A stretch of DNA of 64,000 bases from Polytrichum commune (taxonomy: Eukaryota; Streptophyta; Polytrichopsida; Polytrichales; Polytrichaceae): the NCBI GenBank assembly GCA_950295325.1, contig OX485809.1:4836001-4900000 (forward strand), given 5' to 3'. Below the pieces are notes generated by a model. It made no database searches. It had not been told where the DNA came from and saw only the letters and a program-made list of their open reading frames with translations. Made by a program: the position numbers and the translations under genes. Positions 1 to 64,000 of the stretch are shown in pieces (the stretch's first letter is position 1; every line of letters begins with the position of its first letter).

Positions 1-219
1 TGATCACTGGTCATGGGAGTTCATGGCCAAAGGTTTGGACTTTGGACTTCGCCTTTGAGGGCTTCGCCTTTGAGGACTTCACATTGTCCTTGGCCAAAGG
101 CTCCCATTCCTATACTTTATTGGCTATGTATTTTCAACCCATTTCTTTGGACTCTTAACAAAGTTTGGCCATTCAATCCCACGGCCTCTCAACTTGGACG
201 GCCATAGTGTGAAGCGGCC
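1..219. mobile_element. Partial Harbinger-like MITE, cut by the window edge
   Basis: The right end reads GTGTGAAGCGGCCCTGAG, the same terminus as the element ending near 55357 (GTGTGAAGTGGCCCTGAG). Inside are two copies of a CTTCGCCTTTGAGG motif. The left terminus would lie before base 1. The terminal GGCC..TTCACAC signature is shared with other elements of this window; assignment to PIF/Harbinger is by analogy with the TAA-flanked element at 11203-11653. Confidence 0.4.
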
Positions 220-361
220 CTGAGCAACGAGCAACAAGAAGGGGCGGTCACTCAACTTGGAAAGCTCGAATTAGCGGCACACATGGGACCGAAATATTTA
301 TTACCTGAAATAGAATGAGAGCTTGTGTTCACACCTGACTCAAAATAAACATGTGATACAA

Positions 362-592
362 CCAATGATCGGGGAGAGCCGATAATTACTTACAAATGAA
401 CCGGTTGAGTTTGAGAAATAACCGGTTGAAGCGCAAGATTGCAGGAAAATTACCGATCATTTTAGAGGAATTTATGGAATATACCCCAAATTAACAAAGG
501 AAAACCGAAGGATGTCTACATGTAACCGGTTGGACTTGCAAACACTAGGAGGATCTCAACCGATTATGTCCTAAAATCTCCCCGATCACTGG
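362..592 (-). mobile_element. hAT-like MITE, AACCGGTT family, copy A
   Basis: This is a 231-bp element with inverted termini: CCAATGATCGGGGAGA on the left and TCTCCCCGATCACTGG on the right. If the termini are taken as CA(A/G)TG, the flanks give an 8-bp near-duplication (GATACAAC / GATACAAT), the size made by hAT transposases. It has no coding capacity. The body contains three AACCGGTT palindromes. Related copies are at 7573-7800, 7890-7950, 36740-36960, 39185-39345, 40893-40968 and 52905-54316. It lies about 0.5 kb upstream of the MYB gene. Confidence 0.75.
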
Positions 593-827
593 ATACAATG
601 CTCCTTTGATGAGCTGGCCTCGAAAAGAGGGCATTGCAAGCCCCCTCTTCCTCCCCTCCTTGAGACTTGTCGGTTTAACTTAACTCACATATATTGAAAT
701 GGACACCTGGCGGTAGAACGAACCTGTGAACAACGGTAACAACGATGGATGAAGTTACACATCCTAACTGGCACGTGTTCATCCATTTTTCCCGTTGCTC
801 ATTAAACAGAACTGCTTCCTTTACTTC

Positions 828-890
828 ACGGCGAGCACGAAGCTCGCCGTAAACCCTAATTGTCAATATCGGATTGCAAACCCTAATTGG
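828..890 (+). promoter_or_regulatory. Telo-box pair and 9-bp hairpin in the MYB gene promoter
   Basis: Two AAACCCTAA telo-boxes lie at 851-859 and 878-886, about 200-240 bp before the start codon. Just upstream, ACGGCGAGC (828-836) and GCTCGCCGT (842-850) form a perfect 9-bp inverted repeat with a 5-base spacer. Telo-boxes are established elements of plant genes for translation and RNA biogenesis, which suits a snRNA-transcription factor. No clear TATA box was found, so the start of transcription is not assigned. Confidence 0.5.
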
Positions 891-1086
891 AGAGGATAAC
901 TCGGTCGATCGAGAACCAAAATGTAGTTGTTCGGTAGAGGCTCGATTAGGGAACTGGCTGGAAAATTATTTGATTGAGAAGGCGATCGAAACTTATTTGG
1001 ATCGATAGAGGTTTATTGAGGAGGTGGTTGCAATTTGAAGCTTATTTGGTTCGGTAGATCGAGTTGATAGAGGAGCTGGTGCAGGG

Positions 1087-4000
1087 ATGGCGGTGCACGG
1101 CTCCTCTCGCAGGGATGCGGAAGAGGAGATAGAGGACGGAGAAGATGATGACGATGATGATGATGAGGGGTTTGATGAGGAGTTCATGAAGCAGATGGAT
1201 GCCTTGAAACAAGCTTGCCAGATGCACGCTGAGTCTCGGCCGGGTGGAGAGGTAAGACTCAAGAGCTCAACCCTAGGAACCAAGTTTGGGAAGGAAGAGG
1301 GAGAAGAAGATGACCAAGAGGACGATGATGATGATGATGATGATGCTCTCCTACTTTCCATTGAGCGCAGGTTCTTGAGGCGAGATGTGGCTTTTCCAAA
1401 ACCCTTGGCTAGTGCTCCCGCAGGTGTGGCCAGGCATTATCCCTGCGTGGCGGACGATGTTAGGAAGGAGAAGGAGAAGCAGCCGGTGCAGAGAGGAGGT
1501 TCTGCAAACCATGGGATCCATGTTGCCTCTGCTGTGCAGGGAGATGCATCTTCTGACGATGATGAGGACCTGTTGCGGTCGATCAGACAAAGTTGCGGGG
1601 CTTTGGACCTCATCAAGGCATGTAAAAATGCGAAAACTGTTACGCCGGATGCTCGAAGGGAGGTGGAAACCGTGCCGGATGATGTGGATGTGGAATACCC
1701 TGATGCATGTGGAATTGAGGAGGCGGAGGAGGAACCGAGGCTTGTGAAATCGGACGATAGAATTGAGCTGCAGGGTTTTCTTCCTTCGCAGCATGTCGGT
1801 GATGATTATGACAATTGGGATGGAGCTTCTGGTGAGCCAGTGGTTGAGGTCCCCGAGAATGTGCTGGCAGTTACGGATGCATTGAGAAAAAACAGGCTGT
1901 GTCAGCAAACCCTAAGGGATGTGTTGCGGCAAGTGGAGATCAAGTTGCAAGAAAATAAGGACATGCAGAGACGCGTGAACTCGTTGATTGAATTCCAGAA
2001 GGCGTGCAAGCGAAAGTTCAGTGGGTTCACAGAGGTGGCCAATCCATCCGTGGAGCTTATTGCAACGAAAACATCGCGGGCAAAGAAGACCGGGGAGTTC
2101 AAGGTGAAAGGTCCTCCGCACAATGTAGATGTTGAAATTTTTAGAAAATTGCAGTGCCAACTTCCCACAGAGTTCAATGTGAGGAAGTGGACGAAGAAGG
2201 AGATTGATTCTTTGGGGAAAGGTGTGCGGCAACAGCTCCAACAGATTTGGCTGCGGGTGGTTATGGAGGGTTGGGCTTCCGACAACGAGGAGCGAGATTT
2301 CAATGAGCAATTGCGACATATTGGAGAGGAAGAAGAGGAATTGAAGAAAGGACTCCCTTTTGTTGACTGGAAAGAGGTAGCACGCATCTATGTGAGCGGT
2401 CGGACGCCCTCGGATTGCAAATTGCAATGGGAGAACAATGAGAATCCGTCTGCAAATTTTGGAATTTGGACCAAAGCAGAGGACAAGAAGCTACTAGCTA
2501 TTGCTCAGGTCCATGACATGGCAGATTGGGCAGCGATTGCTGAGGAGTTGGGCACACGTCGAACCCCAGCACAGTGTGTCATACGCTTTCAACGCAGCCT
2601 AAATGCAACAATTGTTCGCAGTGCTTGGACTCCTGAAGAGGATGAGCAGCTGCAGGCAGCAGTAGAGAAATTTGGAGAGAAGGATTGGCAATCAGTGGCT
2701 GCCTGCATGGAAGGCCGTTTGGGTTCACAGTGTATGGCTAGGTGGACCAAGGTGCTACACCCTGACCGCCATCGGCGAGGGAGATGGCAAAAAGAAGAAG
2801 ATACACGTTTGAAGTGGGCTGTCTCAGTCTATGGACCTAAGGGCTGGAAAAACATTGCCACACATGTACCAGGCCGGTCTGATGTTCAATGCCGGGAGCG
2901 GTGGTGCAATGTACTGGATCCCTCGGTGAACATAGACGATTGGACTCCAGAGGAAGATGCAAAATTAGAAGACCTTGTAGTCAAGTATGGGCGCCATCGG
3001 TGGGCAGCTGTGGCAGCGGAGCTGGGTCGCACTGACAATCAGTGCTTCCGACATTGGAAATTGTTGCATCCAAAGCACAGAATGTCTTTCAAGAAAGATA
3101 TGGCTATTCGTCGGGCTGCTTTTGCATCAAACTTTGTTGGTCGGGAAAAGGAGCGACCTGACCTTGGACTCCAGGATTTCCTACCCCCTGAACTGGGGGA
3201 GAAATGCATCACAGAGAAGCCCTCGAAGCAGCCCTTGATGTGTGGATCTATTAAGAAGTCTAGGCTACGCGTGACTGCCCCAAGTAAAGCACGTTCTGCC
3301 AAGCGTAAGAGGAATGCACCTAGGAATGAGATGCCCAACGGCCAAGATAGGGAGGAAGATGATTCAGACACCGTTTCGGACATTGATTCAGACATTGGCA
3401 GAGAGTCTAACGTTCTTGAAAGCCCACATAGATGTCAAGTTCCGACACAGGTTGCGAGAGCTGGCAAGAAACGAAAGGCAGCCCAGCATGACTTGGTTCT
3501 CTATAACAAAGAAGGAGAGGAGGTAGAGAGGGCTGAAGCACCTGTAGCACAGATACCTATGAAACAGAAGTCGAAGTCTGCATCAGCTGCAAAGAGACAG
3601 AAGATAAATCCCCCAGTTGGTGAGATTCTTAGGACTGAGGGGGCTCAAGCAGCTGTTGCACTTAAGCCCACAAAACAGAAGGCGAAATTGGTGGCGTCTG
3701 GAAATAGACGTAGGAAAGACCCATCAGTCTCTGAGATTCATAGGCTTGAGGAGATACATGGGGCTGAAGCTGCTGCTGCTGCACCTGTGCGCAAAAATTT
3801 GAAGACCAAATTTACCCCTGTTGCAAAGAGACGTCAGGAAGTTCTTCCTATATCTGATAATCAAAGGGTAGAAGAGACAGATGGGGCTCAAGCACCTCTT
3901 TTGCCGGAGCTCACATCACAGAAGACAAGATCTGTCCCTGCTTCAAAGAGACGAAGGAAGAAAACTTCATTATCTGACAATCAGAGGGTGGAGGAGGTAG

Positions 4001-4776
4001 AGGGGGCTGAAGCACTTGTTGCACGTGAGCTAACCGTACGGGAAAAATTGAACACATCAAATGCAAATAGAAAAAGGAAAAATCCATTTTCTGACATTCA
4101 GATGGTGGAGGAGGTCGTAGAGGGGGCTGAAGTGCCTGCCTTACAGAAGACCAAATCCATGCCCGTTTACAAGAGGAGGAAAAATCCTCCTGTTTCTAAC
4201 ATTCTTAGGATTGAAGAGGTACAGGGAGCAGAGGCACTTGTGCAAAGATCTGAACCTGCATGTGTTGAGAGGCAGAGAGAAGACCCTCCAGTTTCTGACA
4301 TACAGAGGACGGATGAGATAGAGGGGGCTGTAGACCCTGTTCTGCTCGAGCCCTCATTGCCTAATTCTGGATCAGTGCCCGTTGCACAGGGACATGGGGA
4401 AAATGCTCCACTGTCAGACATTCTTAGAGCAGAGGATAGGGTTCCGGATAATGGTGGATACTCAAGCATTCCAAATAGCCAGCAGGAACTCAAAGTGTAT
4501 AAACGGCGGGAAAAGAAGATTGAGATGGCTCAAGCCTTTGATCTTGTTTCGGCATTAATTGAGCCATTGCAAGACGAGCAGGGATACAGGGTTGATGTGG
4601 CTCATCCTGTTTCGACATTAATTGAGCCTTTGCAAGACGAGCAGGGAGACAGGGTTGATGGGGCTGATCCTCCTACAAGCTTCGACATTATTACTATGGT
4701 AGTGCCCAAGCCGGTGTTGCGGAGACACAGGAAGAAGCTTCAGCTTCCCGATTTTGTATACGACAGAGGAGATTGA
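1087..4776 (+). CDS. SNAPC4: SNAPc subunit 4-like MYB protein (MYB4R1 type), single exon, 1229 aa
   Basis: The protein probably binds the proximal sequence element of snRNA promoters as the DNA-binding subunit of the snRNA-activating complex, in the nucleus. The region around residues 365-455 (a WTKKE motif, then DWKEVARIYVSGRTPSDCKLQW) resembles the half repeat Rh of human SNAPC4. Four MYB repeats follow: Ra from about 459 (GIWTKAED), Rb from 513 (AWTPEEDEQL), Rc from 565 (RGRWQKEED) and Rd from 617 (DDWTPEED), ending at HWKLLHP near 661. This 4.5-repeat layout is diagnostic of the family. The N-terminus holds two acidic runs encoded by GAT triplets. The tail, about 805-1120, is a basic/acidic tandem repeat, followed by a 21-residue duplication. 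The first ATG of the frame is used; it follows an AGGG context. No intron is needed. The symbol names the family; plant databases would call it MYB4R1. Confidence 0.9.
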   Translation: MAVHGSSRRDAEEEIEDGEDDDDDDDEGFDEEFMKQMDALKQACQMHAESRPGGEVRLKSSTLGTKFGKEEGEEDDQEDDDDDDDDALLLSIERRFLRRDVAFPKPLASAPAGVARHYPCVADDVRKEKEKQPVQRGGSANHGIHVASAVQGDASSDDDEDLLRSIRQSCGALDLIKACKNAKTVTPDARREVETVPDDVDVEYPDACGIEEAEEEPRLVKSDDRIELQGFLPSQHVGDDYDNWDGASGEPVVEVPENVLAVTDALRKNRLCQQTLRDVLRQVEIKLQENKDMQRRVNSLIEFQKACKRKFSGFTEVANPSVELIATKTSRAKKTGEFKVKGPPHNVDVEIFRKLQCQLPTEFNVRKWTKKEIDSLGKGVRQQLQQIWLRVVMEGWASDNEERDFNEQLRHIGEEEEELKKGLPFVDWKEVARIYVSGRTPSDCKLQWENNENPSANFGIWTKAEDKKLLAIAQVHDMADWAAIAEELGTRRTPAQCVIRFQRSLNATIVRSAWTPEEDEQLQAAVEKFGEKDWQSVAACMEGRLGSQCMARWTKVLHPDRHRRGRWQKEEDTRLKWAVSVYGPKGWKNIATHVPGRSDVQCRERWCNVLDPSVNIDDWTPEEDAKLEDLVVKYGRHRWAAVAAELGRTDNQCFRHWKLLHPKHRMSFKKDMAIRRAAFASNFVGREKERPDLGLQDFLPPELGEKCITEKPSKQPLMCGSIKKSRLRVTAPSKARSAKRKRNAPRNEMPNGQDREEDDSDTVSDIDSDIGRESNVLESPHRCQVPTQVARAGKKRKAAQHDLVLYNKEGEEVERAEAPVAQIPMKQKSKSASAAKRQKINPPVGEILRTEGAQAAVALKPTKQKAKLVASGNRRRKDPSVSEIHRLEEIHGAEAAAAAPVRKNLKTKFTPVAKRRQEVLPISDNQRVEETDGAQAPLLPELTSQKTRSVPASKRRRKKTSLSDNQRVEEVEGAEALVARELTVREKLNTSNANRKRKNPFSDIQMVEEVVEGAEVPALQKTKSMPVYKRRKNPPVSNILRIEEVQGAEALVQRSEPACVERQREDPPVSDIQRTDEIEGAVDPVLLEPSLPNSGSVPVAQGHGENAPLSDILRAEDRVPDNGGYSSIPNSQQELKVYKRREKKIEMAQAFDLVSALIEPLQDEQGYRVDVAHPVSTLIEPLQDEQGDRVDGADPPTSFDIITMVVPKPVLRRHRKKLQLPDFVYDRGD
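3500..4450 (+). repeat. In-frame tandem repeats of about 35-40 codons in the MYB gene tail
   Basis: About eight degenerate units, each 100-122 bp, carry the pattern KRR(R/K)..P.SDIQR(V)EE(V)EGAEA. Anchors start near 3622, 3733, 3854, 3976, 4094, 4198, 4300 and 4418. Each unit joins a basic patch (KRRRK) to an acidic SDNQRVEE-like patch. A separate 63-bp perfect-frame duplication (SALIEPLQDEQG and STLIEPLQDEQG) starts at 4546 and 4609. Confidence 0.85.
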
Positions 4777-6996
4777 GGTCACGTGTGCTTTACGTGCAAA
4801 GAAGCAGAGCCAAGTTTAACTTTGGATGGACTTGATCTATTGTATTGAAAGTATATTTTGCAGTAGACATTATCCTCCTCCATATGAACATGGTTATGTT
4901 AGCATATTTTTGAATCTGGAGGATATTTGATGTAGACAGAGGAGAGTTGTCCTACTACGTTGTACCTGACCACCTCATTCTCAAACATTTGAGTAATTTC
5001 ATCAAGAAGGGGAATATGGTATGTCATTAATTCAGACCACCTCTACTATCCATTCTTTGATGTCTGACATTTCATGCTCTGGAGGCCAAGCGTTCCATAT
5101 CCTTTACCTCTTAGGGTCAAGTCACATGGACCTATTCCACCCAATCTTTTTCAAAAAAGAAAGGGTACCTGCCCCATTGATGGGACAGTCGCATGGACCC
5201 ATGTGGGTCCTATTCAATGGTATGTCATTTAATTCCAGACCACTGTGGGGCACTATTCAAGAGTTCTCCCTCTTCTTTTAGTAAGTTTCATCTGGACTCA
5301 CTATTGGAATGTATCTTCTTCAGGAGCAAGCTTATATGAACTGATGCCGGACCCTTGCAAGTTGGTACTGAATGAGGGTATGATAACTTCCCATTGTGTC
5401 AAGAAGCTCAAATCATGAGTATTGGACAACTTATGGCTGACATGACAGAGTACGTAGTCTGTGTTACAATTACATTCCTAAACTTCTTGCAATGTTTTTG
5501 CTCCTTGGTCAATGGCACCTACCAGGAAGGAAACTGTATGATGTTAGTACTGTATGTGCAGCAATGTTCTTTGGGTTCAGTGGTTTCTCCGTTCACTCTG
5601 ATTCAATGGGTTTGTCTCTGCATTTACATATTACACATCGGGGGAGATTGTATTTCTCAGTCCACATCTAATGATTCTCTGAGTGTATTAGGCATTTCCC
5701 TTGAGAGGAAGATTGAGTCAGCTTAAATTGTAAACTTGTACATAGAGAAAAAGTATTCGATATTGATTGCTTGCCTTGCTGAGCACTCATTTTTAGTAAT
5801 GTGCAATTGTGGACAGCTGTAACATGTTGGAGGGACCTTTTCAACAGATGTGGAGGACATCCAAGCAGAAAACATTAGCCCGCGGTTACAGCTTCTATTA
5901 TATTCAGCTTGTCCAAACTAGCCTGGGCGATGCAAAGCATTACGTGAAGTATATTATTCACCTCTGTTTCACGTGGCCCAGAAGTTTATGTTGAGTTGCA
6001 ACAATTTAAATGGAGAATGGGGAAGTTTATGTATAGTAAGGATGCAAAAAATTTAAGCATTCCAAAATTAAGTTTTTTGGGAATTGATGATGCCTGATTT
6101 ATTGATGCAGTATTCAGATTTTTCATCATCTCAGTCAACCTAAGCCTTTGAAAATAGATGCAGGTATGGGCTTAGGAAATTTGGCTGGTTTATGTGTTTG
6201 CGCAAGAGATTTGTGTGTGATTGCCAAAGTGTGCTGGCCCATCAATCACCTAGCCCAGTATGTCTTCAGTCTGTTGATTTTCAGTTGTGGGTAAGCCCTT
6301 CAAAGAAAGGTATTGGAGGGCTTCACACAGTGAGCAGCTGCATTGGGGCTGTATCTTGTAGGCTCAACTTCAAACCTTCTGTATAGGTTAGGTTGACCAA
6401 TTGTAAAAATTCACAACTACTGTAGTTTTGATTGTGCACATGATATTGAATTGGTAAGAACTGTAGTATGTTGACAATTTTAGCAATGATACCTTCCATT
6501 ATATCTTTCAGCTTGGCCTGAGCACAGGTGTAATGTGATTGGATGGTACGTGGGCAAATCATAGTAGGTACAACCTCCGCATATGAATTACAAATTGGCA
6601 AGATTTGTAGGCTAAATGTTTAGTTGGCTTTACTGAGTTTGCAGTGTGGTCCTGTCAATGGCACCTCACACTAATCTTTCAGCTTCAAAACAGTGATCAC
6701 ATAAGGTGCAAGGAATAGGCTAGTGCAAGTCAGTTATGTGTCATTAAGTTTTGGAATGAAAAATCCACACACAAGGCTAAAGGCCTCTCCCCACCAGACA
6801 GTACCCTAAGAGTGAGTGTATTAGAAAAAAGTCTTAAACCACTTGCCAATGTTAACTTTTCACATGGCAAGCTTGAACATGGGAGGTGCATGCTATTTTC
6901 TGGTACTTAACTCTCTGCTCACACATGTGTATTGTTTTAGCTAATACAAAGACACCTGCTAAAATACTCTGCAAAAGAATGTAACGCCTTCCCACC
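4777..6996. other. Intergenic region downstream of the MYB gene
   Basis: No coding region is supported. The first few hundred bases presumably hold the 3' UTR, but no clear AATAAA signal was found. A 24-bp direct repeat (GGTATGTCATT.AATTC.AGACCAC) occurs at 5017 and 5219 and brackets about 180 bp. Confidence 0.5.
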
Positions 6997-7572
6997 TCAT
7001 TTTAGCAAATACATGTAGTGCCGTGTGAACTTTGCCTCCTCCTCAAGCTTGCAGTTTGGCAGGAGAGAGGTCTCAGAGCCCAGAGTTCCAAGTCCACGAA
7101 GTTTTTCGCCACGATGAAGCCTGCACGTCAAGCTTCTCCTCAGACACTTCATTTCAATAATCACTTCACTCAGAGTCTTCATTTCTACCAGACAGCCAGA
7201 CTTTTGGGATTGAATCAGTTGAATTGCTAGCATCTCAAACCCCGCAATAGATTCTGCACGCTCCCACTGGCACATTCGGATACCATCCCCTCATAGTGAA
7301 GATTTTCACTAGTCTGCATCGAACCTGTTGAAGGTTTGAATCAACTCCCAGATTCTGCTAGACTATGCATGTTACAGATCCGGAACACTCAAGACTCGTA
7401 CAAAGATTACCCGCTCTGAATATTGAAGTCGCTGCCCTTTCAACTAGTAGTCTGCCTTGCATCAAGTCAGTAAACTTCCCGAACTCAAATTTCTGTAGTC
7501 TGCCGAAAATTCGCTATGAATGTCAAGTGTTTTGCGAGCATCTCATCCACCTGAGACTCTGCACACACCAAC
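6997..7572. other. Unassigned stretch with a weak 92-codon minus-strand ORF
   Basis: The sequence is a little richer in GC than its surroundings. A minus-strand ORF (6997-7275) and a shorter plus-strand ORF overlap each other. Neither shows a recognisable domain, so I do not call a gene here. Confidence 0.3.
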
Positions 7573-7800
7573 CAGTGTCCAGGCAGATTTTTGAGCATAA
7601 TCGGTCGACATCCTAGTGTTTTCAAGACCAACCGGTTACATGTTGGCATCTTTCAGTGTTTCTTCATTAGATTGAGGAATGTTCTGTAACCCACTCTAAA
7701 TGGGGATTGGCAATTTTCCTTGAGGTTTGAATCTGAACTGGCTATTTCTCAAACTCCACCAGTTCATGTGTAACTAGCGGTCAGTTCTCTCCATTCATTG
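7573..7800 (+). mobile_element. hAT-like MITE, AACCGGTT family, copy B
   Basis: The left end CAGTGTCCAGGCAGAT and right end CTCTCCATTCATTG match the family termini. The body repeats the family order: ATAATCGGTCGACATCCTAGTG, then CCAACCGGTTACATGTTG, then CTATTTCTCAAACTCCACC. The flanks (ACACCAAC / TTCTTAGC) show no target duplication, so the copy is old or its ends are rearranged. Confidence 0.65.
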
Positions 7801-7889
7801 TTCTTAGCCGGGCGGCATGTCCACATCTCTTCTTTCTTACATGGCATTGCCACACAACTTGAGTGCAAGCTCAAGCTTGCAAGTTTGGT

Positions 7890-7950
7890 GCATTGTCCGG
7901 GGAGATTTTTGAGCATTTTTCTCAAACTCCACCAATTCATCTGTAACTAG
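7890..7950 (+). mobile_element. hAT-like MITE remnant with internal deletion (copy G)
   Basis: The terminus GCATTGTCCGGGGAGATT joins directly to the distal family motif TCTCAAACTCCACCAATT, so about 150 bp of the element body is missing. Confidence 0.5.
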
Positions 7951-8035
7951 TAGGTGTATTGTTGTAGCTAATACGTCGTTAGCTAATGGCCAACCTTAGG
8001 TAATAGTGGATGTTTGGCAACAATGGGTCAATAGG

Positions 8036-8500
8036 ACTGGACGGATTTTGGAGTATCTGAGGGGCTGATTGCACCGGCCAGTTTTGACACCATCCGTTGC
8101 CATCTCCGGCTGTAATAGTGTGAAAAGTGGTGGGCCAACATCTTTTTCTCAACATAGTCCCCATCCATTTCACAGCTGGAACTGAATGAAGTTTTTTCGT
8201 GTGATCGGGGCCCGAGGGGTTGATCACACTAGCCACTTATGACACCATCCGTTGACATTTCCAGGTGTAATAGTGTGAAAAGTGGTGGGTCACCATCTCT
8301 TTCTCAACATAATCCCCACCAATTGCACGGTTTGAACCGGACGGAGAATTTGATGTGATCAAAGCCCAAGGAGTTGATCACATTGGCCAATTTTGACACC
8401 ATCAGTCGGCATCTCCGGTTGTTATAGTATGAAAAATAATGGGCTAGCATCTACGGTTTCTAAGTTGAAGAAAGTGTGTGGCCCAACAATTTCACAGCTG
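8036..8500. repeat. Tandem repeat, period about 155 bp, three units
   Basis: Unit anchors start at 8061 (GGGGCTGATTGCACCGGCC), 8216 (GGGGTTGATCACACTAGCC) and 8370 (GGAGTTGATCACATTGGCC), giving periods of 155 and 154. Each unit then reads TTTTGACACCATC, a TAATAGTGTGAAAA(G)TGG core and a CTCAACATA box. An AT-rich simple stretch follows to about 8558. Confidence 0.85.
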
Positions 8501-8559
8501 GGAAAAAAATTAAAATTAAAATTAAAACTAAAACTAAAAAATATATATATATAATAAAT

Positions 8560-9954
8560 GATGTGATTAGGGCATGGGCTTCTTAATAAACAACCATTAC
8601 TTTCTCTTTGATACCAAGCTCAACAATTATGGGGTTTTTTTTTTGGCCTAATTTTAAGAGCTCCAGGTCATGGGCCACGTAACCTCGGGATACTGTCACT
8701 GTAATATCAGGTGGGTAGAGGCTATAAGAACATGTGAGTAATGAATTCTAGATGCAAGGGGAGTGACCAAGAATTTGGGAAATTTGAATGGTCTTGTCAA
8801 AAAATTCAACTCTCAAGGCTCTAGTGTCCGAATTTGTGGAGATTAGAGGTGAACTTGTTGAAGCTTTGGGATTTTGAATAAGTGCCAAATTGGATAGTGG
8901 GAATATCTTTGAATATGCGTAGCACCGTGAACAACAATCATTTGTGGCACTTTGCATTGACGTAATTTGAAGGCCGCAACAAGTTTATTATTTGGCATGT
9001 AGGTTTAGTGAAGGACATAAACACGTGCATACAATGAAAAGGAGAATATTTGTAACAAAAATTCGAAGCTTGGAGAACAATTTTAAACATGATTTTCATG
9101 TCTGATGATTGATGGACACTGATTATGTTCATTGAAATAGATACAGACAATGACCTACAAGATTGAGACATGAAGGTATGATGTTGAACAATTTTAGCAT
9201 CTCGTGTTGAAACTCGTGCTATTTGTTTTCCTTTAAGGTGTTAAAGAGAAGCCCATATGATGATTAATTTGACACCCCGATATTGACATTGTCAACTTAG
9301 GATTCATGACACTTATGTTAGAGGGTCCAACCACTTAACTACCCCAATTGGTTTGTGGTTGGCTCATCTCAAGCAACTTATAAACACTTCTCAAGGTCTC
9401 TAAATCTACTTATGGTTAGTTTAGCTAAAGGGAAAGGAAATATTTCTTGGTTGTAAGAGGTTCCCAATATTTTCAATTCAACTTAAGTGGATGCCATGAA
9501 TCATTAGCCAAAGCCAACTTACACATACGGTATTAGAAATAAATAGACATAAACACCTGCTAAGCACCAACTCTACAAGGAAGCAATCATAAATGTAGTC
9601 TCATTACTCACATGCTATTGCGACCTCATTTCATTGACATCAAGGGCATGAACTTATCTTTAAGAATGGTTTTTATTTTATTATTCTTTTTTTTGGGCGG
9701 GGGGGTACCAACAATGCCTTATTACAACCGACATGCAATGTCCCTTCAATAATCCTTACCCATGACTGCATGACCATGGGAAGTGTGGATTTGGCTTCAT
9801 GCCTACTTGTTAAGGTCTCATCACTATAGTATGTGTTGTGTAGTCCTAATTACAAGCCTCACCGTATAGGTGCTCCTTCAAATAGAGGTGTCATTTAAGA
9901 ATTGTGACCACATAAGGCCACATGTCTCATCCATGTGTGTGTTAACCCGAGTGA
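8560..9954. other. AT-rich intergenic DNA, nothing assigned
   Basis: Only short ORFs without recognisable motifs are present. Confidence 0.4.
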
Positions 9955-10235
9955 AGTCATCCTCATAAACAAATGTGCCAAACACACATGCTCCAAAGAT
10001 TACTTTTGATTGGAATGCATCACCACAAAACATGGTAAGCTTATGAGAATGCGTTCCCCAATGGTTGCCACTAGAAGCCTAAAAAATTATTGTTGAATCC
10101 CCTAGGCATACATCTTTGCAATTGTTATGCTATTTTCCATTCTCCATTGCTTGTTGGGGTGTTGCACCATCGCTAGGGTTTCATTAGAGCCAAGTTTGCT
10201 TTGCATGAAAGGGATTGATCGATATTTGCGGCAAC
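9955..10235 (+). pseudogene. Decayed copy of the MDH promoter and 5' leader
   Basis: This stretch aligns in the same orientation with 11660-11945. Shared blocks are ACAAATGTGCCAAA, ACACATGCTC, TTGATTGGA.TGCATCACC, GTTCCC, GCTAGGGTTTCAT and GATTGATCGATATTTG. At the place of the MDH start codon it reads ATTTGCGGCAACTC where the gene has ATTTGTAATGGCAGCTC, so the ATG is lost. No MDH codons beyond the first few are seen. It is a relic of a partial tandem duplication, later separated from the gene by transposons. Confidence 0.7.
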
Positions 10236-10429
10236 TCAAACATGTGCTCGCCACAAATGCTTTGACATTCATGTCCTTAAGAGACCAATTATCATATTAA
10301 GTATGTGCATATAATTCCTATCCCCTAGCAAGACCCATGACCCAAAAAAAAATGTGCAACAAATAAAATATGGCACCCTATATTAGGTAGATAACCTTTA
10401 TTCAGTTACTTCTCTTAATCAAACACCTA

Positions 10430-10795
10430 TATATTTGAGTACTATGTGGTTTGGTGTGGATCTCATAACGGATACCAATATGTGTTTAGAAGAGATTGGA
10501 CTAAATGCTAAAAAAATATGATAATTAATATAGGTTCAATAGTCAACATGATTGTGGGGACCTATATGACCTTCAAGGGGCATGGAAATATTTACTTTGA
10601 CAATGAATAAGATATTCACATGAGCTATGGAAATAATGAGGAAAGTGGCTACGACCTCATTTTGGAGTTGCTAACAGTCTTGTATGAATTACGTGGTTTC
10701 ATATCTTAGGAGAAAGTGGGCTAGTTGGAAGGGGTAATCATTTAAGACTTAAGTACCTTATAGCCTTAAGTGTAGAAATGTGTGTCAACACAAGT
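10430..10795 (+). repeat. Dispersed degenerate repeat (ATATTTGAGT.GTGTGG family)
   Basis: It shares its first part with 20385-20720, 22040-22370, 40180-40520, 54540-54848 and the minus-strand copy 41800-42475. The distal part (AATAAGATATTCACATGAGC, then GAGGAAAGTGGCTAC) is shared with 54660-54780 and 48660-48720. No coding capacity or clear termini were found, so the type of element is not known. Confidence 0.6.
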
Positions 10796-10810
10796 CAAGT
10801 CCAACCTCAA

Positions 10811-11199
10811 GGCCGGTTCACATGGAGTCCCAAGTCCCAAGGCTCACTCATGTTAGCAAGTCCCAACATGAAGGCAAAGTCCTGACTTTTGAACCTCACA
10901 AAACTAGTAAATATATGGTTAATTATCATTAAAGTTGGATCTTGATTATTTTATGCATAAATATTTGCGGGACTTGTGTTGAGAGTTGGGTCTAACTTTT
11001 TGCTCGACCCAACTTTCAACACAAGTCCTAAGCCTCACCTTCAAAAAGTGTTGCCATGTAGACAACCATATCATACATGGGACTTGGGGACCCATGTGAA
11101 GTGGTGAGTCCCGAATTCCATGCTCTCAACGGTTGAGATTGCATAGATTGACCTCAAGTGACTTGGGACTTAGGAATTGGGACATGTGTGAATTGGCCC
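10811..11199. mobile_element. MITE with terminal GGCC..TTCACA repeats and an internal hairpin
   Basis: The left end GGCCGGTTCACATGGAGTCC and the complement of the right end (GGCCAATTCACACATGTCCC) form terminal inverted repeats that continue into TAAGTCCCAAG. Inside, GGACTTGTGTTGAGAGTTGG and its inverted partner near 11010-11030 make a stem of about 22 bp. A second, end-truncated copy in the same orientation is at 17232-17503. Confidence 0.7.
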
Positions 11200-11202
11200 T
11201 AA

Positions 11203-11653
11203 GGGCCTCTTAACACTAGAGGTGAGAAGCTGTGAGGACATAAATGACCTAGAAACCGCGAAGACCAAAGAATATCACTTTACACCCAAAAATTACAGCC
11301 CAAGAGACAGGAGGAGAAAATGACATGGACAACACTTTTGTCCTTTATGGCAGGAAAAGTGCAAATTATTCAAGGCCCTTGGATTTTGCATCAGGCCCAC
11401 CTCAAGAGGTGGGCTTGACGCAAAATTTGGGTGGCTGTTTGGCCAAAATTCTCACAACCAATCATTTTTTGTTTTTTTTAAAGAATATTTCAAAATGGCC
11501 ACTTCAAAAAATCAACACTTTATTTTTGTGGTCCCTTCTCACTTCGCACTATATCTAAAGGGCCATCAAGTTCAAAGGTTGGCTTCTCAAGGATGAGCCA
11601 TAGCCCTTGGGAGGTTTTCTCCACGGCATCTAGCCTCTAGTGTAAAGAGGGCC
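11203..11653. mobile_element. Harbinger-like MITE with TAA target duplication
   Basis: The left terminus GGGCCTCTTAACACTAGAGG and the complement of the right end (GGCCCTCTTTACACTAGAGG) form terminal inverted repeats. TAA flanks both ends (11200-11202 and 11654-11656), as expected for PIF/Harbinger insertion. It directly abuts the element at 10811-11199 and sits about 280 bp before the MDH start codon, so it may affect the promoter. Confidence 0.7.
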
Positions 11654-11659
11654 TAAGTA

Positions 11660-11936
11660 TTCTCATGAACAAATGTGCCAAAACACATGCTCAATGGAGA
11701 GATTCCTCTTGATTGGATTGCATCACCGCAAACACCTGGTATGGGGAACACGTTCCCTATTGGTTCCCCATGTGGTTCCCACAGCGCAAGCCCCAAAGAT
11801 CGTCGCTCCTAACCCCCTTGGGCCTGCGTCTTCCCATTTTCTCTCGCCATTCTTCCCCCTTGTCCGCCATTGCTAGGGTTTCATCGCTGCCTTTTTGTGT
11901 TGCACCGAGGGATCGATCGATCGATCGACATTTGTA
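11660..11936 (+). promoter_or_regulatory. MDH promoter and 5' leader
   Basis: An inverted telo-box core (CTAGGGTTT, 11873-11881) lies about 60 bp before the ATG. A (GATC)n run, about 18 bp at 11910-11929, follows immediately before the start. No TATA box is obvious. The whole stretch has the decayed upstream copy at 9955-10235. Confidence 0.5.
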
Positions 11937-14900
11937 ATGGCAGCTCGATCATCCGCCGCGGCTCTGTTCAAGCGGGCGCTCGCCACTGGCGCCAGCCAGC
12001 AGCAGCAGGTGCGATGCATGTCCAGCGAAGGACCCCGTCGCAAGGTGGCCGTGCTTGGAGCGGCCGGCGGCATCGGTCAGCCGCTCGGGCTCCTCATGAA
12101 GCTCAACCCCTTGGTCACCGATCTCTCGTTGTATGATATTGCCGCCACTCCCGGCGTCGCTTGCGACATCAGCCACATCAACACCGGTGCCAATGTGAGA
12201 GCACCTGCCTCGGATTTGCCGATTGTATATACTTTTTTGTCTTCCCTTCCGATTTAGCTAAGGAATGGTATTGTAGTTCAGAATGTTACGTGCTGTATTT
12301 GTGCTGAATGGTTGTTGAGCTTGGTGTGTGTCTTTGAGTTCTTGATTTGTAGTGGTCGCTGAGAAAAATGCAACGTCGTGCACCTTAACACCGGTGCTAG
12401 TGTGAGTGCCACTTGTGATGGATCATTGCTCAGCTTGATGTGTTTATTTTAGTACTTGATTTTCCACATGAGCACTGGTGCCAACGCGAGTGGTTGCCTC
12501 GGATTCGCTGGTTCTATATTTATTCTTCCCTTTCGATTTAGCTGAGAAATCTCCATGTAGTTCAGGGTGTACTATGTTTTCCTTGTCCTGAATCATTGTT
12601 CAGCTTTATGTGTTGCATTTTGTGCTTGATTTCCTACATGAACACCGGTGCCAATATTAGTGCCTCGGATTTGCTAATTTCATATTTGTTTACCCCTCTC
12701 GATTTAGTCAGCTGAGGAATGTTGTAGTTCAGGATGTCCTTGTGCCGAATCATTGTTCCAGCTAGATGTGTTTCTTCGATTTTTGGAGGTGGTTGAGGGA
12801 AATGCGATCTCGTACACATCAACACCGGTGTTGGTGCGAGTGCTTCCATTTTGCTGTTGCTCCTGTTTTAGCTTGGAGACTTCGAAGTTCGAACTGGACT
12901 CTCATACATTGGCGCTTTTATTTTAGATGCGGATTCTCTGGTCCAATCGCTTTGTTGTTTTTAAAGTTTTTGTTTGTGATGGTAGCTGAGAAGAATGTGA
13001 TGTGCAGGTGGAAGGTTATGCTGGAGAGGCTGATTTGGGAAAGGCCTTGAAGGGATGTGACTTGGTTATCATCCCAGCCGGAGTACCACGCAAACCTGGA
13101 ATGACTCGTGATGATCTGTTCAACATCAATGCTGGTATTGTGAAGACCCTCTGCACGGCCATTTCTGAACACTGCCCAGGGGTAGGTTGATATATCTCTC
13201 ACCTGAGTATTTCAACCTCATTGTAGAAAATCCAGAGTTTAAAACTTTTTAATAAATGGGATCTGCTTACTTAAAAATCATAACACATGTATATGCGGTC
13301 TTTCACGAACATGAAAGGTTTCGCTCCATGAATAAATTGGAGCGTAATTGAGTGTGATGTTCTAGTTTAAGGCCGATCTGCACTTGTCAAGAACCTCACT
13401 CGAGATAATTGTTCTCTCCAAATATTTTATCAATGTGGAGACCACAAACTGCTGCACCTACCGTTTAGTTACTTGCCAAAAAAATCGTAGACTGGCTAAA
13501 TACTTCTCTACACCGCATTTATGAAGTTGCTGTAATTTATAATGGTAGATTTATTGGATGAAGGGTATGGGACGCTTGATTAATTGCCTCTCTGCAGATA
13601 TTTCACAGAAAATGTACAGTAGCTTAATACATATCTAATAAGCATGCCTATGAGAGTTCAGGACTTAAATAATGCCTGTCGTCATGAGGATTATGTATTC
13701 CTACAGCTTCCAGCTCTTTCGAAGTGCAGTCATGTAGACGATGGTGGTTATTTGAATGACTTGTGCACTTCTGTTTCAAGTACTGAATATGATTGTGTCT
13801 TCAGCAATAGTCTTGCACTTTGTAATACTAATATCAGACGTAAATACACAATTTCCATGATATACATATTGTTTTACACTGTTGCCTTGAGGTTAACTGA
13901 ATGTCGTCTTGTATCGAGGCTAATGAATATGATGTTGCAGGCGTTAGTGAACATGATCAGCAACCCAGTGAACTCAACTGTCCCAATCGCAGCTGAGGTA
14001 TTCAAGCAGTATGGTACTTATGATCCTAAGAAGCTATTTGGTGTGACCACTTTGGATGTGGTGCGAGCAAGGACATTCTATGCCTCCAAGAAGGGTCTAC
14101 GTGTATCAGGTGTGCTGTTATCTCGTTTCACTTGCTAGTTGGTACATGCTGCAGTGCTAACTAGATTCATGGATACACACTCTTTCCAGTCAATGCGAAA
14201 TGCATATTACAGAAGAGAATATCTTTGGAATTTTTTCTTCTTCTAAAGGGACAACATTAGTACTTGTTGTAGTATGCTCCAGGATAGTGATGATGGAACC
14301 ACCTTTGTAGAGATATTCTAGCAAGTTATTTGTGGTCAAAATATAGAGAACGCACATTGGAGGTTTTTGATCTTTTGTGTGGTTATACAGGTGTGGATGT
14401 CCCTGTCGTGGGAGGCCATGCAGGCGTCACCATTCTTCCACTTTTCTCACAGGTGATTGCTCATGTGCCAGCTCTGAAGTACATTGGTAAATAAATAAAA
14501 CTAATGAGATTAGCTTTGGAAACAATGGACATGGTTACTGCATTGTAGGGTGTGGGCAATTTACTGATGTGTTTTTAAAACGGAACCTGCTGGCAGGCCT
14601 CTCCATTGGAGAAGTTGACTGACGAAGAGATTGAGGCTCTTACCAAGCGCACACAAGATGGTGGCACTGAAGTTGTGCAAGCCAAGGCTGGGAAGGGATC
14701 TGCCACTTTGTCAATGGCGTAAGCACCATGCTAACTTCCTATATACTTAAATTGTAGAAATGTAACAGTGGCTGATGAAGTGGTTGCCACCATCTACAAC
14801 CATTCCTGAATTAATATGTACTTGCTATATTTTGAAGCAGTTCCTCTGGAAGGCAGTTTTGCTCCTGAATGGGGTACTCAATGTGGTTGTGGCGAGTTTT

Positions 14901-15364
14901 TGGCTGCTGAATGTCCTGTGGAGATGACAGTGTGGACTTTGATTCTGCAGGTATGCTGGAGCTCTTTTTGCCGAAGCTTGTTTGAAGGGCCTGAACGGAG
15001 TAAAGGATGTTGTGGAGTGCAGCTATGTCCAATCCACTATTATCCCTGACTTGCCTTTCTTCTCATCAAAGGTAATAGTTAGCATCTTATATGTGGATTG
15101 TGCCAGCTGAAGTTCCGTGGATGGTTTTGTTTCCTCAATTATGGCTTAATGCAGGTAGCCATTCTTTGTGACTGCCTGGAAGTTGCTTTCAGTAATGAAC
15201 AATGATTTGTTGTATGACAGGTGCGTCTGGGTCCTAACGGTGTTGAGGAGATTTTCGGTCTTGGTAACCTATCTGACTACGAGCAGAGGGGCTTGGAAGC
15301 GTTGAAGGAGGAATTGCACTCTTCCATTGAGAAGGGTGTCAATTTCGTGAAGACAAAGGCCTGA
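11937..15364 (+). CDS. mMDH: Mitochondrial malate dehydrogenase, seven exons, 349 aa
   Basis: This NAD-dependent enzyme of the citric acid cycle interconverts malate and oxaloacetate in the mitochondrial matrix. Exons read by eye: 11937-12194, 13008-13181, 13941-14109, 14391-14452, 14597-14718, 14951-15071 and 15221-15364. All introns are GT-AG and phases join without loss. Residues 1-28 ([18 protein letters not shown]...) form an Arg/Ser/Ala-rich mitochondrial presequence; no glyoxysomal PTS2 motif is seen. The NAD-binding GAAGGIG is at 41-47. The substrate loop [14 protein letters not shown] is at 109-122 (Arg114, Arg120), LDVVR at 182-186 (Asp183, Arg186), and GGHAG with catalytic His210 at 208-212. 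Length fits the family (about 340-350). An upstream in-frame ATG at 11895 is less likely because it would precede the presequence. Confidence 0.95.
12181..12990 (+). repeat. MDH intron 1 built from tandem copies of the exon 1 end
   Basis: The exon-1 end ACACCGGTGCCAAT (12181-12194) recurs inside intron 1 at 12388 (ACACCGGTGCTAGTGTGAG), 12472 (GCACTGGTGCCAACGCGAG), 12642 (ACACCGGTGCCAATATTAG) and 12822 (ACACCGGTGTTGGTGCGAG). The following CCTCGGATTTGC, TTCGATTTAGCTGAG and TTGTAGTTCAG blocks also recur. Spacings are 207, 84, 170 and 180 bp. Some copies keep a GT at the donor position, others have lost it. Confidence 0.85.
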
Positions 15365-16508
15365 TTTTGATAAGAACCTCACCCACTTTCTAGGCCTATC
15401 AAGTTTTGGAGTTGGGACTGACAGAGGTGTATCCTCCATCGTCCATTTACTTTTTTTGATCTTTGAAGCTAGTTTCTTTACGTTTCAATTATTGGTCTAG
15501 GGTAAGATAATAAGGCTCCTTTGAATGCTTGAGACAAAGGAAGCCAAGAGGCCAGGTTACCATTTTGGCAGCCTATAGGTAGTGTCTTGTTGCGAACATA
15601 ACTAAACAGAGTTGCAATGCAATTATGACGCAGTGAGAGTATCATTCCTGACCCTTCAGAATATGATGTTTGCTTCCACTACATCTTGCACTGGAGTTTG
15701 AAGTCATTGCATTTTTTCCTGGGAATGGTTCCCACTTATTTGGTGCTATGCTGTTGTGTAATTTGAATCAAGTGACATAATTGTTAATGTTGAGAAAGTC
15801 CTAATAGATTTTAGGGAGGGTTCTATAGGAAGAACTTAGCATCTGTACCAAAATTAATAAGCCTGTGTTTCCATATCGAGACAGGTTTTGGTGAGCATTC
15901 CCACATTGCTAATTAGGACAGTCTAGGCATGACTAATTTGGACTACCAAGCACAAAAAGGAACAGAATATATGATTGTATGCAACAGTAGTGGTCAAATA
16001 TACAACTGATAAGAGGTTGGTGTATGGTATAGTTTCTGAATCATCAGCTCATAGCAATAATGATCGACTCTGGAGGGCCACAGTAGGTCTCTCTGGAATC
16101 TTCAACCCTTGAAGCCTTCAGGCCATTTACCGAATAGCCCATTTCTTCTTAGATATGAAACATTCGATTAGAATAGACAAACATATTTCCGTTAACTGAA
16201 GCGATTTCGCAGAGGTGTGATATTAGGGCAATTTTTACAGGTCTGGAAATTGACATTAGTAAAAACAATCACAATTTAGTTTCAAGTCTTGAAATTACTG
16301 TAAATTTTCAAGACTAAGATTCTGCACCAAACCATGTTCACAGCAATAGTTCGACCTAAGTTTGATAACTTGGAGACGAAAATTTCAGTAAAATAGTGCT
16401 ATTTTCAAGGAACCCAAAGCTGTGCCCTTCTAAGTCTTTTTTTCCCATCACACTAAATGTGATGGCTACATGTGTGATTTCTCTTTATTGGCTCTGTCTG
16501 TCTGTAGG
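15365..16508. other. MDH 3' flank
   Basis: The 3' UTR presumably ends within the first few hundred bases; ATAATAAGG near 15510 is a possible poly(A) signal. No further gene is seen. Confidence 0.4.
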
Positions 16509-16650
16509 ACAGAGACTATGCATCAACTTCTTTGTTTCAAGAGAAAATTTCCTAACCACTTTGTGTACACACTTGGACGTTACTTGTTCTTGTTATTTTT
16601 GGTCCACTTTATGTAATGTGGATGTTAACTATAGTTTATATATATATACA
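16509..16650 (+). repeat. Dispersed 140-bp repeat, copy 1 (partner at 50173-50330)
   Basis: It matches the second site through AGAGACTATGCATCAA, TTTCCTAACCACTTTG, and AATGTGGATGTTAACT. The function and element type are unknown; the shared short ORFs are by-products of nucleotide identity. Confidence 0.7.
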
Positions 16651-17231
16651 AGTGCTCCCTAAAATGCATTGAAAGAAATCTAGTTAACTATAGTTATTTT
16701 GACAGTTCTTGATTATTTATTTTTAAAATTTTGGGCGATAAATGAGTAGATTCAATCCTTGACCCGTATTTGAGAAGAAGGTGCACAAAATCCAAGAAAG
16801 GTTTGGTATAGTGAATAGCCATGCATTGGCATGAGCAAAGTAATCAACTACAATTGTAGTCTTTCATAGCAAAGGATCGAGCCTCACGGTTCTACCGTTT
16901 TCTTGTTTTTCTATCACGTACAAAATGATGATTACGTGTGGTACTTGACAACTTTAGGGACTATGTATTAAGATTAGGGGTTATCAGAAATGGGTATGTC
17001 TGCCCTTGACCCCCTAAGTATATTGACTAATGAGCCTACAATAGTTAATATAATCTGAGCACGTAAGTTAGTACATTCTCTTTCAAATGTGTTTTTAATA
17101 TCCATTCTTGGAGCCACATGGGTACGTCTAAACACATGCCACTCATAGGTGTCCAAGTGTGATAAGTAACTGAAGTAGGCATGTCTACCTTATCTATACG
17201 GGATATGTGACAATTTGTATGAACCCATTAA

Positions 17232-17503
17232 GGGATGTTTCACATGGTGTCCTAAGTCCCAAGTACTAAATTAACTTACTTATGTTAGCAAGTCTCAACT
17301 TTTGACCCTCAAGTAAGTTGACCATTAAAATATGGTTAATTATCACTAAAGTTGGATCTTGATTATTTTATGACAAAAAATTGCAGGACTTGTGTTGAGA
17401 GTTGGGTCTGGCAAAAAGCTAGATCCAACTCTCGACACAAGTCCCAAGCCTCACCTTCAAAAAGTGTTGCCATGTAACTTAGGGACCATGTCATACTTGG
17501 CCA
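17232..17503. mobile_element. End-truncated copy of the 10811-11199 MITE
   Basis: It shares TTCACATGG, AAGTTGGATCTTGATTATTT, GGACTTGTGTTGAGAGTTGG with its inverted partner, and TCACCTTCAAAAAGTGTTGC with the first copy, in the same orientation. Its outermost GGCC terminus is not found. Confidence 0.65.
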
Positions 17504-18520
17504 TGCATAAGCTTATGAGTTCATAATTGTTTGCGATTCATTCCATGTATACATATGTTCTGAGTAGAATAATGTATATACTAAACTTCTTAATTTTTAG
17601 ATATGGTCACTTTTGACACTTTCAACTAAACTTATCAACACCTAATCCTAAGTGACCGTGGCATTCCGTATGATATCGTGAGGCCCAAAATGGGCCTCTC
17701 ATACCTCTAAGGGTTAAGGGTTAACTTACCACCTCTTGAAGTCAAGAAATTCAATTTTCTGCAGTCAATATCCAAGACTACGAAGAAAAAAGAAAAAAGA
17801 AAAAGAATTTTTTTTATTCACCGATTTTAAAGTGAACTTCCATTACATAAAGCCATAGCCATAGCGATAAGGTGATTCCATTACATTATTTGCAAGGCTG
17901 TCAAAGATGTGGCCAAGCATCAACGGTACAAAGACTCGGTGGTCTAGCCCCGACTCATCCTTACAATCCAAAGCTTCAAGGAACTTCCCCTCCATTCCAT
18001 GAAAGTCAAAAGGTGACATTATTGCATTGGAGAAACGAGTGGGTGCAATAGAGTTATTTGTGAAGTAAAGCATATGAAATCATGTGAGGTTAGCCCCAAA
18101 CCCTAAGTTTATGCAAATTAACACAAAATCACTCAGGTTTTATTGATGTTCAAATTATCATACATAAAGAGTGGTGTTCGGCTATTAAAAAAACTGGTCT
18201 TCAAGGTTGTCCTACTAGGATGAGTGGGTTAAGCTAGTCTTGTATAAGCCGATCCGGGATTCAGGATAGTGGGTCTCATGTGCATACCCTAGTTTAGATC
18301 CTAAAATTACTTCAAAGTTTGAGTGGTGGAAAGAGGAGGTCTCAAAATTTTTACCCCATTTTTAAAATAGACTTCGAAACACGACGAGGTATCGAGTTCT
18401 TAATAGGAAGTCACCTCAAAAAAGGATCAAACCCACAATTTTGTCCCTCTTTGAGAGACTTTACGGATAAGTCTAATGTACCCCATGGGCAAGAGGGAAT
18501 GGCTAGAGCTTTGTGGAGAA
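17504..18520. other. Unassigned region with an anonymous 76-codon minus-strand ORF
   Basis: The minus-strand ORF 17843-18073 has a non-repetitive composition (for example FDFHGMEGKFLEALDCKDES) and could be a fragment of an exon or transposon protein. I do not recognise it and see no flanking exons, so no gene is called. Confidence 0.25.
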
Positions 18521-18734
18521 AGAGAATTGTTGTGTACAAGTGTACCTCTCATCCATCCAACGTTAAAAACTTGACCCCCCCCCCCCCAAATGACCTCAAG
18601 CAAACCAATTATGATGTCAAATTTTGACTAAAAACATAATCGTTGGGTTGCATATTATTTCATGATTTTTATGTTGGATGAATGAGAGGTACGCTCATAT
18701 CCAATAATTCTCTCTCTCTCTCTCTCTCTCTCTC
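18521..18734. mobile_element. TIR element with (TC)n end, copy 1
   Basis: The left end GAGAATTGTTGTGTACAAG then GTACCTCTCATCCATCCAAC is inverted at the right end (GGATGAATGAGAGGTACGC, then AATAATTCTCTCTC). A C13 tract is at 18575-18587. The right terminus runs into a (TC)n microsatellite. Related copies are at 48841-49123 and 50943-51162. Confidence 0.7.
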
Positions 18735-18744
18735 CGAGCTTTGT

Positions 18745-19370
18745 TGTGCCTAATGTAAACTCATCCATTGTGGACGAAGGGGCTCTAAGTAAAAATATGA
18801 TCTCTTATAGGTTGACGTTTGATTCATTTGCAACATAGGAAATCAAGTATGTGATATTATTTTCTAAGTTAATTTGTATAACAATATGAAAAATTGGTAG
18901 TAAATTAGTGCATTGTGTTTTCATCTTCCCTTATATGAGTTTATGTAGACACCACAAAACTATAATCATCATGAATTGTTGCATACTTCCCATCTATCTA
19001 TGTTTAAAATTTGTTTTCTTACAAATCGTTGTTAGATACTCAACACACATTCTCAATTGATGTAAGCTTGGAAAGAAGCGAGTGTTGGTCTCAATGCGTT
19101 TGTTTTTCAAATCCCTCCATCCATTTATTGAAATAAGCAGTAAGTCACTTCTTGTGCACCCCATGGAGGTGAACAAACGTTGCACGTTAATGCACTACAT
19201 TGGCATTCTTATTTTTTTTCCTTCTTCTTTAAAAAAATGTTCCCTTATAGGCTTGTAGTCGACTCATTTGAAATGTAGAATTCATCAAGTTTAATTCGAG
19301 GTATTTGAAGGTGATTTTATTGTGAAATTATCTAAAACAAGCAACCTATGACCTACTTATTACTCCAAGG
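18745..19370. repeat. Dispersed repeat (AACTCATCCATTGTGGA family), two degenerate units
   Basis: It shares CTCATCCATTGTGGA, a TATAGG.TT...GATTCATTTG block, TTTAATTCGAGGTATTTGA and GTGCATTGTGTTTTCA with 39375-39590 and 39738-39965. The element type is unknown. Confidence 0.5.
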
Positions 19371-19530
19371 CCTTTTTGTTAGATGAACGAGAGGTATAGT
19401 TGTTCACAATAATTCCTCCAAGTTGTCTCCATGCACTTGCAACAAAAAATTTGTGAGTATGGACACATTGCTCATAAATTGTTAGGCTTATGTGGCTTCT
19501 ACCTACTTGAAGAGTGTTATGTAAACTTGA

Positions 19531-19750
19531 AGGTTTTAAGCCTTCAATGTCCCAAGGGGTGTATCCCAATTCAATGATATAGAAGAAAATATGACACACA
19601 ACTTCAAAAAAGTCATGGAGACTGAAATGTGTACTACTAAAGGTTTAAAGCATTCAATGTCCCAAGGGGTGTATTCCAAGTCAATGATATAGAAGAAAAT
19701 ATGACACAAAACTTCAAAAAAGTAGTGGAGGGTGAAAAGTGGACTACATC
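19531..19750 (+). repeat. Two tandem units of 110 bp
   Basis: TTCAATGTCCCAAGGGGTGT starts at 19543 and again at 19653. Each is followed by CAATGATATAGAAGAAAATA and ACTTCAAAAAAGT. The units are nearly identical, so the duplication is fairly recent. Confidence 0.9.
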
Positions 19751-19763
19751 CATATATTAGTAC

Positions 19764-20111
19764 TACACTAAATAGTCCTATTATTGTGGGTCATAATAAT
19801 TTTGCAGAGTCCATGCTAATTCTCATGATGAGAATTAATGTGGACCACATTAATTTCCAACCTATGCTAAATTTCCAGTAGTAAAGTAGCATGGGCCACA
19901 ATATATGTTTTCCTAGAAAAGTAATGTGGGTGATTATTTTATTTTTGTGCTACTTTATTCTACAAGTAATATCCAATGTGTTGGTCAAAAGTATTTATGA
20001 AGGCTTAGGGGAAGACCCAAGGTCTTGGACCCACGATAATCCCACCTTGACTAGAAAATTAGTGTAGCCCACGCTAATATTCCACCCACACCCATAGGAC
20101 TATTTAGCGTA
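19764..20111. mobile_element. 348-bp TIR element (CACTAAATAGTCCTAT termini), copy 1
   Basis: The left end TACACTAAATAGTCCTAT and the complement of the right end (TACGCTAAATAGTCCTAT) are inverted repeats. A second copy in the opposite orientation is at 37791-38147, sharing the internal AATGTGG.CCACATTAAT and AGTAGCA blocks. No convincing target duplication was seen; the terminal CACTA may be coincidental. Confidence 0.7.
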
Positions 20112-20384
20112 GCAACACTGTCATGTATATGAATCTTAAGAGTAAAACCATCGTGTTAAAAAAACCAAAGTCTTTAGAATAAAAAAAAAGTTCTCCTTTT
20201 CATTGGTTGCTTTGCATTGAGAACTATGACTTTATGAGTGTTCGATCTTCTCAAATCTTGTTGAAATAGATAGATTCTCCTCTTCTCAACTTTGTCATAG
20301 AATTGGCTGCCACATACAACTACCCAACTTAAAAGATGATGGTATTAAGGTAGATGGGGTCTGAAGTGGCTCATTTAACCCCGA

Positions 20385-20720
20385 TATTTGATTGATACGC
20401 GGTTCGTTAAAGATCAAAGAGCAAACATCGTAAAGACACATGTTTAAAAGAGATTGGGTTACGTCTTCAAATATCAATAACTATTGTACACTCAATAGAG
20501 AATGCAATTGGAAGGACCTATGTATCCAATTTAAAAATCAACAAACATGCACTTCTGATAACCATAACTAAATAAGGGGAGGTCTGAATTTCAATCCAAC
20601 TTTTGCAGATGTTTCATGAGAGGCTTGCTAATGCAACACGAGTTTTGTTGGTAGAAGTTGGAGAACATGAAAAAGGAACCAAAATAACACCCACATACAT
20701 TAGTGGATTCAAACGCCCTC
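20385..20720 (+). repeat. Dispersed degenerate repeat (family of 10430-10795)
   Basis: It contains GCACTTCTGATAACCATAAC, then AATTTCAATCC, then GTTGGAGAACATG and ACACCCACATAC, in the same order as 22040-22370, 40180-40520 and, inverted, 41800-42475. Confidence 0.65.
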
Positions 20721-22039
20721 GGCATCAAAGGTAGGCAATGTGAGATTTCCAAGGTCCTAAATGCAGTGAAAACGCCGTTTTAGGATCCAAAGTCCGATGG
20801 CCATAATCCCTTAACCTTATTAATTAAGCCATCAAACTCCGTTTCCAAGACAATGTTCTCAAACGCACATTTCACGCGAAATGACAAGTTACTTAGCAAG
20901 TTACTTTCTTTATTAGAGTAAAGGTATTCCTAGATGCTAGGGTTGGTCAACACCATCAATGCTCACCAACATGTGCCCTTGTTGCCTACTTGCCACTTGT
21001 AACCCCTTCCACCAATTCAAATGACCCAATCGATTAACGACAGCTGGCCACCATACGTGTCATTTTAATGGACACCATAACGTCACCTCTTTACATTCAT
21101 TTCTCTTTGAAGGATTTGGGCGAGCCAACCCATACACTCGTTCCTTGTTGGATGCCTAAACCCTTGCCTCCAAGGAACTAGGGTACGGGTTGGTTCGCCC
21201 TAGCCCTCTTTGAAGCTTAGCATGTAAGAGTCGAGTTGCACCACTTAGCGAGGAGAATTAGTTAATGATATGAGGTAGTGAAAAATCAACTGACCCATAT
21301 GTCAGCTAATTGATCGCATGGCTGCACATCCCAATGTTCAACTGACCAAATGTTGACCGATTGAAGAGAGAAGTTAAGGTTGACCATCTGATGGTTTGTT
21401 CAATTCATCCAAGTTTTGAACATGACACTGATTATGATACATTATGATTTTGTGGCCTACATCATTGTGTATCATTATGATTAAGTTGAAAACATATTAT
21501 TTGTAATTATATCTAAATAGTGTCATTTTGCAAATTTGGACATTGAAAATGATGGTTTAATCATATTAAATATTATTCATAAAATCAATGTATGTGCTAA
21601 TTTAGGACAATGTAAGTAATATTGTGGCCCACCTCCTAGTGGAACGGAGAAGAGATGGAGAAAATGACAGGTGGGCATTCAAGAAAAAAACTTGGGCTAA
21701 TCATTTGAGAAGGTTACTTAGCATTAGGGGTGTGGATGAGTTAAGATTTCTCCACCAAAACATGGTCCCAAAAGTTAGCTAACTTCTAGTTTGAAAGCTT
21801 ATATTTAAACCTTAATTTTAACTTGGTGGTGCAGTCGTGAGATAGATTAGCTCTCGTATAGGTTAGCTACCTCATATGTCAGTTGACTCTCTTAACCACA
21901 CAACGTGGGCACAATATAGCTCATTTGAGTGGTTACACAATCTAACTAGAGCCTTAACTGGGACATGTTGTTGGACCCAAAGTTAGGCACTAAGTTATGA
22001 GTCAATGGGTCCAGCCAATAAGGTATGCATGTGGTTTTT
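20721..22039. other. Intergenic DNA, nothing assigned
   Basis: AT-rich sequence with no supported gene or delimited element. Confidence 0.4.
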
Positions 22040-22370
22040 GGCTACTTTTTGTTGACCGGAACCCTATATTTGAGTGATGTGTGGATAGGGGAGGATCTAA
22101 GAATAATCACCACAACGTACACATGTCTGAAAGACATACGTTTCCAATTGGGAGGACTTAGATACTCAATCGAGGAATCAACAAATCTGCATTTCCAATA
22201 ACCATAACTAAATAAGTGGAGATTTGTTTTTGATTGTTGTTGTTGTTGTTGTTGTTGTTTCATCGTATCTTTGCTAATGCACCACAATTTTACAAATGTA
22301 AATTTGATCAACTAAAGATGGAGAACAACAAAAACAAACTGAATAACACTCACATACCTTAGATCTTGCA
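22040..22370 (+). repeat. Dispersed degenerate repeat with internal (TTG)n
   Basis: This copy of the 20385-20720 family carries a (TTG)n run of about 24 bp at 22235-22258. A short inverted copy (22500-22620) follows. Confidence 0.6.
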
Positions 22371-22673
22371 CTTTGTCATGGCATTTGCCACACGAGATCA
22401 AGTGAATGAGAAAACTTTCACTTCATACACCACATAGGGTTGCACACGGTTGGTGCAATGGGAGGCCACATATGTTGCTTGTGGCGTGGTTGTGGATGTA
22501 ATTACTCCTCAAATGGAGAACATGTAAGGTATGTGGGTGTTATTTGGTTTATATTTCGTGTTCTCCAACTTCTACCCATTATATTTACATGATGAAAACT
22601 TGTGGTGTATTGATAACTATGCGTTGAAGCACCATCATAACATTAAGTAACAAGCCCATAATGACCTTCTCAA

Positions 22674-22711
22674 AAGAGCATCAAACCGGTGTGTGCCGGT
22701 TTGATGCTCTT
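22674..22711. repeat. Perfect hairpin, 16-bp stem and 6-base loop
   Basis: AAGAGCATCAAACCGG (22674-22689) is exactly inverted at 22696-22711, with TGTGTG between. An extra AAGAGCA follows at 22714. Confidence 0.9.
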
Positions 22712-23099
22712 CCAAGAGCAAAGATAGCGCTACCTCTAAGTTTTACGTAGGTTATTTTTCATATGTTTGGGTAGTTACTTTCAATGCTCTAAATTAATTA
22801 TGTCGGTTTCTAGGACAAAACTAATGCCAAGTGGTGGTAAAGGTTCTAATCTAAATTAAATTATGATTTAAACAAATTTAAATAACTATTAAGAAACAAG
22901 AAAGTTGGCGAGATCAAAAAGATAGTTGCACTTTTTGGAAAAGTCTCCCAACATACACATTGGAAACCTTTACGATACCTTTTTAAGGCTACTATACTTT
23001 ATTAATGATTCATTCATTCACCCTTGCTTTGCAAGCTTTTCTCTTATTGTTGAGGTAATATTGCCAAGTGAGTTAGTGTAAGCCACACTAAATCAGACA

Positions 23100-23300
23100 T
23101 TTTGATCCACTTCTCAAGTGGATGCCACGTAACCCAATTCGAGTGCCACGTGCGATATTGGACGGGTGGGGGCAATGGGAGGCTCTGATGCTCTTGTGGC
23201 ATGACCTAATAGCCCGTCCATGCAAATACTCCTTAAGAGAATGCCACGTATGAAGGACTGAGTGCCACGCAGGATTTGTGACGTGTCTACCCAAAGGGGA
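23100..23300 (+). promoter_or_regulatory. Duplicated ACGT-core module upstream of the membrane-protein gene
   Basis: GCCACGTA (23124), GCCACGTG (23145), GCCACGTA (23243) and GCCACGCA (23264) form two pairs exactly 119 bp apart, each embedded in a tandemly duplicated unit that ends TTCTTGTGGC / CTCTTGTGGC. GACGTGTC (23280) adds another ABRE-like core. CACGTG and ACGTGTC are classic G-box and ABRE cores bound by bZIP and bHLH factors. A possible TATA-like TATTTAAG is near 23620. Confidence 0.55.
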
Positions 23301-23951
23301 GGCGGACTCGATGGCGCTTCTTGTGGCCCGGCCTTACCGCAGATGTTGCCGGCCATGGTGGTCCGTGCTTGCTTCGCCTCCCTGGCTATGGCGCCTCTCT
23401 TCAATCATCGTTCACTCGACACATTTTCCCCCCTCCCGCCTTCGCAGCACCACCGTTCTTCAGCATCGCAGCCACTCCTCCGACAGCGGCTCATTATCAC
23501 CAGGCTCACATTCCTCGAATCGTCCTTCACGATGGCAAAAAGTCCTCTTCAGCGACTTTTGGCGCTCCGACAGATTCATCGCACAAGGGTTTGACTTTGC
23601 GCTGCTATTTGGGAAGTGGGTATTTAAGCCTGCAGATTGCGGGATAGGAGCGGGGCACTTAGGGTTAAATCCAGGGATATATGCGTGTAGATGGTGCGGG
23701 TCGCCATTTTTTAGGTGATCTTGTGGACGGACTTTTCTTCATCATCGGCAAAAAAATTCCTGTGGCGATGGTTTTGTGAGGGGGTGAATTCGATGAAGGC
23801 CGAGCCAACTCTACGGAGGGAATAGCGGTGAGGTTTCGGTGTTGTGAATGTGGCGGTTTCGGTAGTGTTGGGAGGATACAGGTTGAGGAGATCTGCGGGA
23901 TTTTTATTTTTTATTTTTGGTTTTGATTTGAGGGGATTTTTGGAGGCCATA

Positions 23952-26900
23952 ATGGCGAGGGAGAGGCCACAACTGCGGGAGGAGAGTATTGCAAGCTTGT
24001 TGAAGCAGTCATGGTTCCTATGGCGCTCTTGCTTGGTTCCTGTCCTTATCTTAGCCCTAATTTCTAGCCTGTACTCCTACGCATTGGAGACTTATGTCAG
24101 TCCTATGGCACTTTCTCATATGGACGGAAACGGAAACTCGACACAGAGTAGGAATTCTTCTTCATCATCTCTTGCTGGTCTTGCTGGTGCTCGTGACGCT
24201 CAGGATCTGAAGATGGCCAGAGAACTGTTTGAAGGTGGTGGTGGCCAGATTGAGGATAAGGACAAAGGATTTGTGGCACGCTTCATGGCCGCGTTCCTCG
24301 CTTCGTTCGATGAAGCTTTGATGGAGGGTCTGGCGGATTCCAGGGAGAAAAAGATGTCTGTGTATGATTACGATTCCAGAGGTGGCACGGAATCATCCAG
24401 GAAGGCCGCATTGAATTTGGAATCTTCTTCACATCCGAATTACGATGTCGATGTAAGTGTGTCCCAGCCCAACCTGTCCTCTCTTGATTTTTTCCATACA
24501 CACACAGCAGCTTCAAAACTATATTGAGTTGCTATTAAGTGTAGAACTCTAACTCATAATGAGAAATGGTTATTATATCCTGGGGTTGAATTTGGAATCT
24601 TCACATCTGGATTATGATGTCGATGTATGTCCCAACCTGTCTATGTATCTCTTTTCTAGTGTTGGCTTAACATACAGAGCAGCGTTAAAACCACCTCGAG
24701 TTGCTTTTAAATGCAGAAGTCTATCTCATAATGAGAAGGGTTGTATAATCCTGGGGTTTTAAATAAATACTCCTAATTGCAAGGATGGTGGAATGTTAGA
24801 CAATGATAAGTCACGTTCATACCTTATGATTCATTTGACATTTATGAAACTCACGCTCCAACATTGTGGATCTTGCAACTATAAAGTATCGAAACAAAAG
24901 ATTAAAAATTGCAACCGATGTATGTCTCAACCTGTCCTCTCTTATCCATCGGTGGTATACACAGCAGCTTCGATACCACTGTTGTGTCTTATACTCCATC
25001 ACTATGCGGGAAAATTGCCTTGAGTTGCAAGGCATTTTGCATAATGAAAATCGTTATGTTATCCTGGGGTACCCTAGTTGCAAGGATGGTGGAGTGTTAG
25101 AATTTGATAGGTCGTTTTCAAGATTTTCCCGAAGTAGCCAATGATTTATTCAATAGTGATCCAACTTATTTTTCAATCTTTGACGTCTTGCAACTGTGAG
25201 AAATTTAGAACATTAAACAAACGATGAAAATCGCAGCCCTAGGTTTGGTAGGCATTGATTAAATGTGGCACTTGGATGTGGTTGAATCAATTTGAAATTT
25301 GTGTTGATATGTGATTGCCTCGAGTTGCTGTCAAACATTGTAGTTTGTCTCATAGTGAAAAGCGATATATTATCCTGGGGTACCCCTAATTGCATGAGTG
25401 GTGGAATGTTAGAATTTGATAGGTCATTTTCAAGATATTGCCAAAGTAGCTAATGATTCATTCAAAATTGATGCAACTCACAATATAACCTTAGAGGTCT
25501 TGCAACTATAAAATGTATAAACAAATGTTTGTAATTGTAATTGATTACCGGTAATTGTTATACTTAGATGTACTTGAATCAAAGTACATCAGTAGTCAAA
25601 GCCGTATGGTATTGCTGCAGCTTGTTTAGAAGGCACAACAGAGAAGAATGCTCCTTCGAGACATTCTGTGGATATTTTCTTAATAGGAGATTACAGGAAA
25701 GTGGGTATGGCTGAATCTGGCTGGATATATTGTGGTACTTTTCAGGATTTTGTTTAGTGAACTTGAAATGTTTGTAGCGCTGATCATTGGTTGTGTTCTT
25801 TTTCAGGGTGCCACCACTACCTCTGATGCCACATCTGAATCAGGATCAAAGGAAGCATTGTTAAAGATAGATGGTGTCAGTGAGACAGAGCCCATTCCCC
25901 AATTTTCTCTCAAATTAAGATATCTGCGGAAGAATGAGAGTACTGAAGCAGAGAACTATCACGAGGAAAAAGTTGGGATTGGGATGCCTTCAGCTCGGCT
26001 GATGGGAGGAAGGAACCTGGACAGAGGTGCTAGGCCTCATGTAGGACTCACACTGCTCTTCGTGTTGAGCATGTTACTCGGTGTTTTTGCAGCGTCTTTT
26101 GCCATCGTCATGTGTCAACATGCTGCTCTTTTAGGAACCATCGCGTACAGTGTTGTCAGTACTTATGTAGGAAAGCGAGTAAGCACTGTTCGTGCAATGA
26201 AGGCTGGTGTCAAATTAGGTCTGATCCGGTTGGTATGGCTCGCTTTTCTGCATGTAACTATTAGGGATTTGATGTGCCTCTTCATTATGAAGACCCTAGT
26301 CGGCGGAGTGTTGGATCCAGAGAGAGCTGATAAACTTGTGCTCCGGCTTTCATTTATGCCCTTCTCAGTACTTGCACCCTTTAGGGACGCTGAAGCCACC
26401 AGCTTGGAAATGGCTTTTCGAATTGGGGGTTTTGTGAGTCTGGACTACCTTTTTGATGCAGCAATCTCATGCATCTATATTGTGGCATGCTGGGTAACTA
26501 TCATGGAGAGACAATATTGGGGTTTTTCTGCTTTGACACGTGGGTGGAAGTTGATCTCCGGCATGCAAAGTCAGGTTTGTCCTGTTTTAAAGTTCTCAAT
26601 CAGATTGTGTAGCTTGCTATTGTCTTGCAGTGTCTCAAGCTGCATGTGTTCATCATTGATGAGATAGTTAGGCCGTACTTGTTTCAATCTTAGTATAAGT
26701 GATTTCTGAGTATGCTCAGTACAATTATCATAGATGTATGTTGGAGTGTTATTTTCGGAGTACATTTGGATTGGGAACTCACTCGGGATGGTTATTTGGA
26801 CTAACATATTTTCATGTGTAAGCAGGTAATTGCACTCAAGGTAATAGAGGGTGTCTTAACTGGAAGGAGTGCTCGCTGGATCCTGCAACAGTTTATGGGC

Positions 26901-27047
26901 CCCTTCCTCTCTTTGCTTGTTGTTTCAGCAGGCCAGATGTACTTCATTATATGCTGGCTAGTGTTGTACTTTTCGGCACGCTTCAAGCAGGAGAACACTC
27001 ATTTTAATTCCAGAATTTTGGAGGACTTTCTAGACAGGCTTAGGTAG
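23952..27047 (+). CDS. Unrecognised multi-pass membrane protein, three exons, 496 aa
   Basis: Exons read by eye: 23952-24452, 25807-26574 and 26826-27047, with GT-AG introns, all in phase 0. The N-terminal hydrophobic segment at residues about 27-45 (CLVPVLILALISSLYSYAL) follows a charged start. A hydrophilic Ser/Gly/acidic stretch to about 240 is followed by hydrophobic segments near 246-268, 273-287, 305-327, in the region around 390-412, and near the C-terminus (about 443-475). The C-terminal tail is charged (FKQENTHFNSRILEDFLDRLR). I do not recognise the family and assign no function; a plant-specific membrane protein is an inference. The in-frame ATG at 23844 is rejected because 23952 opens a normal cytosolic N-terminus and lies after a GC-rich leader. 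Its promoter and first intron both show tandem duplication. Confidence 0.8.
24400..25480 (+). repeat. Intron 1 of the membrane-protein gene: tandem copies of the exon 1 end
   Basis: The exon-1 end (GAATTTGGAATCTT..CACATC.G.ATTA.GATGTCGAT and donor GTAAGT) recurs at 24590-24630 with donor GTATGT at 24625, and in reduced form near 24915 (CGATGTATGTCTCAACCTGTCC). A downstream block (GAGTTGC...CTCATAATGAGAA...ATCCTGGGGT) occurs four times, near 24524, 24697, 25017 and 25317. The spacing is 170-320 bp. Confidence 0.85.
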
Positions 27048-29550
27048 GAGTGATGGGAAGCTCCAGTTTCTGCAGGGCATGAGTTACTTGATGACCGGGT
27101 ACATATTGGAAAAGGAAATATCATGCTATACTGCCCCGCCTTTGATAACTACTGCAATATACTGGAGTCAGACCTGGTGCAAGTTGTGAGATCGAATGCC
27201 GTCCTGTTTTTCAGAAGGGATCAACTTCACCACTGTTGACCTGGGGAGTGGTGTGGAGTTCTCTAACCAAGAGCTAAGAACGACATGTTCACTGGGTGTA
27301 CACTACTGGCCGTGGAACTGCAAAAGTGCTATCTTCTAAGCGCTTGGTCCTGTGACAGTTCACATTCTGTACATATCTGATTGTTACCCTCACATCAGTT
27401 TTTGGGCACCAGAACCATGTGATTCTAGAGGTCAGCCTTTTCCATTATAGTGCAGAGTTTTCCAGCCTTAGGATATTGTATTGATACTGGAAGGTGATAA
27501 GGAAATCTGAGAAGTTCAGTTGCATATTACAGAACAGGCGTTTTGCTATCATTTTCACCCTGCACTATTCGAAGTTTGAAGGGGTTACTTTTGAAGGTTT
27601 GAAGGGCCAACTTCTTGCTGTTTCACAAAGTCAGCTTGCAGGACATGAATTTTTTGGTTCATAAAGCTGGATACTGCAGACATTCTTGCATCTGAAGGTG
27701 CACTTCTTTTTCAAACCTTGCTACTCATCCTGAGTGTGTTGCTTCAAATGCAAGTTTAGTATTTGGAGGAAGTTTCCCAGCAATATTTTGACTTAACCCT
27801 TAATAGCCTAAATGTTCCCCAAATGTCAAATTTGCATTAAATCTCTGAGCAATTTGTTTCCTCAGACACAGGTATTGAAATTTGTCTGTAACCTCCAAAA
27901 GCTTGATCATTTAACTTCATGAAGTGCTCACATCTCAATAGGCAATGATAACTACAAGATCATAATATGCTTACAACTTTCCACCAATCTATATTATCTG
28001 TATTTTCAGCCAATCGTATCAAGTTTTTCATCAAAACAAGGACATTTGTGATTCTGACGAATTTTTAAAGTTTTTACTTCTAAATTCGTTGTTGGAGGAC
28101 GAGAGGCCTTTAAAGAAAAAATCAAAAAATCTGTGGATGTGATCCTGTAATGGTGCCTTACAAATTACCGTTCTGATAATTTTCAAGAAACCCTTTGGCT
28201 TGCGCTACTATTTACAGTGCATTATGCTTAATACCTATTGTTCTAAGTATCCATATCTGGGCATATTTTAACTCCTTTTTTTTCAAATGGGGAAGCACTT
28301 CTCGCTTAGATGATGATTATTCAGGTACTCTGTTCAATGTGTGCAGGGCTTCAATAATGGAGAGAGCACTGTATTTCGATGACATGCATATCTGGAGCAG
28401 ATGAGGGAGAGATAACATTCTATCTTTTTAAAATAGCAAGTTAGTTAGTTATTGCTAGTAGATGAGTTGTTAGTCCTGCCCCTTAAAAGAGGAAGGGTCA
28501 TGCATTATGTGGAGTTCTATCATAATGTGCATAGGCCTTCCTTTTTTGGTGATTGCATACTTCACATCCTACTTTCCAGTCTTCAATTCAAGAAATGATC
28601 TGGGTGAGAATAAGAGGGTCCTGGGCAGGGAAATGTCTGAAGAAGGTTCTTATGTGTCAGCCACGCTGCAGGGGGTTAGTGTCTGATTATTGATCGTGGG
28701 AAAGTCTGATGTCATCCTTGCCTACCCATATTGGCAAGATTGCAGTGTTAACTGGTGGGTCGTTATTTGAAAACATATAAATAACATCACTGTATACATT
28801 CATTCTTTAAAGTATGAACCTGTCAAAGCATGATAGAGTGTGGTTTCATGTCTTGCTTCTGTACCATAGGCATTTTTTGAGAGTGAAAGCTGACTTTGGG
28901 TGCTGTCTGGCCTCTGGCTGGAGGGTGTACCGGTTACTAGATTTTGAGATGGGTAGTTGAGAGTTGCGACCTTACTCCTGCCCGGATTTTAATAAATGAT
29001 GTTGCGATTTCTTTAGCTTTTTGGCTAGTTGTCAGTCAGGAGATCCTATTATGTGGGCATTTTGGTGGACGTACAAGTACATGTAGTAAACAATGACAAG
29101 CCTTTGCAACCTCCTGTGATGTTTGATCACTTCTGTAATGATACATTCTTCTTCATTGCTTTAATTTATCCATGATGTCATACCTCAAGCTTTTCTTTAG
29201 CTTTGTTACCCCGATTTTCATCAAGTTAAAAGTACTCAGCATGGGACTCGTGACATGAGGTCCTCGGCTTGTCAGGGCTGTGATTCAGAGAGTCTTCAAA
29301 GTTATTGAATTGATGCAATTCTTGAGCTTGGACCTAGTTTGTTGTGATTGTTGGTGATGACAGAGTGTGGTGGACTTCAGCTACTGCTAAAGGTTTTGTG
29401 ACTCTCCTTGGGGCATGGTTGAGTATTAGTTTCTAAGGGACTAAGAGATGAAAAAGAGGAATTTGGTTGATGGTCGAGTCTTACTGCAAAGTTACTCTCA
29501 TAACATGTATAAAAAGTTGGACGGGGATTATGACATCACCAAGTGTTTGT
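27048..29550. other. 3' flank of the membrane-protein gene
   Basis: This stretch is less AT-rich than the DNA further on, and the first part is probably 3' UTR. An AATAAA is at about 28991, too far to assign with confidence. No further exon is supported. Confidence 0.35.
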
Positions 29551-29759
29551 ATAATCATCAATTAGTGCATGCTACTTTTCGAAGTTGTGGAGTGCTATAA
29601 ATAGTTCACGAGAATGTGATATATATACCGAGCAAAGTCATTTATGTTCTATAATGTCCAAACAATCTATTGAACTTTTGTTAGTAAAAATTGAACCTTT
29701 GAGCAAGACACTATTGCATTGTATAACTCCAAATAGTAACACACTAATTGGGATCATCA
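29551..29759. mobile_element. TIR element of about 210 bp (CCCAATTAGTG termini), copy 1
   Basis: The left end (ATCAATTAGTGCATGCTAC...GAGTTGT..AGTGCTATAA) is inverted at the right end (ATTGTATAACTCCAAATAG, then ACACACTAATTGGGATCATC). The terminal repeats are about 50 bp. Related copies are at 32475-32692, 55441-55651 and 61836-62046. Confidence 0.7.
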
Positions 29760-32050
29760 ATGTACTCAAAATGTCATAAATGAAATCTCCCTCAATGACT
29801 TAATAAAGTGTTCTTTTGATAAGAAAAAGCAAGAAATGGGAGAAACTACAAGTTTGGGATACATATTTCTATTTGTGATCTATTATGGACACCTTAAATC
29901 AAGGTTGTACTATATTTGGACATGAAATATATGTTAAATGATCCTCTTAAAAAATAAAACCAAGTGGAGACATATATGCACGCATAGCAAGTCTACAGTG
30001 TAGCTTTGGGACATGGGCGAGTGAATGGAGGCTCCAACATAAGTCATCCCATGGATTAGCCAGTTTTACAATTGCAATGAACTATATATAGGGCATTGAT
30101 AATAAGCCTAGCACGTAATTTGTGGTCCCATATTCTCACAATCATGAGTTGCTAGGGAAGTTCCTAATAGCTTATTTCAAAGAAGCATTGTATCCCATGC
30201 AAAATGCGGGGCATCTCCAAGATGGGTAGCACAAATGGATGCTCCTATGTGATCACAACGGGTCATCAATAGTTTTCATTGAGAGTTTCCATAAGAAATG
30301 GAGACATGATTCAAATATTGTTAATCCAATGACCTAATCAAAATATAAAGTGGATCACTCTAAGTGCCTAAACTCGCCGAAGTGTTCACAATAGGTGAAG
30401 TTACCTAACGGTTCTTGAGACGATGACTTAAATTCTAAGTTCACCATGTTATGTAAATGACATTCTTTGAATCTTAAGAGAAAGTTCAACCTTTATTGGG
30501 ATTAAGATTACCAATTGATTTAATTTTTTGTGACGATCTGTGATAAAAATAAAAATAAAATAAAAATTGTTCCAACAATATAGACATAGTCCAACATTTA
30601 TCTTTCAAAACTCTCTTTTGAATTGAACCAACTTAAAATTAGGTCTTCGAATCATACTCTACAATACAATTTTAATATGACATCAACCTACCATGCCTTT
30701 AGGGGTTAACTTGTTGTCTAGCCATGGTTAACTTGGAACTTGCTTTAAGAGCGTGTCTAATGTCGACTATCCCCTCCAATTTTATTTGCTAACATCGGCT
30801 TCTAAGGTTTTAAAGGTACAAAGACGTTCTTCTCCCTCGGTCTAGAGTTAATTTTTTGTTGTGTTTAAGGGCTTTATATTATTAGTATTGCTTAGGCCTA
30901 TTTGCAATAAAATTGGATCCATGTGTGGCAAGTTACTATGATGGGGGGATTCACATTGGGATTTTTTTTAGTCATAACACATGGAATACAAAAATAATTG
31001 CACTTTCTAATACACATCTAAATATGGTAACATATGTATCATGTTTCTTTCACGACTAGTTATTATACATGATGCTTATTACATAGGAAAAATCGGTAAG
31101 CAACTTTGGTGATCTCTTCATTGGACCACACATATCAGTTTTAACACACTATTTTCTTGCATGATGATGTGTGATGTGAGCCATACTATAAGGTTACCTA
31201 CAGTAAGCCACATCATGCATATGCCTACATTGTAAGAAAATAAACTACAAGGATGCATATAACTACACTAAATGACATGTATTTAATGTCATATGACATG
31301 TATTTAATGTCATGTGGCATTTATGTCATTGTGGTAACTTTTTTTAGTGGCACTTTCAATGAAGAAGTTTAGAAATATTGTCATCCCAACTTACTTCCAT
31401 TTCATCCAAATTCCAATTATTGAAACAAAGATTGGTATAATTTGCATCCTCACAAAATTGTGATGAAATATTGTCATTGATGATTGAAATTTGGATGAAT
31501 AATCACTTCGTAAGTGATAGTAATCAAAAAATTGTAAATCTTTAATCCCCCAAAATTTTTGCAAGGAATGACAAATAATGTTGGGTTAACATTTACTTTT
31601 GGTGACACTACACTGGGGTTTACAATTAGAATGGTGACACTAAATACAATGTTTAGTGTAGTTGTGTCAAAAGGATCCTAACAAAAATCAACTCATTGAT
31701 CAAGTGCATTACAAGAAATAAATTAATACCTTAATGCAATTGATGGTTTGGGTTCTAACACACAACCTTGGTGCCCTTGGATGCAAATGCATGTTTAGTA
31801 TCTTGATCATCAATGTGGCTTATGTCTATGTTTTAGTTTTCTCCTTGACATAAGATTATTGAATAAAGTTTCAAACCCATAATATAAAGAAACTTGATTC
31901 TAATACTTGGTGAGGACTGGTAGACATTCTATATAGAGGTTTTACTCTGAGCCCCTTAGACCTTTGAGGGTTAAATTGGACTGTACACTTGAATATTTAT
32001 ATGTTTTGTACCCTAGAAAGGTACGTGGGCTTGGTCCGAGATGACTTTAA
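29760..32050. other. AT-rich DNA with a small tandem duplication
   Basis: No gene is supported. A direct duplication of GACATGTATTTAATGTCAT occurs at about 31272 and 31293. A GACACTAAATACAATGTTTAG motif near 31640 recurs at 40980 and 43050 in degraded form. Confidence 0.4.
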
Positions 32051-32054
32051 ATTA

Positions 32055-32200
32055 CCGGATGATAGTGGAGAGGTACCCAAAGCAAATGGAGTGGTTGATG
32101 GTTCGATTCCCAGCTGTGAAATCGTTTCTACTTGATGGAAAAACTAGCTAGGTGGTCAAGAACCTCCTCTGTCCCCCCCCCCCCCCCCCCCCAAAAAAAG
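32055..32200 (+). mobile_element. Possible tRNA-derived SINE
   Basis: GGTTCGATTCC (32100-32110) matches the tRNA/SINE B box. A box-A-like TGATAGTGGAGAGG lies about 38 bp upstream, a normal spacing. The segment ends in a C20 tract and a short A-rich tail. No second copy was identified, so the call is tentative. Confidence 0.3.
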
Positions 32201-32474
32201 AAGAAGAAGGCATGTGGACCTTGTACTTAATCGGGTTGTATATGGCAAGGTTTGTAGTTAATAATGGAAGCCAGAATAACATGTGTTATGATCTAGTATG
32301 AGATTGGACTTTGTGCGCAAAATATATTAACCATTATAGGTTCAATAGTGAACCTGATTGAGAGGGCCATCATGATTGTTTCAAGCGAGAAACAATCTTC
32401 ACTTTCGACTTCTTTACGTTTTGCATCTCCACCCTTATTTCCTACAATTTGAAATCATAATATCGGCGTTGAAA

Positions 32475-32692
32475 CTGATTATCCCAATTAGTGCATGTTA
32501 TTGTTCGGAGTTGTGCAATGCTCTAACCATATAATGAGCATTGTAATATTTCACCAAGCAAAGTCATCCATTCATGTTCTATAATGTCCGTACCAACCTA
32601 TTGAATTTGTGTTAGTAAAAATCAAACTCTTGAGTAAGATGTTAGTGCACTGCATAACGCCAAATAGTGACACGCACTAATTGGGATAATCA
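32475..32692. mobile_element. TIR element (CCCAATTAGTG termini), copy 2
   Basis: The best preserved copy: TGATTATCCCAATTAGTG at the left end and CACTAATTGGGATAATCA at the right end, with the inner terminal part ..GGAGTTGTGCAATGC inverted as GCACTGCATAACGCC. Confidence 0.8.
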
Positions 32693-35600
32693 TTGTAGCA
32701 ATCATTAAATGAATGAGAAAGTTTCCAAGCCAATCTGAGTTTCCAACATTATAAAATGTATGTGGAGTTGGAAGCAACACTTAATGAAGCCACTTACCTT
32801 AACACAAAATCTTCGTGCAACCAAATCCAACCATATTTTAACCTTTGAAGTTATGGATGGGAGGGTTAGCTTAAGTGGAATGAGACAAAATCTCAAATCC
32901 ATTGCGAACTTAGGGAACCCTCTAGGAACCTTTTAAATCCCACACAAATGCTCTCATAAGATGGGATGAACAATCAACTCCTTCATCTTGCAAACATTGA
33001 ATTTTCATTCACCAAAATTTCATCCGTTGGAAGTAAATTTCGGACTGCCCGAGTAGTTTCGTGGTCCGTAGGATGGGGCTTTGTGAGTTGATGGCTTAGA
33101 TGTGGTCTGCCCACGACCACACACCCTCCAATCACATCACCTCAGTGACATGGGTAGGGAAGGCCTCCTTTTATCTACTACACATAGTTACTATTTGCTT
33201 GAAACATATACATAATTAATTATATCCTTTATTTTCTTGAGTGAATTCTGCGTCCTTGTTGACTTTCTTTTCAAAAGTGGAATGTTTTGTTATAGCTCCG
33301 ACATGTGATTAATTTTGTTGGAGAAATCCGTAGCTTGAAAGCACATAAGTGTCTAACTTCTTTCACAAAAACTTGCATGCTCCGGTATACTTTGTTATAA
33401 CTCTTACAAATCCTTGAAGCTGGATTCTTATTATATATTTAGTTTATATGGACATTTAAAAAAAAGTCATCCACAATTTTGTAAGAGAGAAACAATTCTT
33501 TAGAGACTTAACATTCAAATTCCTCAATTGATTTACAAGAACAAAACAAATGCTTGAGCATTTAGGATTGGAAGATCAAACACTAAACCCTAATCTTCCT
33601 TCTTTGCAACCTCAACTGAATTACTCCACAAATGCACACCTCAAGATCAGCCCTTGCAGTAGTGTTAATAATATAGGCGAATTTAAAGATATGGTGTCGT
33701 TTATAGTTGGCAAGTAAAAACTTAAAAAAACTTAAAGAATCTAATAACACATGGTATTCAAACATGAAAACGAAAAATGATTCTTAGAATTTGTGAACTC
33801 TTTAGAGATACTAACTATACTATTCCTTAGACCCCCCCCCCCACGCCTCGATGCACACGCTCTTAGCTCTTAACCCGATGTAAGTCAAGTTGCGATGGAT
33901 TATTTTCACTTTCGCCAACGGCCATCATTCGGCCCATTTGGATACCAACAACAAAACTCATTGAAAGACTTTGTGATGATTGGCTTCCTTATGTGATGAT
34001 GGTAGAATGTGCAAACTACATGGAATTTTTCTCAATGCCAACGAACTTCAACGTGGTGGCAATCCTTTAGTGAAATTCCAATGATGGAGTTAGAATTTTG
34101 TCGGGGAAAATGCCATCATCAACTTCGATGCGTGGAAGCTAATGGTAGGTGTGGTTGGTTGCAAGCCAATTTAGTTGCTTCCTTGTGAAATGCTCTCGAG
34201 ATTCAAGTGAGATTCATGGTAACTCATTTTTAGGAGGTTAAATAACAAAGCTTAAGAATTAGGTTAGCATAGAGCATTATGAAAACTAAGTAATGGGCTT
34301 TTGGGAAAACTTGGGCCAAGTCTCGGGTAAGGACTAAGTTCATAGACTTTGTTTGCATTGTTTATGGTTGACTACCGGATGAGGGATGGTTTAAATTAAG
34401 TTGGTGCTTCTAACTAATGGGAATATTCCCTACTAAAAGAATTTTTCGGTGCTTAAAGATGGTGAGTAAAGAATAAGTGGCAACGAACAAAACTAAAGAT
34501 GATAAGAATATGATGGGATGATTTTTTTCATGGAGAAAAATTAAGCATAGCAAGTATATAAGCTCATCATTGTTGGTGAAGCTTGGCATGTCAAAATATT
34601 CCCAACGGGATTTTGAGAGGTCGTATTCGGACCTCTTCATGCGCAAAATTGTATGTTTGAACTATAACATACTTTCATTATTAGCTAAGTGCTTCAAGTG
34701 GACTATATCTAAAAGCTACTCATTCATTCATTCATGATTAAGTGCATTTTTTTTTCATAATCAGTTAAACATCTTAATAGAGGTTGAGGGTTAAATCAGG
34801 TTCAAACATACATCATGGATGCCTTTGGATGTAAATACATACTCAATATATGGATCCTCAATCTCACACGAGTAGATTTGTACTATGATTCTAAGACCTA
34901 GTATGGACTATTAGGAAGTACGTATATAGGTTGTCTTGTGAGCTTTGTAAACCTTTGAGGGTTTAACAATGTTATTAACATATCAATACGATTGCTCCAT
35001 AAATTTATTTGTGATTAACTTCATGTTCAATATAAGCACACAATTAGGACTATTGTAGATCATAAGCAAGTTTGGCACTTCTCTGTTGACACACTAATTT
35101 TTGAGGTGACACATGGAATCTTGTAGAGATTCCAACTAATCAAAAAGTGAGACATGGAACTTTGACTAATCAATTTATTTAGAACCTACCCATCATCTAG
35201 GTACATGCCTTAAGGGACAATCAATAAATGTGACAAACACATTGTTAAAAAGTACCTAATTCATGAAAGTAATTGACCGTGATTGTATCATGAGAACAAA
35301 AGATTATCTACAATAATGTATATTGCTCAATCAAATACTCCATCAGTAGAGTCTTTGCCACCATAACATTATTCAAATCCATAATAATGTAATGTGGGAC
35401 TTACAATATTCCACGTAGTATTCCTAGATATTCCCCACATTCAAACTGAACATTGTCATGGATCTGAATAATGTTATGAAGTGTAACTTTGATCAACATG
35501 CTTTGTCAAGTGTACCTTAACCATTAAAATGTTCATGGGTCCCATAGTGCGTTGCCACCTAATATTCAAGGCCAAAACCCCAATTTTAGACTTGGCTTCC

Positions 35601-36739
35601 ACCTTGGATCAAAGCTCTTCATGATTGGGATCTTCATGGGGAGTATGCGGGAGGCAAAATCACGAAGGTGTAAAGTCATGTATAAGTTTCACTTCAAGAA
35701 TTTGGAACATATTGTCCTTCGCATCATAAGTCATAAATCACATTATCATGTTCTTCATTTGGTTGGAATTGAAAGTGTACTCATGTAATTTTGATTTTAT
35801 TATGACACCGCTACATATATTGAAATGTTCAAAGTCTCTAAGGCATTGTTTGAGTGTTGCCCCTAAATGCCATAAGGTTGATTTACATTAAAGATGGACC
35901 ACAATGAAGAAACTCCATATATATGACTTGTCTAGCCCCAACACGTAGATCGAACCGTTCACATGGTTGTGTGTGTGCGGGTGGGTGGGGGGGGGGGGAT
36001 CCACTCCATGTGCATTAAGAAATTGCATGAGGAAAACAAATTCTACTCTTGTATTATATGTAGTAATTAATTGACATGATTTGAAATTTTTACTAGAGCT
36101 ACCAAAACATTGACATCATATTCTATGTGTATATTTTGAATAGTTAGAATAATAATAAATGGTATTTCTTTGAGTTGAATAGTGATCATTCATCAAGTTC
36201 ATTCCAAAAATAGAGTTGAAAGTCTTTGAAATGCAAACTAGTTTCAGGTTTTATTGCTACCTGCAACATGGAACTTGGACGTCAAAAATTGTGAATTGGT
36301 ATATAGTGTGCACATATTTATTTAGCTCAAATGTTTGTACTATGGAAATAATCTCAATAGTGTGGCCCACGATATTTACCACAGTGTTGTTGAAGTGAAT
36401 CTAAGTGAAAAAATACAATGTATCAGTGGAATCCAAATGTACATGTGTTTGTGAGTTCGAATAATGAAAAAAAGGAGGAGGTACTTCTTAAACCCTACAT
36501 TGTAGTTGCCTTTGTGATTGAATGCTCATTACAAGGATCATAGGTCATTGCCACTTCAAGGTGCTTTTTGGGTATTCATATATGTTACACATATAGAATT
36601 GATATCTACATTCTACCTCGTAGTGGCAAAGAACCAATGGAAACAACCCGTGATCCTTGTAATGAATTCTATGTTGGTTTTTTATTATTTCATTATTAAA
36701 AAAATCAACACTTGGTTCATTTTTAAATAAAAATTCTAC
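32693..36739. other. AT-rich intergenic DNA, nothing assigned
   Basis: Only short ORFs without motifs. C11 (33832) and G12 (35987) homopolymer tracts lie here. The stretch 34780-35000 shares a degenerate 'CTTTGAGGGTTAA' repeat with 31950-31990 and 47620-47660. Confidence 0.4.
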
Positions 36740-36960
36740 CAATGTCCGGGGAGAATTTTGGACATAATTGGTCGGGATCCTAGTGTCTCCAAGTCCAATT
36801 GGTTACATGTTGACATGATTCGGTTTTCCTTTACTAAATAGGGTATATTCTATACATTCCTCTAAAATGATTAGTTATTTTCAGTCTTGACCTTCAACTG
36901 GCTATTTCACAAACTCAACCAATTCATTTGTTAGTAGTGGCCAATTCTCCATGTTCATTG
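36740..36960 (+). mobile_element. hAT-like MITE, AACCGGTT family, copy C
   Basis: The termini CAATGTCCGGGGAGAATTTT and CTCCATGTTCATTG match the family. When the adjoining G-tract element (36965-37309) and its 8-bp duplication are ignored, the flanks become AATTCTAC on the left and TATTCTAC on the right: a 7/8 match of hAT size. Confidence 0.75.
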
Positions 36961-36964
36961 TATT

Positions 36965-37309
36965 CTCGGGGGGGGGGGGGGGGGGCAGTGTGTTAAAAAG
37001 TTAAGGATATAGGTGCGAACAACCACTATTTTATAGGGGGGTATTGCTTTCAATTTTTTTTTTCACATGCTATCATTATGTAAATTTCTACTTTGGGTTA
37101 ATAGAAAAATGGCTTGCATTACTTATAATTCCAAATTACCTATTATTCCATACCCTATAGTACTTTAAAGATGTCCAGTGTCATTTTTGATACCCTATAT
37201 TACTTTTAAGTCCATTTATAATTTTTTGCCCCCATGTTTTTAAAATACCCTATCATTTGTTCACACGTATATTGCTACTCCAACCAATGACTACCCCCCC
37301 TCCCCGAAT
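36965..37309 (+). mobile_element. G-tract MITE, copy 1 (345 bp, 8-bp target duplication)
   Basis: It starts CTCGGGG with a G18 run and ends CCCCGAAT, flanked by ATTGTATT at 36957-36964 and 37310-37317. Imperfect terminal repeats of about 60 bp include ATATAGGTGCGAACAA and, inverted, ATATACGTGTGAACAA. It is nearly identical to the inverted copy at 41998-42346. The 8-bp duplication suggests mobilisation by a hAT transposase. Confidence 0.85.
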
Positions 37310-37790
37310 ATTGTATTCTACTTTTCAAAACAGCCTAGAAATAAACAACGTATGAAAAGTTTAATTTGTGACAAGTATGAAGGATGGATAGCATTACTCA
37401 ACGATGTGGACCGTCAAAATATAATAGTCACATTTTGGTAGTTCAACCATAATTTGAGTCTCCTTATGCAACTTTTCGAGCATCCCACTGTTATATTATG
37501 AGGGTCCACAGAATGTGAGATGCATGCTACGTAATGAAATCCACCCTATTATACCTTTGACAAAATCAGATACATGCGGCCACTTGGCAACCTTCATCCA
37601 CATGGATGGGATTTTGTTTTATAACACCTACCAATGAGATTAGATGAATGATTTTGTTTGCTCCACCCATAGGCAATGTTTGTTCATTTGACAAAATTTT
37701 GCCAAATACTTACCTCAAAATATGAGGAGTGGGATAAACCGCTTCCCTATGCATAAACCTGGGCATATCACTAACATTCATATGAAATTG

Positions 37791-38147
37791 CACTTAATAG
37801 TCCTATTAGTGTAAGTTGAAAATTAGAATGGAGATATTTAGCATGGGCCACAAAAATTTTGTAGTCAAGGTGGAATTAACATGGGTTTTGAATTCCGGGT
37901 CTTTCCCCAAGTCTTCATGAAGACTTCCGACAAACACATTGAATGTTACTTACAAGACAAAAGTAGCACAAAAATAATCACCCACATTAATTTTCTAGAG
38001 AAACAATTATTGTTGCCCCAGCTAATTTTCTACCAGAAATTTAGTGTGGGTTCAGAATTAATGTGGCCCACATTAATTCTCATTATGAACAGCAGCGTGG
38101 GCTCTAGAATTTTATTATGGCCCATAGTAAAAGGATTATTTAGTGTA
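37791..38147. mobile_element. TIR element (CACTAAATAGTCCTAT termini), copy 2, inverted
   Basis: It starts CACTTAATAGTCCTATTAG and ends AAAAGGATTATTTAGTGTA, and shares the internal GGACCCACATTAATTCTCAT-like blocks with 19764-20111 in reverse. Confidence 0.65.
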
Positions 38148-39184
38148 CACCTTTCACATTTATTATTGTGGGTTTGAAAGTTATCAGAGGTAAAAACATG
38201 TTGTGGTGCAATACACTCTATGTGTGGGTTGAAAATAAAGGTGGCTTATAACTAAATCTACATCTATAAAGTAATCAAGATTCTAATACTAAAGGATAAA
38301 AATATTGATACTATATTCAATCTAGAATGATTCATGTTTGTGTTAAAAAATATATATTCTATATTTCTAGTTTTGATATGTATATGTTAATGCAGCCTAG
38401 AACTTGGCATGAATCACGAAATTTACATTGACCAAAAATATAGTTACATGTCAAAAATTATAGTAGGCCACACTTACAGGTGTGAAAGGTGTACCACATG
38501 CAAGACCAATGAGATGGGCCAGGGCTAGACACCCACGTCTTTGAGTTGGGCCCCTACTGCTTATCTACCAAGGTAAAGGAGACATGGTAAAAACCTGACC
38601 CCATAGACTTTTGGTTAATTCTTCTGAAGCGGATCTCTCTACACTAATTCCAGGTGTACGATGCCGATTCCGTAAGCGAAATTGTGCTTAAAATTTTGTA
38701 AATCTTGAACCATAATATCATTGGGTACATTTTCACCTCGGGCAATGGTGGCAGGGCCCACCTAGAAGAGGTGGGCCACGTCAAAACCCCGGGCCAATGA
38801 GATGAAGGCTAAATCCAAAGCAACAAGGAACTAGGGTCGTAAATGGCCTTCTGCCATGCACTCCCGGGGTTTCCAATAAGACACCGCCCCAAAACAAGAG
38901 AGAAAATCTAAAGCTCTCCATTCAAGTGTTTAAGGCTATGAGAGCCGGGCAGCCTGGAGGCTTTATGACCCAACGATTTGTAACAAGGCATAAAGAAAAA
39001 TAAACTCTGTCGAGGGCCACGTCCGGACTGTCATAATGTGGGGGGAAAAGGCCGAGGTAACTCAATTTTTAAGGTGTAATTTTTCACTTTTATTCAAAGC
39101 ACGCGGGTCACGGGCAGCTACAAAAATGTTTTTAAAATGTTTAAAAATAATTTCTAACAACCTAAGATTGTCACTTGTATCAGT
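38148..39184. other. Intergenic DNA, nothing assigned
   Basis: A GGGCCCACCT.GAAGAGGTGGGCC palindrome near 38755 resembles one near 11397 inside a MITE. No gene is supported. Confidence 0.4.
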
Positions 39185-39345
39185 GGCCATAATCGGTCAA
39201 AATCCTAGTGTATCCAAGTCCAACCGGTTGCATGGTGTCATCTTTCAGCGTTTCTTTTGTTAATTTGAGGTATAATCTCTAGATTCTTGTAGAATGAATG
39301 ATAATTTTCCTAAAGACTTGAACTTCAACCGGTTCATGTGCAATT
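39185..39345 (+). mobile_element. hAT-like MITE, AACCGGTT family, partial copy D
   Basis: It keeps ATAATCGGTCAAAATCCTAG, CCAACCGGTTGCATGG, AATTTGAGGTATAATC and CAACCGGTTCATGTGC in family order, but lacks clean outer termini. Confidence 0.6.
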
Positions 39346-39374
39346 AGCGGAGGAGGGAGGGAGGTGGGGGGGTA

Positions 39375-39965
39375 AGGTGTCATGGTGTCTATGTAAGCTC
39401 ATCCATTGTGGAGAAAAAGGGTTCAAATAAAAAGAATCCCTGTATGGGTTTGGGGTCGATTCATTCAAGTTGCACCTCACTAGATTAATTCAAGGTATAA
39501 TCTATCATTTTTAGAATCATATTATCTTAAATAGTCATCTTCATGGTTATTACGTAGTTCATTGCATTTTCACCTCCCTATTGACTGAGTTTTTTTTTTA
39601 AAAAGAAAATAAATTTAAAGCACATGGGTCACATGTAGCTACAAAAAGTTAATACTCAAGGAAAACCTCAAGAGAACATCTAAAATTATCCCTTAATTTT
39701 ACGAGTATAGATGGGGGGTTTTGATGGGTAGGGAGTTGGGCTTGGGGTTCGTGGTGTATGTGTAACCTCATCCATCCTGAATGAAAGGGCTCAAATACAA
39801 ACAAGTGCCATACATGTTTGGAGCTGGTTAATTCCAGTTGCATCTCACTAAACTAGTTTGGGATATTTGATGTCATTTTCATAGTCACATTTTGATAGTC
39901 ATGTTCAGGATATCAAGTGTTGCGTTGTGTTTTCACACTCCTTTTGGATGAGTTTACATACTAGA
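39375..39965. repeat. Dispersed repeat (CTCATCCATTGTGGA family), two units
   Basis: Units at about 39375-39590 and 39738-39965 share CTCATCCAT, GGGTTCAAATA, TTGCACCTCACTA and GTGTTTTCAC with each other and with 18745-18960. Confidence 0.55.
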
Positions 39966-40179
39966 CATCACAAATCCTTGGCCTAGAGATGTTTGATGTC
40001 TACAAAGACTCAACCATTGGAAAGATGAAAACGCAATGGACTATTTTGTAGCCTACAAACGATTATGTGTAGATAATTTGACTCTGGAAATGGCATCAGA
40101 GGCCCTGAGTTTATCTCATGAAAATGGCACACAAGTCTTATTTGGATATTAATCTCAAATAAACTTTTATTTAAACTCT

Positions 40180-40520
40180 TATGAGTGGTGTGTGGTTAGG
40201 GTAGATCTATGAAGAAACTCCAACAAAACTCCAACATGTTCACAAGAGAATAGACTATGTACTAAAGTAAATTATCAACCATTGTGGACTCAATAGTCAA
40301 TAGAGTCGGAAGGACCTGAATATTCATTCAAAAAATCGACATACACGCATTTCCAATAATCTTAACTATTGAATAAAGGGAAGCATGATTTCAATCCGAT
40401 TTTGACAAATGCTTCATCATAGATTTGCAAATACCTCACAAGTTTCTTTGCAAATTTCAAGTTGGAGAACATGCTCAAAAATGAGCCACTTTACTTCCAC
40501 ATACCTTAGAGCCCCTTCCT
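40180..40520 (+). repeat. Dispersed degenerate repeat (family of 20385-20720)
   Basis: It contains GCATTTCCAATAATCTTAAC, ATTTCAATCCGATTTTGAC, AGTTGGAGAACATGC and CCACATACCTTAGAG in the family order. Confidence 0.65.
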
Positions 40521-40892
40521 CCACGATGGATGTGCCTCTCCATTCTGCAAGATTTGTGTTAAGATGTTATGAAATTACAAATCAACTACAGTGTTTGTGG
40601 TATTCATGTCACATGAGTACTACTATCAATTACCTTCTAATGAGGCCTATGCTAGATTAGCTCAGTGATGCGTACCATGTAACAGAGAATTTCTTTTCTT
40701 TTCTTCAAACCTACTATCTTCAGCCATAGTAATTGCCCTTTCTTGCTTTTCTGAACCTTTGACTAAAATACCAAGCACTAATGACCAACAACTTGACTAG
40801 TAGTGTCACCTCATGACACTTGATGTTAGTATGTTTAGTAATATATTGACATTAGTATGCCCAATAATATTATGAGGTCTATGCAATTAAGT

Positions 40893-40968
40893 TGTCAACA
40901 TGTAACCATTGGGACTTGGAAAGACTAGGATCTCGACCGATTATGCCCATAATTCTCCCGGGACATTG
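40893..40968 (-). mobile_element. hAT-like MITE fragment, AACCGGTT family, copy E
   Basis: Only one end is kept: GTCAACATGTAACCATTGGG, then CCGATTATGCCCATAATTCT and the terminus CTCCCGGGACATTG. Confidence 0.6.
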
Positions 40969-41799
40969 AATATGTGTGACACTAAATACAATGAACGGTG
41001 TTTCGACTCACAAAAAGTGAAAAGCCGAGGTAAAGTTAAAAATTAATTTTGGGAAAAAAAAATTCAATGAGCACGCAGATCACGGATGGCCATAAATAGT
41101 ATGTTATTCATGGGGCATTGAAAACCATGTGAATCCTTTTACTTCTCGCATAAATGCCACTTGAAATGCCAGCTTTGTAAGTCATGCCCATGAGACTCAA
41201 CCCCAAATTGGCCCCGACCACGATAATTACAAGTTAGCGGTTCGTTCCGTCCAAAAAATTTCATCCATTACACATACTCTTTCATCCCCCATTTATTGCG
41301 AAAGACTCCAAACATGGTGGGTGGCAATCATGGCGAGTTATGGCATTCTCTCAATTTCTTTGAAGACACTCATGAGATGCTTCGATACGAAGCTCGACAC
41401 TCCCTTCTATGAGTGCGACTCGGAGGCCGGGAAGATCCCAACACCATGTGGATGGAGGGATGGATGAAAGGAGGGATGGATGTGGATGAAATATCACCAT
41501 TCATCCACATGGTTGGGCCCCTTACAAAGTTCATCCAATCAATAGTTCGTCAACATGGGCCATGTCCGTGTTCTCCTTATAACGATGAATCATTTGCAAA
41601 CGCTCATTCCAATGCCTCATAAATATCAATCATGTCATAAAAGGACTTGCCACCGACACCACATGATGCTTCCACCCCGTTGACATTATAACCAATAATG
41701 TGGAGGCATATTTCCAAGCCGTCCCCGTGTCCATTGGGGTGTGTGTGACTCCTCTATTGTATGCCTTAGTGGCATTATATCTCTTGTTATTGTTCACCT

Positions 41800-42475
41800 C
41801 TAGGGTATGTGGGTGTTATTTGGTCCAACTTCTATTAATTAGTGTCACACAACAAATCTAGCATGAAGCAATATAAAAAAAACGGATTGAAATTCGAGCT
41901 GAGCCTGGTTTAGTTATGGTTATCAGAAGTGCATGTTTGTTGATTCCTAAATTGGATACCTAGTTCCTCCCAGTTGTGCTTATTATTAAGTGTGGACCTC
42001 GGGGGGGGGGGGGTAGTCATTGGTTGGAGTAGCAATATACGTGCGAACAAATGAAAGGGTATTTTAAAAACATAGGGGCAAAAAATTATAAATGGACTTA
42101 AGAGTAATATAGGGTATCAAAAATGGCACTGGACATCTTTAAAGTACTATAGGGTATGGAATAATAGGTAATTTGGAATTACAAGTAATGCAAGCCATTT
42201 TTCTATTAACCCAAAGTAGAAATTTGCATAATGATAGCATGTGAAATAAAGAAGAGAATTGAAAGTAATACCCCCCTATAAAATAGTGGTTGTTCGCACC
42301 TATATCCTTAACTTTTTAACACACTGCCCCCCCCCCCCCCCCCGAGGTGTGGACTGGTTAATAATATCTAAAGACATAGTGCAATCTCATTGAAACTTGT
42401 GTCTTTATGGTATTCGTTCTTTGATCCTCACCGAACTTCACACCAATCAAATATGAGTGTTCATTTAAGAAGAAT
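41800..42475 (-). repeat. Dispersed repeat split by the G-tract MITE
   Basis: Removing 41998-42346 and one GTGTGGAC restores a continuous minus-strand copy of the 20385-20720 family: the block before the gap (GGAACTAGGTATCC..., complement) joins the ATATTTGATTGGTGTGAAG block exactly where the intact copies do. Confidence 0.7.
41998..42346 (-). mobile_element. G-tract MITE, copy 2 (8-bp target duplication)
   Basis: It starts CTCGGGG with G13 and ends with C17 then GAG. The perfect duplication GTGTGGAC lies at 41990-41997 and 42347-42354. Differences from copy 1 are few (for example ATTATGCAAATTT versus ATTATGTAAATTT), so this is the youngest family seen in the window. Confidence 0.9.
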
Positions 42476-43821
42476 GACCAATTTACACCCGCATAACTTA
42501 CTTACTATGAACCCCCCCCCCCCCCCACTCGATTGTGCTACGCCGTTTATGGTAAGTAGTGTCACATGCAGAATAGTGTTATGTACCCTATTTTGAGATG
42601 TATGCTAAGTTGCACTAATTATCAACAAACTTCAGCACTCGTGTCACTTGATGACACTTGGCGTTCAAGTGTGCTTCCTAATATCTTGGCATAAGTATGT
42701 TCAATATTGTTATAAGATGTATGCATGTGTTACACAATGGCTTACATGCTAACTAAAGCGTACACAAATGACACTTGGAATTTGTATGCTCAAGAATATC
42801 TTCCTACTACATGCTAAATTGTAAATACATGGAACTTGCCATGAGTAAGCTCAATAGTATACTCTCCTTGCCTATGAAAACACAATACTATCCTCTCAAG
42901 TATTCTAATATGCTATGCTAATTATCCTAATGTAAATAAAATTTTCACTTCAAAAATTTCTTATATTGACAAGTAATAACATGTCGACAATTAGCGGAAG
43001 TGACACTTTGAAACCTCTAGTAATCTAGTTCAAAACCTTCACAAATAGTGCATGTGATACTAAATATTATGAATAGTGTAGCGGTCTCCATAAACAATAC
43101 CCCAAGTATATAGAGAGAGAACGTAAAATTTTATAGAGATTCCAACATTATTGGAAGAATGACTACATGTAGACTAATAATAGAAACCCTACCTTCCCAC
43201 CTTCCCTCCCAACCTCCCTTTCCTTGTAATTGTCTCCTCTCCCTCTCCTTTGCTTCTTTGCATTTTTTGATGCCTTCATTGGAGTCAAGTACATATCCCA
43301 AGATTATCACTAATGTGGGCAACATCATTGTCGACACAAATCAACTCAAATTTTGAGTAATATATCACATGTCACTCATAAATTATTCGGATTCTCCACT
43401 AAAATCTATGTGTCACCTCAAAAACAACAACATTTTGGTACCAAAGTGTTAAACACGGTTATCACATATGGTTTTGTTTCAAGGAAAACAATAGCGGGGC
43501 ATCCATGATCTATGAAATAACCAAGGCGAAGAGACATGGAGTTGCTATCTAGCATGATATATATTATATTGTCAACCTTGAATATCCAATGCACCCTTGT
43601 GTTTTATTTAAGTGGTTGTTATTGTTCAAGGAACGCGCACATGACCATATTGGTCTTGACCCCAATTGGTTAGCTTCTATACCCCTTTGCTGGCTCTTGA
43701 CCTAATTGCTTGTTGCCACTCAATTTTTACATTTTCACCGGGTCCCAAACTATTGACCTAAAATAAAACAAAGCTTGTGCATAGTGTACTTTTGTGTAAA
43801 ACCTCATACGTCAAGAGACAA
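42476..43821. other. AT-rich intergenic DNA, nothing assigned
   Basis: A C15 tract is at 42512. No gene is supported. Confidence 0.4.
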
Positions 43822-44138
43822 CACTAGTAGAAAACTATGCCCCAAAAAAACCGCTGCCAAAATTGGTTGCAGTTCTTTTGACCAACCTCATTTGCAGTGG
43901 CTAAACGACTACATTTTTTTGATTGCAATTTAGTAATTTGAGGACGTGTAATATATCATTGGGAAGGTATTTTCAAGACCTTTCTAATGATATATCACAC
44001 GCCCTCAAATTCCTAAAAATACAGTCGCTAAACCAAAAAGACAAATATGCAATCTTTTAGCGATTGTAGATTAAGATGGTCAAAAGAAACGCAACCAATT
44101 TTGGCTGCAGTTTTTTTGGACATAGTTTTCTACTAGTG
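43822..44138. mobile_element. CACTA-type MITE forming a near full-length hairpin
   Basis: The ends CACTAGTAGAAAACTATG and CATAGTTTTCTACTAGTG are perfect inverted repeats of En/Spm (CACTA) type. Pairing continues inward (GCCAAAATTGGTTGC, CTTTTGACCA, ATTTGAGGACGTGTAATATA) to the centre near 43970. The flanks CAA / CAG are compatible with a 3-bp duplication. Confidence 0.85.
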
Positions 44139-45640
44139 CAGGGTGTTTGAAAATATCACTAAACACTTCATAAGTTGATGATGTTTGCGGTGGCCTCACC
44201 TAAGTGCAATGAGAGGAGTTTCACCTAAAAATATCTTCTTAGGTCGTCTCGTGACACTCAACAAGGTTGATTGTTTTTACTATGACCTACACAATACTTC
44301 TTACAAGCCTCCAATAAGTATTAAGGTATTATTTACTTGGTGTATGAGATTGGAACTATATTTAACATGACCTACTACAAATAGGTCACGGGATTACAAT
44401 CAAATGCAACTCATATGATAAGAGATACGTTATGTGTATTTGTATCTAGATCAAAGTCCAAATCATTCCATGTTTCTACTTACACGTATGTTGCCTCCAA
44501 TTGGAAGAATGCAATTAATAAATGTGGGAGCCGATTGAAATGGGTCTTTTTAAAGGAGGACATTAAATACCCCCCCACGAACTTTTCGGGGTGTTAGATC
44601 CAGGCTGGGGCAGCCGCCCGTCCAGAAAATCTGGATTTTTTGGACACGACCGAAAACTTGTGCTTGCCCGCCCGATTTTGAAAAAACCACTACCCTTGCA
44701 TTCTTGAAGGCCACTTACTCACAAATCCCATATTGAGTGCACTTCACCTTCAAGGGCCAAAATCCAATATATATGTTCACTTCCATTGAGTAAATAAGCA
44801 ATTGATTGGGGTTTCATTATCAAAGTGAAACCGTCAATAAAACATGTAATTAACTTGGAAGTCAAAAATATTACAAAACCCTCACTAGCACTGAGGTTAT
44901 AATTTTTGTGACTCACAAATTGAAATTGTCTTTGTCATTCTAAAATGACACTTAAATTTAGTGTGCTGATTTAGTATGTGTATTTTATAATATTTTAGGT
45001 AATGCCGTCTACTTTCACAAGTATTCATACGCATTCAAATGAATCAAGTGTGATTAAATATAATTAATTCATTGGACGTCCCCCCTTTTTAAACCTTTTC
45101 CAACTGAAACATGATTTTCTTTTTTCTTTTTTCAATGTAGATTCCGTTGGAACCAATTTTTTCTTTTCTTTTTTTCTTTAAGATAAACGACCTACTATTG
45201 GAAAACTTAGACATAACATTGTTAAGTAGTGGGGACCTAACCCATTTGAATATGAATAGGATGTAAAATGGCATGCATGCTTGAGTTCTCAAGAGTTTGT
45301 TCATTATAAGCCTTACCTCGGTGAGGAATAACCCATTATTTATTCTTGGGTTTGAGGGCCGTTATTCCTTAGGAATGGATCCCACCCACATGGGCTTAAA
45401 CCTTAAGGGCAGGGGGTGGTATTTGCACAAGATACTTAACGATTATTCATCGCCTCCAGGAAATATGGAAATAATTATGATATTCATACTAAATACCTAG
45501 GACAAACTACAGAAAAGAGGAAGTGAAAATAAAATCATATGCAACAATGTCAATTAGTTACATGTTATGTGAATTTTAGTTGAAGTCATTTATATGAGCT
45601 CAAAACTCTTTATAATTCAATTAAAATACATACACATGCG
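44139..45640. other. AT-rich intergenic DNA, nothing assigned
   Basis: No supported gene or delimited element. Confidence 0.4.
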
Positions 45641-45654
45641 CACATGCACATAAA

Positions 45655-47337
45655 ATAGAATAAAATAAAAGCAACGTCTGGGTTTCGTTTACCCTGACGT
45701 GAATGGGAGCCCGTTCTACTCTACCGTGATCATGTTTGACCAAGCGTCACTGTAGGGGTACTTCCTCTCTTTCAGGAGGTGGGCTCCTTTAGTTTACCCA
45801 TCGGTTCAGTTCCTAGCCTCTAGGGGGGATCGACATGTGATTGTTTGTTGTCTAGTTTTCTTTTGTTTAATATCAGGTATGTTAGGTACTTAATGGCTAT
45901 TTGGTGTAGTTGCTTCATAAGTATTTTGATTTCTCTTTTGGGTATTTTAAGGTTTTCTAGCTCTTAAATTGGTTGTTCATGGATAGCCCCTCTAACTCCG
46001 GTTGTGATAGTGATGAGGGGTTGACTTGCCACCCAGCTATTTTGAGTGTTTGGATGAGTGGGTTGTACTTCTCGGTTTTTTCCCTTTTGTGCGGTATTTG
46101 GGAATCTGTCATGACAGTATGTGAATTCAATGAATTGTATGACGTTTGATTGGGTTGGCGTTAGGGGAGGGTGCTTTCGGAGGGAGCACGTAGCACGCAT
46201 AGTATGTCTGGCCTGAGTCTAGCTAGACATGTGCATGGTGTGGTATGACATGAACATTGGAGTAGCCATGTTGGGACTGTGTTGTCTTGTGGTCTGAGAT
46301 TTTGGTTACCTGCATTTATAAGGGTGTAAAATCTTCTATGATTGCTTGATTGTAATGTATGTACTATTTGATGAACTGCCTTATTGTGTCATGCTTTACG
46401 CAATCCCTTTAAGTGTGGGTTTGAACATGTGGAGAGTAGGTGTGGCCATGTATCTAGGGCATTATTAGGGCATAGTGTACAGTTCGGGTTTGGGTATATA
46501 TTGGGCCAAAATATATGTTTACGGTGGTTACCCATGTATTGGGCGTATCAGAATTTTAGAGTTTGTGTAATATGGGCGTCTGTTATTCCATGGTTTTTCC
46601 AGAATTGGTTGGAAAGTTTAGGGTTGATTTGGCCGTTGGATGTCCATTTATCTATGTATGTGAATTTGGATTGGGCCCATTTTAATTCTTGGCTTTTGTG
46701 TTCTTTGTTAACGTATGTTTGTAGGTTCCGTATGGCACCTGTGTGTGTTCCAGTTGGGACCCCGTTGAGCCAATATGGAGTAGTATGGGCCGTATGTATT
46801 CTAGGGGTGTTGGTGGGTTTGTCTAGGAGAGCACCGTTGTTTGCTAGTTGGTCCGCGATTTCATTGCCTATTATTCCTATGTGTGCCCATACTTTTTGAA
46901 TTGTGATTTTGTGTGTGGATCATGTTATGTGGTTGATTATGGCGGAGATGAGTAGCTTATCTGGGTGGTTATGTTGGGATGATGGATGTCGTATATGGTT
47001 GTGTATTATATATATAATGTTAAGGTTGTCTGTAAATATGTGTGTATCTTGTGTGTGTTGATGTGTTTCTTGAACTACTATAAGGAGGGCGTTTAGTTCA
47101 GCTCTAAGGATATTTTGTAGGCCTGGTAGTCTCTTTGCGATTCAGAGGTTGTTGGCGGGGCAATATACGCTTGAGCCACCTTTGTTCCCGACGCCATTCT
47201 CATCTGGAGGGATAAATGATCGGTCAGCGTACATGCATTGTTGGGGTTTGAATTTAAGGGGGTGGGTGTTGGTATAGTTCTATTGGTAGTTGTTGTGTTG
47301 AGTGGGTGCTTTCCTGGTGTTCATATATTGGGGCTTT
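45655..47337 (-). pseudogene. Decayed LINE 3' half: RNase H, zinc knuckle and restriction-like endonuclease
   Basis: Translated on the minus strand, an RNase H domain starts near 47250 (YADRS where YTDGS is usual; RAELNALL; IFTDNLN; then AHIGIIGNEIADQLAN), giving the D-E-D-D set. Next come CTLCPNNALDTWPHLLSTC near 46480-46420, a Cys-rich QCSCHTTPCTCLAR, LRPDILCVL, a frameshift, IEFTYCHDRF near 46110, K..KYNPLIQTL in another frame, and ITTGVRGAIHE. That series fits a PD-(D/E)XK endonuclease. LTYLILNKRKLDNKQ follows. Stops include TGG-to-TGA and CGA-to-TGA changes. The 3' end is A/T-rich (TATTTTATTCTATTTTATG on the minus strand). The reverse transcriptase part is absent. RNase H plus an RLE recalls the Dualen/RandI type. 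Confidence 0.8.
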
Positions 47338-47342
47338 ATGCC

Positions 47343-47505
47343 ATGCGCACACACATGACTCAGTGTTGTGTGTTCATTTTGTGAGCCGTAAGAATTGGGA
47401 TATGGGAAGCTTAGTTTGAATCTAAGTCATCCCATAGTTATATTCCCAAGGCCCACAAAACAAGCACACAACGTTGCGTAGTCTTATGTGCATGTGTGTG
47501 CGCAC
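47343..47505. mobile_element. Hairpin MITE next to the LINE
   Basis: GCGCACACACATG (47345-47357) is inverted at 47491-47503. Pairing continues imperfectly through TGTTGTGTG...CATTTTGTG and ATTGGGATATGGGA to the centre. It directly abuts the 5' truncation point of the LINE relic. Confidence 0.65.
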
Positions 47506-48840
47506 ACACCCATATAAATAATGCATATGATTGGGATAACTTTATTTTTGATGCTTATCTACCTTAAATTATCAAGATGTAAGCTTATACCCTGCATATG
47601 ACACTTGGAAATCCACAATGGGTCTCTGTAAACTTTGAGGGTCAAATTCTTATCCGAGCTACATACTTTCAATTCTATCTTGTTGTGTCACAAACAACCC
47701 GATCCAAAATCAACTTGTTTCTCAAGTGCACTTTTCAAATCGGTTAAATACCTTGACGTTATTGAAGATTTGAGTTCAAATCCGCAACCTATGTGCTTTC
47801 GGACACAAATATATATGTTATATGTTGATAACGTAATATTATTTAGCACTACCACAAGATTTTATTCCAAAAATACCTTGTGTCTTCAATGTAAATAAAA
47901 CTGGGAGTGAAATAAATAAACTCTGGGGTGGTAACATTTATTGTCTGTCAACTTGGTGCGGCCCAACAAGTGCCCAACCACCATTGTCGTTTTCTCTCTT
48001 GTGATGCATGTTCACAAGACAGCTCATCAACATGAGCCTTTTGGCAGATGGAACCCACCAATATACTATCATGCACATTTGTGTCAAACGTGTATAGCAT
48101 GCAGAATTCACTCACGCCGTCCAACATATTTTTCTCCGGATCAAAATCTTGCAACAACAATCCTTAGCTAGGCATAGGCACTATGAATTGGGAGGGTCTC
48201 ACCCTATATACGGGAGCCCCACCAAAATTCGGAGTTCCAATCGGTCTATCAATTGGTATGTAAGGAGATGGAAATCCATGATCACCACTCCGATTGTCCA
48301 AAGATTTCGTTCCCCCTTGAAAATGAACCTAGGGCAATGCGTCAAGTGGATTTGACATAAAGTCATATAATTTGATGGGCTTGGAATGAATATCAACAAC
48401 ATGTGGAGAGGATGGGAAGGAGAATGGTGGCACATTCACCGGGATAGGTTTGCATTTGTGTAAGAGAAAAACCCGTGGAAGAAGGTGAACTTGCATCCAA
48501 ATGAAATGCGGTCTCAAAAGAGGGGGGGGGGGGGGGGGGGGGGGGCAAACAAGCACCAACTGCATCATTTTTTTGAGGGGCGTGGCGTTGTTGTGAAAAT
48601 CAAGGTTACGGTCCACGAGAAGGAGGGGGGGGGGTCCTATATGGCCTTTTACTGAGCACTTTGATAAAGAATAAGATATTCATATGAGCTCCAAAGATTA
48701 TTAAGCAAATGGCTACATGTATGATATGGATTTGCAAACTCAATCATCTCACACTAATTCCCTTTTTTGTCATATCCTACAAGAATAAAGTGCTTAAAGA
48801 AAAATTATCCAAATTACACACATCTAGTACCTTAGGCATG
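47506..48840. other. Unassigned region with G tracts
   Basis: G24 (48522-48545) and G10 (48625-48634) lie here. A minus-strand ORF (48329-48616) is proline-rich only because it reads through the G24 tract. Part of 48660-48780 belongs to the dispersed repeat family of 10430-10795. Confidence 0.35.
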
Positions 48841-49073
48841 AGAGATGAAATTATCGTATATGAGCGTACCTCTCATCCATCCAACATACAAAAAAAACTC
48901 CCTTGAAATAGTATGCGCCTTGGAAATTACGAGCTCTTACTTGATTTGACATGGAAATGAGTTTTAAAGATCCCGAATTAGTGTACTCAAAATCATTTGA
49001 GACGAATTGGCCACAAACTTATAAGGGGGTCAAATTTTAATGTGGATGGATGAGAGGTAGGCTGGTATACTAT

Positions 49074-49123
<50 letters not shown>
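48841..49123. mobile_element. TIR element with (TC)n end, copy 2
   Basis: The left end ATTATCGTATATGAGCG then TACCTCTCATCCATCCAAC is inverted at the right (GGATGGATGAGAGGTAGGC, then TATAATTCTCTCTC). The right end runs into a (TC)n microsatellite of about 44 bp. Confidence 0.75.
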
Positions 49124-49125
<2 letters not shown>

Positions 49126-50172
49126 GCCTAAAGCATACATGTGTTATTTGGTATACATTTTTCCCATCTGCACTCACTTCTTGCAATATACGAAACACGC
49201 AATTAGTGTGAGATGGTTTAATTAGCATAATCCTAATCGTACCCGTGACCCTTCAGAGCTCATATGACTATCTTATTCATTATCATATACAATAATTCCC
49301 TCTCGCTCTCTCCCCCCTAACGCAAGCCACTTCCGAACCCGAAGGTGCACATGCAATGCAATGTTTTGTGGGGAGCCAATTAAACAAGTGTCCCGGGTGG
49401 TGAAGAAGATTGCCATGCTGGCAGCAGGGGGCGTGGAGCCTGCCACACGCCAACCTACCTGGCAGGGCTGACATGTCATCGTACTATTCGGTACACCCAG
49501 CCACACGCCGGCAACAACAAGCACCCCTGAAACTCATATAATAATGACCCGGACGGACACCGCAGTATAGCACACCTACATCACGGCCTCCCTTTACTAG
49601 CGGTAATTAATTGGGGGGCCAAAGGACTCGGCCGGGGCGGGGGGGGGGGGGGGGGGGTTAGTAGAATCTTCTTCTTCTTCTTCTTCTTTCCGATCTCGGT
49701 CATTCCATTAACCTATCTCGCTTGCAAATAGCGTTTGGCCGCACTCGTTCCGGTGCTAGCTCTTCAATGCACGTAGACACTTTCATCGACACCAAGGAAC
49801 GAATCTATTTAGTGCCGTATGTGTATTTTATGTTGCCGTGGTACCTCTTCTAATCCCATTTGTTGTGAGTAAGGTTACAATTCATGTCATGCCGACTCAG
49901 ATAGATAGATACAAACTCCGGTCCCTGGGGTAGGGGCCGGCGTGAATAAAGTGTCCGTTCGTAATGCCAATAACCCGATGCCCACATGACAAAGGGAAAT
50001 TGGGGCTATACTACTCTCCCCTTTCGAGGATGGACACTATAGTAGTCAGAAACCGAATAAAGAAAGCTAGTTGCAGCTGGCAGCTGTTTACTGTTGTTTT
50101 GTTGGTGTTATAAGGTGTGATTTTGTGGCGTTGGTGTTTGCCAAGTCATGTTTCCTCGGTTGGTTGAGGGAG
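49124..50172. other. Unassigned, locally GC-rich region
   Basis: It includes a GC-rich stretch (49320-49650), a G19 tract (49639-49657) and a (CTT)n run (about 49668-49688). A fragment near 49260-49310 resembles an end of the (TC)n-type TIR family. No gene is supported. Confidence 0.35.
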
Positions 50173-50330
50173 GATGTTATCAGAGACTATGCATCAAGTT
50201 CGTTGTTTCAAGAGCAAATTTCCTAACCACTTTGCGTTCACACTTGAACGTTACTAGTTCTTGGGTGTATTTGGTTCTATCTTTGGTCCATTCTATGTTA
50301 ATGTGGATGTTAACTGTAGTTATGCGTTAC
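50173..50330 (+). repeat. Dispersed 140-bp repeat, copy 2
   Basis: Same blocks as 16509-16650: AGAGACTATGCATCAAG, TTTCCTAACCACTTTGCG, AATGTGGATGTTAACTG. Confidence 0.7.
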
Positions 50331-50421
50331 TAGTTATTGGTCTATTTGGTCTCATGCCGACTCACTTTTAGTTCATCGACGGTTTAGTTGGGTGTATTCT
50401 ACATACTAGCATTTTGGTGTG

Positions 50422-50809
50422 TTGGGCTGGATCACATCTTCATTCGGCTGGGTTTTGCCCCTCCCACGCCTCCTTCACTGCCTGGTTTTCCCATCCGCAC
50501 CTGCGTGGGAGCTCTTCCTTATTGGGAACCAATGTGACAATATTGCCGCGTCACTAAAGCCATTCAACGCCCGGTCACATATGCCATTAAGCTCCTTCAG
50601 CATGTGAAGAGAGCTCTGTGGATTAACTTGGGAATAATGAAAGTGAAGTCGACTTGAGTGTTTGTGATTTTGACCGGGTATTGTCACATTGGTTCCCAAC
50701 GAGGAAGAGCTCCCATGCAGGTGTGGGCAGGGAGCATGGGGAAGATCAGGCAGTGAAGGAGGCGGGGGAGGGGCGGGGCCCAACTAAATGAAGATGTGAC
50801 CTAGCCCAA
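50422..50809. mobile_element. Foldback element with about 125-bp inverted arms
   Basis: The left arm starts TTGGGCTGGATCACATCTTC; the right arm ends GAAGATGTGACCTAGCCCAA. Further paired blocks are GCCTCCTTCACTGCC, GTGGGAGCTCTTCC and TTGGGAACCAATGTGACAAT. The loop is about 130 bp. No target duplication was found. Confidence 0.85.
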
Positions 50810-50942
50810 AGCCATTGCATGCCAGGTGGTTCACAACTAGTTTTGAGCTTGAGACAAATAAAAATTGGTGGTATTAAATATACATTATTAAGGTGTAGCG
50901 TGATTCCTAATAGGTAATAGTACCACAATACCCACAATGGAA

Positions 50943-51162
50943 GAGAGAATTATCGCATGCAAGTGTGTACGCTTCATTAACCAAACATAAAAGCCTTGAT
51001 ATAGTATGCAGCCCGAATGTTACGAATTTTTGTTGATTTCACACCCAAATTAGCTTTAGAGCTCATGAAGCGGTCTAGTCCATGTCATTTGAGATGCCTA
51101 ATCCACAAACATATAAGCATACAAGTTTTATGTTGGATGGACAAGAGGTATTCTCCTCTCTC
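50943..51162. mobile_element. TIR element with CT-rich end, copy 3
   Basis: It starts GAGAGAATTATCGCATGCAA and ends TTTATGTTGGATGGACAAG then TATTCTCCTCTCTC. Its interior (GATGCCTAATCCACAAACAT) aligns with 48841-49123. The microsatellite is not expanded here. Confidence 0.65.
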
Positions 51163-52904
51163 CATTACCATTAGTGACTTAGGATCGCTTTCACACACAT
51201 ACCAAGAGCCGTGACCATGGAACCTAAGGACCTTGAAAACCATCCAAAGGCCGTATCATTTTCATCTTAATAAATACATGCACAATATTTAATAATAAGA
51301 TTAGGATGTTTCTTTGAGATTCAAGAAGCGAAAATTATGGAGTGTATGATTAATAAGAGAATTAGACAAAAATAGGAAAAAAGAGTGATGAAAACCACGG
51401 CTTTATCTTGTCATGGGATGGGTAGGTGGAAGGGTGGCTTTATTTTCCTGCTTGTTCACTTAGTTGTACCAAATCATGCACCCCACGAATCAATCAACGA
51501 TCCCAACAAGGTTCAAACCTGGACCAACAACATGGTAGATGGATCTACTTCGCCAACCTTATTCCCATGATTTGGCGATCAAGGTGAAACTCGCGGTTTC
51601 CTTAGACCCATTGTTACAATTCTTTTCCAATTAGTTGACAAGTTTTTGTTAGGTTTGGTTTGGTTTTATTTCTTTTTGAAATTTCGTTTCCATTAAGTTA
51701 AATATTTTGCCTCTAAAGTAGAACATAGAAGTAAACATGTAGAAGGCTTGCATTAATACTTGGCAGTGATCAAGTCTATATAGAGATAAGTCCCCGGGAT
51801 AAGTCAAAGTAATCTAAAAGTTTTGACGTGAAAAGTTGGGAATCATCGTTGCACAATTAATGCAACCATTCGAAGGAAAACCCTTATGTGGTTCTAGAGG
51901 AGAAAATTTTGACCTAGTAGTTAGTATAAGTTGGAGGAGAATGGACTTGGGAATGGAGTTATGTAAATTATTTATAGGAAGAGAAGAGGGAAAAAAAGAA
52001 GAAAGAAAACATGAGTGCAATTGAACTAGTTTTGATTGTTGGAAGTGTGACATGGACATATATTTTGCTTATACATATCTTGTGTTGGATGGTGAAGTTG
52101 AAGTGTTGAGTTGGTATGAATTAGTGCTAGAGTAGTGCAAAAATGTGCTTTAATAATGTCTAATAAGCATTGATTTGGTCAATGCTGCTGATTGTTTTCT
52201 ACATGCATGTTGGAATAGCGAAAATGATATAGATTTGTACTTAATGTGCCCCCAGATCATCACTTGGTGTTTGGGGATAATATTGGGGCTAAAGTTTCAT
52301 TCTTTGATATGTAGAAATGAAGATTAAGTAAGCAAAATGAATCTAGTGAAGCTCAACATTGAACTAGAGAAAAATGAAGTTGCTAGATGGTCCAAAGAGT
52401 ATTTAGTGATGTAGTTTATTGTTGTTAGGACCTCAAACATACGTGAAAAACCAAACAATTTATAGCCAAGTACCATGTGTTCCTCTAAAGTGGTTTATCC
52501 TACCTAACACCATCATATGTGGGAAATAAAGTGGAAAACAGAAATCCAACTGTGCAATCGATGAGCCCTCATGCTTAGTGTAAAGTAAAAGTGGATTATG
52601 TTGAAGGACTGCAACATATATTCATGTTGTGGTCGATCACAAATTAAAGTGATCACCACAACCCCTAGGTTTAAATGCAGTATCATGTACACCATGAAAC
52701 ATTATTCACTTGTTGCCATGTAGAATGCCATGTAGATTTTTCATCCATTCGAACTCTTTTTGTGAATTTTGCTTGGGTCTAGTGTAAAGTGAACTTGGGC
52801 ATTCTTTGCCTTTTTGACCAATCACATAATTGTGTTTCATGGGTCAAGGGCCCTCAACCTCTAGTGTAAATTGGGCCCCTAAGTATTAACAAGCTCTTGG
52901 AATC
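51163..52904. other. AT-rich intergenic DNA, mostly unassigned
   Basis: A fragment near 52785-52885 carries TCTAGTGTAAA and GGGCCCCTAAGTATT, which resembles the right end of the Harbinger-like element at 11203-11653. Confidence 0.4.
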
Positions 52905-53041
52905 ACTGCATGGGAAGTGTTTGGGCATAGTTGGTCAAAATCCTAGTGATTCTAAATCCATGTTACATGTTGACATCTTCCGGGTTTTCTTTATTCATTT
53001 GAGGTATATTCTTCCATAGATTCTTCCTAAAATGATCGGTA

Positions 53042-53760
53042 CAGTCTAACCTCCTTAAAACGACACACGTTTATATGACACCCTCGATATTATGACACAT
53101 TTTTGCGCGACCAAACTTTTCAGTTCAAAACTCCCTCTTTTATACGACTACAACATTCTATAATGCGACATTTAGAATCTCCATTTTGTCTTATTAAAGA
53201 GGTAGTTAATGCTAAAATTCCTTTCATCTATGTTATGTACATCTAAAATACATGCATTTTCACTTGGAAATTACTCTGGAACTTCACTTATTATTGGTAA
53301 CTTAATGAGAATTAGGGTTACTAGTGTAGATGTGGATGATTTTGCTTCATCTATAGTAAAACTTAGTGTTGCTAAACGGCATGCATCATTGTTGTCTCTT
53401 ATTAGAGAACTCTTTATATTTTAATGTTAATGAAATTATTAGTTTTCAAAAGTTAGTAGGGAATTTAGATAAGATGACAGTTGCTAACTTGGGTAGGCAA
53501 CACCAAAGAACTTTGGACTCCTGTTTCAAGACTTCTTGAAAATATTCGTATTCATGTGGAATTATAATTGATTATTTCACACCATCTATATTGCTTAAGC
53601 TCGTTGTATATATTTTTAAGCTCATATTTACTTACGTTTTTGTACTCCCTCAATAATACGACAACTTTTCGCCATTTGTCATATTAATGAGAAGATGACA
53701 CCTCACTAATACGTCTTTTTGTGTGTTTCCCAAACATGTGTCATACTAAGGAGGGAGAAC
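53042..53760. mobile_element. pogo/Tigger-like element inserted in copy F
   Basis: It begins after TA with CAGTCTAACCTCCTTAAAAC, the start typical of plant pogo-like elements (Emigrant/Lemi1 type CAGT..AACCTC). The complement of the other end is GTTCTCCCTCCTTAGTATGA, so the terminal repeats agree inward but the last bases have diverged. Subterminal TA-ACGACA-like repeats are present. A 71-codon ORF (53209-53424, with ASSIVKLSVAKRHASLLSLI) may be a transposase remnant; that is a guess. Confidence 0.6.
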
Positions 53761-53816
53761 AATATTCATTTGAGGCATCCTATAGATTCCTCTAAGATGA
53801 TTCGTAATTCTCCCGA

Positions 53817-54284
53817 AGTCTCCAACTTCAACTGGTTATTGTTTCTCAAACTCAACTGGTTATTATTTCTCATACTCAACCGGTTATTTCTCAAACTCAA
53901 CTGGTTATTATTTCTCAAACTCAACCTGTTATTTTATCTCAAACTCAACCGGTTATTATTTCTCAAACTCAACCGATTATTTCTCAAACTCAACCGGTTA
54001 TTTCTCAAACTCGACCAGTTATTATTTCTCAAACTCAACCGGTTATTATTCCTCAAACTCAACTGGTTCTTATTTCTCAAACTCAACCGGTTATTTCTCA
54101 AACTCAACTGGTTATTATTTCTCAAACTCAACCGGTTATTATTTCTCAAACTTGACCGGTCATTATTTTTTAAACTCAACCGGTTATTATTTCTCAAACT
54201 CGACCGGTTATTATTTCTCATACTCAACTGCTTATTATGTCTCAAACTCAACCAGTTATTAGTTCTGAGACTGAACCGGTTCAC
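53817..54284 (+). repeat. Minisatellite, about 20 units of 24 or 21 bp with an AACCGGTT core
   Basis: The unit is CTCAAACTCAACCGGTTATTATTT or a 21-bp version lacking one TTA, given here as CTCAAACTCAACCGG plus TTATT(A)TTT. Other family members have one or two units at the same place. Because both lengths are multiples of three, frames stay open on both strands (53719-54294 plus and 53934-54284 minus); these are not genes. Confidence 0.95.
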
Positions 54285-54539
54285 CTGTAAGTAGCCGCCG
54301 GTTCTCTCGGAGCATGGCTTCGAGAGTAAGCAAATCTAAAGTAAGATTACCAACCAGAGGCCCAGCAAAGCTGTCCTTGTATGGGTACCGGACTACTTTA
54401 AGGATTGGGACCTTGCAACGACTTATTATTAGTGTTGGCAGTGGAATGTTAAATTTGCACTTTCACATTTTAAGTACCAAAGCATCCATTGTTCATTTGT
54501 ACATGTACCCAATTCGATTGCTCATCTTAATTGGACACC

Positions 54540-54848
54540 TATATTTGAGTGGTATGTATGTGGCTAAGTGTGGCTCCAAAAACATATATCAGAAAGACAT
54601 GTGTTAAAAAGAGATAACCATTCTAAGTTAAATAATGAACATGACCTATATGATCATTTATTTGACGAGCATGAGAATGTTCACTTCGATGATGAATAAG
54701 ATATCCATGTGGACTCTGAAAATTATGAGGAAAGTGACTATAGCCTCGATTTGGATTGGCTATTCCTCTTATACTAATGGTGTGTTTTACTATGTCCTGG
54801 GAGAAGTGGGCTAGTGGGAAAAAACAACCACTTAAGAGCCGCTACCTT
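54540..54848 (+). repeat. Dispersed degenerate repeat (family of 10430-10795)
   Basis: It shares ATATTTGAGTGGTATG, ATGAATAAGATATCCATG, GAGGAAAGTGACTATAGCC and GAGAAGTGGGCTAGT with the first copy. Confidence 0.65.
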
Positions 54849-54850
54849 AA

Positions 54851-55357
54851 GGCCACTTCACACACAAGACTGAGAGCATGTGACCATTACACTTCAAGCA
54901 CTCTCGTTGGTGGGGAAGGCGGAGCCGGTCCAAGTTCACTTCACACTACGCTTGAGGGACCAACGGAGTATATAAGTGAATGCAAGATGGATGTAAGGTC
55001 TACATGGATTCCTACATGGCAGCTAATGGATTAGGTTTCATGGTCACTTGGACTATTTTCAAAAAACCACCTCTTGGAGGTAGGTAGGCCTGAGACAAAA
55101 CTGGAAGACCATGGCACTCTGAACGCTCACAACCGTTGATTTATTCTATTTTATTATGTGTGAGGACTTGGATGAATAAAGATTCATCGAAATAGCATTT
55201 GGTTGAGGTCCCGGTCACATATGACTTCACACTACACTTGAGGGTCCGTGACCACACTACATGATTTCGGAGGTGTGTCGAGACGGCCTTTGGACAATTT
55301 CTTTTGGGATCTCAAAATTTCATGGTCATGGCTCTTGGCTCATGTGTGAAGTGGCCC
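54851..55357. mobile_element. Harbinger-like MITE, about 507 bp
   Basis: It begins GGCCACTTCACACACAAGAC and ends GCTCATGTGTGAAGTGGCC, inverted repeats of about 20 bp. Internal CTTCACACTAC(A/G)CTTGAGGG repeats lie near 54933 and 55230. The flanks (CTTA / CTGA) do not prove a target duplication. Confidence 0.6.
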
Positions 55358-55440
55358 TGAGGTGTCCGTGAAGCCTACACATGGTTGGCACTATAGGTTG
55401 TTAACTATAAGTATGTAGGTCAACATTTTAGTATCTACAC

Positions 55441-55651
55441 TAATTGTCCCACTTAGTGTGAGTTACTAATTTAGAGTTACGCAGTGCTATAATTGTTTAA
55501 TGAGGGTGCAATATTTTACCCAGCAAAGTTATTCATGTTATATGAATGTCTGAACAACCTATTGAACTTTCGTTAGCAAAAATTGAACTCCTAAGTAAGA
55601 CACTCTTGCACTACGAATCTCGGAAGAGGAACACACGCTAATTGAAATAAC
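55441..55651. mobile_element. TIR element (CCCAATTAGTG termini), copy 3
   Basis: A degraded copy: AATTGTCCCACTTAGTGTGAG at the left, then ACGCAGTGCTATAATTG, and ACACACGCTAATTGAAATAA at the right. It keeps the internal AACCTATTGAACTTTCGTTAG block. Confidence 0.6.
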
Positions 55652-56610
55652 CAGAGTAGTAACCATTTTTCCTATGATGCTTTTGTTTATCAATCAAGTG
55701 GCACCAATGAACTAGAGAGTGTAATAATTTCATCCATATTCTGACTAACACCATCATAAATGGATGAATAATAAATAATATGGATGGTGTTTCCACAATT
55801 TTCCTTTCAAGCTTTGGTGTGAATTTTGCCAAAAAAAGAGGATAATAATAACATTATTTTTTTTCTTGCTTTTTGACTATAATTATTCCACTAAAGAAAT
55901 CATGGGTAGCTAGGTTAGGGTTAGGTTGGTAGGTGGGTTGTAAGGATGGTAGGCCCTCCCACATGGCATAGCATATCATGACATATGGCGTAGCATATCA
56001 TGCCACTATATCACGAGGCTTTAGTTCATCTTACGGGAAATAAATTTCCACATACACTAACTTAAAAAGCTTGTGGAGATATCATGGTAATTAGTACGTA
56101 GGTCTTGGATATATGGGATGGTGGATTGTAGTCCCAAGGCGGTTTTAGGCAAATCGTTATTGGATAGAAAATATATTTTAATAATGTTTTAGATAAATAT
56201 ATTTTTAAATATATTTTCACTTTTTCTTTGACAAAAAAGATAGTATTTTGCAACACATTTTTTTTCCAATTTTTTCCTATTAATCCCCAGACATGATAAT
56301 TGACATTGAAACCGCCATGATACTATGGTATGTAAGTTTTGCATTTAACAAATTCTTTATGCAATTTAGATAACAATGAAAACCTCAAACCCCCGGTAGC
56401 CACTGAACATTCCTCCCCTCCTTAGTAGATATCAAACTACCTCCTAGTTCAAAGCCTAGCTTGGTACCATTTAGCTATTTGTGGAATACATTTTTTGATT
56501 GTTTTCAGTCAAAATGGAAACGAAATGTAAAGAAGGGTAAAACAGAACTAGTTAGGTGACTCCGGTGTGAAATGACAGGCCATAGTCTAGGAGATATAGA
56601 AAAAGGGAGA
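55652..56610. other. AT-rich intergenic DNA, nothing assigned
   Basis: No gene or delimited element is supported. Confidence 0.4.
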
Positions 56611-57088
56611 ATTGTGGAGATTATGGTATGATAGGAAGAGTTGTCACCTTTGTAGTGAAAAGCATATAAAAGGCTGGGGAAAAGAGAGTAGTGCTGGCCG
56701 GGATAGCCCCATGAAAAACTACTATTTATCCTTGGGAACTTTGTGCCTCGTAATTGCTGAAGTCTTTTGTGAACATATGATTATTGTAAAGTTGAATATC
56801 TGTAACCAGGGTGAATGCACTGGGAATTAATCTTACCGTGAGTACTTCTGTGAATAATTTCGATTGGGAGTTCTGTGTGGAAGAGAAGTTACGTCTGAAG
56901 CAGTGTGATTTCATTGCAGTCTCGGATTCTGTGACACCAAGTCTTTATCTCGTGAGAAATCGGCAATGGTTTGGTAGTGTCGGATTGAATGCCCTGTACC
57001 TGTGAGATTCAATGTTGATAAAGCTTCGGGTTCTCATTATCTAAGTAAGGTCGTCTTAACAGTATGATGGCGAGATCACAATGTGGCA
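56611..57088 (+). mobile_element. Possible solo or 5' LTR
   Basis: It starts TTGTGGAGATTATGG, has a TATAAAAGG box at about 56666, and is followed at 57091 by TGGTGTTAGAAA, 8 of 12 matches to the initiator-Met primer-binding site TGGTATCAGAGC. No second LTR or gag-pol coding was found. Confidence 0.25.
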
Positions 57089-57776
57089 TAATCTGGTGTT
57101 AGAAATATTATTATCCTCCTGAATGAATTACTGATTCCAAGTATGAGAATGTCTCTGATTGTGAGAGGAAGATCTTTATTCGAGTAATCAACATGATAAT
57201 GTCACCCCAGAAATGATGAATTGATGTCAACACTTCTTATCACAATCTTGGTGGAGGGGAATTACAGAATTAGAGACGAGGAAAATCAGGCTTCCTCAGG
57301 AAGTAGTGATTGTTATGTGAAATGATAATTATTGAGTTTATTATAAATATATGTGTATTACCACTGACACAATTTATAACAAAAGAACAGTTGATTGCCG
57401 ATTCTTTTGTGATGTCATGAGGGAGTCGTAATTGAAGACTGATGTTGGACTGTTCATCTGTACTGCGATAATTTATTTGAAAGTTTAATTGAGGGAACGT
57501 GAGTAATTAATTACTTGATGAAAGTTGATCTCGTACTTTATAAGATGAGTCATATGTTGGAAATGCGTACAAGCATAATGTTTTTCTTCCGAGAAACTTC
57601 TGTTGTTTCTTTCTATGGCTATGGCAGGAGAAGGTTGTTGTGGCGTAAATAAAACCTTTGGCCACGAAGGGTTGAGAGATTGTTCAACCGTTTCATTTCA
57701 GCATAGACTGGTAAGGCTTGTGTACCCATGACCTTGAAAATGTGCGCATAATTAAATGAATTTGGTACGCAGCTCT
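57089..57776. other. Unassigned AT-rich stretch
   Basis: If the upstream LTR call were right this would be leader sequence. No coding region is supported. Confidence 0.3.
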
Positions 57777-58205
57777 CTAGCTACATTAAAGTTGAATTAA
57801 TTAACAAGAGGCTATTGCAATACCAAAGTGGCCTTGGCTTTGGAAATGAGACGGATTCGAGTTACTTATACAAGACTATGGACTATGGCTGTGCCCATGC
57901 TTGTGCACCGCACTTGGTCCAATTAAAATGAACTCACTGCCAGACAATTGACTGGGATAGTAGAGTGAGGTGAGAGACTGTCACATTTGCATGTACTGAC
58001 ATCGAGTGGTTTTTAGCGTTTTTTATCCCGTACCCGTAACCCAATTATCACACCTACCTTGAAATGAAATGTTATAACCTGGTGTTTTACCTAACAAACC
58101 TTGTCTAAGACACCTAGATGTTATATGAATCACCTTTTGAGTCTTCCCTGATTGTTTCCCTGGGTTTTGTTTTGTAACCAAAAAGCTAACTACACTATTG
58201 CATGT
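57777..58205 (+). repeat. About 420-bp degenerate repeat, copy 1
   Basis: It shares CACCAAAGTG / TACCAAAGTGG, TTGGCTTTGG, GTGCC(C/T)ATGCTTG, AATTAAAAT.AACTCACT, AACACCTAGA and CCCTGGGTTTTG-like blocks with 61030-61425, in the same order and orientation. Confidence 0.7.
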
Positions 58206-58224
58206 CAACATTGGCAACTCATTC

Positions 58225-58446
58225 CACTAGAAGAAAGCTTGTCCATTAGAACCGTATGTCGTGACTTTGTCATTGTAACTCATGGCGAGAGAATGCACAA
58301 ATAAAGCATTTTGGATGTCAACCAGAGGGTTTCAATTGTGAAGTATCCAAAAAATTTGCAACCAAAGACTTTCAGTTGACAACTAGAGTAATTTATTTAT
58401 GGCATTTTTGCGCCATGAATGGCAATGGATAAGTTTTCTTCTAGTG
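58225..58446. mobile_element. CACTA-type MITE, 222 bp
   Basis: The ends CACTAGAAGAAAGCTTGTCC and GGATAAGTTTTCTTCTAGTG form inverted repeats of about 23 bp. The flanks TTC / TTG could be a decayed 3-bp duplication. Confidence 0.7.
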
Positions 58447-61029
58447 TTGGTGATGGAACAACAATTACGAAGATGGTTGTGGACATTAAAATGATTCCAT
58501 AGTCATATTTTCCATGTCACTTGGTTTTGGTTGAAGTCAATATCCATCCACAACTTTGAATGACTCCCATGATCTAGTTTGTATGTATCATGAAACAAGC
58601 AGCGAGTCGCAAGAGTGCACATGCGACAAATTTCAATTGGTTGTCCAACCAAGACCAAACCGTGGTCATATTAGAGACCACTACACATTAACAACCAAAT
58701 GTAATTACACTAGAAGAGCGAGTTACTAACACCATATGTGATCAGTTTTGAAAATTGACTACCAAACTTTGGCCCATTTCAAAAACCACCCCCAAGTCTC
58801 TTCCCACACAGTAGAACCAATAAACCCCCCCACCATGAGGAATCGCCAAGACATCATGGTAGAGGTGTGTTAAATCTTAAATGTTCGTCCATTTTAAACA
58901 AGGATATCCACATGTGAGGCTAGTACTTATGCCATCCCATGTAGTACATTTCATATGTCATGGAGATTTAGCCAAGCGTATTCATCATGTGCGCGTGTCC
59001 AAGTCGTACCTCATTGATTACTTGGTCCAACAAATTGTGACATTATAATGACCTCTATTTACACCATCTTTGAGATCATGTGATTGTGGTTGGAGAGCTC
59101 ACATGCAAGGAATGCTTACAAGGTGTGTGGTCACTTTTGTATAATCGGACGCTTAAAGCGGAGAATTAATGTCATGGGCAACCACTTTGGCTACCAAACA
59201 AGCGTGGTTGGGTAGCCTTTTTTGGGTTGTCTACCAGTAGACGTTGTCCTTAATCATTTCTGACATACTAAGATGGTTGGTTATTGGCCATAATTGTTAA
59301 TGTGGCCTTCTTAAATGTTGTGAACAACTTGCAAATGCATGTCAGAGGGGAAAAGAATGGCGAATGTTCATGTGGCATCAACGAATATGGTAGAAGATAA
59401 CCATATTTTGGTGATTTTTCTTTCTGAAACATGATTGTTGTACATATATGGCAAAGCCTATAATGATGAACACGCACCAGAAGATCATAAGATTTACAAC
59501 GGGCAATGTGGATGGAGATAGTGATAGTGTTGAGGTTGTCACTCCACGATTCTTGATTGTTTCAAACATGGCAAATGGAAACAACGAGGCGGCAAACATG
59601 GGACTGGGCTTGGACCATGATTTCAAGATTTTGAGAAGTAAGGAAAAATACTATAACTTGATAGGAAGGGATTTGAACTTTGATATCTACACATGTGCTT
59701 TAAAGCTATATGGCTAAGAGCATCCAAAGAAGAGGGGATATATATATATATATATATTTGTGTGTGTGTGAAAAGGGGAAGGCCCTTGTTTCCTTCTTGT
59801 TTGTGATTTTTTATTATGATTCTTATATATAGCAGGCTATGAGGGATTTATAATTGCTAGGCTATTGTTTGACGATGAAATAATCAAAGGATATCCATGG
59901 TGTTTGTACTAGATTATCAATCTCAATCTTTGAAATTCCTTTTCTATTATGATTTTTTTTGCGAGTTTCTAGAAGAGTACTTCATTGAACTAAAATATAG
60001 ATTTGCTTTGTAAGACATAAATTTGTCGAAAGTTCAATCCAAGCGATTATCTTTGTGTATGTAAATTGACTGTGAGCGCTCGGAATAATTGGCTCGTATT
60101 TAGGGTTGTATTGCACGAGATTTATTATCTTATTACAATAGTGGAGAAGGAAGATGGATCTTTGCTATGAAATTGGAATGCTGGAAAGGTGGTTAATAGT
60201 TTACAGCACTTGATTCACAAAGTGAATGATATTTTATTTTCCTTAGAATGGTTGTGGAACTACAAAGATTATCATTCTAGATGCTAAAGGTCCAATTTTA
60301 GTAGTCAACTACTTGCATAAGATGTAAGGTGGGATGATTGAACTATGGACTTTGAAAGTTAGTGTTTATTAAACATTTGAAATTTGTGGAAATAGGATTC
60401 AGACTTAGTCTTCACTTGATTGAGTTTAAGGACAAGGAACACTGTTTCTTGTTGTAATATGTGCTTGAAATGGTAATAGCCCATTAGTGTGCCGTTCCAT
60501 TGTGATTAAAAGTGTGAAGGTACAAAATTGATTTATGTCTTTGCCAATTGCTTGGTTAAGACGAGACATTGGGATTCTGAAACAATGAGGAGTGTTACTT
60601 GATCGGTATCTGATTAACAAATGGGATTATTTGTTTGAAGGTGTAGGCTATTGTCTAGTTGTTTTTTTTGCGACCGATGACCTTCACTTACAAATGTAGT
60701 ACAATTGCTTGATGAGTTGCATAACTATGAGTATAAAATTTGAAGAGGCCATAGAATTCCATAACTAGGGACTATTGGGTTTTATACATTTCTAATTTTT
60801 GGCACACTGGACATTGAAAGGATGGATAGGCGAGACTATTGCCTATGAAAGGTAAAGCGATCCCTAGTGACATAAAATTTGATCCTTTAGCTCTGAACAT
60901 CAGCAATGTATACTTACCTTCGTGATTGATAATGAGGTTAAGACATTGCTTAATAACATCATTAGATTGAGAATTAATCAAGGACAAATAAAAACACTGC
61001 AAGGGTGACTGCACTGCCAATTCAAGTTA
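58447..61029. other. AT-rich intergenic DNA, nothing assigned
   Basis: A minus-strand ORF (59378-59626) contains one hydrophobic segment (LMIFWCVFIIIGFAIYV) but no recognisable family or gene context. A (TA)n run of about 20 bp is at 59738-59757. Confidence 0.35.
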
Positions 61030-61425
61030 CATTGAAAAGACTAATCAATTCAAGGCTATTAACCACACCAAAGTGTCATTGGCTTTGGTAAAATAGACAA
61101 AAAAGGGATGCGTATTGCAATATTATTGACAATGGTTGTGCCTATGCTTGCACATTGCACAAGATATCAATTAAAATTAACTCACTACCAAATTATTGCA
61201 TGGGAAAATAATGTAAGATTAAGACATTGTCATCAAATGCATGTATTGTGGTTATGAGACTTCTACCTAAAATCCCAAATAACCTTAAACAAATCTAATA
61301 TTATCCTAATAAAACTTATCTCAAACACCTAGACAATATAAAGATCACCTTTTAATTCTTCCCGGAGTGTTTCCATGGGTTTTGTCTTATCTAAGACTTG
61401 AACTACATTGAGCAAATCCAATAAC
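61030..61425 (+). repeat. About 420-bp degenerate repeat, copy 2
   Basis: Direct repeat of 57777-58205, 3.2 kb away. The outer boundaries lack TG..CA and a target duplication. Confidence 0.7.
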
Positions 61426-61835
61426 TATAAATTCTTATGGAGATATGGTAATAGGACCATATACCTTATAGGAGGGTAAGAAACGCAATGAAGTCTCTAA
61501 ACTCTATATTTGTTTCCATCTTATTCAATGCCATAGTTAGGATCATAGGTCCAAGTTCTCATGTGAATGGAGCAAATTGACCAATTTTGTGTCATAACCC
61601 CTTCTTCAAATTATGTAATGTAGATGCTACACCATTTATTTTAATTAGTGTGGACTGCAGTTTGAAATTGCAAAGTACTTCAACTTCTTACAAAAAATGT
61701 TACATTTTAGTATCAATGTTTTGTTATGTTCTCTAAAGCGCATGTTCCTTAGTTGTAAAAAAATTGCATCCTCAGTAAAAACTTATAGCACTATGTAAAC
61801 ACAAATGGTATTTTGTACCCAATCCATATTACATC

Positions 61836-62046
61836 AATTATTCCAATTAGTTTGTGTTACTATTCGGAGTTATCTAGTGCAATAACGTCTTATTCAAGAG
61901 TTCGACTTTTACTGAGGAAAGTACAATTGGTTGTTTAGACATTTTATAGAACATAAATGACATTGCTTGAGAAACTATTACATTCTCATTAAATAGTTAT
62001 TGCATTATGTAACTTTGAATATTAACACACACTAATTGGGATAATT
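61836..62046. mobile_element. TIR element (CCCAATTAGTG termini), copy 4
   Basis: It begins AATTATTCCAATTAGTTTGTG and ends ACACACTAATTGGGATAATT, with GAGTTATCTAGTGCAATAAC inverted as GTTATTGCATTATGTAACT. Confidence 0.7.
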
Positions 62047-64000
62047 AGTGCAGTCGATTGAACCCTTGACTTCCCAAGCCTATGAATGGGTTGTTTGGAG
62101 TGAATTTCACTCAATGTTGGTTTTGGAATGTTCATGGACAAGTTTTAAGATTAAATGGGACTTATCCATAGTATCTTGAAACATGGAGTTGAGCTATTTT
62201 GAGGGGATAAATGAGCATGAATAAACCTTTGGATTTTTAAAAATTAGTAATTGAAGAAGGGGTGCACAAGGTAATGTCATGAATTTGACTCATCAAATTC
62301 ACTTGGGAAATCAACGGGATGCTTATGTGATTTGGAGCTAGACAGGAACAACGCAATAATTGAGCAACTCCATGTGTTTAAATGCACCGACCATAATAGG
62401 CTAGCCACCTTGCATTTGGAATGTGTAAACTGTCCCAATATTTCCGACCACGTACATGCAAAGAATTCCTCAAAAATCAAAGAGTGTCCAAATGTCAAAT
62501 TGAACGGCTAGAAGTGAGCACAAAGGCTGTGTTTTATCATAAACATCAAAAAACATTTCACTTTTGTTAAACTAAACATCATTGATGTTCATGCGAAGTT
62601 TGCATTAGAATGGACACCATTGATTGGAGTCAACACCCTCACATGAACTCCCAACACAACATAAACATGACCATTACTCACTGTCACCTTTTTCTTTCCA
62701 CATTCTAATACTCTCCATATTGCAAGACTCGTGTACCTTATTGGATATCAATAAGACTAGAGATAAGATTGCACAAGCATATAGACATACACAAAAGACA
62801 TATGAATAATGCTTGAAGTGAGATGGTCTTATGCTCTCCTTGCTTTGCCTTTTGTTGCTTTTCTTCTTTGCATTGGTTCGTACAAACAATATGGGATAAC
62901 TCTCATCCCTCTTCAGACTATCATTATAGCCTTATTGTAACCTCGTTACTTCTCATGCCTCTTTCATTATATTTTTTTATTGACTATGAGCAATCTAATG
63001 CTCTACCTTCTACATATCTCTGGGGTAAACATCCATGTTGATTTGGTGTTTATAATTATTTTGATTGAGGATGGATGAATTAAGTGGGGTTAATGTAGGG
63101 AAAAAATCATCCATCAACTAGAAATGGGTTGCTTGGGAAGTTAGAGATTGAAGAATTAGCTATTTCATGAACATGTCTATGGATGTAGTATAAACTTGCA
63201 ACTGCTCATTCCCAACTACTAGGTCACAAGCATGGGGTCACTATGAACTTGATTGTAGTCTCTAATTTTGATTGTGATGTGAAAACCACTAGGAGATGAC
63301 AAAATTATTCAAAGTTCAAATGACCTCATTTAGCAATGGCTTCTATTGTGGCAAGGGCATTTTACACTACGTGGCTTTTGGTCACGAGTTTGTTGTTTTG
63401 CATTCAACACCTTTCACGTTTAATAAGTTTTTGGTGCATGTTTGAAGGTAGTGTGGAGGATTGAACCGATGTTGCACTAGTAATCTCAATTTTGTATACC
63501 ACTCGGATATCTATAATGAGGTTTCCACATTTTTCACGACACTATTTGGATACGGGTCTTTTATTTGCGTTACCATTATAGTTTATATATCATGCAAGTA
63601 CCTTCGTGCCTATGTTAGATTGTTTGGAACACTATTGAACTAATAATAGCTCATGTATCCAAAGATTCTCTCACCTACCAAATTCCAATATTTGACTAGT
63701 CTTACACCAACCGGTAGATTTTTTTGATACCATTATTGATGGTTACTATTGATACTAGGCATTCACCTATATACTATTCCAACATTGGTTTGAACAAAGA
63801 GCTTTCTAAATTGGTTTGATGGAGGTCTAAAAACTTATTTTCACATGCCGTAACATGTTCAATCGAGTTCACTCCTTGATGAACCAAAAGAAGTCACTCT
63901 TCACTCAAATTCAAGAATGATCTCTACGCATGCACCGCAAATGAAAAGAAATGATCAATTTCACATGCAAAATGCTCTTGGGCAACACCATTATTAAGAA
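62047..64000. other. AT-rich intergenic DNA to the window end
   Basis: Only short ORFs without motifs; I see nothing to assign. Confidence 0.4.

Follow-up and report, generated by a model that had tools for sequence, protein, structure and literature searches.

Two unrelated genes in a 64,000-nt stretch of Polytrichum commune DNA (the window), one encoding a malate dehydrogenase (MDH) and the other a membrane protein with a DUF7813 domain, each have a first intron that contains adjacent head-to-tail copies of a segment with both exon and intron sequence, which places the two arrays among tandem duplications across an exon-intron boundary. We consider it probable (roughly 80%) that both introns were lengthened by ordinary short head-to-tail duplications that spanned the splice donor, were silent for splicing, and left copies that have been decaying. 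The preliminary description of this DNA had reported the pattern in the first introns of two unrelated genes, and it is indeed present in intron 1 of both genes in which we found coding introns.

Genes and Coding Introns in the Window

The MDH and DUF7813 genes together contribute all eight coding introns considered here; the third gene of the window, a Myb-repeat gene (1039-4776), is one open frame. Of 35 open reading frames (ORFs) of at least 100 amino acids, 15 were searched in Pfam, comprising five from the three genes and ten others (limit 0.01 for these ten); the remaining 20 include frames that overlap the three genes or run antisense to them, and frames in the minisatellite. It is possible that the window holds a further intron-bearing gene that went undetected.

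A Five-Unit Array in MDH Intron 1

The MDH gene comprises seven exons starting at 11937, and its spliced ORF of 349 aa contains both Ldh_1 domains, with a glyoxysomal enzyme (1sev_A, E 8.2e-135) as the best match in the PDB. At 813 nt, intron 1 is the longest in the gene; the others reach 759 nt at most, and introns 3 to 6 measure 144-281 nt. Five head-to-tail units tile the whole of intron 1, a pattern that is fuller and cleaner than the one in the DUF7813 gene:

11937..12194, plus strand: exon 1 of the MDH gene, from the spliced ORF of 349 aa and the match to 1sev_A
12174..12379, plus strand: unit M1, with 21 nt of exon end, the real donor at 12195, and most of the putative ancestral intron (nhmmer; used to build the model)
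12380..12464, plus strand: unit M2, with an exon-end copy and a GTGAGT donor copy at 12402, internally deleted (nhmmer, in pieces)
12465..12634, plus strand: unit M3, with an exon-end copy and GCGAGT at the donor position (nhmmer 12465-12633; used to build the model)
12635..12814, plus strand: unit M4, with an exon-end copy and ATTAGT at the donor position (nhmmer 12636-12813; used to build the model)
12815..13007, plus strand: unit M5, with an exon-end copy and GCGAGT at the donor position, running into the acceptor of the gene model (CAG followed by GTGGAAGG; nhmmer 12815-13002)

The two units that were kept out of the model are nevertheless matched by it: M2 in two pieces (12382-12410, E 0.043; 12411-12462, E 2.1e-6) and M5 at E 0.0039 over model positions 1-192, the fullest match ending at position 196. 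Judging from the coordinates, a unit would combine the 21-nt exon end with the greater part of an ancestral intron that measured roughly 170-190 nt, a size that lies inside the range of MDH introns 3 to 6. The codons that were copied, HINTGAN, correspond in alignment to HMDTGAV in an enzyme of solved structure.

A copy of the final 50 nt of MDH intron 1 lies within that intron (score 36, reached in 0 of 500 shuffles, the highest of which scored 34), and the same comparison in the seven other introns gave scores that 26 to 468 of 500 shuffles reached. The original acceptor AG is absent at all four internal junctions: two of them carry GTGCAC or GTACAC in place of the real GTGCAG, and in the other two the unit lacks its final ~30 nt. 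Other AG dinucleotides are present in the intron.

A Four-Unit Array in DUF7813 Intron 1

The DUF7813 gene has three exons starting at 23952 and a spliced frame of 496 aa, of which residues 237-489 match the domain (E 1.3e-45); exon 2 searched against the PDB gave nothing at E 10. Exon 1 ends at 24452 (..LNLESSSHPNYDVD followed by GTAAGT), and position 25807 is the first of exon 2. The intron between them, at 1354 nt, is the longest in the gene, the next measuring 251 nt:

23952..24452, plus strand: exon 1 (coding part) of the DUF7813 gene, ending in ..LNLESSSHPNYDVD (spliced ORF of 496 aa; domain match)
24411..24585, plus strand: unit U1, with 42 nt of exon end, the real donor at 24453 (GTAAGT), and 133 nt of intron (self-alignment)
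24586..24909, plus strand: unit U2, with an exon-end copy (39 nt), a donor copy at 24625 (GTATGT), and an intron unit (alignment; nhmmer 24616-24907)
24910..25224, plus strand: unit U3, with ~9 nt of recognizable exon end, a donor copy at 24920 (GTATGT), and an intron unit (nhmmer 24911-25223)
25225..25530, plus strand: unit U4, decayed, donor lost (nhmmer 25221-25530; alignment)
25531..25806, plus strand: the rest of the intron up to the acceptor (276 nt), with no significant unit copy
25807..26574, plus strand: exon 2 of the DUF7813 gene (spliced gene model)
26826..27047, plus strand: exon 3 of the DUF7813 gene, running as far as the observed stop codon TAG (end position derived by counting along the 496-aa frame)

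The preliminary description had proposed that this intron starts with a copy of the exon-1 end and its donor 172 nt downstream, followed by further decayed units, and both proposals were confirmed. The two donors (24453 and 24625) lie 172 nt apart, and alignment of the exon end at 24411-24452 with 24586-24624 gives 36 matches, 3 mismatches, and one 3-nt gap, a similarity that 0 of 300 shuffles reached. Beyond this repeat are two more units of ~310 nt. A unit model matches 24444-24586, 24616-24907, 24911-25223, and 25221-25530; it was built from those same units, and the matches delineate the extent of the array rather than prove it independently. The model has no nhmmer match in the 276 nt before the acceptor, and no copy of the final 50 nt stands out elsewhere in the intron (63 of 500 shuffles reach the score).

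In the intron part that follows the exon end, U1 and U2 differ at 31 positions and match at 97. The divergence of their exon part (3/39) is compatible with half of this intron rate (31/128; P 0.29), the rate to be expected if one copy evolves freely while the other is constrained. At the half rate there is no need to assume that the exon-end copies are under additional constraint. Under the full intron rate, the exon part would be more conserved than expected (P 0.008; Fisher P 0.024), and some selection on it, or conversion, may accordingly have acted. Because U1 and U2 differ about as much as the other units of this array do (17-32%), their divergence does not fix the order of the duplications. 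The copied exon end lies outside the domain match, and the direction of copying from exon to intron is therefore not independently shown in this gene.

Support for the Exon-End Copies

Out of 300 dinucleotide shuffles, none attained the copy score of the exon-1 end in DUF7813 intron 1, and none did so in MDH intron 1; in the remaining six of the eight introns, the score of the preceding exon end was attained by 11 to 296 of 300. The first 50 nt of these same two introns are also repeated within them (0 of 500 shuffles each; 32 to 417 of 500 in the other six). Judged by these shuffles, the exon-end similarity in the two introns exceeds chance. Copying of the start of the next exon, the corresponding pattern on the acceptor side, was seen in none of the eight introns (lowest value 52 of 300 shuffles), and no inverted exon-end copy stood out in 16 inverted comparisons (lowest 15 of 300).

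The scores themselves, 54 for the DUF7813 exon end and 35 for that of MDH, were also set against pseudo-junctions from the window. Among 12,632 of these, taken from both strands with both arrays included, 129 (1.0%) score at least 54 and 359 (2.8%) at least 35. Without the two arrays, 2.0% of 6,079 plus-strand pseudo-junctions reach the MDH score and 0.9% the DUF7813 score; when the minisatellite described below is removed as well, the values are 1.3% and 0.35% of 6,009.

If the units were instead a mobile or introner-like repeat that had landed in first introns and been partly taken into the exon, copies would be sought at unrelated sites, and none was found in the 64-kb window: beyond the array from which it was built, no nhmmer match to either unit model was better than E 0.4, and the two arrays have no match to each other. 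The segment copied in the MDH gene is enzyme coding sequence, and Rfam gave no matches at gathering scores in the whole window, in which no tRNA was found either. The copied exon end of the DUF7813 gene, lying outside the conserved domain match, may have a different origin and is the one point in favor of such an insertion, which we regard as very improbable for the two genes.

Possible Use of the Copied Donors

Six positions in the two arrays correspond to copies of a donor, and the initial GT is kept only at 24625, 24920, and 12402; positions 12486 and 12836 start with GC, and 12656 with AT. As candidate ends of an extended exon 1, all six were rejected, since extension to them meets 2 to 11 stop codons. 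This includes the donor at 24625, whose use had been suggested to add about 57 codons if the frames stayed open; extending exon 1 to it adds 172 nt (1 mod 3) with two stops, the first at 24525, which contradicts that suggestion. The exon-end copies were likewise tried as cassette exons, with 76 combinations of an upstream AG and a donor over five copy donors (12656 left out). Two of the 76 are stop-free and in frame, and this is not evidence of use. The two cassettes, both of 33 nt and one per array (12453-12485 and 24887-24919), are probably due to chance.

By a crude nine-position consensus, the real MDH donor scores 6/9, as does the copy at 12402, and the real DUF7813 donor scores 7/9 with its copies at 6/9. 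In the MDH gene, donor strength thus does not single out the first donor, given that the 12402 copy equals the real one, which is a point against our reading of the copies as passengers. Splicing from the first donors gives intact protein frames in both genes. This frame analysis argues against the formation of a new, separately spliced intron in either array.

How Donor-Spanning Duplication Would Lengthen an Intron

The arrangement of the units suggests the following course. The duplicated segment would have started inside the end of exon 1, held the donor, and brought along no copy of the original acceptor. Exon 1 would still end at the unchanged upstream donor, and with the acceptor not multiplied, the array could be removed as one intron. 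Donor-spanning duplications could thus have been tolerated, because the upstream donor stays in place and the acceptor is not copied. In the MDH gene, repeated tandem duplication together with some deletions would have produced the five units that make up the whole of intron 1. In the DUF7813 gene, the array comprises ~310-nt units beginning no more than ~9 nt from the donor, and a 172/175-nt duplication that took in 42 nt of the exon. The causal event may have been end-joining, slippage, or unequal exchange; microhomology at the breakpoints, assessed by eye, amounts to 1-2 nt at most.

The donor copies would then decay as neutrally drifting passengers. We read them in this way because their donor positions range from GT-intact to destroyed, the extensions to them carry stops, and the divergence of the exon part fits at half the intron rate. 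Such a mechanism would explain the persistence of the duplications without any function. The upstream donor is probably the one used in both genes; this, like the order of the duplication events, we infer from the sequence.

A function has to be weighed all the same, as the copies could reflect adaptive multiplication of an expression-enhancing intron sequence, each copy raising the dose of a motif near the promoter. MDH intron 1 contains six matches to TTNGATYTG with one mismatch (7.4 per kb over 813 nt, against a background of 1.45 per kb on the plus strand of the window) and five occurrences of CGATT (window 0.67 per kb), and the effect of TTNGATYTG in Arabidopsis is dose-dependent, according to PMC6760150 up to at least 20 copies. 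Yet intron-mediated enhancement is recognized by TTNGATYTG in a promoter-proximal intron, and the exact motif occurs in none of the eight introns. The near matches in MDH intron 1 are moreover not independent of one another, having arisen by duplication. In DUF7813 intron 1 there are two near matches, a density of 1.5 per kb that equals the window background, and each of the remaining six introns contains at most one, amounting to as much as 6.9 per kb in the short ones. Like the enhancing introns described in PMC6760150, MDH intron 1 is the first in its gene and has a near-motif count above the window average; unlike them, neither array carries an exact motif, and the DUF7813 intron is at background. 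Enhancement stays a side lead, and an improbable one, owing to the lack of an exact match and the non-independence of the copies, and passive lengthening by donor-spanning duplication remains our preferred reading.

Are First Introns Favored?

The preliminary description had gone further and proposed a recurrent mode of first-intron expansion in this genome. The arrays in two genes stand; a mode special to first introns is not supported by two genes with eight introns in a window where local arrays are common. What would be required is that donor-spanning tandem duplication is favored at first introns here, perhaps through breaks or R-loops close to promoters, and forms a main route of their growth. 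Both genes with coding introns do have arrays, in both of them intron 1 is the longest, and when eight local arrays were placed at random across the window, both first donors were covered in just 0.37% of placements (1.1% when six arrays were confined to 0.9-28 kb), a rarity to be read against the small number of genes, two, and a pattern noticed ahead of testing. Asking instead that at least two of the eight donors be covered gives 11% of random placements (24% confined). Longer first introns are, moreover, reportedly general in eukaryotes (Bradnam and Korf 2008, as cited in PMC7411622).

The eight arrays were chosen by hand; pairs that are inverted or dispersed were excluded, as were the 33-nt pair at 7745/7918 and short TRF rows, and the 24-nt minisatellite at 53819 was kept. 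Six of the eight lie outside known introns, so local tandem duplication is common in the window generally. Weighing these points, we regard a special first-intron mode in this genome as unlikely.

Outside the three genes, local direct-repeat arrays are found at 8059-8452 (spacing 155 nt), 19530-19747 (110 nt), and 39380-39955 (369 nt). The minisatellite (53819-54281) has ~20 copies of 24 nt and is open in several frames, with similar sequence on the opposite strand at 394-475. Within the Myb-repeat gene, 3526-4341 holds degenerate repeats with spacings of 111 nt and others, and 4541-4671 a clean 63-nt tandem repeat; as these repeats lie inside coding sequence, local tandem duplication evidently affects exons too.

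Relation to Known Duplications

Long introns, and the tendency of the first to be the longest, are for the most part explained by mobile elements and nonspecific insertion. A readable alternative is offered by the MDH gene, in which the whole intron would be a fivefold repetition of a shorter ancestral version, with each step plausibly harmless. A broader form of the idea, that first introns commonly grow as concatemers of the ancestral intron and the last 20-40 nt of exon 1, with the donor kept and the acceptor lost, is tentative and on balance doubtful. If it were true, introns would lengthen in splicing-silent steps and leave a ladder of decoy donors behind exon 1. Were such growth common, it would predict a footprint, namely exon-end copies inside the following intron, and also spare donors for alternative splicing.

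Duplications at intron boundaries are known from other plant genes. In the potato RdRp gene, a tandem duplication spanning the intron 1-exon 2 boundary is described as having made a new intron (Ma, Lan and Niu 2016, PMC4974935). The arrays described here share with it a head-to-tail duplication in a plant gene, at an intron-exon boundary of intron 1, with inherited splice signals; they differ in that the donor side was crossed and, as the frames suggest, an old intron was lengthened repeatedly with no new one made. In Arabidopsis TOUCH3, as described in PMC4974935 (which also cites Gao and Lynch 2009), internal gene duplication involved whole introns, and there too an existing intron was copied along with exon sequence by tandem duplication. 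In that account, however, exon sequence from either side was copied along with the intron, and the copies are introns in their own right, whereas the MDH copies carry the upstream exon end only, without the acceptor, and five units form a single intron of the gene model. Rogers-type intron gain, described in the same source as duplication of an AGGT exon segment, likewise puts splice-site sequence in new positions by tandem duplication; the segment here is mostly intron with an existing donor, and a new donor-acceptor pair is unnecessary.

Among the matches listed for open-licence papers, no title concerned first-intron lengthening by donor-spanning tandem duplication. On present evidence, the MDH and DUF7813 arrays are two cases of a known type of mutation with a neat outcome, and it is this outcome, the lengthening of an old intron, that differs from the known cases.

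Other Repeats in the Window

An inverted pair at 36969-37305 and 42002-42343, ~5 kb apart, is 95% identical over 342 nt, a much closer similarity than in any of the window's remaining long dispersed pairs, and possibly represents the ends of a mobile element. Among the ten other ORFs searched in Pfam, the one match is a weak one to RNase H (46551-46919, minus strand), which at E 0.00028 falls short of the curated cut-off and may be what is left of a retroelement. Long imperfect palindromes of foldback-like appearance are present at 43822-44138 (75% over 333 columns) and 50422-50809 (69% over 422).
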